Positions 1 through 64,000 of a DNA stretch of 64,000 nucleotides are shown here, one piece after another. A program made the position numbers and the translations under genes. Numbering within the stretch: the first letter of the stretch is position 1; every line of letters starts with the position of its first letter. Source of the DNA: Sipunculus nudus (Eukaryota; Annelida; Sipuncula; Golfingiida; Sipunculidae); NCBI GenBank assembly GCA_026874595.1, contig CM049317.1:74034618-74098617 (forward strand), written 5' to 3'. The notes below the pieces were generated by a model. The model did no database searches. It was not told where the DNA came from and saw only the letters and a list, made by a program, of their open reading frames with translations.

Positions 1-482
1 TTCTTATGTACTATCTGTAGGCCACATGCAGTTGTTGGGGAACAATATAGATATAATAAACATATAACATATATTTCAAGTTTCATGCCATGTTACCGAT
101 GACGGAACGTCTTGATTATTTCTGTCAATGCATGGGACGGGGGGATTATGGGTGAGTTATTTTTGTTTGTGTGGTATATATTTGTTGTTGTTACTGTCTC
201 TGTGAAACAAATAAAATATATTACACCATCAGTCGTTCCATATCATATTTAACACGTGATGGCAGTTTAACAGATTGTGGCCAATTTCGACCTTTATTCA
301 CAGACTATAACCTTTACAAATTATGACCGATACACTTTTGCTAACCCCTGTAAACACAATATGAATAATTCTATGAAACCATACTGGTAATGTCTTCAAG
401 CACATATTATTATAGTCAAATGGCTGATCTTGAAAATGGATATATGTGATATTTATGATTTGACAGTCTTCATTCATATGTT
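1..482. other. Non-coding AT-rich DNA
   Basis: No frame stays open for a useful length and no splice-bounded exon is recognisable. I see no repeat structure before the trinucleotide tract that follows. Confidence 0.5.
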
Positions 483-789
<307 letters not shown>

Positions 790-792
<3 letters not shown>

Positions 793-1740
793 CTTTTTGT
801 CGGGTCCGTTTTGCTCTTTATTCGGGATCAATATAAAATAAAACTCATGCATGAGCACGATGTTCAATACATATATAAAGAATTAAACGATCTAATGATC
901 ACGCAGATACATGAATATGACGATATATAGATACACTATTGTCGATAATACATTAGTCCACAATTCGATCTGCGGGTAACATATATATACAATGCGCAAT
1001 ATGCAGACATTTGAATTTCATTAACTTCTCATATTTACATTTTGCCAGATCCAATATCCCCGTTTTCATTTACTGCCGGGGTTCCGCCATCTGTCCAATG
1101 GGCCCTAATGCCTCTGTGCGGCCAATTTGTGTTTGTTTCAAGCAATTAATTTCCCGGCATGCTCAAGGGAGGTCAAGTCACGACTGCGCCTTCGCTCCTC
1201 AAATAAGGATGGCGCCTGGCTTTACATAATCAGTAAAGAGCAGAGGACACAGGCTAATTAGAAGTCTGATTCAAACAAACACGCCTTTGGAAGAATAGTG
1301 AATGGGGGGCGTAACACAAACAGCTGGTGACAATGGACTATTAATTGAAACCGTATTATGTGATTTAGGAAGTATACGGTATCGATGTCGTAAAATTGCA
1401 GTAAATATAATCGTTGTTGGCACTTTGCGGGTATAGTATTTCGCAGGCATATGGTAAACCGCGCTGGTTGTGGCTTTATTTTGCTTTGGTCATTGGTAAT
1501 TTAAATTATTTCTCATTGTTCCTCATGTTTGACCTTCGTGTGCTCGTGTGTAAATGTAATACTTGCGGATAAAGCAACCCCCGAAATAACGTAGAAAATA
1601 TACATCTATATGCAATGCTGAAAGCTGACGGGGATACATATCAACCGTACGCCCTGAACACCATATATAGATATCGAAACTGCCTTTATGCATAGCAACT
1701 AAAGTCTTCAGAAATTAAATTTATATATATATATAATATA
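790..1740. other. Non-coding; GC-richer island at about 1040-1330
   Basis: No exon could be supported. From about 1040 to 1330 the base composition is clearly less AT-rich than the surroundings and repeat-free, with homeodomain-type words such as TAATTAG and CTAATTA near 1255. It looks like a candidate regulatory element, but conservation cannot be judged from one sequence. Confidence 0.25.
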
Positions 1741-2611
1741 TATACAAAATGACATGTTATTTTGTAGACATAAAGGAATTTACTTTTTATTGTCGGATAT
1801 TATCAAGAGACATATTTGTATAAATGTACAGATAAATGAACAAATAACGGAAACATTAACTCAGTGCAAAGCATTGGTCTTGTTTGCTCAGAAAATAAGA
1901 GGGGCTATCCATGCACGAGGATACGGGCAGATCCAACTTCGGGTAATACCTGCCCCCCCCCCCTTCCCGAATATCAATTTTTTTCTTCAGCACCACCTAA
2001 TGCAGAATACATGTACATGTATATATTGTGATTATGGAAGCATTTATTGCTCGAATTTCGACACTAACTAATAAACATTTGATGGGAACATTCAAGAACA
2101 TTATAATCTAACATTTATGACTATTCAACAAGGCCATTGAAGCATACTATATATATCCTTATGGATGTATAATTGTAATATGATTGAGGAAAATATGATG
2201 AAACTACACAAGGGATGACGGAATTATCTCCACGTATATAGCTAAGTTCAAAATTATGCGGTTTCATTCACCTAAAAAAGTGAGGGTCACATGTCTCCCT
2301 CTCCCTATAATGAAACCACGCCCATGGTACAGAGGCTATATCGAGTATATAGTTGTGAAGTTGCCGTGTGTCAGTCAGTGGGAAGTTCTTCAATAAGAGC
2401 TTTTACAGTGCACCGGGAGTTCTGAAAAGCCATCGAGCATTGAAATGGCTCCAAAATTAACAACATCAGCGAGGCACATCTGCGTTCTTGTCAGTATGTC
2501 TATTATCTATAGGGTTCAAACCTTATACTGATAAGTATGCCCACATACACAGTCGGCACCTATATATGTATACACCCAGACAAGTCTGAGAGTGTGCTGG
2601 TAGATGCCGAC

Positions 2612-2716
2612 GTGTCAGTTGGACGGGCGCCAGTTGGACGGGTCCCATTTAGACGGTCCGAGTTGGACGGGTCCCAGTTAGACGGGTCCCTGTTGGACGG
2701 GTCCCATTTAGACGCA
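2612..2716 (+). repeat. 15-bp minisatellite, about 7 units (GTTGGACGGGTCCCA)
   Basis: Seven head-to-tail units of consensus GTTGGACGGGTCCCA are visible, some with a TTTAGACGG variant and one 1-bp shorter. The same unit recurs in the opposite orientation at 5043-5155. The unit is divisible by three, so a frame stays open through it (the track's peptide is rich in LDGS repeats), but there is no sign of a gene. Confidence 0.9.
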
Positions 2717-2789
2717 ATGTTATATTTATGTGACTTAATTACATACGTAAGTAGCCGGGGATTGAAGCTTTATGGGAAAGTCTAACTAA

Positions 2790-3480
2790 AATAATAAAAG
2801 TTTATATATGTTGATCAAAAACGGTATAGCTATGACATTTTATGCAAGCCCTTATACCTGTGTACATGAACTATTGTTCAAAGAGCTATCGATTTTAACC
2901 GTTATATTGTTTTCTTCCTTGACGTTGCTTTCGTGAAAACTGAAATCATGATATCCTAATTTTATCTGTTTCGTCAGAGTTACAATAACGAATCAACATG
3001 CAATCAAATGTCAAATAAATTAGCGATATCTACTATAATAACCGAAGTGCGGTCGACATGCTCTGCCAATTAATGTAAATAAGCAAAATATATAAGCTAG
3101 GTTTCGGAGAATTCTCATATTTTATTCCGATATATCACATAATCCATGTGCTGCCATATTGTTAGTCCAAAATTATGCATATTTCCAAGAAACAAGAGTA
3201 GAAAATCAGTTTGGAAACCCTTTTTCACATCAGGGATATATGACAGAGAAACCTGCACCTCTGACACGGTCAGCGCACTTCAAAGGGAAGCGAGGTCGCA
3301 TTATGATTATCTTATTGTTTGAATAACGAGACTAATTAAGTTGCGTTTCACGATGAATATTATGGTAACACATTATGTTTGTCTGTGTTGTCATACTAGT
3401 ATGTATTTTGGATAAAGTTTATATTCACTTATTGCTATCCGCTAAATACACGGGTAATATACGTACTTGATAAATACATG
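2790..3480. other. Non-coding spacer
   Basis: No coding frame, repeat or RNA gene could be supported here. Confidence 0.4.

Positions 3481-3483
<3 letters not shown>

Positions 3484-3532
<49 letters not shown>
3484..3532. repeat. (GA)n microsatellite
   Basis: An uninterrupted GA tract of about 48 bp. The minus-strand Ser-Leu frame across it is an artefact of the repeat. Confidence 0.95.
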
Positions 3533-3535
<3 letters not shown>

Positions 3536-3923
3536 TCCCTGAGAGAGATATGATAGAAAGTAAGGAGAAAAATGTTATTTTCATAAAAAAATGAATGGTT
3601 TGAAAAATGAAATTATTATCATATATAATACACATTCGTTTTATTTCACAGGGGACTTTAATGTTTGGTGGTTCATGTTAATCAACAAAATATTTATCAA
3701 AGACCACCGTGCTGTTATTATAACAGTTACAACATGGCTCAGACAACCGGTGCAGAACGAAACCTAATCACAGTATCTGGTTAATTAACAAGAAGATGCA
3801 CTTATGTGGTTTCCCTTTGAAACGTGGTAGTATGGGATGTACAGTTTTCTCATTCCTGTTAAGGTCTTTGAAGACAGTGATTTAACATAAATTTATTAAG
3901 GAATTAATGAATCTATGTGAAAT

Positions 3924-3974
3924 CTATCTATCTATCTGTCTGTCTATCTATTTATCTATCGCTCTATCTATCAA
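3924..3974. repeat. (TCTA)n tetranucleotide microsatellite
   Basis: About 12 units of TCTA with TCTG and TTTA variants. Confidence 0.85.
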
Positions 3975-4369
3975 CTAAAATGAAAGGCATTGTACGATAC
4001 AAGTCCGTAAAGAATCACTGAATTTAATACTAAAATAATAGGCAGTGTAGGATAACTTACACCTATGAGTAAAGAAGCATTGAATTCAATAACAAAAGGC
4101 TATTTATGAAAGAAAAATATGTAACATATGAAATGAATAATTCATATTTTATTGATTGACCACGTAACTCGGCTTTGAAATAAGGACAATTCTGATTTTA
4201 TTGATCTCACAAGCAAGCAATAATTATTTAAGCTCTGTACACGTTCCATAAAAAAATTATGAACTGCATTTCTTTTAAGATAACATCTCATAAATTATCG
4301 TTCCAATAAATAAATTCAATATAGACTTCAACGATGCCAAATACATGACGTTTTAATGATTGAATTTTA

Positions 4370-4478
4370 TTTCAACAGTTAGCCGGGTGTTCTATATATG
4401 TAAACAGGCCGTTAATCTTTCATGGCGTTGCAAATTGTTCAATATTATCATATATACAATTAAAATGCTAAATATATA

Positions 4479-4531
<53 letters not shown>

Positions 4532-4746
4532 ATATATATATAATGAGACAAAAATACAGCAAAATATCCTTGATATTACAAGGTAAGTGATAATGAAACA
4601 AGACATTATGCTTGCACATGATGTCGGCGTCGCCAGTCAGCCGGGTGGTCTATGTAAATAGGCCGTTCATCCTTCATGGCGTTGCAAATGTATCGATATT
4701 TTCATATATACAATTAAAATGCTATATAACTATATATTTATATATC

Positions 4747-4806
<60 letters not shown>

Positions 4807-4990
4807 CAGACAACAAGACAATAAAATACCCTAGATATTGCAAGGTAAGTGATAAGAAAATGAGACAAAGTAGCGCGTCGCCAAATAGCCGGGTGGTCTA
4901 TATGTGAATGAGCCGTTCATCCTTTAGGACGTTTCAAACTGCTTGATATTTTCATATATTCATTCATATTACTATATATAATATAAAAAT
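4370..4990 (+). repeat. Three tandem copies of a ~250-bp unit with internal (TA)n
   Basis: Copies begin near 4377, 4635 and 4882 at the shared words 'agccgggtg(g/t)tctat' followed by 'ggccgtt' and 'catggcgttgcaaa'. Copies 1 and 2 run into 'caattaaaatgcta' and a TA tract, then into 'gagaca' and 'aaggtaagtgata'. The third copy is truncated before its TA tract. Expansion of the internal TA tract differs between copies 1 and 2. Confidence 0.8.
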
Positions 4991-5042
4991 GCATGTATTA
5001 TAGCCTTCGTGTATTAAACCAATACGTTATTGATAGAGCGTC

Positions 5043-5155
5043 TGACTGGGACCCGTCCAACTGGGACCCGTCCAAATGGGACCCGTCCAAATGGGATCTA
5101 AAACATCCGACCCGTCTATCTGAAACCCGTCCATATGGGATGACACCCATTGATG
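5043..5155 (-). repeat. 15-bp minisatellite, inverted copy of the 2612-2716 array
   Basis: On the plus strand the unit reads TGGGACCCGTCCAAA, the reverse complement of the consensus of the first array. Three good units are followed by a diverged stretch and two more partial units. The open frames on both strands here come from the period being divisible by three. Confidence 0.85.
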
Positions 5156-5310
5156 TAACACCTCTCAGAGAATATAAAAGAATCTTGTAAAAACATAGCT
5201 GTTTTATTATTATCCTATTTTCAAAGTTTTTCATTTTGTATATAGACGGACTCAATTGGTTCAGCCCATTGAGCGATATAGAGGATACTTACCTACTCAT
5301 ACGTATTATA

Positions 5311-5357
5311 TATTTTCTTATATATATATATATATATATATTACATGTATATATATA

Positions 5358-5402
<45 letters not shown>
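5311..5402. repeat. (TA)n microsatellite, two blocks
   Basis: TA tracts at about 5318-5341 and 5357-5402, separated by a short interrupted stretch. Another tract lies at 5681-5704. Confidence 0.9.
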
Positions 5403-5403
<1 letters not shown>

Positions 5404-5779
5404 CCTTTCATTTATACACTGTAGCCGTGATCATTAATTTACTAAAAGTGTTAGCAAGATACATGTGTATGTTTTGTGTATCTGATTCCATTTCCATATT
5501 TACTCTTTTGAAATTTCAGCATATTATTACTTAGGAGATTGTTTGGATAATTCTTCTCAAATTCGGAAAAAAAATTCGACTTTAAACACACACATATATA
5601 TCTATCTATATAATATGTATTTATAAATATATATGTGTGTAAAATTTTAATATGATTTAAAAAATGCGTATATATAATTACTATATATATATATATATAT
5701 ATATAAATAACCTCGGTTGTCTCACGGTATTTCTCTGCTCGGGTTGACCTGACACTTAATATATGTCTGGTTATAACGA

Positions 5780-8017
5780 CCATTATCAGGGATAAATTAT
5801 AGTCTGGTAATACTGGGGAGGGGTCACGTCTTTTCCCCGTTCTTCTCCATGCATTCAGCAGAGATCATTTTGGAATTAAACGTTAGTGGACAGGGTTTCA
5901 TCGCGACCCGACAGATAATTTGACCGGGTATAGCCAGGGGCGTATACATATACCGAGACAGTGCAGTGCACAAAGTGGAACGCTTTGGTCGCCTCCCCTA
6001 TCAGCTGCCCGTTTTGTACATACAAAATAAGCGATTCTATATAGTCAGTCTACAGAGGGTTTAAAAGAGGTCGTGACTGTAACCCTGAACAAAGTTAGCT
6101 GGCGGCCCACCCTTATTTATATGATATTGTGTTTATCTATGTAACTGATACTCAATCCCCTCACCAGCGGGGTACTTCCTTTACGGTAATGAGTCGCATC
6201 TTTATGGTAACTCTCGTCTGCTGTCTAAAAAATCCGATCTGACTAGAAAGTGTGACCCTAAACGTAAACATTATAAAAAAAACAGACAATTTTGAAATAT
6301 TTGATCATAAAACAAAGTTACTTCTTAACGTGATACAGAGGCTCTATTATACAGAATATAATTTAGAAGCACTTACAATATCAACGCAGCTATACTAAAA
6401 ATACTAAGGCAACCCAAACGTGACAAAATATACAAGACTTTTGATAGTCGGATTGCGATTCGTACATTCAAATATTAAAGACATGCAGTTAATGACGTTA
6501 TGAGCACAATGCAACGTCTCAAAAGTAAGCCACATGTGCACGATGAGGACCAAATATTTTCTGAATAACATAAGGAGTATTGCTTATGCAAAGCAAGCCA
6601 ATTATTCGTTATTACTACTTATCGCTTAGTTGTAAGATATTGAAGGTATTTATAATGTGACATTCACGGTATTGCAGGATCGGATTCAATTTTTGTTACC
6701 TCATTTAATGAATATATGTACGGAAATCTACGGATTATATACCTTTAATAAAGCTGCCAATTAACCTGCAGGTTGGATAAATATTTCTATACAAATGTTA
6801 TATAATAATATGAACCATTTAACTTTTTAAAATAAAATTTAAAAAGATGGAACATTTTCCTTGTAGCCAGTATATCGTTAACTGATTTATTTCTGAATAA
6901 TTTGCGCATATAATTCAGGAAGTAGGCGATTAATACAACAGCTAGACACCAACCGCGAATTGTCTTTTTATCAGTAATTAAACGTGAAATATATAGTTCC
7001 GATGTCATGTGAATCTTAATTCAAAAGTGGAAGATCATTTTATTGTATATATACTATAGTATATGAAAAAGAAAGCACGTGTCGCTGGTGATACTCGGCC
7101 TCCTGTACGGACAGTCCCCCGCACGACCCTGAGGGCCCCTCACAAGTCGACCTAAGTTGACTTTGTGCTGTTTGAGAGAGGCAATTCCCACCAGTGTGAC
7201 GGTAACAATACCCGTCCAGGTCGTCGAATCTTTGATCCTGGGTTGTCTATATGCTCTGGTGAAACTGATCACCGTGTCGTGTCAACTCTGCCCGGCATTA
7301 ATAGGTCCACTAAGACCCGCAGACGAGTGTTGACAGTGGCTCGCGATGACCGGCATTTGGGCGTCATTGGCGAGCAGACGAACAATGGTAAATCTGATGC
7401 GTCAATGTTGATGTCCTCGCGCAATCAAAGCGAGGCTGTGTAAAGTACAGATTTCACCTGAAAACGGAACTTTAATAAGGCCGCTTGAAATGTGCGGAAT
7501 GGGACACCACGGGGATCGAGTCGCTAAAAGCAGGAAACACGTACGGCTATTGCAGGGACATTGTGTATAAGTTGACTCTGATTACACAGAGTGACCACCA
7601 GACGGCCACGTTACCTGACATCAAATACACAGCCATTACGGAAACCATTGTTATACCAGAGAACATGAAAACCCATTACGACAATGACGGTAACAGGAAA
7701 AACAGAATTAAGCAATACTCGTGTTGGTCATAGCATTCATGGGTTCACTGCATGTCCGTGATGGTTCAGATCATAAATAAATTCTTACATCATACCCTAT
7801 TCTAATTTTAGATTAATAATAATTGTGAAACCTGGACAGCAAGAATTAACAATTAAAACTTAGCAGATACGCCTGTATATTATATCATGCTACAATAGGA
7901 ATCACGTGACAGATAATTTATGGCCCACCTGAATTAATCTATTCAACAATGTGACACTATGACAATTATCAAGTGAGTTGGAAAGGCATGCATACTTTTA
8001 TTGGTTTATAGTTCAGT

Positions 8018-8019
<2 letters not shown>
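5780..8019. other. Non-coding spacer with a GC-richer island at about 7080-7440
   Basis: No exon could be supported. From about 7080 to 7440 base composition is balanced and short frames are open on both strands (for example 92 codons on the plus strand at 7165-7443). No protein family is recognisable and no clear splice borders frame it. It could be an unrecognised exon or a regulatory block. Confidence 0.25.

Positions 8020-8052
<33 letters not shown>
8020..8052. repeat. (CA)n microsatellite at the 5' break of the LINE
   Basis: Sixteen CA dinucleotides. The tract lies directly before the open part of the LINE ORF1, so it marks the 5' truncation point or insertion target of the element. Confidence 0.9.
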
Positions 8053-8055
<3 letters not shown>

Positions 8056-8688
8056 GTCACACATTATGTCAATACAAATGGACTTATTGATATTCAATCA
8101 AAAAGTCGTGTCTTAATATTTGGTGATTCCTTAGTGAGAGACTCCTATTCTAGTGTGGCTAACCATTTATGTGACAAGAAAATTTCTGTGTTAAGTACTA
8201 GTGGGCTCACACTTGATAATGCTTTGTCCAAACTACCAAAAACTGCAAAAGATTTGTCAAATGATGATTGTTTAGTGGTTCAAGTAGGCACAAACAACGT
8301 TTATCGTGATGACACCCTAACCTTTGTTAACAAATATACTGACATGCTGCAAAACACTAGAAGCAGCACCAACTGTAAAATTGTCAGTTTGGCAATCCCT
8401 AAATATTTACATGACAGCATTGTAAATAGAAAAATCACCATTATAAACAATGAACTGAGAAAGAGATGTGAATCCCTTGAGAATATCATATTTTGTGACT
8501 GCTCACCACCTTTGAAAAGGTCTTACTATCGATATGATGGTATACATTTTAGTAAATTCGGCACAATTGCAATGACCGGACAAATTGCCTCTAGCGTTCG
8601 ATATTTTCAAAAATCGATGTACACTAGTGAAGACAGCCTAATGGAATCTCAAAATTTTCACGGAGATCAAACAAAAACATCCATATAA
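8053..8688 (+). CDS. LINE ORF1, SGNH-hydrolase/esterase domain (5' partial)
   Basis: The frame is open from the CA microsatellite to a TAA at 8686-8688. It carries the marks of the SGNH (GDSL-like) hydrolase family: block I VLIFGDSLV with the nucleophile Ser at about 8110-8136, the block III-like VQVGTNN at about 8278-8298, and block V DGIHFS with the catalytic Asp/His pair near 8536-8553. There is no ATG before the GDS motif, so the natural start and any N-terminal domain were lost with the 5' end. Similar esterase domains sit in ORF1 of CR1-like elements, where they are thought to act with lipid or nucleic acid in the ribonucleoprotein; the substrate is unknown. The last 58 nt overlap the open frame of ORF2, which lies in the -1 frame. 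Confidence 0.85.
8652..8658 (+). promoter_or_regulatory. Candidate -1 frameshift site (A AAT TTT) in the ORF1/ORF2 overlap
   Basis: In the ORF1 frame the bases read CAA AAT TTT CAC, so the heptamer A AAT TTT fits the X XXY YYZ rule for simultaneous slippage. A -1 shift here lands exactly in the ORF2 frame, which is open from 8631. No downstream pseudoknot was evaluated. Confidence 0.4.
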
Positions 8689-8714
8689 CAGATGATTATT
8701 TACTAAGGAATTCA

Positions 8715-11702
8715 GTGGATGTGTACTCTGATCAGGTTATAAGTCCTAACGTTAGTATTACAGAACAAACAAGCTCTCACTTATCAGATATTTATCAAGC
8801 ATTACCTAGCACCAAACCAATTACACCCGATAATGAAATTCCACCTTCTCTTCCTTCTATTTTGTCTCAAAACCCAAGTATATATTCTGATTTTAAGCAA
8901 TATCGACTAGCTAACCAGGGTACCATATTAGGTCATCTTAACGTTCGTAGTTTGCTACCCAAAATAGAGGAGATTCGCCTCTTGTGTTCTAGTTTAAACC
9001 CTCATGTTTTATCATTAACAGAATCATGGTTAGATAACCACGTTTTTGATTCAGAGATACAAATTGATGATTATACGATTTTTAGATCAGACAGGAATCG
9101 GCATGGCGGAGGAGTTCTCACGTATGTGTTATCGTCGTTAAAACCGGAGTTGGTCACTTTAAACTCAAATGTCGTTGAATGTGTATGGGTTAAAATAATT
9201 TTGGGGAGAAAACCGGTCTTAATCGGTTCTATATATAGACCGCCTAATTCCAGTTCCAGTTACATTGATGAATTACTCGATTTACTTGCTTCTGCCCTTA
9301 ACTCATTCAAACATGTTGTATTACTTGGCGATTTCAATGTAGACTGCTTACGCTCTGAAACTTATATTGCTAGTAAACTGGACTTGCTCGAAAAAATCTT
9401 AGGTCTTAAACAACTTGTAACAGAGCCTACTCGTATTACTCAGCTCACCTCTACAATGATCGACTTGATATTTTCTTCACATCCTAGCATGCATTCAAAT
9501 GTGAAAGTTCATCCTTTATGTATAAGTGATCATTTTCTTGTGACTACCGTTTTGAATAGACCACCTAGGGTCACATTTACAAAATCCGGATATTACCGTA
9601 CCCTTCGTAAATTCAATGAATACAAATTTATCGATGAATTATCGAAATCCAATTTTTTTTCAAGAATTATGCAACTTTCTGATGTAAACTTAGCCTGGGA
9701 AATGTGGCGCTATGAATTTCTGAGAATTTCCAATAACAACGCGCCTTTTATTCGACGTCGCACCAAAGCTCGCGAAAATAAATGGTTCAATAATGATTTA
9801 CTTAATGAGATTCACTTGCGTGATTATGCACATCGGAACGCATTAAGAACAAATCACAGTAATGACTGGTCTGCGTACCGACATCAGCGAAATTATGTTA
9901 CAAATCTTATCAGATCCACTCGTAGCCAGTATTATGCCACGCTGATACAAAAAAATGGCTCCAACCCTGGTTGTGTGTGGAAAGCTTTAAAACACATACT
10001 GCCTTCGAAAACCTCCTCGAATAAAGAAAGCGGAAAGATTGACCCTGATAAATTTAACCATTACTTTACTTCTGTTGGAAAAAATATTAACGATAAATTT
10101 CCGAAAACAATATTTACCTGCGATCATATTGGTAACCCGAATTTGGAATCTTTTGATTTTAATTCAGTTTCGAGTCAATTTGTTTTATCACAGTTGTTGA
10201 AAGTAAACTCCAGTATGAAAGAAGATATACTGGGAATGTCAGGATTTTTCCTTAAGATAGCCGCACCTTATATTTCAGCTCCATTAGCCCACATATTTTA
10301 CATCTCACTTCAAACCGGCGAGTTTCCAGCAGATTGGAAGACCGCTAGGATCACTCCTATATACAAAGGATCTGGATGTAAGGATGATCCAAATAACTAC
10401 CGACCGATCTCAGTTATAGGCCATGTGCCAAAAATAATAGAACAATTCGTTAAATCGCGCCTCATCACGTTTTTTGAAAGTAATAATCTGTTTTCGGATA
10501 AACAATTCGCTTATCTTCCTAATCGTTCAACTTCATTTGCCTTGCACAGCATAATTGACGAATGCTTAATCAGTCTTAATAACAATAATGTTACCGCCGC
10601 ATGTTTCCTCGATGTAAAAAAAGGTTTTGATAGCCTTGATCATACTGTCTTACTTACAAAAATGAGCGACTATGGCATAAAAGGTATACCGCTTATGTGG
10701 TTCGAAAACTACCTGTCTAATCGTAAGCAAGTGGTTTATTCTAATGGATTGCTTTCAGAACCACGCACCTTGGACATAGGTACCCCACAGGGCACTGTCC
10801 TTGGACCTATATTTTTCCTTTTATATCTAAATGATCTTCCAATGTTCCTCAGTGAGAAATGCGTCATTTATGCTGATGATATTTCAATTTATTCTTCAGC
10901 GAATTCAGCCGCTAAAGCTATAGAGTCATTACAAGTAAATCTCGAAATTGCACTTAAATGGTTTAGAGAGAATCGACTGAGTATAAATCCCCAAAAATCA
11001 TCATTCATATTATTTGGCCCCAAGTCTAAAACCAATGGAAATCAACTGAACATTTCCATGGATAACATTACAGTGATGCCGGTTGAACACACAAAGCTTT
11101 TAGGTGTTATCATCGACGCTGGTCTTACATGGAAAAAACATATTCAACTGGTGTGCGACAAAATAGTATCAAAACTAGGTCTCCTTTTCAGATTAAGTAA
11201 AACCTTAGATGTCTTTAGCTTAAACACACTTTACAATGCCTTAATTCAGAGTCACATTGATTATTGTATATCTGTCTGGGGTAATTCCTCCAAAACGTAT
11301 TTATTACAACTCCAAAAACTTCAAAATAGAGCTGCTAGAATCGTTACTAAAACTTATGATACCAATATATCCTCTACATCATTGATTGCAAAATTGGGTT
11401 GGATGAATGTTAAACAGAGATACCAATATTTTGTTTCTTTAATGGTCTTTAAATGTTTGTCTGGTAATGTCCCTCCCTCTCTTACGCATACGTTCAGCCG
11501 TGTTAATAGTGCATATAATACTCGTTTTTCTCAGGGCTTCAATTTATCATTACCTAAACCAAACAGAGAATCCTTCAAAGCAAGTCTTGCATATGCTGGT
11601 CCCATCCACTGGAATTCTTTACCTGTAAGTGTCAAATCTGCAACCAGTCTCTGCCAGTTTAAATCATTGTACAAGCAATTTATGCCATATAATTTTTCAT
11701 AG
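8715..11702 (+). CDS. LINE ORF2: endonuclease/reverse transcriptase polyprotein
   Basis: This 995-codon frame without a break encodes the enzyme that nicks target DNA and copies the element RNA. An apurinic-type endonuclease spans about residues 70-280, with LNVRS (72-79 region), TESW (Glu103), YRPP, GDFN (205-208) and SDH (271-273). The RT spans about 540-800, with ITPIYKG, NYRPIS, FLDVKKGFD (catalytic Asp633), GTPQG (689-693) and YADD (719-722). A C-terminal region with QNRAAR and WNSLP motifs is typical of LINEs. The listed start is a GTG. The frame is actually open back to 8631 and has no ATG until about codon 248, past most of the endonuclease, so initiation or recoding is an open question. 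The segment around residues 500-510 does not match the usual K-A-T-G-x-D loop, a sign of slight decay. Confidence 0.93.
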   Translation: MDVYSDQVISPNVSITEQTSSHLSDIYQALPSTKPITPDNEIPPSLPSILSQNPSIYSDFKQYRLANQGTILGHLNVRSLLPKIEEIRLLCSSLNPHVLSLTESWLDNHVFDSEIQIDDYTIFRSDRNRHGGGVLTYVLSSLKPELVTLNSNVVECVWVKIILGRKPVLIGSIYRPPNSSSSYIDELLDLLASALNSFKHVVLLGDFNVDCLRSETYIASKLDLLEKILGLKQLVTEPTRITQLTSTMIDLIFSSHPSMHSNVKVHPLCISDHFLVTTVLNRPPRVTFTKSGYYRTLRKFNEYKFIDELSKSNFFSRIMQLSDVNLAWEMWRYEFLRISNNNAPFIRRRTKARENKWFNNDLLNEIHLRDYAHRNALRTNHSNDWSAYRHQRNYVTNLIRSTRSQYYATLIQKNGSNPGCVWKALKHILPSKTSSNKESGKIDPDKFNHYFTSVGKNINDKFPKTIFTCDHIGNPNLESFDFNSVSSQFVLSQLLKVNSSMKEDILGMSGFFLKIAAPYISAPLAHIFYISLQTGEFPADWKTARITPIYKGSGCKDDPNNYRPISVIGHVPKIIEQFVKSRLITFFESNNLFSDKQFAYLPNRSTSFALHSIIDECLISLNNNNVTAACFLDVKKGFDSLDHTVLLTKMSDYGIKGIPLMWFENYLSNRKQVVYSNGLLSEPRTLDIGTPQGTVLGPIFFLLYLNDLPMFLSEKCVIYADDISIYSSANSAAKAIESLQVNLEIALKWFRENRLSINPQKSSFILFGPKSKTNGNQLNISMDNITVMPVEHTKLLGVIIDAGLTWKKHIQLVCDKIVSKLGLLFRLSKTLDVFSLNTLYNALIQSHIDYCISVWGNSSKTYLLQLQKLQNRAARIVTKTYDTNISSTSLIAKLGWMNVKQRYQYFVSLMVFKCLSGNVPPSLTHTFSRVNSAYNTRFSQGFNLSLPKPNRESFKASLAYAGPIHWNSLPVSVKSATSLCQFKSLYKQFMPYNFS

Positions 11703-11983
11703 CTTGTTCACAGGTGCCTTTTCGTCTTTGTATTCATTACCTATATTACTGTGTCATTATGTAATATATTTATTGTGAAATCACGATCTTAAATGTTTTA
11801 ATTTTTAGTCAGGCCTCTTATTTAAATTTATTTACTCAATATTCGTGTATATCATTTAAGAATTTTTTTTCTATGATCATTTTAAACCATGTATGTATAA
11901 CTGTTTTTTATGTATGCATGTATTTTAGTTTCAGTTCTTTCATATTTGCTTTTTTATCTGTGTACTTATCTATATCATCTAGA

Positions 11984-12029
11984 CCAGGACCCTATTGAAA
12001 AACAGCTTTTGCTGAATAGGCTATCCTGG
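11984..12029 (+). other. LINE 3' hairpin
   Basis: CCAGGA pairs with TCCTGG and CCTATT pairs with AATAGG, separated by a small internal loop and closed by an A-rich loop. It sits just before the AAAT tail. Related hairpins occur at 27546-27593 (plus) and 43200-43245 (minus). In L2/CR1-like elements a 3' stem-loop is the structure recognised by the element's own reverse transcriptase. Confidence 0.75.
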
Positions 12030-12043
12030 TTAAATATGTATTA

Positions 12044-12074
<31 letters not shown>

Positions 12075-12308
12075 ATATATATATATATAATGTATTAACT
12101 ACATCAACCGTCCGTTAATAGATTACATCTGACGATTGCGACAGCATGAAAACACGTGTTATTGTTTAACTGTCTATTTTCTTGATATAATATTTGTACC
12201 AGCTCGAAGCTGAAGTTGGATTCGTTCACATTCATATAGTGCTACTAATAAATATATATATATATATATTTATATATAAATATATTTATATTTATATATG
12301 TGTGTCTC

Positions 12309-12358
<50 letters not shown>

Positions 12359-12360
12359 GC
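12030..12360. repeat. LINE AAAT tail followed by (TA)n microsatellites
   Basis: The AATA/AAAT tail at about 12045-12075 passes into a short TA tract at 12076-12090. A longer interrupted TA tract lies at about 12252-12355. Confidence 0.85.
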
Positions 12361-14043
12361 AGAGAGTTTCCTTCATTAATAATGTTCATTAATACACGAG
12401 CTCATGTTCATACGTTTTAATTTGCTGACAGAGCTTGAAATATTGCAGATAGACACCTAAATGCACAGGTTAAAAAACTGATCGCTATATAATTACATGA
12501 GCAATTATAAACAACATGTTACATAGCTGAACTTAAACTGAAGGAGGAATGAATGACGGATGCTCTCTGTATAATATATCATCCCGGTATATAATATTCA
12601 CCACATATAAAAAGAGACATAAGCCGTATACGATGAAAGTGATATACGAGTGTAGTTATTCTTTTTGACAAAAGTACTTTTCATTTCTTATCAAAGACAT
12701 CAATATTTATATTAAGGCTCGATCAACATGTCTATATATGTTTATTTCTCTCTCAAAAATAAATTGCTCATCTTAAAAGCTTTTCAACAGATAAATAGAA
12801 GTTAAGAAATGTTCACCTCAAAACGGAAGAGAGAGCACATGTTTGCATATATCCATGCATATCCAAGTAACATTACAACATATTTGAATGTATTCTTTTT
12901 ACGTCATCTTAAAATTACGGTAAACATCTATATATCTACATCTTGCACGTGACGGTATTTCTGATTGTTAAACATGGGGATTCTGTTGAGCCGAGATTTT
13001 CTGACAGTGTCTATATACTCCGTGAGTCCCTCTAAAGCCACCGCAACAGAAGAAGTGAAAAATAGCTGGGAACTAACGCTATCATTCACGGCGCCCGGCC
13101 AACGTGTCAGCGGCCAAATGAGCGGCGCTATTGAAACAGGCGGCATGCTTTGATGTGCGGCCCCGGGGTCTCGGGGGGCGCTGACCCCTCCCCCGGGCTC
13201 ATTGACGCCGTGTTGAGAAACCCGGAGGTGGCCACTGTTGGTAATTAGCCGACATGCTCCCGCTGACGGTTCGATCCACATCGTCTGACATCAAGGTCAC
13301 GTGACAGATGGGGACGACACGGCACCACGTGGTTCCTTCCGCTGAGGTTACGTCCAGGTCGGTAGGTAATGGAGTAATTAATCTGTCTCCATGTGTGTGT
13401 CCTATTGCCACCACGCCAGTGTAATTTATCTGTTTTCCTGTGCGTGTGTGTGCATGTTCTGCTGCCTGTGTGTGTGTAAATTACCATATATGATTTTCAT
13501 TGTTTCAATGTTCGGGAAATTGAAATCAATCTGTTTCCTATATATGTTTCTGTCTATTCTGTTTCATGAATGAAGACCTGAGGGAAAATATATGGTTTAT
13601 ATGTAAATAATTTATGTACTTGTGTGTGCGTGTGGCTTGGGAAACTGCGTGGTTTTTTTAAGGATTTTTTTCGCATGAAAGTGCGTGTGTGTAACGGTGA
13701 TCTGCATGCATGTTTGCGTGCATGTTTGTGTTTTCCTTGATGCATCTCGTTCTGCCAATTGGTTGTTGAAAATACCTTATATATCGTCCTTTTTCCTGAA
13801 GCGGAGTACCTCCTGTTTGTTGAATACCATGCCGGAACAGAAGTTGGTTAATATTAATCTCCGGCTTACGAGAGTCCAAAGAGATCGAATTTTTTGATGA
13901 CGTACCTTCGGTTAGACCACATCATTAAACAGTGTTGTACAGAAAGGATGCACAATTTTCAAACGCGTGCCAAAACACAAATGTTACACTTAACTTCTAC
14001 ACGCTGGTACCATGCATGTAGGGTTGCCCATATATACACACAC

Positions 14044-14078
<35 letters not shown>

Positions 14079-14824
14079 CACACATGCATATATATATATA
14101 TATATATATATACAGACACACATTCATGTGATCGTTAAGATGTCAGTCATTTTGCAGCATCGCTTTTTTATAGATAACATACACGAACAGGTGAATGCAC
14201 AGTAATTCTCTGTTTCTTAGTTAAAACAAATTAAATGTTTCATGATAACTCAAAATCCTGTAGAAATCGTATTAAAACTTTAACAGTATTCGAGATATTT
14301 ACGTGATCGGTAAGCTGTCAGCCATTTGCAGTTAGATCGTTTTTATCAATAATACATGCAAACAGGTGAATAAACAGTATTTTTCCGTAGAAGGTGTAGA
14401 AATTATAAATAAAAAAATTATAAACTAATGTTGAAACATCATTAAAGGAAAAATTACAAAACAGATAATACGAGAAACACACGCAAGTAAAAGTAAAGCC
14501 ATCCGATAGGAATTCATAGTATTATATAGTGATGGCTTCAACCTTGAAGATTGACACCCCTTTTATTTGTACAGCCCACTTAAATGAATATAATTGGTTG
14601 ACAAATACGATATTCAATTAAACGGGACCGACTGTATAAAAATTCGGGAAATATTTGGTAATTTTTTTCTCCATCATTGTCTCCAAGTCAGGGTATGGAC
14701 AATATCCTTCATGAGGTAATCCAAATTAGGATTTGTTTGTTATCAATAACCTGCAATAATAAAAACAGTCATCGCTTATCTGTCCTGATTTCAAGTATAT
14801 ATATGTTGGTTTGATGCCTCTTTG
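12361..14824. other. Non-coding; GC-rich island 13080-13390; TA/CA microsatellite 14036-14111
   Basis: No exon could be supported. The stretch 13080-13390 is GC-rich and repeat-free, with an E-box/USF-type CACGTG near 13327 and TCACGTGA near 13297. It could be a regulatory element or CpG island. The short frames here on both strands show no domain. A compound TA/CA microsatellite runs from about 14036 to 14111. Confidence 0.3.
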
Positions 14825-15090
14825 CACTGTTAGAAAAAAGGGTTTTCTAAAGGGTTGGAAGAGGGTTTTTTAAGTGTCCAAATACGAAAACCCTTTATGG
14901 GTTTTTTAACAAAACCCTTTTCTATAAATGGGTTTTTCAACAAAACCCTTTTCTATATATGGGTTTTTTAATAAAACCCTTTAATGTAAAAGGGTTTTTA
15001 ATAAAACCCTTTGATAAAAAATGGGTTATTTAATAAAACCCTTTTATAAAAAGGAGTTATAAAAAAACCTTGAATAAAAAGGGTAATACT
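14825..15090. repeat. Left terminal and subterminal repeats of the CACTG element
   Basis: After the terminal repeat, at least five imperfect palindromes of form GGGTTTTT-N-AAAACCC follow at roughly 31-bp spacing, between about 14898 and 15070. The right end holds a looser set at about 22005-22140. Such clusters are typical transposase-binding arrays in CACTA elements. Confidence 0.8.
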
Positions 15091-15120
15091 AAAAATACCG
15101 TAAACTGTACTTAAAAACAT

Positions 15121-15429
15121 TTATTCTTGAAAAAAACTTATTATACCCTTTACTACTTCTGGGGTACAGATAAAAGAACCTTGACACCTTGAAGGTTTAC
15201 ATCTTCTATAAAGGCATTTTATCTGCAAAATATTTTGTAGTTGCCTGCAGGTATTTATTGCTGCCCTTTGTTGCCTTGTAGTGACCTTAATGTCGAGTTC
15301 AGGAACGAGCCATTCTCGCATGTAAGCATAAAATATGGATAAATACTGAAATAAAATTAAAATGTTTATTGAAGGGAAGTAATCATGAAAACAACCATGA
15401 AAATAAGTGTTGAAACAGAAATAGAGCAC
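15121..15429 (-). CDS. Possible coding exon inside the CACTG element
   Basis: A 102-codon frame ends at TAA. Its last ~65 residues (from about YMREWLVPELD to the stop) look protein-like: basic and rich in Arg, Gln and Cys, with TRQQRAAI and YRRCKP. The first ~35 residues are hydrophobic and look like read-through of AT-rich DNA, so a true exon would begin internally. No family is recognised. It might be the C-terminus of a protein carried by the element. Confidence 0.22.
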   Translation of the reverse strand: MLYFCFNTYFHGCFHDYFPSINILILFQYLSIFYAYMREWLVPELDIKVTTRQQRAAINTCRQLQNILQIKCLYRRCKPSRCQGSFICTPEVVKGIISFFQE

Positions 15430-15788
15430 CTATGCACAATCGCAGAATTATACCAACTTTCACTGATAAATATTTTTCTAAAACATTATTTCCAATACGA
15501 TAAAGGAACATTATTCATTTCCTTTTTTTTTTTTACAAAAGTACAGATAATAAAATAAATGAAAAAAACTTGAAAGCATTTACCATAAATTCAGTTTTGT
15601 TTAAGATGCTGTAGCTGTCAGAGCTGATGCATGTAGTCTTCAAACAATCAATCACAATTAACAAACATTCTGTAAACACTGGTATATGAAGAATATATGA
15701 TGATATCAATGTCAGTAATTACTCAATATAAAATACAACATAATTCATCATGAAGTGGTTTTACGCAACATCATTAATGGTTATACGC

Positions 15789-15874
15789 AACAGTCGTTCA
15801 AGATCTCCTTCACATTAACCGGTGCGTGTTGTGACACGGTCTGTTGGGTTTCATTACTAGGACTGGCACCTAGC
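15789..15874 (-). CDS. Possible terminal exon inside the CACTG element
   Basis: On the minus strand a pyrimidine-rich acceptor ending in TTTTCAG is followed by an open frame reading LGASPSNETQQTVSQHAP and then VNVKEILNDCCV before TAA. No family is recognised. If this stop is real, the frame at 15121-15429 would lie in its 3' UTR, so at most one of the two is likely the true end. Confidence 0.18.
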
Positions 15875-16439
15875 TGAAAATTGTAGTAAGACCAATGACA
15901 GCGCAGTATTGCATTGTGCATCCATGATGTGGCATTTTCCTACAATTCTACCACGTTACCTGAAAATAGAAAATAATATTAAAGGAACAAACCATTGAAA
16001 TTGTCAACATATTTGCTCAGACCTGTTTCTCTTAGCCAGTTTGATACTTCTAAGACTGTCCAACTGACCATAGACATGAACTGTACATTGACAAACTAAG
16101 TCTCATAGCAGTCTAGAGCTTATTTACACTTCTTTCAAAAAGCAACACAGTGCTACTGAAACTGATCGTATAACATACCAGTACATATGTGCTAATTTAT
16201 ATCTTGTTATTTTTTGAAAGTCAAATATACATGAGAAAAAAAATTGGTAGCAGTTCTTACAAAATAATATCAATTGAAAAATAATATAAGGCATTGTAAA
16301 CAATTAATGCTTCATCATATAGTCGATGAAGGGGTTGGTGGTCGCTAGCATTAGATTTAGGCTCTTGACCTTCGATAATAACAGAGGTAAATTGTCCTAT
16401 AACTGTTCGTTCTAGCATATAAAGTTGTATTTGCTATTG

Positions 16440-18985
16440 TCTAAACCCACTCTAAATATGTGAATTTAAATATTTCCAATTTTGCAGTAAAAAAATAAGT
16501 GTTTGTGATAACTATATGAGTACCTGTTGTTTTTCAGCCGTGCATGGGGAAGGCTTCACACATCAAGATGTATGTGCCATTCTCTCCACCCACTCAAAAT
16601 GTGTGACTTCAAATATTTCCCACTTTTCAGTAAAAAAATAAGTGTTTTTGTGATAACTATATGAGTACCTGTTGTTATTCAGCAGTGCATGGGGAAGGCT
16701 TCACACATCAAAAGTATGTGCCATTCTCTCCACCCACTCAAAATGTGTGACTTTATATTTTCCAATTTTACAGTTAAAAAATAAGTGTTCATGTGATAAC
16801 TTTTTGAGTACCTGTTGTTATTCAGCAGTGCATGGGAAAGGCTTCACACATCAAGATGTATGTGCCATTCCCTCCATCCACTCTAAATGTGTGACTTTAA
16901 ATATTTCCCATTTTGCAGTAAAAAAATAAGTGTTTGTGATAACTATATGAGTACCTGTTGTTATTCAGCAGTGCATAGGGAAGGCTTCACACATCAAGAT
17001 GTATGTGCCATTCTCTCCACCCACTCTAAATGTGTGACTTTAAATATTTCCCACTTTTCTGTAAAAAAATAAGTGTTTTTGTGATAACTATATGAGTACC
17101 TGTTGTTATTCAGCAGTGCATGGGGAAGGCTTCACACATCAAGAGGTATGTGCCATTCTCTCTACCCACTCTAAATGTGTGACTTCAAATATTTCCAATT
17201 TTGCAGTAAAAAAAAATAAGTGTTTGTGATTACTATATGAGTACCTGTTGTTATTCAGCAGTGCATGGGGAAGGCTTCACACATCAAGATGTATGTGCCA
17301 TTCTCTCCACCCACTCTAAATGTGTGACTTTAAATATTTCCCATTTGGCAGTAAAAAAATAAGTGTTCGTGTGATAACTTTTTGAGTACCTGATGTTATT
17401 CAGCAGTGCATGGGGAAGGCTTCACACATCAAGATGTATGTGCCATTCTCTCCATCCACTCTAAATGTGTGAGTTTAAATATTTCCCATTTGGCAGTCAA
17501 AAAATAAGTGTTCGTGTGATAACTTTTTGAGTACCTGTTGTTATACAGCAGTGCATGGGGAAGGCTTCACACATCAAGATGTATGTGCCATTCTCTCCAC
17601 CCACTCAAAATGTGTGACTTTAAATATTTCCCACTTTTCAGTAAAAAAATAAGTGTTTTTGTGATAACTATATGAGTACCTGTTGTTATTCAGCAGTGCA
17701 TGGGGAAGGCTTCACACATCAAGATGTATGTGCCATTCTCTCCACCCACTCTAAATGTGTGACTTTAAATATTTCCCATTTGGCAGTCAAAAAATAAGTG
17801 TTCGTGTGATAACTTTTTGAGTACCTGATGTTATTCAGCAGTGCATGGGGAAGGCTTCACACATCAAGATGTATGTGCCATTCTCTCCACCCACTCTAAA
17901 TGTGTGACTTTAAATATTTCCCATTTGGCAGTCAAAAAATAAGTGTTCGTGTGATAACTTTTTGAGTACCTGTTGTTATACAGCAGTGCATGGGGAAGGC
18001 TTCACACATCAAGATGTATGTGCCATTCTCTCCATCCACTCTAAATGTGTGAGTTTAAATATTTCCCATTTGGCAGTAAAAAAATAAGTGTTCGTGTGAT
18101 AACTTTTTGAGTACCTGTTGTTATACAGCAGTGCATGGGAAAGGCTTCACACATCAAGATGTATGTGCCATTCTCTCCACCCACTCAAAATGTGTGACTT
18201 TAAATATTTCCCACTTTTCAGTAAAAAAATAAGTGTTTGTGATTACTATATGAGTACCTGTTGTTATTCAGCAGTGCATGGGGAAGGCTTCACACATCAA
18301 GATGTTTGTGCCATTCTCTCCACCCACTCAAAATGTGTGACTTCAAATATTTCCAATTTTGCAGTAAAAAAAAATAAGTGTTTGTGATTACTATATGAGT
18401 ACCTGTTGTTATTCAGCAGTGCATGGGGAAGGCTTCACACATCAAGATGTATGTGCCATTCTCTCCACCCACTCTAAATGTGTGACTTTAAATATTTCCC
18501 ATTTGGCAGTCAAAAAATAAGTGTTTTTGTGATAACTATATGAGTACCTGTTGTTATTCAGCAGTGCATGGGGAAGGCTTCGCACATCAAGATGTATGTG
18601 CCATTCTCTCCACCCACTCAAAATGTGTGACTTTATATTTTCCAATTTTACAGTTAAAAAATAAGTGTTCATGTGATAACTTTTTGAGTACCTGTTGTTA
18701 TTCAGCAGTGCATGGGAAAGGCTTCACACATCAAGATGTATGTGCCATTCCCTCCATCCACTCTAAATGTGTGACTTTAAAAATTTCCCATTTTGCAGTA
18801 AAAAAATAAGTGTTCTTGTGATAACTATATGAGTATCTGTTGTTATTCAGCAGTGCATGGGTAAGGCTTCACGCATCAAGATGTATGTGCCATTCTCTCC
18901 ACCCACTCTAAATGTGTGACTTTAAATTTTCCAGTTTTACAGTTAAAAAAATAAGTATTCGTGTGCTATCTTTATGAGTACCTCT
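16440..18985. repeat. 144-bp minisatellite, about 17 tandem copies
   Basis: Each unit contains 'gtgcatggggaaggcttc', 'acacatcaagatgtatgtg', 'ccattctctccacccactc' and a 'cagtaaaaaaataagtg' junction. The first words recur every 142-146 bp from 16543 to 18853 (17 occurrences), with partial, diverged units at both edges. Variants at fixed places (for example TTTGGCAGTC versus TTTTGCAGTA, and 'gataacttttt' versus 'gataactatat') alternate between neighbouring copies, which suggests amplification of multi-unit blocks. The 40-90 codon frames on the plus strand are one repeat translated over and over, always broken at the A-rich junction. Confidence 0.95.
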
Positions 18986-18989
18986 TATC

Positions 18990-19888
18990 AATTAGCAGTG
19001 AGTGTACAAAGCTCAGTCAGAAAAATAAATGTGCCATATTCCATGTTTTCCATTCCTCATATGTTACTATTTATCATTTTTAAAATAGCAATCTAAGGTT
19101 TTTTTGTTTTGCTAGAATATTATTTTCTAAAATTTTAAGGTGCTGTCAAGGGAAAAAAACATCTTTTTAATTTATTTTAATTACTTCATGGCAGTTTTTT
19201 TTCCTTTCAATGTTTCAAAATTACGACATGATGAACTATGTTTCATTTATCTCTGCTTTTTCTCATAACATTTATAGACATGTTATAAAACAAGTGACAA
19301 TGGGTGCTCAACTGCCAAATATGAACTCGTGACATTATGGGCTAACATTCTTTACTTTTAGTCCAAACTTGAAGAACTTTCTATAGGATGATAGAAATAT
19401 ATTTTCCTGATTAAAGCAGACTTACTTTATGACAATAACAAATTCATGTTAATCAGAACATGGATTAAAGGGGAAAGGATGTTATTGCGTGAATTTGTAT
19501 TCAAAGAAAAATGTATAATCTATGAAAAAATACTAACATTTTGAAAATTTATTCAAGTGCCTTATGTTCACACAAATTGTTGAGTGGGAGGGTATATCTT
19601 ATGATATGATACATCTTTTAACAAAGAACGTAATGTTACACCTAATTTTTCTACTTTCAGAGTGCTATAGGAATTAATTTGTACTTCTCTCAATATATTT
19701 AATAATTCAGTTTTGACCAAATGATCAAATAGTTTTCCTACCAGTTTTTCATTGTGGACCAGGAACTCTCACAGATCAAAACTGTACTTGACTGGTCTTC
19801 ACAGCTTGGACGGCAACAGTGGTATCAAATTCTGTAACCAAAACCAATGCGTTTATCTTGCATCATTGAGAAGAAATCAAATACATAG

Positions 19889-19955
<67 letters not shown>

Positions 19956-21140
19956 CATATAAAAGCAATATTTACATAATAGCATCATCCATCGTTTTAT
20001 TAATAAGTGAAATCAGATGATATAAAGGAGAGTGTGTCAACTTTAAATTGAAGGACAACCCCAAAGCAATCTCACCAAAGGTACCCCTAAGAAAAACCTT
20101 ATGGAATTTGAATGACATTCGAAAATATTCATAAACTTCCTTAGTTCTTCCATACAGAATTCTCTTCTTTTTTTTAAGTCCTCTTGACTTTAATATGGCG
20201 TGAACATTTGTGTAAGAAATTGATTTAAAGCATTCACTAGTTTATGTAATTTGTTGTAATTATAAGATGTAGATAATATTTTAACAGCTGTGCCCGCGCC
20301 AAATTGGAGAAGTGGTTTAAAAAGCAAATTCAGAGAAATGCCTAAAATATTATGCATATACCAGCAAAGTGAATGCTGATTTCAAGCTAACATAATTTAA
20401 ATAAAAAATAAATAAATGATATAACACAATGTACTGCCATGGTTGCTTTGAAAATTTTGAAAGTAAGGGTTTTTATAGTGGAAACATCAATGAATGTTAT
20501 AAAATTATTATTTTATTTTTTTTTTATGTTTGCTTCTCAAAATGTTTAATGTAGATTTACTGGAAGAGTAGGTTTTTAATGCATAGTTTTCCATACATCA
20601 GAACCCAAACACTTTTTCATAAACAATTACAAATAAATGTATTACCGTATTAAAATAGACAACCTAAATGTGCTTCTCATTAATGCTGATTTATCTTCAT
20701 CTCCTTAGCCGCTGGAACAAACTAATGATGTGACTGAAAACAAATAATGTTCATACTATGCCAATATAACTTCAGTGCACAATATCAATATAAAATATAA
20801 TGTTTACATGCAAATCATTTGAATGTTAAGACAATGTAGTGTCCCCCAACCATGACCCCTTCTGCAGTCTGAAAGCTCCCTAAAATAAAAAAAGGACATC
20901 CATGAAAAGTTAAGATCATTCACAATGACGTACCATGTCATATTTTTATAGTTACTTGCTCAGCAATGAGGATAAACACCGACCGATGTAATTGCTGGAG
21001 ACCTCTTTTATGGAGAAATAATTTTGGTAGCAATTATTCTGAACAAGATAACTTATTTAAAAGCAGAAACCTAGGGGGTGAAGACACTATTGGAAATACA
21101 GCAACACATGCAGTCATGTCACTGAAACATCATGCTTGGT
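18990..21140. other. Interior of the CACTG element, no gene recognised
   Basis: AT-rich DNA with a long (TA)n tract at about 19890-19952. No frame with domain similarity or convincing splice borders was found. Confidence 0.4.
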
Positions 21141-21143
21141 TCC

Positions 21144-21164
21144 GGGGGGGGGGGGGGGGGGGGG
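21144..21164. repeat. Poly-G tract of 21
   Basis: An uninterrupted run of 21 G on the plus strand, inside the CACTG element. It could form a quadruplex, and its length is uncertain in sequencing. Confidence 0.9.
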
Positions 21165-21803
21165 AAGGGCACTTCCTGTTTTGGTGGTTTCACAAGTTAT
21201 CAAGTTCAGAAAGCTGTTTAAATTGTATGTGTAAAACATTACTCACCAATTCTTAACATAAGTTAATACATGCTGTGACAAAATCTTGCACACACTGTAA
21301 GATGCCTGTTTCTCCCAAGAGCTGCGGCTACAAGTGACATGGAAACTGGTATGCGAGGGATCAGCGGGAGGCCACGTAAACCGGGCTCCCACTCTTAACA
21401 AGAGGACAGGATGCCAGGGCGGGGTGATAAATTGCCTGTGGTACTGTGGTCAGCCTTGCCTATGTCAGGGAAATTTGCTTTGAGTTTTTCTTTTAATAAA
21501 CTGATATGGGCCTGGGAAGTTAAACATCCAGGTCTTAAACAGCAATGTCTGGGTGGCATACTGCAGCTAACATCGTTGGGGCAGGCAGTGTCCATGCCAG
21601 CCTCTACAAAGCAGCTGTCCTATTTATGTCCAGCACAGCGGGGTGCATCTGATACCATATATACACACGTTGAAACCCGGCATGACCAGAAAAGTCATTA
21701 AGTCAAAGGCTGGCCTTTTTGGCCTTTAAAATGAATTAATTCACTTGTGTTTTGCAGCAAGTACCATGATTTTTATGATTTTGATTAAACAAAGCTTACT
21801 TAC

Positions 21804-21960
21804 CAATATATTTGAATTTCATAGAGTGTCGGCTTCTGGGCTGGGGAAAGTGACTGCCGTGACTGCTGTTGTTCTTGCTTACACTTCACTGCTGCTGTAA
21901 TTCCCGCCAAAAAGCCACGTCACGCGTGACCCATTTAGTAATACATCTGCAGCGCACTCT
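21804..21960 (-). promoter_or_regulatory. Possible minus-strand promoter and first exon within the CACTG element
   Basis: On the minus strand a GC-richer stretch with a palindromic TCACGCGTGA word and GGCGGGAA is followed by ATG AAA TTC AAA TAT ATT G and then a consensus donor GTAAGT at 21803. This could be a short first coding exon (MKFKYI). A compatible downstream exon was not established, so this remains a suggestion based on one splice site. Confidence 0.2.
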
Positions 21961-22152
21961 CGCATGGATATAAGGAATTAAAGCTACTCTCATTGTTAAA
22001 GGTTGTGAAAGGGTTTTCTTCAAGGCAAATGGGGTTATACTCAGGAAATACACAGCACTAAACCCTTCTTAAGGAAGCAAAGGGTTAAGGAGGACATAAC
22101 AACCCTTTTCTCTACAAAAAACCTTTTAATAAAACCCTTTGTTCTAACAGTG

Positions 22153-25100
22153 TGGAACATACTTGTTTTCGTCTTATCTGTCTTTTTGTCCAATGGTGTG
22201 TACTTAAAAGGGACAAATATAGTTTTTTCTCTTTAGAATATTTTTCCATCTGAAAATATTCCTTTCCAAAACCGTTTGCTTACTCCTGTACACAAGCTGA
22301 AAAGGTTGCTCATCACATGATCAGCGGTGTCAAATATAAATATACCGCGCACGCTACCTGGGCTGCTGGCCTTATACCACGCGCAACCTCTGGCCATATA
22401 CACAGTCTTGTAATTGTAAACCAGTTATGCAGGATTCTATTTCGGACTTGGACTCGAGTCCGAACTCTACCTTGTTCTCAGACTCGGAGGTCAGGACTCG
22501 AGATATCAGGCCGAGCATGATTCGAGTCCAAGGGGAAAAGACTGACACATAAATGTTCTCTGCACACTCATGAAGATGCCTATTCGAATTGCTTACAGAA
22601 TACAAATTAAGTATACATGCAAAGTTTTATCCTTGCATCGGAACTATATGTATTAAAACATATAAAAAACATAAAACACATAAAAAGTGTAAAATATAAC
22701 AAATATGTTCATGATAATCTCGAACATCCAGTTTTATATATATAATTTATTGGACTTTGACTCGAGCTCTTAAAGACACGAACTTGAAGAATTAAGGTGG
22801 ACTTGCATTTGCAATGGACTCGCATGGTTTGGACTCAACTACAACACTATAGTAAACAGATAAACGCGGTCTGTAATCATGCACACACAAAGGACCCCAA
22901 TGTACAAATATAAAACAAGTGAATTACAGATGGTAAGACCATGTGCCGGGATGGTTTTGCTGGGAAACATCAGTATCCAGCAAAAATCAACTAATGGCGT
23001 GAGGTAATGCACATGTAGATGCAAATGTTTACAGGGATCTTTAATCTCTGTGGTGGATGGACATGTCCTGCAACAACGCATGTGTCTAAATGAAATAATC
23101 AACTAGAAGTCCCGATGCATATATTGCCTCGTATGTTTATACATGTAAATTATTACAATTATATATACACCAGACACCAGAGTGTAATATTATTGTCCGA
23201 ACGTAAAACCAAATATGTAAACATGACTTGAAAGTAAAAAATTAAAGGTTATTTTCTCGTAACCATTTTTGTTAATGTTAATTGACCTATTCCCATACCT
23301 TTACCAAATATTTTCCTATAGCCTTGTTTGATTTTAATTGCAGTGATAAAAAACATTAGTTTTTTATATCATGACAAATTTTTAACAAATAGTTTTTCAT
23401 ATAGCCTTTTTTATACAGTCTTGAAATATTAACACGTCTTGTAATATCATGATAAAAAAAAACCCAGAATGTTCAAAAGAGAAAAACAAAAAGAAAAAAG
23501 AAAAAAAAAATGATAATCTAGGATCTTTGTCCCAGTCTCAAATGAATAAACAATTAAAAAAAAAGAAAAACAGACATAAACTTCCCTGGCATGTCGTGGG
23601 TTGAGCGAACAAGGATTATTCATTTTTTTATTTGGGTGTTTATTCATTTTACTTTAAATAAATATTTTACGTAACATATCTTTAGTCCATTAAAAGGCTC
23701 GTTATCCTTCATGCATGGTACAGGAAGGTTAATTAGTATGATCAAATATATTGAACATATTATAGTGGAGCATATAACATGCATTAAACCATGCATGCAT
23801 TGACAACATATTCCGCAATATACTATTTATATATAATATAAGAATCACGAGCTTAAACTGAAAAGGTGAATTTTAAAGTATATATATATACATGCAGGGA
23901 AACTGAAGGAATTTCTAATCCAATGTATTTTGTTTACTGACGTTCACTTACACTGTCTCAACTTTCTTGACTGAAGTGACGTGTTTTTTGTGTGATGGAA
24001 CTTCGTGTCATATTACATTAAAAACATGTACCGATATTTATATGTAGCATTAAGCTTAATACATGTCCATAAGTCCCTTACCGTTTTGGTATTATCATGT
24101 GTATATCTCAAAAGTATAGGGTTTATCGTTATGCTCTATGCACCATTTTATCTTAATCTTTTTCTTTCCATTATGTTCTGGGTATACCTTTCAGGTCATC
24201 TGATCATTTATCTTGCTCTCGTGGTTGGTTTAATTTGGGTGCTCCTTTGGGAATCTATCCACGTTTATATGTCACAACCATCAAAGTTTACTTTTGTTGA
24301 CTACATAGTGATACAACTAATTCTACACTCACACTTTGTTTTCTGGTTTTGTCATATTGACTTGACTAACCCTTGTAAAGATTTCATCTAAATTTTGTCC
24401 TCATATTCTACTTGTCAATGTCCTTGGCTTACTATATACTGTACGATCAGTGAGTCCCATAAACGACCTGCACTTTCATGCATGACATATTTGATTTCGC
24501 GTTTTAAAACCACTTTCTTTCTACATGAGGAATCTATATATATCTGCAGGCTATACTGCATGTTAAACCGCACAGTAATGTTTTACTGAGACACCACTTC
24601 GAATTTTTACCATGATTAATTTGTAATAAGCATGCACTTCATCGATACTATTGCTATATACTTTCTATATTCTATACTCTATCCTTTGTAAGAGTTCGTG
24701 TTGGTCATTTATATATACACCTGCAGCTCAAAAACTGAAGCATATATTTTTTTTGTATCTCCATGTTGACAAACATCCACGTACTTTGTTTCGGCGAGAA
24801 TATTTTTAATATATTAATCTTCATTTATAATTTGAAATTCCATTTACTTTATTAAATTAAAATTTAGAAAACATAGCAGAAAATCTAGAGTCTACACCAC
24901 TCTATATTTTACCATATAAATTCTTCTTACTTCGACTGATCATCTTCTTCTCCTCATTGATTCTACTACCTGGGCCAATTATACACTAGCAATAAGTAAC
25001 ACCTTTCTATTTGCTCTGTTAATTCGATGCTCATTCAGATAGATATTCCATCTTATGGATAATGAATGTAGCAATACATTCATCTCATATTATTAAATGT

Positions 25101-25538
25101 ACATACGTAGACATTCATGCAAAGTATAGATTATAAACTTAATGTATATGTATATTAAACAGGCAAGACATTAATGATCCGAACGGTTATCAATTTTACA
25201 ACATTATACCCTGACAAATCGAATAGCGTGGCAACGGTATATCTCTCGGACAAGTCTTATATCATATACTTATAGTATATTAATATATATATATATATAC
25301 ACATTTCAGTCATGATGACTCAACCGGAAAATAACCAGACTTAATTTGATTTCTTTAACAGTCAGGAAGAAAGCAGGAATTATTGAGTTAAAATAGTTCG
25401 CCTCAGCATAATGTTATAATGGCGTTGCCTATTTTCCAAACATTTGACCCAAACCCTATGTCAATTTTTATTGGCAAACCAAATTATAGCACATTAATAT
25501 AGTTACTGTTTGATGACACAATCACATTTTTTTATTTG

Positions 25539-25540
<2 letters not shown>
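22153..25540. other. Non-coding, with a GACTCGAGTCC-rich repeat at 22440-22830
   Basis: GGACTCGAGTCC-like words, many of them palindromic, occur in two clusters at about 22443-22530 and 22752-22830. No exon could be supported in the rest. The 128-codon hydrophobic frame at 24005-24391 lies in pyrimidine-rich DNA and has the composition expected of non-coding T-rich sequence. Confidence 0.35.
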
Positions 25541-25544
<4 letters not shown>

Positions 25545-25603
<59 letters not shown>

Positions 25604-25687
25604 ACGGTTTCTTGAGCATTCATATAATTACTTAAATGGAGTACTTTAAGGATAGGTTCAGTATTATTTACGAATATATATATATAT
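25545..25687. repeat. (TA)n microsatellites bounding the Penelope element
   Basis: A TA tract at about 25546-25600 and a short one at 25675-25688. The second runs straight into the Penelope coding frame. Confidence 0.9.
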
Positions 25688-27238
25688 ATGTTTGAACAAA
25701 ACCCCAAGTGCAGATTGATTAATCCAGCAAAATCTGAAATAGGTATCATTAGCAAAAAGCACTTGGAAAAAATTAATAGCCAACTGAGACTGAAAACCAA
25801 ACTCAACCAGTGGCAAAATACCGCACAAGTAATATCTTGGTTCAAGAAACTGAAGCTGAAACAAAAATCTAAGTTCATAAAGTTTGATATTGTTGACTTT
25901 TACCCCTCGATCACAGAAGATCTTCTCATGAAAGCCCTCAAATTTGCCAAAACCATGGTCTCCATTCCAGAGGATGTTATCAAAACCATCCTGCACAGCA
26001 GGAAAAGCTTACTGTTTAGCAACGGTAACACCTGGGTGAAAAAAGATCACACAAGTTTTGACGTCACCATGGGCAGTTTTGATGGCGCTGAAGTATGCGA
26101 AATTGTTGGTTTATACATCCTAGATATGTTGAAAAAGGAATTTGGTGTAAATGCTCTAGGCCTGTATCGTGATGACGGTTTAGGTTGTTTCCCCAACATG
26201 TCTGGACCCAAAGCAGACAGCACCCGTAAGAAAATGATCAAACTCTTTTCCAATGTTGGGTTAAAGATAACCATTGAAACTAACCTGACCTGCACAGATT
26301 TCTTAGACGTAACATTTGACCTCCAAAATGACGTCTTCTACCCTTACAGAAAACCGAACAATGACCCTCTCTATATCCACGCACAATCCAATCACCCCCC
26401 AGCTATCATTAGGCAGATACCTATGATGATCAGTAAACGTGTTTCTGACAACTCCTGCAATAAAGAGCTATTTATGAAAGCCAAACCCATGTATGATGAA
26501 GCTTTAGCGAAAAGCGGGTTCTCAGAAAGCTTAAAATATGTTGAACCAACAGTGAAAAGCAAGAGAAACAGGAAAAGGAAAATAATATGGTTTAATCCAC
26601 CCTACAGCCGTCATGTAAAAACCAACATTGGCAGAAAATTCATGAAACTAGTTGAAAAACACTTCCCTCAACATCACAGGTACCACAGGTTATTCAACAG
26701 GAACAATTTGAAAATTAGCTACAGCTGTCTACCCAACATGTCTAACCTGATCAGCAAACATAATATGAAGGTTCTAAATTCTGACAATGCTGTGAATGCA
26801 CCCCAAAAACAATGTAACTGCCGTAAAAAAGACGAATGTCCTATGAATGGTCAATGTCAGCTGAAATGCATTGTCTATAAAGCAACAGTTAGAACAGACA
26901 ATGACGTGAAACACTACATAGGGTGTACTGAAGGTGATTTCAAGACAAGATATAATAACCACAAGCAATCCTTTCGGAACAGATCCCACGCTAAAAACAC
27001 TGAACTGTCTAAACACATTTGGTCACTAAAAGACAACAATACCAGTTACAAGCTCTCCTGGGAAATATCTGCCAAGGCAGCACCTTACTTCTGTGGGACT
27101 AGGAAGTGTGATCTCTGCTTGTCTGAAAAGCTACTTATAGCTACGGCCCCCCCTGGATCATTGTTGAACTCAAGAGCTGAAATTCTCTCCAAGTGCCGCC
27201 ATCAAAACAAATTCACCCTGAAATATTTTAAAACCTAG
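25688..27238 (+). CDS. Penelope-like RT plus GIY-YIG endonuclease (N-terminally truncated)
   Basis: The RT core shows motif A FDIVDFYPSI (66-75), motif B MGSFDGAEVCEIVG (128-141, with the Asp-Gly-Ala-Glu typical of this family) and motif C YRDD (160-163), then FLDVTFDL and the HAQSNHPP block. A basic linker (290-300) leads to a Cys cluster CNCRKKDECPMNGQC (377-390). The GIY-YIG nuclease follows, with VYKATV, HYIGCT (409-414), an Arg/His-rich helix and a conserved Glu in CLSEKL (near 480). Penelope proteins usually exceed 700 residues, so the region before the RT fingers is missing. The ATG used here is simply the first one after the TA tract and is unlikely to be the original start. No internal stops are present. 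Confidence 0.92.
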   Translation: MFEQNPKCRLINPAKSEIGIISKKHLEKINSQLRLKTKLNQWQNTAQVISWFKKLKLKQKSKFIKFDIVDFYPSITEDLLMKALKFAKTMVSIPEDVIKTILHSRKSLLFSNGNTWVKKDHTSFDVTMGSFDGAEVCEIVGLYILDMLKKEFGVNALGLYRDDGLGCFPNMSGPKADSTRKKMIKLFSNVGLKITIETNLTCTDFLDVTFDLQNDVFYPYRKPNNDPLYIHAQSNHPPAIIRQIPMMISKRVSDNSCNKELFMKAKPMYDEALAKSGFSESLKYVEPTVKSKRNRKRKIIWFNPPYSRHVKTNIGRKFMKLVEKHFPQHHRYHRLFNRNNLKISYSCLPNMSNLISKHNMKVLNSDNAVNAPQKQCNCRKKDECPMNGQCQLKCIVYKATVRTDNDVKHYIGCTEGDFKTRYNNHKQSFRNRSHAKNTELSKHIWSLKDNNTSYKLSWEISAKAAPYFCGTRKCDLCLSEKLLIATAPPGSLLNSRAEILSKCRHQNKFTLKYFKT

Positions 27239-27545
27239 CATTCGTACTAATATTCAGCGTGCCCCCTTAACCCCCCCCCCCAACGAGGTTCCGCTGGGCA
27301 GACTCATTTGTTCAGGTAGTTGTTCTCTCACTGCTGGCTCGTGGAGTCCATTGGATGACAGGAAAGTTCTACTTTATCCTGGTCTAATGGGCTTTACGAC
27401 CTTCAGCTAGGAGACTTGCACCACTTGGTATGGGTATAGTATATTTGCCTTTTATATTGTATATTTGCCTTGTATATTGTGTATTTTCACAGTATATGTG
27501 TATTTTTATCATATCATATGTATACTACTGATATTTTCACTGCTT
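27239..27545 (+). other. 3' untranslated part of the Penelope element
   Basis: It contains a C-run at about 27269-27281 and repeated 'tatatttgcctt' words. The words 'gtggagtc' and 'ggatga' recur, in the opposite strand sense, in the LINE-tail neighbourhood at 43260-43330. No coding frame. Confidence 0.5.
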
Positions 27546-27593
27546 CCAAGGCCCTATTAGAAATCATTTCAATATGCTGATTGAGCATCCTGG
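27546..27593 (+). mobile_element. LINE 3'-end hairpin remnant inside the Penelope 3' region
   Basis: The segment from GGCCCTATTAGAAATC to GCATCCTGGTTATAT is a diverged relative of the LINE 3' hairpin at 11984-12029. It is either a truncated LINE insertion or a 3' module shared by the two elements. Confidence 0.55.
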
Positions 27594-27833
27594 TTATATC
27601 TTTGTATTATATTTACTATTTACTACATTATATAACCTCTTTGCCCTGCCCTGTTATGTTCCAGTATCGCACGTGTACCCCGACCAATCCTATTGTGCAC
27701 CCGAGTACAATAGGATCAGTGTCAGTCTTTCACATGCCCCCCCCCCCCCCCACCCGAATCGCACAAAGCATAATCTCGTAATCTCGTAAAGTCTCGGCTT
27801 TTCAAACCACGACGTTAGCTTCATTCTAACCAC

Positions 27834-27881
27834 ATTCACCTGATGATCGGGTCGCATCCCGTGAAACAGTCTGTTGTGAAT
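27834..27881 (+). ncRNA. Type I hammerhead ribozyme motif in the Penelope 3' region
   Basis: All parts occur in order in 48 nt. Stem I is ATTCAC (27834-27839) pairing with GTGAAT (27876-27881). The core CTGATGA follows at 27840-27846. Stem II is CGGG/CCCG with loop TCGCAT. Core GAA is at 27863-27865. Stem III is ACA/TGT closed by GTC, and the cleavage-site base is T at 27875. A U-U mismatch sits at the base of stem II, where a G-C pair is usual. Hammerheads with very short stem III are known in pLTRs of Penelope-like elements, where they process the element RNA and may work as dimers. A second copy lies at 61975-62022 on the minus strand. Confidence 0.8.
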
Positions 27882-27925
27882 TAACAGTGTTGTTTTTCTT
27901 CAGAGTTATATATATATATATATGT

Positions 27926-29440
27926 TTATATATACACCTTTTAATATATTTCATTCGGCCCTGAATCACATCTTTGTTCGATTTAAATATAATGCAACTT
28001 ATATTCTTTTGTAATCATTTGATCTTGTTTAAAGGTGTGGTATTATTTAGTATGAACTTTTCCATGCTGAGTTTGGTTTCATTTGATGAACACGAAGTGC
28101 CACTGAGCATCAAATAATTATCGCAAATAATTATTAAGAAAAATTTAAAATACTTTATTTCTAGAGCCAGTAAAAACGTTACACCAACTTTACAGGTACC
28201 AAGGTATCTCAAGTAAAACCTGCTTTGTATAAATTATATTTAATCATGTATATATTTATAAAAAAATATATACTTTAGGGGGTTTCCTGCATAAAGACCG
28301 ACTTATTCTAATTTTGTTGAGACAAGTGTGCAAAATGACGATACCTTAATACCTTGTGATACCTTATTGTATAATTGAGGAGAAGCCAGCTTTATACATA
28401 TACACTGTTTTTTTATAATTAGGGATGTAAACAAAGTATTGAATAATCTATGTATTGAAAAATTTCGAAAATCGAATATATATAGACCATGCAATAAAAG
28501 AATAATTTTAATGATTGCATTTACCGTCATTTATATACATTTAGATATCTAAGGACATGGAATAGTAGCTGCCTGGTGTGTCAGGTAGTGTAAATGCAGA
28601 AAGTAATCATAAGTATTCTTTATCAGTGATTGACATCATAAATATCATAAAGATTAGCCTTTAGAGTTATGTAAAGTGTTAAAAAATTAAATGTATAACA
28701 TTTTCATATTATTACAAAAAATACATTTCATAATATGAAGTGGAAGTGAAGAAAGATATGTTATTATAGTTTAGGGGTTTATTATATTTGTCAGGGGGAG
28801 GGGGGGGGGATTGGAGTTGTTCGGAGATTTTGAATGGGTGTCCTTATTTCGTAAGAAGATGTTTCTGTCTGTAACTCCTCGCATTTTTTTCAGCAAAAAG
28901 GCGCATGCAGGATTTACCATAATGATAGGATCTTTATTCTGTGATTCATTTTGATTTTAGTTTTCTTATAATGAAAAGCCCATTTCTTCAAGGCGTTCCT
29001 GCGTTCTGTAAAAAAACAAAAGAACACTCGCAGAGGGCATATCTCCGCATTCACAGCCCCCCCCCCCCCCCACATCATTTAACATAAGTCAATTATTTAC
29101 CCATTGCAAAACTCTGTAACCGAAGCCTTCGCTAATTTTTTGTTGTTGTAAGTAATATTTTGTAATATACAATAGATTGTCAATGATAAACATTAGTTTT
29201 GCATGTTCATCATATGGATTCGGCAAATCTCAACTTTTCCTAACCTCCAAACTCACCCCCCCCCCCCCCCCAAAAAAAAGTAAAAAAAAATTTGAGGTAT
29301 TCAGACAGGCAGACAGACAGCCAAACAGACAACCAGTCAGACAGAGAAAGTGAAATTCTCCTAATTCAACATGAGAGGTAATAAATATGACTTTGCAGCT
29401 GAAATAAACTTAGTGCGCATTGCCTTGGAACTGAATGTTT
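27926..29440. other. Non-coding spacer
   Basis: AT-rich, with poly-G (about 28796-28809) and poly-C runs (about 29058-29071 and 29257-29271) and a short CAGA-type repeat at 29305-29345. No exon could be supported. Confidence 0.45.
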
Positions 29441-29700
29441 TGTTGGTTTTCCCCAGCAGATGGCGTCTGTGTGCTAAATCACCTGGTTCTGACAGGCCTG
29501 TCCTCCTGTCGCCAGGTGTCGACCTGGATATCTTGGTCGGTCACCCCGGGGGCAGGGACCAGACACATGGCCAGACATACTCTTCCACGGCACCCTGCTG
29601 GAGGCTCATGAATATTCATAGCAGACTGATTATGCCTGCAGGACTTAAATTAAGAATTATATTTGAAATTAGCGCTCACTAATGGAGCGCATGCCTCCAC
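29440..29700. other. GC-richer repeat-free island
   Basis: It contains CACCTG and CAGGTG E-boxes and CATGAATATTCATAG near 29609, a palindromic octamer-like word. A 103-codon plus frame crosses it without recognisable domains. It may be regulatory. Confidence 0.25.
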
Positions 29701-32700
29701 CTACATTAAAAAAAATAAATAAATTTATACACACTGGTGCTTCCTTCAGAGAGAAAGTCGGCTTTCAAATTGAGGTGACTTGCTGAATTACAAGCCAGAC
29801 ATTCTTGAAGCAGTTGTAAGGAGACCTAATCTACTGTTAACCTCTCGTGTTAAAGTGACAATAATTTTATTTTGATATCGTAAGTCGATCGGCTTAATCA
29901 CGACAAGTAAGCAAATATCACCGGAGGATTGTAAATTTATCAGTATACTTTCTGGTTTTGAGCTTGCTTCATATGCAAGTACATGTAAAACTCACCATAT
30001 TCCAGATCGGAGGTAAATTTAATCTTGTCTATCAAGGGTTGCCCTTGAAAATATGGCAATATTTTATATTTTATAGATGATTTCCATAGGCCTAATTTCC
30101 TATAGGATTAAACCAAACTGATACCTTGCAAAATATTGTAGGAATGTGGTTGATAAGTATCTGCAGACAATCAAATATCCCAGCATCTCCAGGTGATTTG
30201 TCATTAATAACTACGTTTTGAATTTTCTGATTGGTTCTGAAGTGTCATTTATGCTCTTATTCTTGACCATATCAAACTGAGGATCACTTCCCCTGTCATT
30301 AGCCCTCAGGACTAGAAGGATTAAAAAGCTATATAATAGAAAGATCGGGTTTAGGCATGACGTTTTCATTTTGATATTTCACCTCTCTAGTTGCATAATA
30401 ATATTTAGTCTGAGAGACCAGTGGCTAATTTCACAGCCCACCAAGCCACTATGCGGTGTAAGGTACTATAGGCATTCCATAACCCCAATTTTGGAAAGAT
30501 ACTTCAGCCAGCAGACAATAAAAAGAATTTTCTGACTACCGGCGTGAACAGGAATAAAAAGGATCAGAAATTTCTTCGCAAGGTAATCACATGAGTGTGA
30601 GTGAGTGTATCTATATTATACTGATAGATAAACCGCAAGATTTGTGCTACATGAGAAATATCAATGCCAATCTATAAAAATGTATCTCACAGTTCGACAA
30701 TGCCATGTTTCTATCTAAAGTCTGCTTTTCGGGCCAAAACAAGGTTTCTTATGACAGTGAATGTCTCTAGCCCCATAGCAGGACAAGCACATCTATCTCA
30801 AAATTGTTATAAATGATTTTACTTGAAAGGATGTCCGGATTCTCTTTAAAATTTAAGGATTGTTCTTTGGTTTTTCACCAAAAAAATCAGTACACAGCTT
30901 ATTTTAGTAAAGTTGTAGACAAACAAACTGAACAACAAACTAACCAACTAAACAATGACGAAAGGCAACGTTTTACTTCATGGCGGTGGTAAAATAAATC
31001 AGGACGACTGCCCGTCGATAAAATTAGAAAGGGAAAGGGAGACGAAGCAAGAAGAGCACTGGAGACACCTGGTGATAATATTAAGAACCTTGTATCGTGG
31101 TGCCGCGGAGCCAGCATATGGAAACTCCATGTGAAAGCTTCAGGATGTTATGTAGGTAAATGGTACACCAGGGAAAGCTTATACATCAATAAGTAATATC
31201 AGATATAGTGAAGAATAAAAACTTGTTGCTACCAATTACAACCTTTGTTCAAACTATGTAGGTTGATATTTGATAAATTGGCCTTTGACTTTGAAGGTAC
31301 AGACAGGCTTTTATTCGATTATACTCATGTGACGGTGCATCTGCTGGTAAAAAAGATAAGCAGTTAGCACGTGGTAGTGATAACATGAACAAATGTAAGT
31401 TTTAATAAAACAAATATGAGCTTTGACATGTTTTTCGTTTGCTATAGCCACGACGAATATTAAACAAAACAGTACCACAGTCGTCCTGAGAATAAAATCA
31501 ATTCTTTCAGCCAGTTGTTTCATCGTGAGATTTTATATCCGTTTACAAAAGTAGGAGAACATTTAACGTAGATCTTGGGGTTCACAATATTCGTATATAA
31601 ACTTGTTTAGACACCCACAATGCCAAGCAAAATGAAAGAGGATACTTTGTTTTTCAAAAAAGAGTTCCACCGCAAACCATTAAAACTAAACATCCCGAGA
31701 CTGGTCTTCGTTTCCCCTTGATGGAATAACTTTTCTGTAATCCGAACTGGTCTGGCGTCTGGTGCATAAAGAGTTAACTAAAATTTAACATTTTCAAGGC
31801 TCCCTGAGGACAACCTTTCCGATAGAGGTCGTTTCTACTCAAAACCAACCTCTTCCAGTTAAGGATTTTGTTAACGGCCGGGACCAGTTGTCTCAGCTCT
31901 CAGACTTTAAATCAAATCTTGTTACAATTTAAGAATGAAAAACTTTGCTTACATTGCAAATTTCCATGATACTACAACTTTAACTTGTTCCGATATGTGT
32001 TTACTAATAGTAAAAGCATTCACGTTCCTGTACTTTGCCTTGAAACATTTCTTATCCCCACATATTGTAACGGAAGACATCACCCTCTGCAAAACATTTA
32101 TACCTACGAAGCATTAGTGCATTGTGGGTATAGTAGTGCTTTACCCACAATCCCTAACCAGCAATGTCACCCTCTTGTGAGTACGATTTTGCGCAGTCTG
32201 CCTGAGGGCTGCAGCAGTCGTCTCAGTCCAATGCTAACCTTCCAAAATTCGTCTGGTTCTGCCATCTAGGGAGCAAAGCATAAACTAATATTCACTCATT
32301 TTAAGATGCTGATCCGAACCATCTTGTGTAAAATAACTGTACACATCTGATGTATCCACAGAACTTTTTTTAAATCGCCTCTGAGACATGTGGGCAGCGT
32401 CTGCAAGAATATCACAGATAGATAAACAATGCATGCAGACAAATTCACTCAAAATACAACATAAAGCATTTATTATATACTAACTCATTCAATTCTAAAA
32501 CTAGCAAAATTTTGCCAACAGGTATGAAAGTTCAAGATGGGGGAGGGGGGGGGGGGCGGTGGTGAGGCGATATAACCAATGTGTAAATTGTACGGTCAGT
32601 GCAGAGGTCACCTCCGTTGCATAGCAGGCTCTGGAAAAGGAAATTTAATTACATGAATATTCAAACTGGTAGGATGGAAAAAAATGAAAATTTTTCATGC

Positions 32701-35440
32701 AGAGGGTTTACCCAATTTTCCCCATTCAGTTTACGTTTAATACCATAGTCTTTATGTTAAATTTGTAATTTAGAACTGAGACAAAATTAGAAACAACATG
32801 ACAAACCATAATACAAACTATGCGTCACCTACCCTGGTCGTAATTTGATTTAATCCCTAAATGTGAGCCATGTATAAATAGAACACTAGAGCATTCAGTA
32901 TGGTTGTTTTATTCGTCTTTGATCGCACATGAACACATTTAAGTCCACGGACCTCCCAGCAACAACAATAAAAATCTCCATCAACATTTCATCATACAAT
33001 GATACTTTAAAAGCAAACACAGTATAACCGTAAACAGCTGGTCTATATGTAGAACAAATAATATAACTAACATTGAAATGCTTTTACATGCATGTGTACC
33101 GCGTCAAAATATAGGTGTTCCACGTAATGCAAAACCAACAGAACAAAAGAATTTGCAGATATTATAGGTAGAAATGACGGTACTATTTTACGCTTTGGCA
33201 AGGAAGATATGATTAATCTTAACATATATTTCGATATAAAATGTTACAGTTTGCGTTAACTGTTAAACAAATGTTCATATAAAGCAGAATATGTCCAAAA
33301 AATGTCTAAAGGACTATCCGTAACTATTGGAAACATGGATGACGATGTGGTAAATTGATGATGAGTGCAAAAAAACAGACCAGTTAGGCCAAAAAAGGTA
33401 TGGTTTTCAGGCACCTTGCGCGTCAATTTTAACCCCCTGCATCAAAAATTTTTATTTTTATTTTCAATAGAAACTTACCAATTTTGAGCTCCAGCCGCTC
33501 GGAAATTTCTTTCAAGAAGATAAAGTAATACACTCTTGATAAGATTTCCTCTGTTATGTATTACTTTCTCCAGTTTAGCAAAACAACTCTGTTTTTATCA
33601 TGCTTTTCACATTCTGTATGCTAAACATACAAAATATGAAAAAAAAAATCGCCCTCGCGCAGTGATTTCTAAAAAAAAGTGCTTGAGAACCATATTTTTG
33701 TTGGCCTTACATTGGACATCAAAGAAGCTTTTAATGCATCACAAGGAATTGTAAAAAGGATTGGATTTCTTGGAATGTGTTATTTTTCCTGGATACATAT
33801 AGGATTTTGTATATGTGTTCACAGACAGGTCGTAAACTTTTACATATCGCCATTATATTTTCCATGACCTAAGCCGACATGGTGCCTGCAAATCTCGGAT
33901 CTTTACAATTTCGGAATATACAAGGTCGGGCCATTGCTGTTGGGCTGCTACGATCTCATACCTAAGGTCCAACGAGTTCAGATCACTCCACACATATAGT
34001 CGCTGTTTCAATATAACAGTCACTATGACCAGTGACAAATTAAAATTCCCATTAAATCTGATTGCCTCCTTGTATTGCTTTTAAAATTTATCATCAAAAT
34101 ACAAGGTGACCGGCTGTGTAATTTATACATCTAAAATACAGACCTAGTTACAGAGTTATAATGTAATGATTGTTTTCTCCATCTTTTGTAATATGTTCGT
34201 TTATATTAACTTTACTCAAAACCTTGGTTTCTTATTTTCCAGTTTTAAGTCACATATTCAATTATGTATCTGCATCATCTCCACTTAAGTTAGCGATGCA
34301 TATTATCTGTCAATTGTCAACACAGATGTTTCCTCTGTAACTTCTTAATCGCGGATTACATGAAACACCACAGATACAGTTCAGAACTGATCTGAGATCA
34401 TTGGCCGAGACCGTACTCAGCCGAGATGAAGCGCTCCGACTTCGTATGACCCGAGACGCCCGAGGTGCGCGATAGTAGCATGGCATGCAAGAGCTCTTCG
34501 GTAACGTAAAAAAGCTAGACACAAGTCTATGACCAATAGCAAATCAGCCTGTTCATAAAAACAATCAACAGTTATGGCATACATGTACACAACGGTGCTA
34601 ATGGCCACGGAATGTGTATGTAAACAAATTATCTTCAAGTCATGGGTGCGATATACATAAAAATATGTTTTACTTGTATATATACACAAAACAAGTAAAC
34701 TATATACATGCGTGCGGAAAAAATATACACTTGCAAGTTATGGTTCATCCACGGTGAAACTTCGAAATTGCTTTCTTTCACAAAGACCTACGTTGAGCTT
34801 TTCAGAAATCCTTGCTGTATACAAATATAAAATACAGCTATAAATTGACATAACAATGGAATGTATATCCTTAAAATTCATTGTAACACAACTATTTGGC
34901 AGTTGTATACATATTTTTACACACAAAAAAATCACGGTTATAAAATCAATTAAAATATACAAATGGAATGTATAACTGTAATTGCTTGTTATACATATTA
35001 AAAAAATAATTCTGTACATCACACAAATTACCCCGTATTTATACTGATGGGGACAGTATACAAACGTTTAAAATAAACCTTCCGGGGCTGATAATGTCAG
35101 TCTTTACCAGTCCCCATTATGCAGAAGATCATGGGACTGTGTCCATCACAGAAACTGTCCACAAGATTTGCATGTTACTTTTGCACAAGCCTTGCTCTTT
35201 AATACACCAAAGGCTATCACAGTTTCAGCCAAGAGGTATGCAGCGCCCTCTACGAACCATCTCCCACACCATTTCAACGACTGTGGATTTCACAAGGTAT
35301 GCAAGAACGGGTTGACATAGGTGTATATACCCACACATTCTTTGTGCGCCTCCACACAAAATATTAAACAAGTCGGATGTCTGGTGAGTACCTACCGTAC
35401 AAGTCTCTTTTAAACTACAATATGCTCCTTTTCTCCCCGT
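29701..35440. other. Non-coding spacer
   Basis: No frame with domain similarity or consistent splice borders. A short G-run lies at about 32539-32557, and a balanced-composition patch at 34370-34500 holds short frames but no recognisable exon. Confidence 0.4.
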
Positions 35441-35441
35441 C

Positions 35442-35446
<5 letters not shown>

Positions 35447-35498
<52 letters not shown>
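35447..35498. repeat. (TA)n microsatellite
   Basis: About 26 TA units. It lies 3' of the minus-strand death-domain gene. Confidence 0.95.
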
Positions 35499-35501
<3 letters not shown>

Positions 35502-35524
35502 CTTTATGTAATCGACTTATCAAC

Positions 35525-35860
35525 AAGCCTATAAGATTCTACCAAGCATGGTCACATGGTTGTTAAATTTACATCGTTTTCGGTCACGTGGCAGTGATCA
35601 CCCTGTAAGATCCCAAGGGCAGGGCCATGTGATCACGCGATTTACATCGTGGTCTTCATTAGCATAATCACCTGACAATAAAACACCCTGTAAGATGCGT
35701 CAAATATGGTCACATGATCAAACAATTTACATGATGTTTCTAAATGGCATAATATGACACGTGGTAGTCAACAACCCTGTAATAAGTGTCAGGCTTTGTA
35801 ACTGATCTCTAGGTATACATCGCTGTCCTCATTAGCAAGATCCACCAAAATGGTAACATG
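35525..35860. repeat. Four degenerate tandem copies of a ~85-bp unit
   Basis: Copies start near 35525, 35602, 35687 and 35776 at 'cctgtaagat' or close variants. They share '(g)gtcacatg(g/a)t', 'aatttacatcgt' and 'ttcattagca'. The array ends about 30 bp before the stop codon of the death-domain gene, so it probably lies in or just after its 3' UTR. Confidence 0.65.
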
Positions 35861-35892
35861 AAAATTCATGTTACATCCATCTGTTTGGTGTA

Positions 35893-36215
35893 TCACACGA
35901 TCGAATGGCCGGTAGATATATTGGTATTACTCCCGTGAACGTCCTCGCGCATAATTTCATTGGCAAGATCCCGTCTTCCACACCTCTCTAATGCTTTGAC
36001 AAGTTTTCCTTTGATGAGAGCCTCGTCTTTTCCCCTCTGTAAGGACCAGTCCCTCCATGTTATGAGGATGTAAAAGTTCTGGTCCACAGAGCTGTGGTGA
36101 TCACGGTGGATCTGTTCCAGCTGTTTCTGGCTGATCCCCAGGAACGTGGCCAGCTGGCGGTACTCCTGACCAATACGCTTAGCAAGCTCACACAGACCGT
36201 TAGTGGACAGGTGAC
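35893..36215 (-). CDS. Terminal exon: death domain
   Basis: The exon opens after acceptor TTAACAG in phase 1 and encodes 106 residues to TGA. The fold signature is clear: LCELAKRIGQEYRQLATFLG, then ISQKQLEQIHRDH, the central ILITWRDW with the conserved Trp, and the last helix pair LVKALERCGRRDLANEI. A short Ser/Thr-rich tail follows. The helix pattern covers about residues 5-90 of the exon, the usual length for a complete death domain. Confidence 0.88.
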
Positions 36216-39200
36216 CTGTTAAGTGTGCATCGTCATAGTAAATGACTATTCAAAGTTACTACATTTAAACATTGCATTATTTTGTCACATGGATAAAATC
36301 ACAATCGACCGGTATGTGGATTTTCCACAATTAAAAATATCCGTAACAAACCGATATTGTTAAACTATAAAATACCGTCAGATGTAAATAAAAGACAGCA
36401 AAAAACACTCATATTACAGTTACATTTTCGTGTGGTCTGCTATGTTTCTTTTTTAGTTAAGATGTGGCGGAAATGTTTCACCATAATAGCTTTTAACACG
36501 CAAACCCCCACAAAGACAAGTAGATACATTCTGCGCAATGATACCTGCACTGCACTATTTATACAGAAATAATTTTAGGAGGAACGTACATTTGATGATA
36601 CGTATATGCAAATATCATCTCGTTTTCAAATCAGCAAGTTTGTTATATCAAAAGTTAAAAATTAAACAAAATGATTCACTAAATGTTGCATCAGTTTCAA
36701 GGATAAATTTGGTAAAAATTGCGAATGATTCGTTACCATGGAACTTTTCTTCTGGGAGTTCCGGTATTTGCATGGACGGTTGTGGTATCGACGGATATCC
36801 TGCAGAGATAAAACACGTGAAACGTTACTAGAGTCAATTAAGTAAGAACATCATTCTCCTGACAGAGCCTCGTGGTCTGACAAAAATACCTGTTCCTGAG
36901 CCCCCTTCTTCAAAGACAGTTTTGATAAAGCTAATGGACTAGTTTTATCACTTAAATCCATTTGAAAAGTGGACAGGTTTGATGCGGAATGGCTCACAGC
37001 TGGAAACTGACAGATAACCAATGTGGAACTACGTTGGCTTATTGTCAGTACAAGAGACACTGCGTTATATTTGGTCCTGTATTTTATATGATAATAAACA
37101 CAAACTGCCAGAAAGAGTGCGGTCTATGATAATTGTCAGGAATCTAGATAAAGGTACCAAATTGGGATCATTTGTTCATATTACACTTGACGGACACATC
37201 ATCACCTATGACGCAAGTTCATACATTGATACGGGGGCCAGTCTATCACCGTATTGTACTTACTGAAGCGTGACTGTGCTCCTCCTTCGTGCGTCATTAG
37301 TTGCAGAGTCTCTCCTGCAGGGGGCGTGTAAGGACTTGCACTGGACACTGTGGACGTGTAACAAAACATGCATTAAATGTTCATGCCCCGGATTAACTGT
37401 CGTCATGGTCACAGCCACGTGACAAATATTATAACATTCAATCTTCCCACGCCTGCTGGCAAAGGTAGAATTTTATTTTATCGGCTTGTTCTGGATAACG
37501 ACGTCGTTTCAGTCATGAACTTCTACTTCTATTATGACTGTTTTGGAATAGGATTTCGTAGAATTTAACATATCTCTCCATACATTTTAAGAATAAAAAA
37601 TGTGATTGCTGAAATATATCAATTATGATACTTGGTGACGTATTTTTTTTATCAAGTAAGACTTGTTTAAATCTGACAGCTTCATTACACAAAACCATTT
37701 CAAACTGTCACTACTGTTCATTTATGTGTTTCTTTGTCGCCGTATAAAAGAAAGACATAGGGTGAAATAAAAATATTAGCTCGCATCGTCTATATTTTCA
37801 CAATGGGAAAAGCATTCTTTGTGGCAACTGTTTCATGGCGTTGAGTATCATTTTAAATGCTGATTACTTTGACCGATTTTTTTTTTATTTTTTAAATCTG
37901 TCATAGCGGAAAAAGAAAACTTCGGATATTTCCTCTTCCCAACCAAGCTTTAAAATTGCAACTTATATCACCATACAAACTCCCGGGGTGTTTGTTTTTT
38001 AACAGCCACCAGATGTCGCTACCATTTTTGGATCTAAATTTTATAATTGTGCGATGTGCTCACTCCTTAATCGTCACACTACTGCTTGGTGGCAGCAGCA
38101 GCCAAATCACCACCTGAGAGTTATATAACTCACCTGTAGATGTCCTTGAAGGCTGGGAGGTGAATTCTGGGCGTCTACTCTGGACTGAAGGTGTCCCTGT
38201 GAAAGAATACAAAATTATTATAGTCTGTTCTACTAACTGTGAACACATTTTAAAGATATATTTAGAAAGAAAAAACGTATTTAAAACTCAACCAGGAGGT
38301 GAATTTATTATGTGTCCCTCTTAGTTCATTGGTTAATTTGTCTGTTTTAATACTACGCTGACATCATGAAGCCGATTACAGTGAAACTTTGTAGATGGTT
38401 AGTGTAATTAAAAAGAACAAACTAATCTGGATAACCACTATTGATCTTTAGCAAAAGGATCATAATTCATTGTCCTGCTTCAGAACCGCCCATTCATATG
38501 TATTAAGAGCAGTATTTGTTCTGTCACTGTTCACGTGGACTCGTGTTACGAATACGTGACACTGTACTACACATGAAAGTCCGATTACAAGATCACCCAT
38601 GGCAATGACCTAATATGGCAAGCAAGCATTTTAAATAAATCAAAGTTTAATTAGACAGGTCAGATGTGTTCCTATATGAGAAGCCATGTTAAGCTAATCA
38701 TATTTTGAACATGATACCATCTAATCAGCAGCTGTCAACTGGTTCTCTTTTTGCATGTTAGCAGTAACTGTGACTGGACTGATGTTGTGATTTCTTTAAT
38801 TTATATATATGATTCTATTAAATAAATACTGAAAATTGTAAAATTTAGTTTTATCTATCATCAGCCATGATTTCGGACGGCAAGTTGCGTCAAAATCTTC
38901 AATTACTAACATAAAACTGTAGACTGAATGAACCGATAAGGTCAACTAGGCTATGTTTAAATACTGGCACATTTGCACTTGAAAATTCAGCATTTGCATC
39001 TAAATGCTGAGCTTAAAAAATGCTGCATATGTATGTTGATTCATTCTTGAGAACATTCGATTTTCAAATAAAATTGCATTATCTCATAAATGTATTCACC
39101 AAAAAACTTTATTAAGACTCTTGTATTAATTTTCCAATATATACTCTATTATGTCTTGTTTCAGTAGCTCCATAGTTTAATCACCTAATTCAAATAAACA

Positions 39201-41388
39201 CACGTATATTGATATTGGGTGGCAAACAGTTTAAAGTGTAAATGTATTGGTAAGAGCATTTTTGCTAATTTATATCACATTTACATCTAAAATTATTTAA
39301 GTGCATATTATGTGCCTTTGATTTATATGGAACATTTGCATTAAATGCACTGAGTCTCTTTGGTTTGTGGCCATAAATACGGCCCAGTCAATTCTGTTTC
39401 GGCAAATACACAATCACTAATATTTAAAACAAGCCGGACTTTTGTTTTAACGTCAAGTGTCGCCACCTGTCCGTGCAAATATGTACGAAGCACTGCAGCC
39501 TCCGCTCAGGGGTGCCATCTAGATGTAAACAGGTTATAAATTCATCACAGCAGCCATATCACAAACTTTGACCTAGTATTAACTATTTCATAATGGAACT
39601 CCAAATCCAAGGTATAACCCATACAAAACCGGAAAAATCAGCAACCACCTGCGCTTGAATTTATTTGGTTAAAGATTTTCCCAGCACTCGTACACATGGC
39701 AAACTTTTATACAATCCTACATACACACACACATACCCACACACAGGGGCACGTATGTCAACGTATGGCTTCCTTCTGTTCTTGATGACCATTAATTTAT
39801 TTATGTTCAGTACCAGTTAAATTAACTTTAATAATTTACACAGATTAGTGTATACGGTGCACTGCTTAGGTAGCTCTATTTCTATAGCTCTATGTATCCC
39901 TTCAGGTAGGCCACATAAATAAGAAATGCCAGTTTTTGGAAGCAAACACGCCATAGAAGTAAGCCGTATCAGGTATGTTATACGCCACATCAGGACTGCA
40001 AATGAACCGCATCAGGACTTCAGACATCACCTACACAAGGTATAATGAACTCTTACTTGACTTGAAGCTGCTGTCCATAGGAGACCGAGGTGAACTGAAT
40101 GACGTGTCTTGCTCCCGCTCTTTCTGTTTCTCAGCTGTAAGTTCAAAGGTCACAGATAGTAATTTTTTTCAAATTAGATTATAATGATGTTTATATCCTG
40201 AGTCTCTCGGTTTTCAAAGTAAAGATTTTGATTGTAAAGTTAATAAAACTATTATATATATATTGGCTCACTCAGCAAACAAAATGAACGTTATTTTTAC
40301 TTTACTGTGCCCAATAGGGTCGCCTTGTAAGCATACCATAAACTAAGAAAAATTACAAGGCGCTGTCAACCTCAATGGAGAAGTTTTGATGAAAATGAAA
40401 AGAAGGGTTAAGTAAAACTTTTGTTTAAATTGTTGACATAATTTTATCATACATTCATTTTTTTTATTATTTTTTATCAAACAGTTCGAATTAACACTGC
40501 GTTTTGATTAACATGTTATTCCCGTCAGGTGACATGATTATAGTATCATTATTTGGTTTTGAAAAGTTCTTCATTAAAATATGTCAGATTCCAATAAACA
40601 CGAAAATAAAAGGTTGTCTTAAAGTGCACCTTAAGATAAATTTTACACTGAATGAGATTCGTTTAAGCAACACATTGTTTAATACGATAACTAGATGTTT
40701 ATTTAAAGAATTGCGCCGTTTATTTGACCCTTGAGACTTTGCGGCAGCTAGGGAACCATTAAAATGACTCATCCGGTGCCACTCTCACCTTCTTTCCTGC
40801 GTGTGATGATGGCTTTGAGCAGCGCCCTCTGTCCGCCGGTGATCTCGAGGTGCGTGATGTCCTCGATGTCCATGGCTTCTATCTCCTCGGGATGGATAAA
40901 CTTGTTGGCTCTCAGCTGACGGGCAGTCTCCTCCGTCAACTTGTTCTTTGTGCACCAGTCTGACACGTAGTCGTCTGAATATATAATAATTATCAGCATC
41001 AGCATTACTAAGGACATTGTGGTTTTATAATACCATACACCCAGCTCCACCTAGCGGCGCTATTCGTAAATACAAATTTATTGGGAAATCTGTGGTTTAC
41101 ATCCGGGGATTTGTTGGTCTGAGATGACAAAAAGAACCTCTGATTAACATTTGCGTAAAAACCGGCTGTCTCCAGTTATTATTCATGCATGTTTAATGGC
41201 ACTCATTTAAATATCTTATGGGTCAACGGTCTGAACTATCATGATCTCTCAACATTAACGAATCTACATGGGAATGCTCATAGCATTCTTTTATATTCCT
41301 CAAACTTTAATTGAACAAAAGTAATAATAATGATAATAATTTTATATAATTATTATTATAATCATTATACATGTTATATTTATATTTA

Positions 41389-41425
<37 letters not shown>

Positions 41426-42951
41426 CATTTGGCGTATTTCCTTTCATTTGACAAAAGATGATTATTGTGTGATAAATACATTTTTATCACAAAACAACTC
41501 CAATACTAAGAGTTAAACAATATATTCCATAAGTGATAACTATAACTAATGTAGTAATGAGGTAAGAGACTGTATTAACCCTGCTCTTGTTTCTTGGTGG
41601 TGCAGGTGTATTAATATACAACATAACAATCTCAGGTCACAAAGTACAGTTAAGTATGTTGAAGTATGTACAGTATTACGCAATACAGGCCTTTAGTTCA
41701 TGCCATTTAACAGCCTTGTCTCTCACTGAGCTTGCCTTGTACTACCCGTGTGGTCTGAGTTATAAGCGACGGTTGATCTTATTTCGTAGGATTTGTGGAA
41801 GCTGGCCAGGTTAATCAATACTCCGTGTATTGTCACGAACGTTACTCACGTGTAGTTAATAACGCAAGAGAATCCACAGGTGCTGACTTTCGATGGAAAA
41901 TACAGGCAATAAGTGACCAGTAACATTTATAAGGAGCAACGATGTACTCTGCACAAACTTAGATGGTTTATTCAGATTTATGCAAATAGGTATAATCAAA
42001 TATGCTGTTATGTGTGTATGCGTGAGTGTGCTTGTCGATTGAATTAATTTATTAAAAAATCTATACATTTCGTGATTAATTAAAGTTCAGACTAAAGATG
42101 ATCATGAGAAAAACGTAGGGTGAAACAGTATAGTCATCTATAGCCAAATACGATTAATTCCCACGACATCTTTTTTTTTTTTAATTGCCACTTAAGACTT
42201 GCTGGATAACACCTGTTCCGTAAATGACGACTTTTCGTCCGGGTCTATATGGATTTTAATGAAAGTTTCCTTTGTTCAACCAGGGAGTTTTAATAACGCA
42301 AAAGGCAAGCGCCGAGAGCCAGATAAAAGAGCTTTCACACATAGGTGCGAGGTTTTTATCTAGATCGAAAGCACATCAGACGCGATCCTTGACTTGACTG
42401 CTATGTTATTGTACCTCCATGGTTCAACACAGAAAATGTGTAACGGTTCAATAACTACACGGCGGAGACACAGGTAGGTAAGTTCCATCACAGTTTTCAT
42501 CACTGTTACTACAAAAAAAAATGGTTTATTCCCAATGTGTCACCCAGGCCATCAAAATTCGTCCATACTGAATAAAATTCCTTACAGACAAATCAACAAA
42601 CTAACCAGGGAGGCATGATTATGTTTTAGTAAGGTAATATAGCATATGTCAGAATGTAGTATATAATAACAGAGAACAATCAAATTTATAATCCTAAAAC
42701 AGCCAGGTAACTATTAAAATATCTTGCGTACTTCATACACGCACAATACACAGGTTTCAGAATTGATAAAAAGAGGATGGGGCGAGAATGGAAACCCAAT
42801 CCCCGTCTATACAGAGCTACCAACAGTAATTGCTTGCATGTTTATGTCAGGTATGCCTTATCGAATCGTTGTTTTAGAAATCCGGATAAAAGCAAAATTT
42901 AAATGCTTACAGAACACGACAATAATAATAATTATAAAATATATATATGAT

Positions 42952-42984
<33 letters not shown>

Positions 42985-45900
42985 ATATATAAGTAGAAGG
43001 TAGTGTTACCCTCCGATGTTAAGTGCTCTATGGCCTACAGACTAGGCCAGAGCGGTATAACTCTGTTGTTTTTCTTCAGAGTTTTATATATGTATATATA
43101 TATTACCTTTTAATGTTAATGGTAGCGGTATTACTGGATTCGCATAATGGTCGTAATATTATTATAGATTTTATTTTATTTTTTTTTTAATTTATTTCAC
43201 CAGGATGCCCTATTCAGCACAATATGCTTTTCAATAGGGTCCTGGCTCCAGTGATCATTTCAATTTTATACACATGCATAAAAGGCAAATTTACTACACT
43301 CATCCTTTATGGACCCGACTCCACAAACTTGCCATGAGTTACTGAAATGTATCACCTATCTGTGAACAAAACAAGATCTAAACCTGCAGTTGTGACTAGG
43401 ATGAATGCTGACGGACGCTGCAACTTCGATTCAATTCACAAACTAAGGATGCCCTAATGCTGAAACTTTTATAATAAAGTCCCCGCCTTAATATTGGTAG
43501 TATGGCTGATTAAAACCTGCGTGATGTAGTGATAATCAAGGATTTAACCAGATCAATTCTCTGCACCAATACCATGTTGACCTTCCTCCCTGGTCGAAAA
43601 TTTTGAGTGTTATTCACTATGAACTGCCATATTATAATGTTTTAATATGGAGGAAAATGATGTATGAATTCAATTTTTATAAAATGTAAATTAAGTTTTG
43701 AAAACAAATATGTTCTAAACTTTTGCTGTTAAAAATTCATTTAAATCAAATACACATAAATTCACTTAAAATGGCCATATCCTTGCGAATATTTATTCCA
43801 AGAAATAGATGAGGAAAGTTTCTCATATTTGACTGTGAGACAATGTGAAAAAGCTGTGTCTTGTTCTGGTGTAGATGGTGGCAAAGGCTGGTAGACTTAC
43901 TCATGATGCGGCGAGACGTCAAATCACGTGACGTGGAACGCGTGATACCAGGAGGGGGGTAGCCCTCGTTCGGGGCTCGCCCTTCTGCCCCATTTGATAA
44001 CAGCGGTTTGTTTGTAGACGGAACCGACGGATCTGACGGACCTGTACGAACAGAAATACGCCATTTAATTAAAAATATTTTTTGAATATCTAAACAATCT
44101 AAAATATACGCTAATTAAAACAGAGAGGAGAAAGTTAACCAAATACTGAAACAAATATACATTTTTTTTTAAAACATCAGCATGAAAATAAAAAGGCGAG
44201 AACATATGTACCAATAATCTGACCAGTAAACAGTTTATTTTCTTTGGTTTCCGGTCTGATTTTCTATTTAGCCTTATTCAGATATCAAGATAGCGAGATT
44301 GTTTCATCTATAAATAAAGATATATTTTTTTTATATAGGCTTACGGGTCTTCATAAAACTTATAACACTTTTAATTCTAAATTCATGATTTTCTTGTTTA
44401 ATTGCTAAATTAGCTTACACTGATATCCAAATAACGTTTACAATTAGAATATACAGTATGGATGATAACCTTTGTATTCTGATGCCCTGGACGACCCATA
44501 CTTACATCTTGTTCGCGCGGACTTTCTGTCACAGCGACGTTTAATGAAGAAAATGAGGAACACGGTCACGGCACTGGCGATAATAGAGGTAGTTATGGAG
44601 ATGAGGAACGCCTGCCATAGAATGTCCTGATTACCTGTAGAAATAAACAAATCGGGAGAATAAACAAAACTAAATCAGGAGAAGAGATTAGCAAATATGA
44701 TTTTTAACATCTGACAATAAATTTTCCTACGCATTACATCTCTTTACTCTTTCTTTTTAAGTTTATCTATAGAAATAATTATATTCTCCTTTGTGAATTT
44801 ATACTTTACTGCTTTCCAAATTGTATTTTGCAACGATAACACACAAACACAGTGATATCTATTCCTCAATTTTCTCCTACGTAAGGAATATGTCAATTTT
44901 CTGGTAATGCATGCATCGACTGAAAAAAACAGAGCACTTTTTTTTAAATTTTAACTCAACTTTTACAAATTATAGTAAAATTTCACGATAGTTACTGACA
45001 TTTCCAATGAATGGCTGGCTCGTCCTTTTTTCAACACTGAAAAAAAAAGTCTTAAAAGGGGCTACAAATTATTTTCAGCCCTGGCCTAAAAAATTATGGA
45101 CTAACGGGACTTAAATTGCACTCTAAGAAAAAATGGTTCTTGATGGTTCTTTTAAGAACCCATATGGTTCTGGGTAGAACCATGGTTCCATCTAGAACTC
45201 TTCTCTCCATAAAGAGGTTCCATCTGGCACTTGGAGGTTCATGCCCTGACGATAACCTGACGCAAGGTTCCAGATGGAACCTGTGTGTTGACTGGATATC
45301 CCGATGATTAGGACGCGCATGCGCAAGCTATTTGAACTAATGAGGTCAACTGTTCACGGTCGGATGTTTTGGTCTATTGGAAGAGGGAATAATTATGAGG
45401 TAACACCTATGTTTATATACATTTTCATGTGAAGAATGTTGAACATATGGCTAGAGATTAAATGTCCAGTGAATGTATCCAGTTATATGCATATGGAATT
45501 GCATGGAGCGCTGTTTTGAAAACTGGTTAATTGGGGTGTTCAACAATGGGGCCTAAGGAACCAGACGGCCTTTCCCAATGTTAGGTCACGCTTATTTACA
45601 CATTCACTGAAGGTGTTTTCTAATTAATGTGGTGTTTTATTGCCTAATTTTTAACTAGAGTAGACTTTACAAAGGTCGCCTATCCATTCTTTCTCTTTGC
45701 AGTGACCAGATATTTCTGCCTAGATAGCTATAGTGCGAATGAAAGAGAAGAAAGGATTTTGGTAGGAAGATTTCTCAAGGAACTTTCAAATTAGAGAGTT
45801 TTAATTTCAAGTTCACAGTTACGTTTTGGGTAGTTCTTTTGGGCCGAATGATGGTCCAAGGAAGATTGGCAACTCACCATAAGGCATAACTAAATAACAG

Positions 45901-47041
45901 TCTATAATTGGCTATAAATAAAACAAAAAAGGCAACAAAGAGCACCGGCAGAAAAAAAAAATCCAGTTTTATTACAGAACAAGCCTGACGGGGCACCTCT
46001 GTGTATATTTAATATTTATTAAGTGTTTTGACTTTCCTTTGTAGGACGTATCGTCTACATTATAGAATTATACATGCAGGTGTATAGTTTAACGCTTTTT
46101 GCTGATCGCAGATACTTGCATATCAGCGTGAGCATGTACGTGCATATTTGTGTTCAGTCGCGACTTTTAACTGGTGCCCCCGTATATGACATGACTCTGT
46201 TTTAGATTTTCCTTAGTATTGAATAATCTGCTGCTTTGGGACATCTTGAAGTGTATACATTTTCTGAAAGCTAAGACGTTTTTCTACATTTTGGTAAATA
46301 GAAACTTTGCTTTGATGGGACATGTTTGAATCCATTAGAGTTTAATTTAGTTTAAAATATTTAATGAAAAAAGAGTTAAAATGTCTACTATGCTTGTTCA
46401 ATGCAAGGGATCTGTCTTGTGGAACACACTGAATGACCCTCAGAGGAATGGCTCAACTTTAAAATGTCTTTAAAATTATAACGTAATATTTGTTTTAATG
46501 CCTCTTCACATCTCACATATGATCTTAAGCCACGTTCATCATACTGCCATTGTATATTACATGATTTTAAATTGTATAAACTGTACTGTCAAAAGATATC
46601 AAGTGGCAAATGAGACAATCTTGTCTAAAAGGGTTTGCCTGAATAAACGTGTTTTAAAACATTTCTTGAATATAAATATAAATTTCTGCTGACCAACCGG
46701 TGTACATTATATCGTGACTTTAGATTTACATAAAATATGATTCCAAACTGTAGTCACATCTGACTTTTCTAGTCACATTAAACAATTAAGTTTCATCAAA
46801 CTCGAGGGACCGTTCCTCAAATAAATATTGTGCACACATATACACATACACACATATTAGTGTCTTTATATTAAAATTGGTTCGTGGTGTCGCTCGGCAT
46901 ATGACACTTGTCACAGTCTATATATACACCCTTATCCGTATGACGGGAACATAGCTTAGCGATAATGGGAAACTAAAGGTGTAAATAGAAAATTTAATTA
47001 CTGACCTGTCCCGGCAGCATCCACTGTTACGTTGACCAGAC
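35893..47041 (-). CDS. Transmembrane SAM-death-domain protein, multi-exon, N-terminus not found
   Basis: Eight exons with AG/GT borders fit one reading frame: 47006-47041, 44506-44634, 43901-44041, 40789-40974, 40057-40134, 38134-38196, 36737-36799 and 35893-36215. Every junction is phase 1, and together they give 338 residues plus a TGA stop. Order of parts: ectodomain stem with an NVT glycosylation sequon, one transmembrane helix followed by a basic stop-transfer stretch, a Ser/Pro/Arg-rich juxtamembrane linker, a SAM-like helical domain of about 60 residues, three short linker exons, and a C-terminal death domain. This is the layout of a single-pass receptor that would recruit signalling partners through SAM and death domains. 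The ectodomain and signal peptide must lie further upstream. No orthologue is named because none is recognised with certainty. Confidence 0.82.
36737..36799 (-). CDS. 63-bp linker exon before the death domain
   Basis: Acceptor TCTCTGCAG and donor GTAACG enclose a phase 1 to phase 1 exon encoding YPSIPQPSMQIPELPEEKFH. It is Pro-rich and has the same length as the exon at 38134-38196. Because it is symmetric, it could be skipped without breaking the frame. Confidence 0.7.
38134..38196 (-). CDS. 63-bp linker exon
   Basis: Acceptor TTCTTTCACAG and donor GTGAGT enclose a phase 1 to phase 1 exon encoding TPSVQSRRPEFTSQPSRTST. It is Ser/Thr/Pro/Arg-rich with no fold, and is a possible cassette exon. 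Confidence 0.75.
40057..40134 (-). CDS. 78-bp linker exon
   Basis: Acceptor AACTTACAG and donor GTAAGA enclose a phase 1 to phase 1 exon encoding EKQKEREQDTSFSSPR and SPMDSSFKS. The charged start may extend the last SAM helix, and the Ser-rich remainder has possible phosphorylation sites. Confidence 0.75.
40789..40974 (-). CDS. SAM-like domain exon
   Basis: Acceptor TATATTCAG and donor GTGAGAGT enclose 62 codons in phase 1. The residues show a SAM fold pattern: VSDWCTKNKLTEETARQL (helices 1-2), ANKFIHPEEIEAMDIED (helices 2-4) and ITHLEITGGQRALLKAI (helices 4-5, with the usual LGI-x-x-G-x-R-x-x-L-L-x-x-I spacing). It is a near-complete SAM domain in one exon, probably for homo- or hetero-oligomerisation next to the membrane. 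Confidence 0.82.
41041..43000. other. Intron of the death-domain gene with (ATT)n and (TA)n repeats
   Basis: It contains an ATT tract at about 41388-41426 and a TA tract at about 42945-42992, which directly adjoins a Penelope fragment. No exon between 41041 and 43900 could be supported. Confidence 0.5.
42993..43090 (-). mobile_element. Short Penelope terminal fragment between (TA)n tracts
   Basis: It shares 'aagtgctctatggcctaca', 'aggccagagcggtataac' and 'ttgtttttcttcagag' with the Penelope-derived pieces at 61888-62030 and 27890-27910. The first two parts have the orientation of the 61.9-kb copy and the last part is inverted, so the fragment is a small hairpin-like rearrangement. The hammerhead core is absent. 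TA repeats flank both sides. Confidence 0.7.
43165..43260 (-). mobile_element. LINE 3' end, heavily 5'-truncated
   Basis: Read on the minus strand, it has the hairpin CCAGGACCCTATT...AATAGGGCATCCTGG (43200-43245) followed by an A-rich AAAT-type tail (about 43165-43199). It is a close match to the 3' end of the LINE at 8.0-12.1 kb and lies in an intron of the death-domain gene, in the same direction as that gene. Confidence 0.75.
43901..44041 (-). CDS. Juxtamembrane Ser/Pro/Arg-rich exon
   Basis: Acceptor TTCGTACAG and a consensus donor GTAAGT enclose 47 codons in phase 1. It encodes DPSVPSTNKPLLSNG, then NEGYPPPGITRSTSRDL and TSRRIM. The segment is low in hydrophobics and includes YPPP, a possible WW/SH3-type ligand, and RSTSRD, a possible phosphorylation site. 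It lies between the membrane helix and the SAM exon. Confidence 0.78.
44506..44634 (-). CDS. Transmembrane exon
   Basis: Acceptor TTTCTACAG and donor GTAAGTATG enclose 43 codons in phase 1. A hydrophobic helix of about 24 residues (AFLISITTSIIASAVTVF to LIFF) is followed by IKRRCDRKSARTRC, a strong positive stop-transfer stretch, so the C-terminus lies in the cytoplasm. Confidence 0.85.
45119..45290. mobile_element. Solo terminal region of a CACT-ended inverted-repeat transposon
   Basis: It starts CACTCTAAGAAAAAATGG, similar to the CACTGTTAGAAAAAAGGG terminus at 14825. At least eight GGTTC/GAACC words in palindromic pairs follow within 170 bp. No matching right end was found nearby. It lies in the intron between the stem exon and the transmembrane exon. 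Confidence 0.6.
47006..47041 (-). CDS. 36-bp ectodomain stem exon
   Basis: Acceptor TTTTTCCAG and donor GTCAGT enclose LVNVTVDAAGT in phase 1, with an N-glycosylation sequon NVT. It is short, but its phase and position just before the transmembrane exon fit. Confidence 0.6.
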
Positions 47042-47199
47042 CTGGAAAAAATAACAGATTGTAATATAAATAAACTAGAATACGGGTAGTCGACAAGCGA
47101 CTACGTGTATCCGCAAAATCAGAGTGGAACGGATGAAGTGAGCCATGGATGGAGTGGCAAGGGGAAATAGAGTGGGGTGTGTTGCATATTAGCATGGAT

Positions 47200-48650
47200 G
47201 TCTGCAGCCGAAATGTGTATGTAGGTTGCGCCACCTACCACGAATCCAGAAAGCTGTCAAAGTTGTATACATATCAGAAATTTTAGGCATAAAAGTCAAA
47301 ACACTACATGTATATGCGTGATTTTATACCACAGCAGACAAAAAGAAGGACTTGTGCAAAAATGGTGGCAGGTGGCGCCACCAATTTTGTGTATGATTAA
47401 GAGCTACAGTATGTGAGATCTATACACATGCAAAATTTCAGGGGGATATGTCTAACCAGTCCCGAGATATGAGCTTGGATGTCTGCAGCGTAAACTAAAA
47501 TGTAGGTGGCGCCACCTGTCATAATATCAAGAAAGCTGTCCATGATTTATAAACTTGCAAAATTTTACGCAGTTATGTCAAACCATAACAGAGATATGAG
47601 TGATTTTAGCCCACGGCAAACAAATAGACGGACGTTGGGCAAAAATGGTTACAGGTGGCCCCTCTAATTTTGTGTATGATGAAGATCTATGTGAGATTAT
47701 ACACATGCAAAATTTTGGTCCAATCGGTCAAACGGTTCTCGAGATATGAGCTGGAATGTCTGCAGCGTAAACTAGAAGGTAGGTGGCTCCACCTGTCATA
47801 AAATCAAGAAAGCTGTCCAGGATGTAAAAACCTGCAAAAATTTAGGCAGATATGTCAAACCACTGCCGAGATATGAGTGATATTATCCCAAGGCAGACAA
47901 ACAGACGGACACTGTGCAAAATTGGTTGCAGGTGGCGCCACCAGTTTTGCGTATGATAAAGAGCTATGTGAGATCTTTACACATGCCAATGTAGGTGGCT
48001 CCACCGGTCATAAAATCAAGAAAGCTGTCCAGGATGTAAAAACCTGCAAAATTTAAGGCAGATATGTCAAACTACTGCCGAGATATGAGTGATATTATCC
48101 CACGCAGACAAACAGACGGACAATGTGCAAAATTGGTTGCAGGTGGCGCCACCAGTTTTGCGTATGATAAACAGCTATGTGAGATCTATACACATGCTAA
48201 TTTTCAGGAAGATACGTCAAACCAGTCCGGAGATATAAGCATAGATGTCTGCAGCGTGAACGTGAAAGTAGGTGGCGCCACCTGTCAAAAATTTAAAAAA
48301 AAAAAACTATCCAGGATGTATACGCATGCCGAATTTCAAGTGAATCAGTAAAAACCACTGCAGAGATATGAGTGATTTTAACCCAAGGCAGATGAACAGA
48401 TGGACACTGTGCAAACATGGTTGCGGTTGGCGCCACCATTTTTGTGTATGTTATAAAGCTATCCAAGGGCTACATTTGTACAAAAAAATTCCTGATCGGT
48501 CAAACGGTTCCCGAGATATGTGGGTTTATGTTTGGAAACAGACGCACAAATGGACGCTGGGCAGAGAGGAAAGGTCAGAGGTCAACGCCAATTGGTTAGG
48601 CGCCAGTTCACATGTGACCCGATAACTGGTGTAAGTTTTGGAAAAATCCG
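47200..48650. repeat. Dimeric satellite array, about five ~280-bp units
   Basis: Units start at the palindrome GGTGGCGCCACC or a variant near 47222, 47505, 47782, 47993 and 48270. Spacing is about 280 bp, except one unit of 210 bp that has a deletion. Each unit splits into two diverged halves of ~140 bp. Both halves begin with GGTGGCGCCACC, contain 'gcaaaatttcag' or a variant, and reach 'gagatatgag'. One half ends with 'cagacaaacagacggac' and the other with 'gtctgcagcgtaaac'. The frames crossing it are repeat artefacts. Confidence 0.88.
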
Positions 48651-49480
48651 TCCAGTAGTCTCAGAGGAGTTCTCCGGAAACGAACGCGGCGTCGGCGGAA
48701 CCTGGTCAAAAACATTCCGCAAAACTTCGTTTTGGCGGATACAATATTTCACTGAACATATAAATAAATTTCAAATAATCTTTAACGATCATTTCAAATA
48801 ATTAAGTGTATGGCTCCTGTCACATGTTGTATCAATGTCTACAGTGAACATTTAACATCTAATAGTTCGATGTTCTTGTACATGAATTAACCATTGTGTG
48901 TATAAATATTTACCATTATTGTGTATAAGACAAAGGCAAAGTTGTTTTACTAATATTTCATCCTATTTGTATAAGTTTTTGCTTTAAATTTTGAACTTCA
49001 GTTTTACTCCTGCATATTTTACCTACCTATGTTCATAATTGGTAAAACATTACTTTTATAAATTATAAAATTTGTATGAAAAGAGATATGATTCACAAAA
49101 CAAGGAAACATTAATAGAATGATTCAGATTTTGTGAAACTGCAAAAACGAAAATGGCAGGTGAAAACTGTCGAGTATTATTAGTAATAGAATGAATCTGC
49201 CGCATGTGTGCGTGTTGTAACACATCGCTCGCTGGGTCAATGAGTAAAAATCGATGCGAGGAAATTCCAACAGTAAGCGGACTGTACAAAAGATAGGCAG
49301 TCGCTCAACCAAGGATGTGTACACCGGCTGAGTGTGATGACGTCATAAGTTCAGCCAGGTATGAAGCATCGGAGTACCATGACCTCATCAATTCAACCAG
49401 GTATTATGTATTAATGTTGCATCTATCTTGAATAGTTCGGCAAAGACCAAAAAAAGCCCCCCCCCCCCCCACACACACAC
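48651..49480. other. Non-coding spacer with a 42-bp direct duplication at 49336-49409
   Basis: Two copies of 'gatgacgtcataagttcagc' / 'catgacctcatcaattcaac', each followed by 'caggtat', lie 42 bp apart. The first holds a perfect TGACGTCA palindrome. No exon could be supported. Confidence 0.45.
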
Positions 49481-49498
49481 CGCTTCTCTTTCTCTCTC

Positions 49499-49535
<37 letters not shown>

Positions 49536-49600
49536 CTGTCTCTCTCTCTCTCTCTCTCTATGTCTGTCTCTCTCTCTGTCTCTCTGTCTCTCTCTCTCAT
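49459..49600. repeat. Poly-C run and (CT)n microsatellite
   Basis: A C-run (about 49459-49470) and an ACAC stretch are followed by a CT tract with TGTC interruptions from about 49487 to 49598. Confidence 0.9.
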
Positions 49601-50158
49601 GTGACTTGAAGAATTCTATATGATATGATTCAATATGCCAGACATGATATAGAATTATTTTTACTTTTACAGAAAGGCTAATGTAGTGACGAATCTGCGC
49701 CTTCGGTGAATCAGAGATTTTGGAGGGTAGAGGGTATAAAGTCTGAGGCATGCCTCCTCTCACACAAGTTGGCTTTATATTCGCGAAATTAGAATATCGC
49801 GATTTTCACTTTGTCTTTTCTTCACGGCGGTTATTTTATTTCGAGATCTCACCATTACCTAAAGTTACCTGCACAGAGTATATCCATTATAATATGAATT
49901 GATTATATTAAGTAATGTGTGCGAATACAGTATACACTGGACGGGGACCCAAGTGAACATTAAAAGAGTGGAAATTATTGTTAATTAAGCTGGTGACACA
50001 TTCCAGTGTTTATAGCATCCAATGAACGCATACGGTCATCGCATATGTCTAAACAATATTGCAAACTATAGGATTATCAGCTGCGTTCAACGGATCCGCT
50101 GATCACATATATTGACACTGCTCGATTTTTGCGATGAACGCATCCGGTAAACTCCGGT
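49601..50158. other. Non-coding spacer
   Basis: No exon, repeat or RNA gene could be supported. Confidence 0.4.
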
Positions 50159-50207
50159 AATATATATATATATATAATATATATATACATATATATATAT
50201 ATACATT

Positions 50208-50286
<79 letters not shown>
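50159..50286. repeat. (TA)n microsatellite, long
   Basis: About 128 bp of TA with a few interruptions. It is one of the longest in the window. Confidence 0.95.
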
Positions 50287-50288
<2 letters not shown>

Positions 50289-52860
50289 TATTCGAATTTA
50301 TGACGTAAAATTGGGGAAGCCCTCACTTCTTTTATCAAAATATGAGTTTTAAAGTTCATTTATGGGGTAATACTGTAAGGAAACATCCCATGTCTGTAAC
50401 ACTCAACATGCATTTCAGTATATCACCGAAAACTGCAACATTGCCTTTGATGCAATATTAAGTGACATTTAAAGCGATCACAAAATTTAACGTTAAGCAT
50501 TCACGGGCGCCAGGACAATTATTTTGGAGAGGGTGGTCTTATTCCACATTAATTTAATTAAAAACATAAATATTTAATATATTTTACTGAAATATCATTT
50601 GATATAGAGGTAATACTAACAGAATATATGTATTTTTATTTGTAATATAAATGTTTTACCATTTGACTTTCCTCGATGATGGGGCCTTTTATTTACGAAA
50701 CCGTCGCGAACACAAAGACAACCGCAGAAAGTGTGAAACACTTCTTGGCCTACTAGATATTAATTGTTAACTCAAATTTCATCTAAACGGATATAGTTCA
50801 TGCATGCTCTTGATACATTACATTTTTGTTTCACTGTCTAGGCATTTCGTTGTATAGGATATGGGAGGCAAGCACAACAGTTTTATAACTTAATCAATTA
50901 ATAAACTGACGTTTATAATTTCAATCCACTGACAAAAAGTTGTTCTTAATTGAAAAAAAACTCCCCTTTTCCGGATGATTTAATTTTAAATATGGTCAAT
51001 TTATTACTCACTTTATTATTGTATGAAAGATGGCATAAACGTTGCACACAAAATTAAACAGTTTTGCTCATGTACTATAGCGAAGTGATTTACGTTATAC
51101 AGCAAAATTTAAAACCAAGTAGAATTTAAAACTTAGCAGTATTCGAAATTGGAGAAACTGTGATATTGGTGACTACATTTTTTTCGTCTTGCTCAAATTA
51201 TATTCACATTAGTTTTTTTATTTGATATTCATATCATATGATACATGCAACATGTGTAGCTACAGGAAAGTTTACAATAAAACAGTTATATAATTAGGCG
51301 GCTCCTGTTATCCAGGCTCCCCGCGAGCTGCCATGGCATATCTCCATGACAACTCAAATTTCACTCATTATATACAGCCCAAGGTTTCCCTAATCTGAAT
51401 GAATTCACAAGAGGCTGTTTCATCTCATGTTCATGATTCGTCATACATATATATTTCCCTACATGGTACTTCCGAATGTGATTTTATTCAATAAGAAAAT
51501 TTAATGTTTAATGCATTAGTTTTATGCATTAGTTCATTACAACTATATCACTATTTGGCCTAACTAACTCATGTCAATATCGTCTAACTTTACGCTCATC
51601 ATATCTTTATAGGTTTGCAGTAACGGTACTTGTGACAGTGATTCGCACAAGATCAGAATTTCTTGGTCACGGACTAACAAGCACAGATGGATTGCGTCAT
51701 TTACATTTTAAGTAACCTTTCACAAAACACTGATTTCAATAAGATGTCTTAATCAGTAATTACGTCGTCCTGAATTAAAGAGAATTTGTTGCTCTTTTTC
51801 TAGCCGTATGGTCGTGATAACTCTACATTTTCAATGAGAATGGATATCTGGATGGGTCAATAAGAGTTTTGGAAGAACGATTGGTTGATATAAACGCATA
51901 CTGCATGTGGTCCTATACTTTCTGATACTTACGTAGTATCCTCAATGTTAATGTCCATCTGGAGAATAGAATTTAATCAAGATAAAGTTAACATTTAAAG
52001 TTTGTTGATATCATTGATATTAGTGACAGTGTATTTTTTCCACTCAGTCATGCTTTACAAAAACATTAGATACAATTTCATATAATCGAAAGGAATACAT
52101 ACTTTAAGAAAGAATTAATATATGGCCAAATGTACATGCATTTACATGTATATCAGGAGTGTTATTACCACACTTATAAATTTAGGTGTTCATGCATGTG
52201 TGTGTGTGTGGATATGTATACATATCTGAGAATTGCAGATGCATTAATGTGTTGTGTATGATGTTTGTATTCTGACTTTTTTGTATGAATAAAAACCTTA
52301 AAAAAATATTGTTGGAAACATCTAAATTAGGTCTATTGTAATTTCCTATTACATGGCTATAGGGACTGACAGGCTAGTGCGTTAATTCGTAGGTACCCAA
52401 TTGTGCAGACTGAAAACTGCTTGGCATACAACCAGGTTCAGTAAAAAAATTTATATTTGTTATCTTCATCATTAATTTAACCGCGCCGCATTGCATGCTT
52501 ATGATCTTTATATCGGAAAACTCGGGTGCAATAGACTGTGGCGGGTGAGTAACGCCGTCCCTTTTATCCTGTTCTTCATCCGATGCATTTATTTAATTAA
52601 ATCTAAAAACCATGGGCTACCCTTTGATAAATGACACTACTAAACGTAACATGGAATCCTCCTGCCGTGTTACATGAATACTTTATAATTCCATATTGTC
52701 ATTACTACACATGCAAACCCTGTAATCTTTTATACCTAATAACGTCATCAGTTTGCATCTTCTTTAGTAATGCAGCAACATACACAAACAATTTGAACAT
52801 TTAGAGGGATAGGTGATACACTGCGCATACTTTACTTTGCTAATTATCCAAAAGCAATAT
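50287..52860. other. Non-coding; one weak minus-strand exon candidate at 51933-51958
   Basis: On the minus strand 'ctattctccag' and a strong GTAAGTATC donor enclose 26 bp. The exon would enter in phase 2 and leave in phase 1, giving WTLTLRIL, and its exit fits the stem exon at 47041. An upstream partner was not found, so this is only a hint of an upstream exon of the death-domain gene. Confidence 0.2.
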
Positions 52861-52864
52861 ATAC

Positions 52865-52916
<52 letters not shown>

Positions 52917-52947
52917 ATATATGAACATATATATATGTGTGTGTGTG
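52861..52947. repeat. (TA)n/(TG)n microsatellite
   Basis: Interrupted TA tract followed by a short TG run. Confidence 0.9.
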
Positions 52948-55039
52948 TAGGTGTGTGGGTTGGCTATATATTTCATAGAAAATAACAAGCTTTTACAAAA
53001 TATGCCGAATAAAAATGTGAGATATGTCTAAAAATAAATCCTTCAAGGTGACTCAGAGACAAACATGAAGTATAATGAATCAGGAATCGCATTTCTAAAA
53101 GTGGAATTTCATCTGCTGTGGGTATTTCGCAATAGCTGTCATGGATGTTGGTATTACGATAAGGTGTTTAATGTGAATGCTTGCTCAGCGAACGTGCCAA
53201 CGTCAACGACAGGGCGTTGCCGTGTAGACAGTTGGTTCTGATCGATCTCTCAGCACGGGATCGTCTGGAACAGCCCTGTCACAGCCGAGATGCCACGCCC
53301 AAAATACCTGCTGAGCTGTCACAAACTATACGGCTCCAAGCTGGAATGCCATCGCCGCATACCGCGTTTCTTCCTCAAAATGAAACTCCTTGGGCGTTAC
53401 AGGAAATGTTTTCTCTTTATATTTTTTATGCTTCGATTATTTGCAGGAATGGAATGCAAACCTGGAAATTCTTTCCCCAGGTTGACATGGCAACCTGAAC
53501 ACCAGAAATCATTAACTCACATATCAATGGAAAGGAGTTTCAAATCTTGACAAATACAATAGTCGTGGTCACTGTAACCATGGGAACCGACTAAAATCTT
53601 AATTTTATAATCTTTATATTTTTTTTTAATTTTTATTTATTCCCTCTAGTTTGCTATCAGTAAATTTTCGGTATACATGTGCACACCGACTGTACTCGCG
53701 ATGAGTAACACTATTACTATCAGAAGACAGTGCCACAAGTCTAAAGTACAAGTACGTATGCGTAATCGGAAACCTTGATGACTGTACGAGCTGATTTTAG
53801 GTTTGTATGGCAAAGAGTCAATAGATGAACGAAATGAACATGCATTTAAAACCCATAAAGTAAGAGTATTTTAAAGATAGAGATAGGTGGAGATGGTTAG
53901 AGAGAACATAATTTATGTGCTATATATGTGAAAATATGTCGTTATATCATCTAATTTCACATGTGCAAAACAAAAAAATACTGTCCTCTTTTTAAAGATA
54001 CCAAAACAGATGACCGCCATAACAATTTCTCTCACTGTCTCTCTGTTATTATCTCTTGAATCATCATACCTCTAACTGTTCATATTCTAAGATATTTTCA
54101 GTTCTTACTCGACATGTCTATATAGATCTGGCGTCGACAGAGTTGATCATGTTGATTTGAAAATTTTAAAAATTTGTATAATAACTGGTGGCAGCACGTG
54201 TTTTTGACCTGATATGACCTCAGGAGCGCACACCTTTTCTGCATAACATGTCGATATGATAAAGATATCAGTGCGATCTGTATCCTCCCTAACACCAGGC
54301 AACATACACACAGGTGAGATGCACATGTCCGTATATAACACACACAGAGGTTCACGCGTGCATGTTGACGCACAGGTGTGCATACCTGAGGTATATAGCT
54401 TTGATAAGTCGATAAGGGCCCCCGTAATGTCATTATCAATAACATACACAAGCTACAGGTACAAATATTAAGTAGCCATTACCTTGATCATGTTGATATG
54501 AAGTATCCATGGGAACAATTTTAACCGAGTGCACCATACTTGGAACTCCACTGAAAGTTTACATGACCACGCTCCTGCCCACACTAAGCCCTCAGTTGTT
54601 GATTGATCATTCACCTGGCTCGGCTACAGTGGCCGTGTGTAAGTCATTCTGTTCATCTGTACTTTAATAAGGGCCAAGTATGAGTCACACTTCCACCTCC
54701 CCCAGGTGCCTCAAACAGATCAATGAAATATCACATTCAAACGTTCGGTCGCGACAGATATTGTTACCACGTTGCTTATCGTCAACTACGGATGCTTTAA
54801 CAGATTATATGCGATACATTTTATAAACTGGTAATATTTCCCCCCAAGAATCAACCCCAACGTTCACATTCACGTATCAACAAACTGGCAGAAAATTACT
54901 CTCATATTGTGTTAAATAGACGTTGCAAGTTGAACTTTGAATTTTAAATAAACAATATCGCTTCATCTCAGTCAAGCCCCTCTCAGAATCAATTATAATG
55001 CATTTATATACAACTTTATATATATATATTTTTTTTTTT
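52948..55039. other. Non-coding; balanced-composition patch at about 53180-53480
   Basis: From 53180 to 53480 two overlapping plus frames (105 and 86 codons) stay open and composition is more even than around it. Neither shows a domain or convincing splice borders. Confidence 0.3.
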
Positions 55040-55290
55040 GCACGTGGGATCGCTACTTTCTACCAGCGAGGTCCTACCCACAGTGAATGTGCTGGGGGCC
55101 GACGCGCGGTTTGTTTACCATGGCGATGAGTCGTCTGCTGGGTATTGTATTCAGCGCGCCAGCTGATCGCTACATTATTGGTTGTCTATAAACGGCACTA
55201 TATATACAGGGACGCGGCGGGAATATTATGTCATCAGGTCGCGGTGTCCAGCCGTGCGTACACTGAAGTAGGGTAACAACTAGGGGTGAA
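55040..55290 (+). promoter_or_regulatory. CpG-rich promoter-like island with CCAAT and TATA boxes
   Basis: It contains several CGCG words, an inverted CCAAT box (ATTGG at 55177-55181) and, just downstream, TATATATACAGGG near 55200, followed by GC-rich sequence where transcription could start. The segment around the CCAAT box is shared with 58644-58665. The plus orientation is inferred from the TATA/CCAAT order. Confidence 0.4.
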
Positions 55291-55742
55291 CCCGATAGGT
55301 CAAGCCAGCACAAATAATGTAACACTGCTCTTTAGCATTCAAGCGTCCAGTGCCAGTGCACATGTACACGTGCATCTATATTTATTTGTACACTTTATGT
55401 AATCAGTTCTAAGCTATACACAGGGGGAAGGTTTATCAAGCAACAGATACCACGGTAAATGTTGACTCAGTTAACCAGTTAATATGTCAATAAAGTACTC
55501 AGTCATTTTCTTAAATCAAATGCTTAAGGATATCTAGATTTAGTCTCGCATTAAACTGCTCTGCTCATTATATATGTTAAAATATCATTCTCGACTTGTA
55601 GTGAGAATTAAACATACCTATCAAAGATGTCTTATTTTATTTAACTCCGCTAGAAGACCATGTATCTGACATATTTTTCGTGACTTTTCCACTTGTATGC
55701 TATGAAGGCAACCGGGTGTAAAACAGGATAATCGGCATTTAC

Positions 55743-55788
55743 CATGAACTTCGGCATTTTGATCGGCTATTTCGTCATTTTCAAAATG
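55743..55788 (+). CDS. Possible first coding exon (signal-peptide-like)
   Basis: ATG in a good context (TTTACCATG) opens MNFGILIGYFVIFKMG and meets a donor GTCAGT in phase 1. The hydrophobic core GILIGYFVIF resembles a signal peptide. Possible later exons are at 56751 and 57475, both readable in phase 1. It lies about 550 bp downstream of the promoter-like island. Confidence 0.22.
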
Positions 55789-56750
55789 GGTCAGTATGTG
55801 TTAGGGAAAACTACAACAAGCCGTGTAGGACAAAACAGGCTTCAGACCACGCATTATTCGGTCGGTTAAAACTTTCATACAATTATAGGAGAGGTAGGTA
55901 TATGATGTCCCCATGAATCTTTCACGTTTCGTGAGTACAGGACACTAAGTTATAATCGTGTCGCGAGTGCAGAGCCCCCGATGGAGTCTCTTAAACCATT
56001 AGTGTGCATTTATTTTTTCTTAATTGTCATGTCTGTCTCAGATGTATTCATTTTTTTCTTCAGTTGTCATGTCATCACAGGGATATACAAGAATGGCCAC
56101 TGTCAAAGGCAACCACTGTATTTTGCCACTCTTCAAAGATAATTGAGTACATTCGCAAAATATATATTCATTCTTACTTTTATTGTCCTAATTGATAAGC
56201 CAGGGATAAAATCTGGAATGAGGTTTTAACAGTATAAATGAAAGGAATATTGAAGGTGGGGGTTAGACATAGCAGTAGAAACGGAGTGGGGCTTGACCAC
56301 AATCTGTTCCACCATGGGGTGCCCACTGAAATTTGCAACACTTTTATAAATTGATAATTAATTCAAAAGGGTAAACCGCAGTACAGGAATAAAGCTTAAA
56401 TTAAACCAATCCATACAATACAAAATGTTTTCGAAATACTATAAATCAATATATATAAATAAAGTCCATTTTTCACAACACTTCAATCCAACTGATTAAG
56501 GCCAAGTTCCCTGGTCAAATCCATAAGCAACTACATAAAGCAGCTAACTGCTGCCGATTTGGTTGTTTAGAGTCATAAATGTTCTAAATTATAAATCCAC
56601 ACTGAAGTCAGCAACCTATGGCAGACGCTAAGCCACTTGGATACAAGATCAGAAGAATCAGATGTTTTGTGTGTGTGTTTTTTTTTCTAAATCTCATATT
56701 GGTCCTTTAATCCCTTATTACTTTAATGCAATGGATGTGATGATATTCAG

Positions 56751-56968
56751 GTTTGAGAGGCGTAGAACATCAATGGGAACCCACGTGTGGAACAGAATAT
56801 AGACCTAATACAAACAAAGGAAATCTAATATGGACAAAAAGTGACAATAACAAATACAGAATAATGTTCAACAGAGACGATGAGCCGCAATGTGTGACCG
56901 GAGTTGAACATTCACGAGGGACCACTTTACACGCGAGCAGCCAATCCACATTCGTTAAGTGGAATTAA
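56751..56968 (+). CDS. Possible exon of a secreted or surface protein
   Basis: After a GATATTCAG acceptor the phase-1 frame reads LRGVEHQWEPTCGTEYRP, then NLIWTKSDNNKYRIMF and DDEPQCVTGV to a TAA. The two Cys and spaced Trp/Tyr look protein-like, but no family is recognised and no good donor precedes the stop. Confidence 0.22.
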
Positions 56969-56989
56969 TCTCACGTCGTCCAGGAACAT

Positions 56990-57230
56990 TCACTATCCTT
57001 CGGCTGCTGATGTTTCTCTCTATGGTCTAACCATTTATTTCACACCGGAAATTATGGAGTGATTGTGAAAGCCCGCCATGGCCCCCGGATTTCCTGACTA
57101 GCGGCGGTTTGATGTGAGGGGTTGCGTCTGGTTGACTCGAGTTAATGCTGATTGCGCCGTTTGTATTGATTTTACCTGACTGTTCTGATAAAGGGGGCAC
57201 ATTAATGGTCCCTAATTACCTTTCTGGGTT
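56990..57230. other. GC-richer repeat-free island
   Basis: Balanced composition, with ATTAATGGTCCCTAATTACC including homeodomain-type cores near 57204-57221. It may be regulatory; conservation is unknown. Confidence 0.25.
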
Positions 57231-57474
57231 TCCATTTTGTTTTTCACTTTTTCTGTTTTCTTTTATTCGGCTTGTAACGAGCAATCTGTCTGAGTAGTGT
57301 CATCTCTCTCTTCCCAGCTCTCCCTCCCTCATTCTCTCTCCCTCACACACACACGGCCTGTTGATGCGTGCACATTTTATCCATTTGCTGTGACGTGCAT
57401 CCTTAAAATGTAAACATTAACAAATATATATAATTCTTCCATTAATACGCATGTGTGTACCTCCATTATCATAG

Positions 57475-57692
57475 ATGATTACGAGATTTGTCATATTAAA
57501 TCTATATCCAATATGGATCAATACCAACATGTGATTAAATCGAAACCCAGATTTATCGTCTGTTGCCATCCAAATTTTGAATTAAAAGTAAATTTGAACG
57601 AAAAATATGAAGGGATATGCTTGTATGCAGATAATATCAGTTTCCCCCTCTTTTGCCGAGAACACATTTCACCCGAATTATCACTAAACTAA
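57475..57692 (+). CDS. Possible terminal exon
   Basis: After acceptor TTATCATAG a phase-1 frame encodes DYEICHIKSISNMDQY, CCHPNFELKVNLN and GICLYADNISFPLFC, ending at TAA. It is Cys-containing and less AT-biased in coding terms than neighbouring frames. No family is recognised and linkage to 55743 and 56751 is conjectural. Confidence 0.18.
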
Positions 57693-58559
57693 AGGAAGAG
57701 TATTTAATCATTTCCAACAAAACCAGATGGACAATTCTTAGCTGACGGGGAGAGGATGGGGGCGCAATTTTTCGAAATAACTAGTCTCAGAATTAAGTAT
57801 AGAATATAAGCGATAAATACAAACAGTCGGACCTGACTTTTGATCAACTCCCTCAAATTACTTTTTTAGAGCATTAACTAATTATTAAAAATTGTCTACA
57901 CCATGAGAAGATTGGTTCCCCTCCAATAAACCCCGTGTTGCCAAACACTAGTATTCTAAGGTCCTGTAGCCGGATTCTTTACTCCCATTTTACCGCAGGC
58001 GTACAGACAAATTTAACAAATTTAACCACCCTGATATACCAATGTTCATCAATATGCCAAAACCATTTAACACATTTATAATTGCATGGATCTTGCTATT
58101 GATCTTGGCTGGATAACATTGCATGAACAGCTTTTTGACTTTTCTGATGCTCATGCAGGACATAGGGGGTCATTCTTTGTAATATGTAGAAACTTCGGAA
58201 AAGAACTGATAGCCTGTTTCCTGGGAAGAAACATTCTGCACTCGGTGACATTTCGGTGTATTTCATACGTCAATATTCTTTAGATGAAAGCAATTTCAAG
58301 GTGTCACACCACAAACGCAGCGGTCATATATTTCCCGGGAACTTTACGCGCAAGTCCAGAATATCCAAACACCGTCCAGGGTTAACGATACAAGTTTATT
58401 CCGACCACGTCGAAAATGGCTTTCGCCCGCCGTTTACTGGCTCCTATCTCACAAACACAATGATTTAAAAAAATAAAGTCCTCATATTCCTAACGCGCTG
58501 CTATATTTAACTTATAAAATGAACTCAGTGACCATAATAGTCCTCTCGTGGGATTTTAC

Positions 58560-58800
58560 CTCACGCCCCGCTCAATGCAGAAACTACAACTGACATGAAA
58601 ACAGCCGTGACGTCCCGTCACAAGTGCACACGGACTATCTCTCTTATTGGTTGTCTCGAAACGGCTGTGGGCCGACTCTTGAATATACCTCGGGTCAAGA
58701 ACTACTCGAACATTCTAGTCAGCGTAATGGTCTGGTCTTTCAAACCTGTCTGCTAGAAATTATGAACTAGTACTCTAGAATGCTCTGTCAGCTAATCATA
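58560..58800. promoter_or_regulatory. Promoter-like island with CCAAT box and heat-shock-type elements
   Basis: It shares the CCAAT-containing segment (58644-58665) with the island at 55.1 kb. Downstream it has GAACATTC (58708-58715) and several CTAGAA and GAACTAG words at 58753-58779, resembling nGAAn/nTTCn heat-shock-element pentamers. CGTGACGTCCCGTCAC near 58606 is a CRE-like palindrome. No adjoining coding exon was identified. Confidence 0.35.
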
Positions 58801-60805
58801 ACAAACAGTAGTTCAGTAAGTTCAATTACTTAACACGATAAACAAATCCCGTTGAACGATCCACCGGCCGATGTCAACACAACAAATGATAAAATTAAAC
58901 ACAAATTACAACTTTATTAAATAGTATTAACTTCGTTTGCCTGTTTATATTTTATTATTCTATGAGGTTCCCATTTAACATAAACTGACCTGTCAATACA
59001 TTTGTGTCACAAGTTATTTCAAAGATTTCAACGATTTCAAGATAATTTATCTTAAAAACCCATTATTTAAAGTTTATGTTCATTAAAAGGAAAAGAAAAA
59101 TACAAAATTTTCACTGTAATCTAAAATATTTAATAATATTTAATATATAATAGCCTATTTATTTATCCTGAACATCCAATATTTTACCTCTGGATGCTAA
59201 ATGACAATTGGAATCAAGTCCCGTGAACGCCTCAAATCATAAAAATACAATAAATACAATAAAGCCTGAATTTTAAACTTTAAAATTAAAATTTGTTGCG
59301 ATCCCTGGAAATGTTTTGTTTATATTTGCACACGCATGTTTCCAAATATTACTTATCACGTGAAGTCCTTACCACAAGAACATTCAACATGTTCATTTAT
59401 TTTGCTTTGAAACAATTCAGATCCAACACGTTAACGGACAACACGCCGGTATACCTTATTTACTACATTTACTCCTACGCCATTGGTGTATTTACAAGCG
59501 CGAGACATCATACTAAATATATATCGTGGGGATATTATTTCTTTGCCATAGTCACAACACAGAAAAGTCGTACTCTTGGGAGTGACATTCAGCGCGGGGT
59601 GAATAGGAATTTGATTTGAAAAGGAATTTTATTTAAAAAGGAATTTGATTAAAAAGAAAAGAATTTTATATAAAAGGGAGCACATCTGAAAAACAGCTCT
59701 TTCCAACGGTTTTTCTAGGCAAAGACTAAGAAGATAAAGGAGTCACTAAAGCGCAAGTATTTCAGGTCACCAGGTTCATGTTGCCAGGACGACAGGAAGC
59801 TATCGAGCGCGAGTAAAATGTACCTTGTGACCTTGGACGTGTCTCACGCCGGATCAGCCGGGTGCGATGACCTTGGCCTGGGATATATGTTTGTTTTGTT
59901 ATCAAAAAGGCGGAAAATAAGGGTGTCTGTACACCTGAATAACACTGAATGATTAACATCCAAGTAACTGCATTGTGACTGAGAAGCAAGTATTAAAGAT
60001 AATTTCCTTTTCGTTAATATAGCCTTAATTCAATTCTTTTGAGTGTTTGTGCCTGTTTGTATGAAAATTGTGATCCCCAATGTTAATAGGGCGTGAACGA
60101 AATCAAAATTTTAGTATTGCCTAAAATCCGTTCCTCATGATGTTGCCTATTGAAAAAAAAATTTAGAAATTGACAAAGCAATATTAAAATAGAAGCAGCA
60201 ATGATGGAATGATGGACAGGCTTAAATAGCTAAAATGAACTAAAACATACCTTGCAAATAATTTCAGAAAGGCAATAAAATCTATACGTGAGAAAACTTT
60301 TCCCAACATCTCAATCCCAATGATAAGGTCAATGGTCCCGTGTAACAAGAGCTATACATTTAAAACTGCTGACTGGTATTGTATTGACAAAGATATTCTA
60401 AAAATGTGTCTATAAAAATTAAGTGACAAACCATGACAAAGGCCATGTCACCTGGCTTCAAGATCCACTAGGAACAGAAGGCTGTAGAATATAAAATGTT
60501 TGTTTTATAACAGCTTCATCTCATACCAAGCCTTCGTCTATTTAGTGTCAGACTTTCTGCTCATATTTGACTTTCAGGAGATAATTTCCATATATCAACG
60601 AGTGCCCACTGATGGAACTGACAATTTACAGGATTTACACCTGCTTTGGCGAGAACAACATCCATGTGTTCATGTATATCTATTTGTAATGCAAGGTAAG
60701 AATAACTTGCAATTAAAAAAAAAATATGGGCCATACTAAAAATGCAATATGTTAAATGTCAAGTTTACTTTTGAAATATTTAATTACCAATGTTCGCATA
60801 ACTTT
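58801..60805. other. Non-coding spacer
   Basis: No exon could be supported. The 108-codon frame at 59293-59619 has no domain and the composition of random AT-rich DNA. Confidence 0.4.
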
Positions 60806-60837
60806 ATATATATTTATATATATATATATATATATAT

Positions 60838-60880
<43 letters not shown>
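60806..60880. repeat. Compound (TA)n(GA)n microsatellite
   Basis: TA tract to about 60836, then a pure GA tract from 60841 to 60880. Confidence 0.95.
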
Positions 60881-60881
<1 letters not shown>

Positions 60882-61826
60882 GATATACGTTATCATATGT
60901 TTTCGCCCTTCCTCCTGTTTTATATAACTGGAAGCTGAAGGAGGTCTTCGAGGAGCAGAGGGCGCCACCAGCCTTATGAATACGAGAAGAGATATACGCA
61001 ACAACTACGACTGTCCGGCAGGCCTAGGAAGAAATTAATTGGATGTTACAAGGTTTAATCTCGAAAAGTTTCGTGGTATATATACACTTGACTGCTCTAA
61101 CAGACACTTGATTTTGAAATCTTGACTCATTTGCAACAGCAATGTTAGATGGTGGCTACTAAATATTACCATTATCACCTAAGGTATAATTATAATTTCA
61201 CAATATATATACACATATAGTGTATAGTATGAACTATAACTGGACTAAAAATTGACCTACTATATATGCATAAATATTTATTTTTGCTGTAAGAAAAGGT
61301 AAATTACTTTAAAGAGATCCGTGTTTAAAGAAACTATATTTAGACGAACACGGGCCTATACGTGTAAATAGAGTCCACATTTGCACATGTGTATTCTTTG
61401 AGAGTAAATGAATGAGAAACATGCGAGCTTTTATCGATAGTAAAAACTGTTAGACGGCCTCACCTGAAATACAATATTTGTACAATGAACGTCTTATAGA
61501 CCTTTTATAAATAGTTCGAAGGTGACAGAACGCCAGGCAGGGGGTGCTTGTGAGCACTAACGGAGGTTTATTATAATTTTACGTGTGAATGGCCACTGTG
61601 ACATTCTTCAGTCCCAGGTTGATAAAAACTCTTCACTCCAACTCTTAATATAGAAATCATTAACAATGTACTGCCTTGTGATGGTTAATTTACGTAAAAT
61701 TGTCAGCTGAAAGTAAAACATTTCTGACAGAAACATTGCCTGCTCGTTATCCCGCCCAGCACGATGACGTCACCAGTAAATTCTCTTATACCAGCTGCTG
61801 GATATAAATGCCTACGAAATCTATAG

Positions 61827-61829
<3 letters not shown>
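60881..61829. other. Non-coding spacer
   Basis: No exon, RNA gene or repeat family could be supported. Confidence 0.4.

Positions 61830-61887
<58 letters not shown>
61830..61887. repeat. (TA)n microsatellite next to a Penelope fragment
   Basis: About 29 TA units running directly into the fragment at 61888. A shorter TA tract follows that fragment at about 62031-62042. Confidence 0.95.
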
Positions 61888-61892
<5 letters not shown>

Positions 61893-62030
61893 GAGTTATC
61901 CCCCGTTGTAAAGTGCTCTATGGCCTACAGGTTAGGCCAGAGCGGTATAACACTGGAGAAAAACAACACTAAAAATTCACAACAGTCTGTTTCACTTGAT
62001 GCGACCCGATCATCAGGTGAATGTGGTTTG
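61888..62030 (-). mobile_element. Solo ~143-bp Penelope terminal fragment carrying a hammerhead motif
   Basis: Read on the minus strand, it begins 'ttcaaaccacattcacctga' like the Penelope 3' region at 27800-27900, and continues past that copy's end into 'ataccgctctggcctaacc', a segment also present at 42993-43050. It has no coding sequence and lies precisely between two TA tracts. Confidence 0.8.
61975..62022 (-). ncRNA. Second hammerhead ribozyme motif, stem II damaged
   Basis: It has the same 48-nt layout as 27834-27881: stem I ATTCAC/GTGAAT, core CTGATGA, core GAAA, stem III ACA/TGT with loop GAC, and cleavage base T. The 3' strand of stem II is CAAG instead of CCCG, so two of the four stem II pairs are lost. 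Cleavage is therefore doubtful for this copy. Confidence 0.7.
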
Positions 62031-62042
62031 AATATATATATA

Positions 62043-64000
62043 TCATTTATCCTAGCATTTATTTAATCATTAATATCTATCTACACATATATATAAACAT
62101 ATTTATTGGTGTATTAGATTATTCCTATATCTATATTATTGACGCATATCGGATTTACGACCCAGTAACCTGGGTAAAAGATGCTTATATTCTGTTATAT
62201 CCCCCGACCTCTTTCACTGTAACAGACTGTCTAAAATATAATTTTATAATGTTCACATTTCTGATTTACAAATAAATGCTGGAGCAAAATATGTATATAA
62301 TTTTAATATAAACCGGAACCTTAATAAGTTATTTAAATATTACATTTTTAATGATTATATATAACAAATAGCATGTACTTTTCAAATTGCACATTTACTG
62401 GCTTATGTTGATAGCTAAATCTTCCATACTTCCCTATATGATTGCTAATGATTTTAGTCTAATATATTCTGATATATCATACAGTCTAGTTCCATATACA
62501 TTCTCTTGCTGCAGGCATATGCTGACGACACTTTGTCGAATCTTCGATAAAAGAATGCACGCTTTTGTCTCATAATTTTTCTAAATCTGTTAGTGAAATT
62601 GTGACAGGGATATATGTATGAAAGAGGCAACTGTGATTTTTTTTTTGTTTAAAAGGACATATACACTTAGAATGTTTGACCAAATAATCAAAATTATGTT
62701 ATCTCTGCATTTCACTGGGCATTAGCTGTGCAAAAAATAAAATATGCAATACCATTTAGACGAAAAATTGCAATAAAACAATAAAATGCATGCAGCACTG
62801 ATATACATGGGGAAATATCATAAATTGTTTTGAATATGCATGTATTTTGAGTAAATATAAAAGAAAATACGTTAACAGTGTAATCATAATGGTGACGGCG
62901 GTAATAATGAAGGTAATATTAGAGGTAATGGTGGTAGAGATGACAATGAGGATGCTGACAATGATGATGATGAGGAGGAGGAAGAGGACATTGCAATGAT
63001 GATGATAAGTATGACTGTTTCTCATAAACTTTTGATAAATTATACATTAATCTCCCTTTTCCTTTAACGATACTCTGACACTTATTAACCTGGTGATACA
63101 GTCATAATTGGTTTAATGGAAGAGATTTGTTGATAATACACCTGGGGGTAACTACCGTGGGATCACGTGACGTCTGACGTCACCGTGTACATGGCTTCGT
63201 GGTCTTATTATTTGTCATTAGACGTACCTTACCCGAGGAGACGCAAGCCAAAGGAAACCCGATGGCATATTTATTGTATCCAAATCCCCTTTACAACTAA
63301 TGACAAATCCAATTAAATATATCTTATTTTGTTCCCTTAGAGCAGATTTTAGCTTTTCACTCTAGTCCAACCGAGTACGTACTTGTTTAAGATGATTTGT
63401 GTGAGCAGATAAGAATAATCTCAAAATGGATAAAGGAAAGTCATACTGATTTACAGACCATTCAACTACCTGTTAGTAAAATGAAAAATAGTTATTTACT
63501 TATGCTATAGCCTAGGCCTATTTCTCAATATGATCATATTCATCTTCCAAAAGTAGGTTGGTAATTTTTTCTTGGTTGATGGAAATGTGATCGTCCAAAC
63601 CGTAAAATAATACACATGCTTCATCTCATGTTAGTCTTTTGCCTTTATTCCTACACATGTGCAAAATAATTTAAAAAAAAACTTCACCCCCGTGAAGCGA
63701 TAGGGACGGATATACAGATCGTAACACGAAAAAACATTCACCGCATTACCAAGACAATATCCTTGGTTTATTAGTGCATGTATGCCTGATAACATTTATG
63801 CATGTGACAGAAATGGAAAAAAATCATAAATATTATTTAATACTTGTATTTTACTTTATTTACATATTCAAATGCTTATAATGTTTAAGATATCAAGGCA
63901 ATTTGATATATTTAATGTTGTACTTAAAAAATCTCCAGATACAAAGTCAAATAATATTATTAATAATTAAATACATTTAACTATATATACATGGATATTA
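62043..64000. other. Non-coding; GAT/GAG-rich imprecise repeat at 62890-63010
   Basis: A purine-rich stretch of imperfect GAT, GAG and GGT triplets at 62890-63010 encodes acidic residues in one plus frame but has no gene context. Nothing else could be supported up to the window end. Confidence 0.4.

Follow-up and report, generated by a model that had tools for sequence, protein, structure and literature searches.

A type I hammerhead motif with a U-U opposition at the base of stem II in the pseudo-LTR of a Penelope-like element of Sipunculus nudus

The closest described systems are the minimal type I hammerheads of Penelope-like elements (PLEs) (Cervera and de la Pena 2014; Lunse et al. 2017), taken here as described by citing papers. 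According to the available excerpts of one of these papers, they have a weak stem III, lie in the pseudo-LTR, are repeated together with the tandem units of the element and have been proposed to act as dimers (PMC7761336). The motif described here resembles them in each of these respects, dimer action being proposed here as well, and appears to differ from them in having U-U at positions 10.1 and 11.1. The role of the PLE hammerheads is called a mystery in the same excerpts (PMC7761336). Natural hammerheads with U10.1-U11.1 have been described (PMC3088659), where U-U allows more cleavage than any other mispair, and palindromic stem III loops permitting dimers are reported in that paper for other hammerheads; both features recur here. 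The axolotl hammerhead HHR_Amex2, in the part of the report that is available (PMC7229834), likewise combines U-U at the base of stem II with a short stem III, and it reached 22% self-cleavage after one hour and more in dimeric constructs. It belongs, however, to a tandem repeat of ~350 bp, whereas the motif studied here belongs to a PLE unit with an ORF. Animal retrozymes in general are non-coding tandem repeats of ~170–400 bp, while the unit here is 2.9 kb long and coding, and the short copies of this element are dispersed or head-to-head. The Poseidon PLE PAc, from the green anole, is similar in having a hammerhead near the ORF start, AT-rich targets, two reverse-transcription start sites that give an optional tail and, as seems to be the case here, uncut RNA as the main substrate (PMC11167929, available in part). 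Its ORF starts at stem II with the cut site 26 bp behind the start codon, whereas in the Sipunculus element the frame of the next unit has its first ATG 179 nt downstream of the cut site (in unit L036), the tail is ~60 nt and a capped start probably lies just upstream. The same excerpts state that the anole hammerhead showed no cleavage without protein and that unprocessed RNA was the dominant substrate.

The features found in the window, by which we mean the whole 64-kb stretch of DNA that was analysed, are given below. The parts of the motif were read letter by letter, and the cleavage position is assigned by what we take to be the hammerhead numbering.

25691–27908, + strand: 5'-truncated Penelope-like element with TA runs flanking both sides, from blastn against an array unit (L036:926-3849)
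25691–27238, + strand: truncated open reading frame with FDIVDFYPSI and YRDDGLG, which we take to be reverse-transcriptase motifs, then a Cys cluster and a presumably GIY-YIG-like C-terminus
27821–27826, + strand: Inr-like TCATTC around +1, from the analysis of L036, the window letters being identical
27823, + strand: candidate transcription start (+1) of the family
27834–27839, + strand: stem I, 5' strand, ATTCAC
27840–27846, + strand: core box CTGATGA (CUGAUGA)
27847 and 27862, + strand: U10.1 and U11.1
27848–27851 and 27858–27861, + strand: stem II, CGGG and CCCG
27850–27854, + strand: DPE-like GGTCG at +28 to +32, in stem II and loop II, from the analysis of L036
27852–27857, + strand: loop II, TCGCAT (UCGCAU)
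27863–27866, + strand: core box GAAA, its final A being A15.1
27866–27868 and 27872–27874, + strand: stem III, ACA and TGT, with GTC between them at 27869–27871
27866–27874, + strand: palindrome ACAGUCUGU, the stem III region
27875, + strand: H17, a T
27875–27876, + strand: predicted cleavage site, between U17 and G
27876–27881, + strand: stem I, 3' strand, GTGAAT
27886–27908, + strand: conserved short-type 3' end, GAGTTA then a TA run
42992–43084, no strand assigned: third fragment, head-to-head arms without a hammerhead core, beside TA runs, from comparison to the unit
61884–62033, − strand: second, older short copy

The window copy aligns with the L036 unit in two blocks (unit 771–2924 with 25691–27839 at 99.16% identity, and unit 1–71 with 27840–27910 at 100%). 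The start at unit position 771, the 99.16% identity and the end at a TA run identify it as a young 5'-truncated insertion. All genome-wide counts of places given here are lower bounds. When 10.1 and 11.1 are left free and the remaining core is fixed, the pattern is found at no fewer than 1772 places in the 1.43-Gb genome (control 0), and a 25-nt pattern starting 10 nt behind the cleavage site at no fewer than 1893. Tandem units and pseudo-LTRs, a Penelope-like trait, are present: contig C1 contains tandem arrays with units of 2.87–2.93 kb that are 97.5–99.97% identical to one unit. The L035/L036 unit of 2921–2925 bp comprises the hammerhead, the tail, a 713-codon open stretch and ~610 nt before the next hammerhead, and L127 holds one further whole tandem unit of the same make-up. 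Two whole units are found in L037, one with a 703-codon open stretch and one split over two frames; most tandem units carry an open frame of 703–713 codons. From the near-identical units and the open frames we infer that the element has probably been active recently. The earlier note had located the motif in the 3' region of the element, a description that fits only the 5'-truncated window copy, since the pseudo-LTR is where it lies in the tandem units.

The same protein motifs, recognised by eye, are taken to be present in the 713-residue frame of L036. In NCBIfam the window frame gave weak reverse-transcriptase matches far under the cut-off (Drt3a, E 0.0013; retron St85 RT, E 0.0019) and the L036 frame gave no reverse-transcriptase match. 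Pfam returned no match to the ORF at E 0.01 and one of chance level at E 0.1, and a PDB search with the ORF protein returned two chance-level matches only. Viral contigs yielded four pattern matches and no relative when searched with the element protein, and no match when searched with the motif plus the palindrome; with a looser motif, all of the matches listed were taken for chance.

The core boxes CUGAUGA and GAAA are present together with stems I, II and III in type I order, and the boxes, stems and U-U opposition first placed at 27834–27881 in the earlier note are all borne out by the letters. A type I descriptor (both boxes, the first pair of stem II free and the next three paired, a stem III of 3 bp and at least five of six pairs in stem I) has one match on the two strands of the 64-kb window and none in 100 dinucleotide shuffles, and the pattern CTGATGA..GAAACA..TGTHGTG has two matches against 0.00 expected. 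These results and the family copies support the assignment to a type I hammerhead belonging to a PLE, and the motif very likely shares descent with the PLE hammerheads. The covariance search that had been suggested as a check was negative, no Rfam hammerhead family being found at the gathering score, nor in 5001 or 111 bases with the limit relaxed to E ≤ 10. A run of RF00163 on the whole genome also gave no match, but 14 control genomes were silent too and this run therefore says nothing either way.

The Watson–Crick pair, usually G-C, that is expected at 10.1/11.1 is absent and U-U is found instead. Such a pair is customary in type I hammerheads and not strictly defining, exceptions having been published (PMC3088659; PMC7229834, in its available part), and with these natural precedents the U-U here is not new in kind. 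Its frequency was determined in the first 100 of the 1893 places, all on C1, plus the window copy, a sample chosen independently of the hammerhead core. Removal of identical stretches left 97 copies, of which 88 had a core within 11 mismatches of the T/T form; the other nine were 5'-truncated, rearranged or, in one case (L101), carried a one-base deletion. Positions 10.1/11.1 are T/T in 85 of the 88 copies, A/T in two and C/T in one; all 72 copies with both boxes intact are T/T, as are all 100 places listed out of the 1772 at which any base was allowed. U10.1-U11.1, which had been put forward as a possible family variant, is the family state of this PLE hammerhead. The middle base of stem III (loop III) is A in 61 copies, T in 26 and G in one, with each neighbouring base constant in 87/88, and H17 is T in 78, A in nine and G in one. 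The stem I bulge varies among groups of copies, and the variants common to many copies lie outside the core. The majority of copies were probably inactive from the moment of insertion, so that their likeness mainly reflects what the masters carried. The G-C form, CTGATGAG..CGAAAC, occurs at 565 places in the same genome (43 in the control), and 40 lettered places of this form are divided, by eye, among four or more further sequence families and some singletons; the U-U therefore belongs to this PLE family and not to all hammerheads of the genome. We also considered whether the U-U pair has itself a part in the promoter and found no support for this.

The architecture had been called complete, which holds in so far as all stems and both boxes are present, but stem III costs energy in the monomer, where the hammerhead fold has −6.9 kcal/mol with stem III and −7.6 without it. 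The best monomer fold (−11.3 kcal/mol) is not the hammerhead, which accounts for 0.013% of the ensemble, and neither the 48-nt nor the 71-nt stretch folds better than its shuffles (z −0.67 and −0.80). Both ACAGUCUGU, for which a duplex of −8.3 kcal/mol is calculated, and ACAGACUGU are palindromes about the variable base, and this palindrome, ACAG-N-CUGU, points to a dimer. The dimeric hammerhead has −26.3 kcal/mol compared to −13.8 for two monomeric hammerheads. Two best monomer folds amount to −22.6 kcal/mol and the best unconstrained dimer fold to −29.5, and as neither of these is this hammerhead, other folds compete with it. The dimer hammerhead is far more favourable than the monomer without being the most favourable fold overall. 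Judged from the sequence, hammerhead activity is likely and is probably weak in the monomer; a PLE family with U-U as the rule would be useful to test whether weak hammerheads are tuned for dimer action.

The ends of inserted copies were determined by comparing 95 copies with one array unit (another filter gave 102 rows and the same 18 ends described next). The 5' end lies between −110 and +42 of the core in 68 copies, and the remaining 27 extend further upstream. Eighteen of these 68 ends fall on the single base −17, which is window position 27823; 11 of them are in single copies and seven in head-to-head pairs. A G precedes the −17 end in 6/11 single copies compared to 2/28 other single-copy ends between −70 and +42 (Fisher p 0.003). 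Genome-wide, with the next 29 letters fixed, the −17 end is preceded by G at 160 places and by A or T at 127, a preceding C being left uncounted because C is native there; in a control two bases further in, where T is native, the corresponding counts are 6 for G and 89 for A or C. Of the nine readable G-preceded places on C1, five are single and four are in head-to-head pairs, in which the partner arm may have supplied the G, and the count for A or T includes at least one long copy with an altered native base (C1:12404904, L014). Reverse transcription that runs up to a cap leaves such an additional G at a fixed end. From this one extra base and this behaviour of reverse transcriptase we infer a capped start of the element RNA at 27823; a literature search on cap-derived extra bases in retrotransposition found nothing relevant.

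Ends at the cleavage site are few. Within 2 nt of it there are 4 of the 68 5' ends, one in a head-to-head pair, two that are the sides of one palindromic join and one in a single copy (L119). Genome-wide, GTGAATTAACAGTGTTGTTTTTCTTC is found at 1217 places, with a T before it in 1193 and one of the other bases in 24; the 24 include at least one altered H17 (C1:3321297) and one ambiguous case with the flank TGTA (C1:11550918, L066). Copies starting beside a T would hide among the 1193, and the 95-copy sample contains none at exactly that base outside the pairs. With so few ends there, the inserted linear templates seem to have been mostly uncut at this hammerhead, and the scarcity is compatible with cleavage of other molecules, or with circular templates. 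The sharp 5' boundary and the scarcity of ends at the cleavage site are the new part of this analysis; as genomic evidence from another host, they would match the anole PLE in vitro, in that the inserted RNA is mostly uncut.

At the other end of the element, 58 of the 95 copies have the short-type 3' end, while 32 end 56–65 nt further, one ends 23 nt further and four run on. Most ends of both types adjoin TA runs (genomic ends). In 16 of 17 head-to-head pairs one arm is short and the other long, the exception (L039) having a long-type arm that is damaged, by eye. On genomic ends alone, the PLE trait of two internal reverse-transcription start sites with AT-rich targets is found, and so is that of inverted copies joined head to head in which one arm bears the optional tail. 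The two 3' end types resemble the optional tail and two start sites of PLEs in the available parts of PMC3846280 and PMC11167929.

The best explanation, and one that we consider probable, is that a recently active PLE carries in its pseudo-LTR a hammerhead that is weak as a monomer, acts mainly as a dimer or with the aid of protein, and optionally cleaves an RNA with a capped start at 27823. The ribozyme would occupy about +12 to +59 of this transcript, and cleavage after 27875 would remove a capped leader of 53 nt. The monomer would be weak owing to the short stem III and the U-U at the base of stem II, and cleavage would take place mainly when two copies pair via ACAG-N-CUGU, as the units of a tandem transcript can, or together with the element protein. 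It would be optional, most linear templates that were turned into genomic copies having stayed uncut at the site.

A reading that is compatible with this one, so that our estimates for the two overlap, is that the hammerhead trims tandem read-through RNA to units, which a host ligase circularises and which are then reverse transcribed as circles, in the manner of retrozymes, to give the arrays. We regard it as possible but rather doubtful. It would account for the tandem units of 2.87–2.93 kb with 97.5–99.97% identity to one unit, and animal retrozymes with type I hammerheads do give circular RNAs (PMC7229834, available part); tandem transcripts or recombination can, however, also build arrays. 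Cleaved linear templates left almost no footprint, but circular templates produce no 5' end at that site, and the end counts thus leave room for circles. Comparably unlikely is that the motif has lost all or nearly all catalytic activity and persists as a structural element serving protein binding, reverse transcription or promoter function. Both boxes are intact in 72/88 copies and the widely shared variants lie outside the core, which argues against such a loss, as does the finding that U-U supports more cleavage than other mispairs at 10.1/11.1 (PMC3088659), despite the weak stem III, the U-U itself and the mostly uncut inserted linear templates, all of which would suit a dead motif. The excerpts of PMC11167929 lend this reading further weight, in that catalytic mutants of the anole PLE leave in vitro insertion unchanged and no RNA-seq reads are reported there to start or end at its cleavage site. 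Resemblance to a hammerhead by chance is extremely improbable and is rejected, for although Rfam gives no match and the monomer prefers a different fold and is no more stable than its shuffles, none of the 100 shuffles matches the descriptor, two pattern matches stand against 0.00 expected, the family is high-copy and the site is a PLE pseudo-LTR, a known hammerhead location (PMC7761336 and PMC6155905, both available in part).

Within the preferred reading of an optionally cleaving hammerhead behind a capped start, a further and speculative proposal, to which we give only a small probability, is that one stretch serves as a core promoter in DNA (TCA+1TTC 11 nt before stem I and GGTCG at +28) and as a leader-removing ribozyme switch in RNA. 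We take TCATTC to fit the Inr consensus, presumably TCAKTY, and GGTCG at +28 to fit the DPE consensus as we assume it. Among 107 Inr-like words in the window four have a DPE-like partner, perhaps including the one at 27821–27826, and the DPE-like word is for this reason weak evidence. In the G-C hammerhead-like families (40 lettered places, by eye), the DPE-like word does not seem to share this offset and no general rule is claimed. Literature searches for a link between a hammerhead and a downstream promoter element in retrotransposons, and for an internal Penelope promoter in the pLTR, found nothing relevant. If the proposal is correct, a capped RNA that can be translated and inserted would, once two copies in tandem transcripts pair, be switched to an uncapped one lacking the 53-nt leader, and promoter, ribozyme and reverse-transcription start would be carried together by the short copies that run from +1 to the tail.

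The second copy in the window, 88.7% identical to the unit, begins at the −17 position and has a long-type 3' end. The U-U reported there is present in that both T's are kept in its motif (61978–62016, − strand), but stem II is broken (CGGG/CAAG) and the descriptor does not match, so this copy gives no independent support for the fold. Elsewhere on C1, at L035/L036 (C1:55951500-55969500), two tandem arrays of near-identical units lie head to head with their innermost hammerheads ~0.8 kb apart, and one of the G-C hammerhead-like families also shows a head-to-head pair (C1:88419804/88419839). Runs of ~14–15 C are found at window positions 27737, 29057 and 29258, in and near the element. At 8020–8685 a frame with a borderline GDSL-lipase match, below the cut-off, lies just upstream of a long open frame (8631–11699, + strand) with Exo_endo_phos and RVT_1, as in LINE-type retrotransposons.
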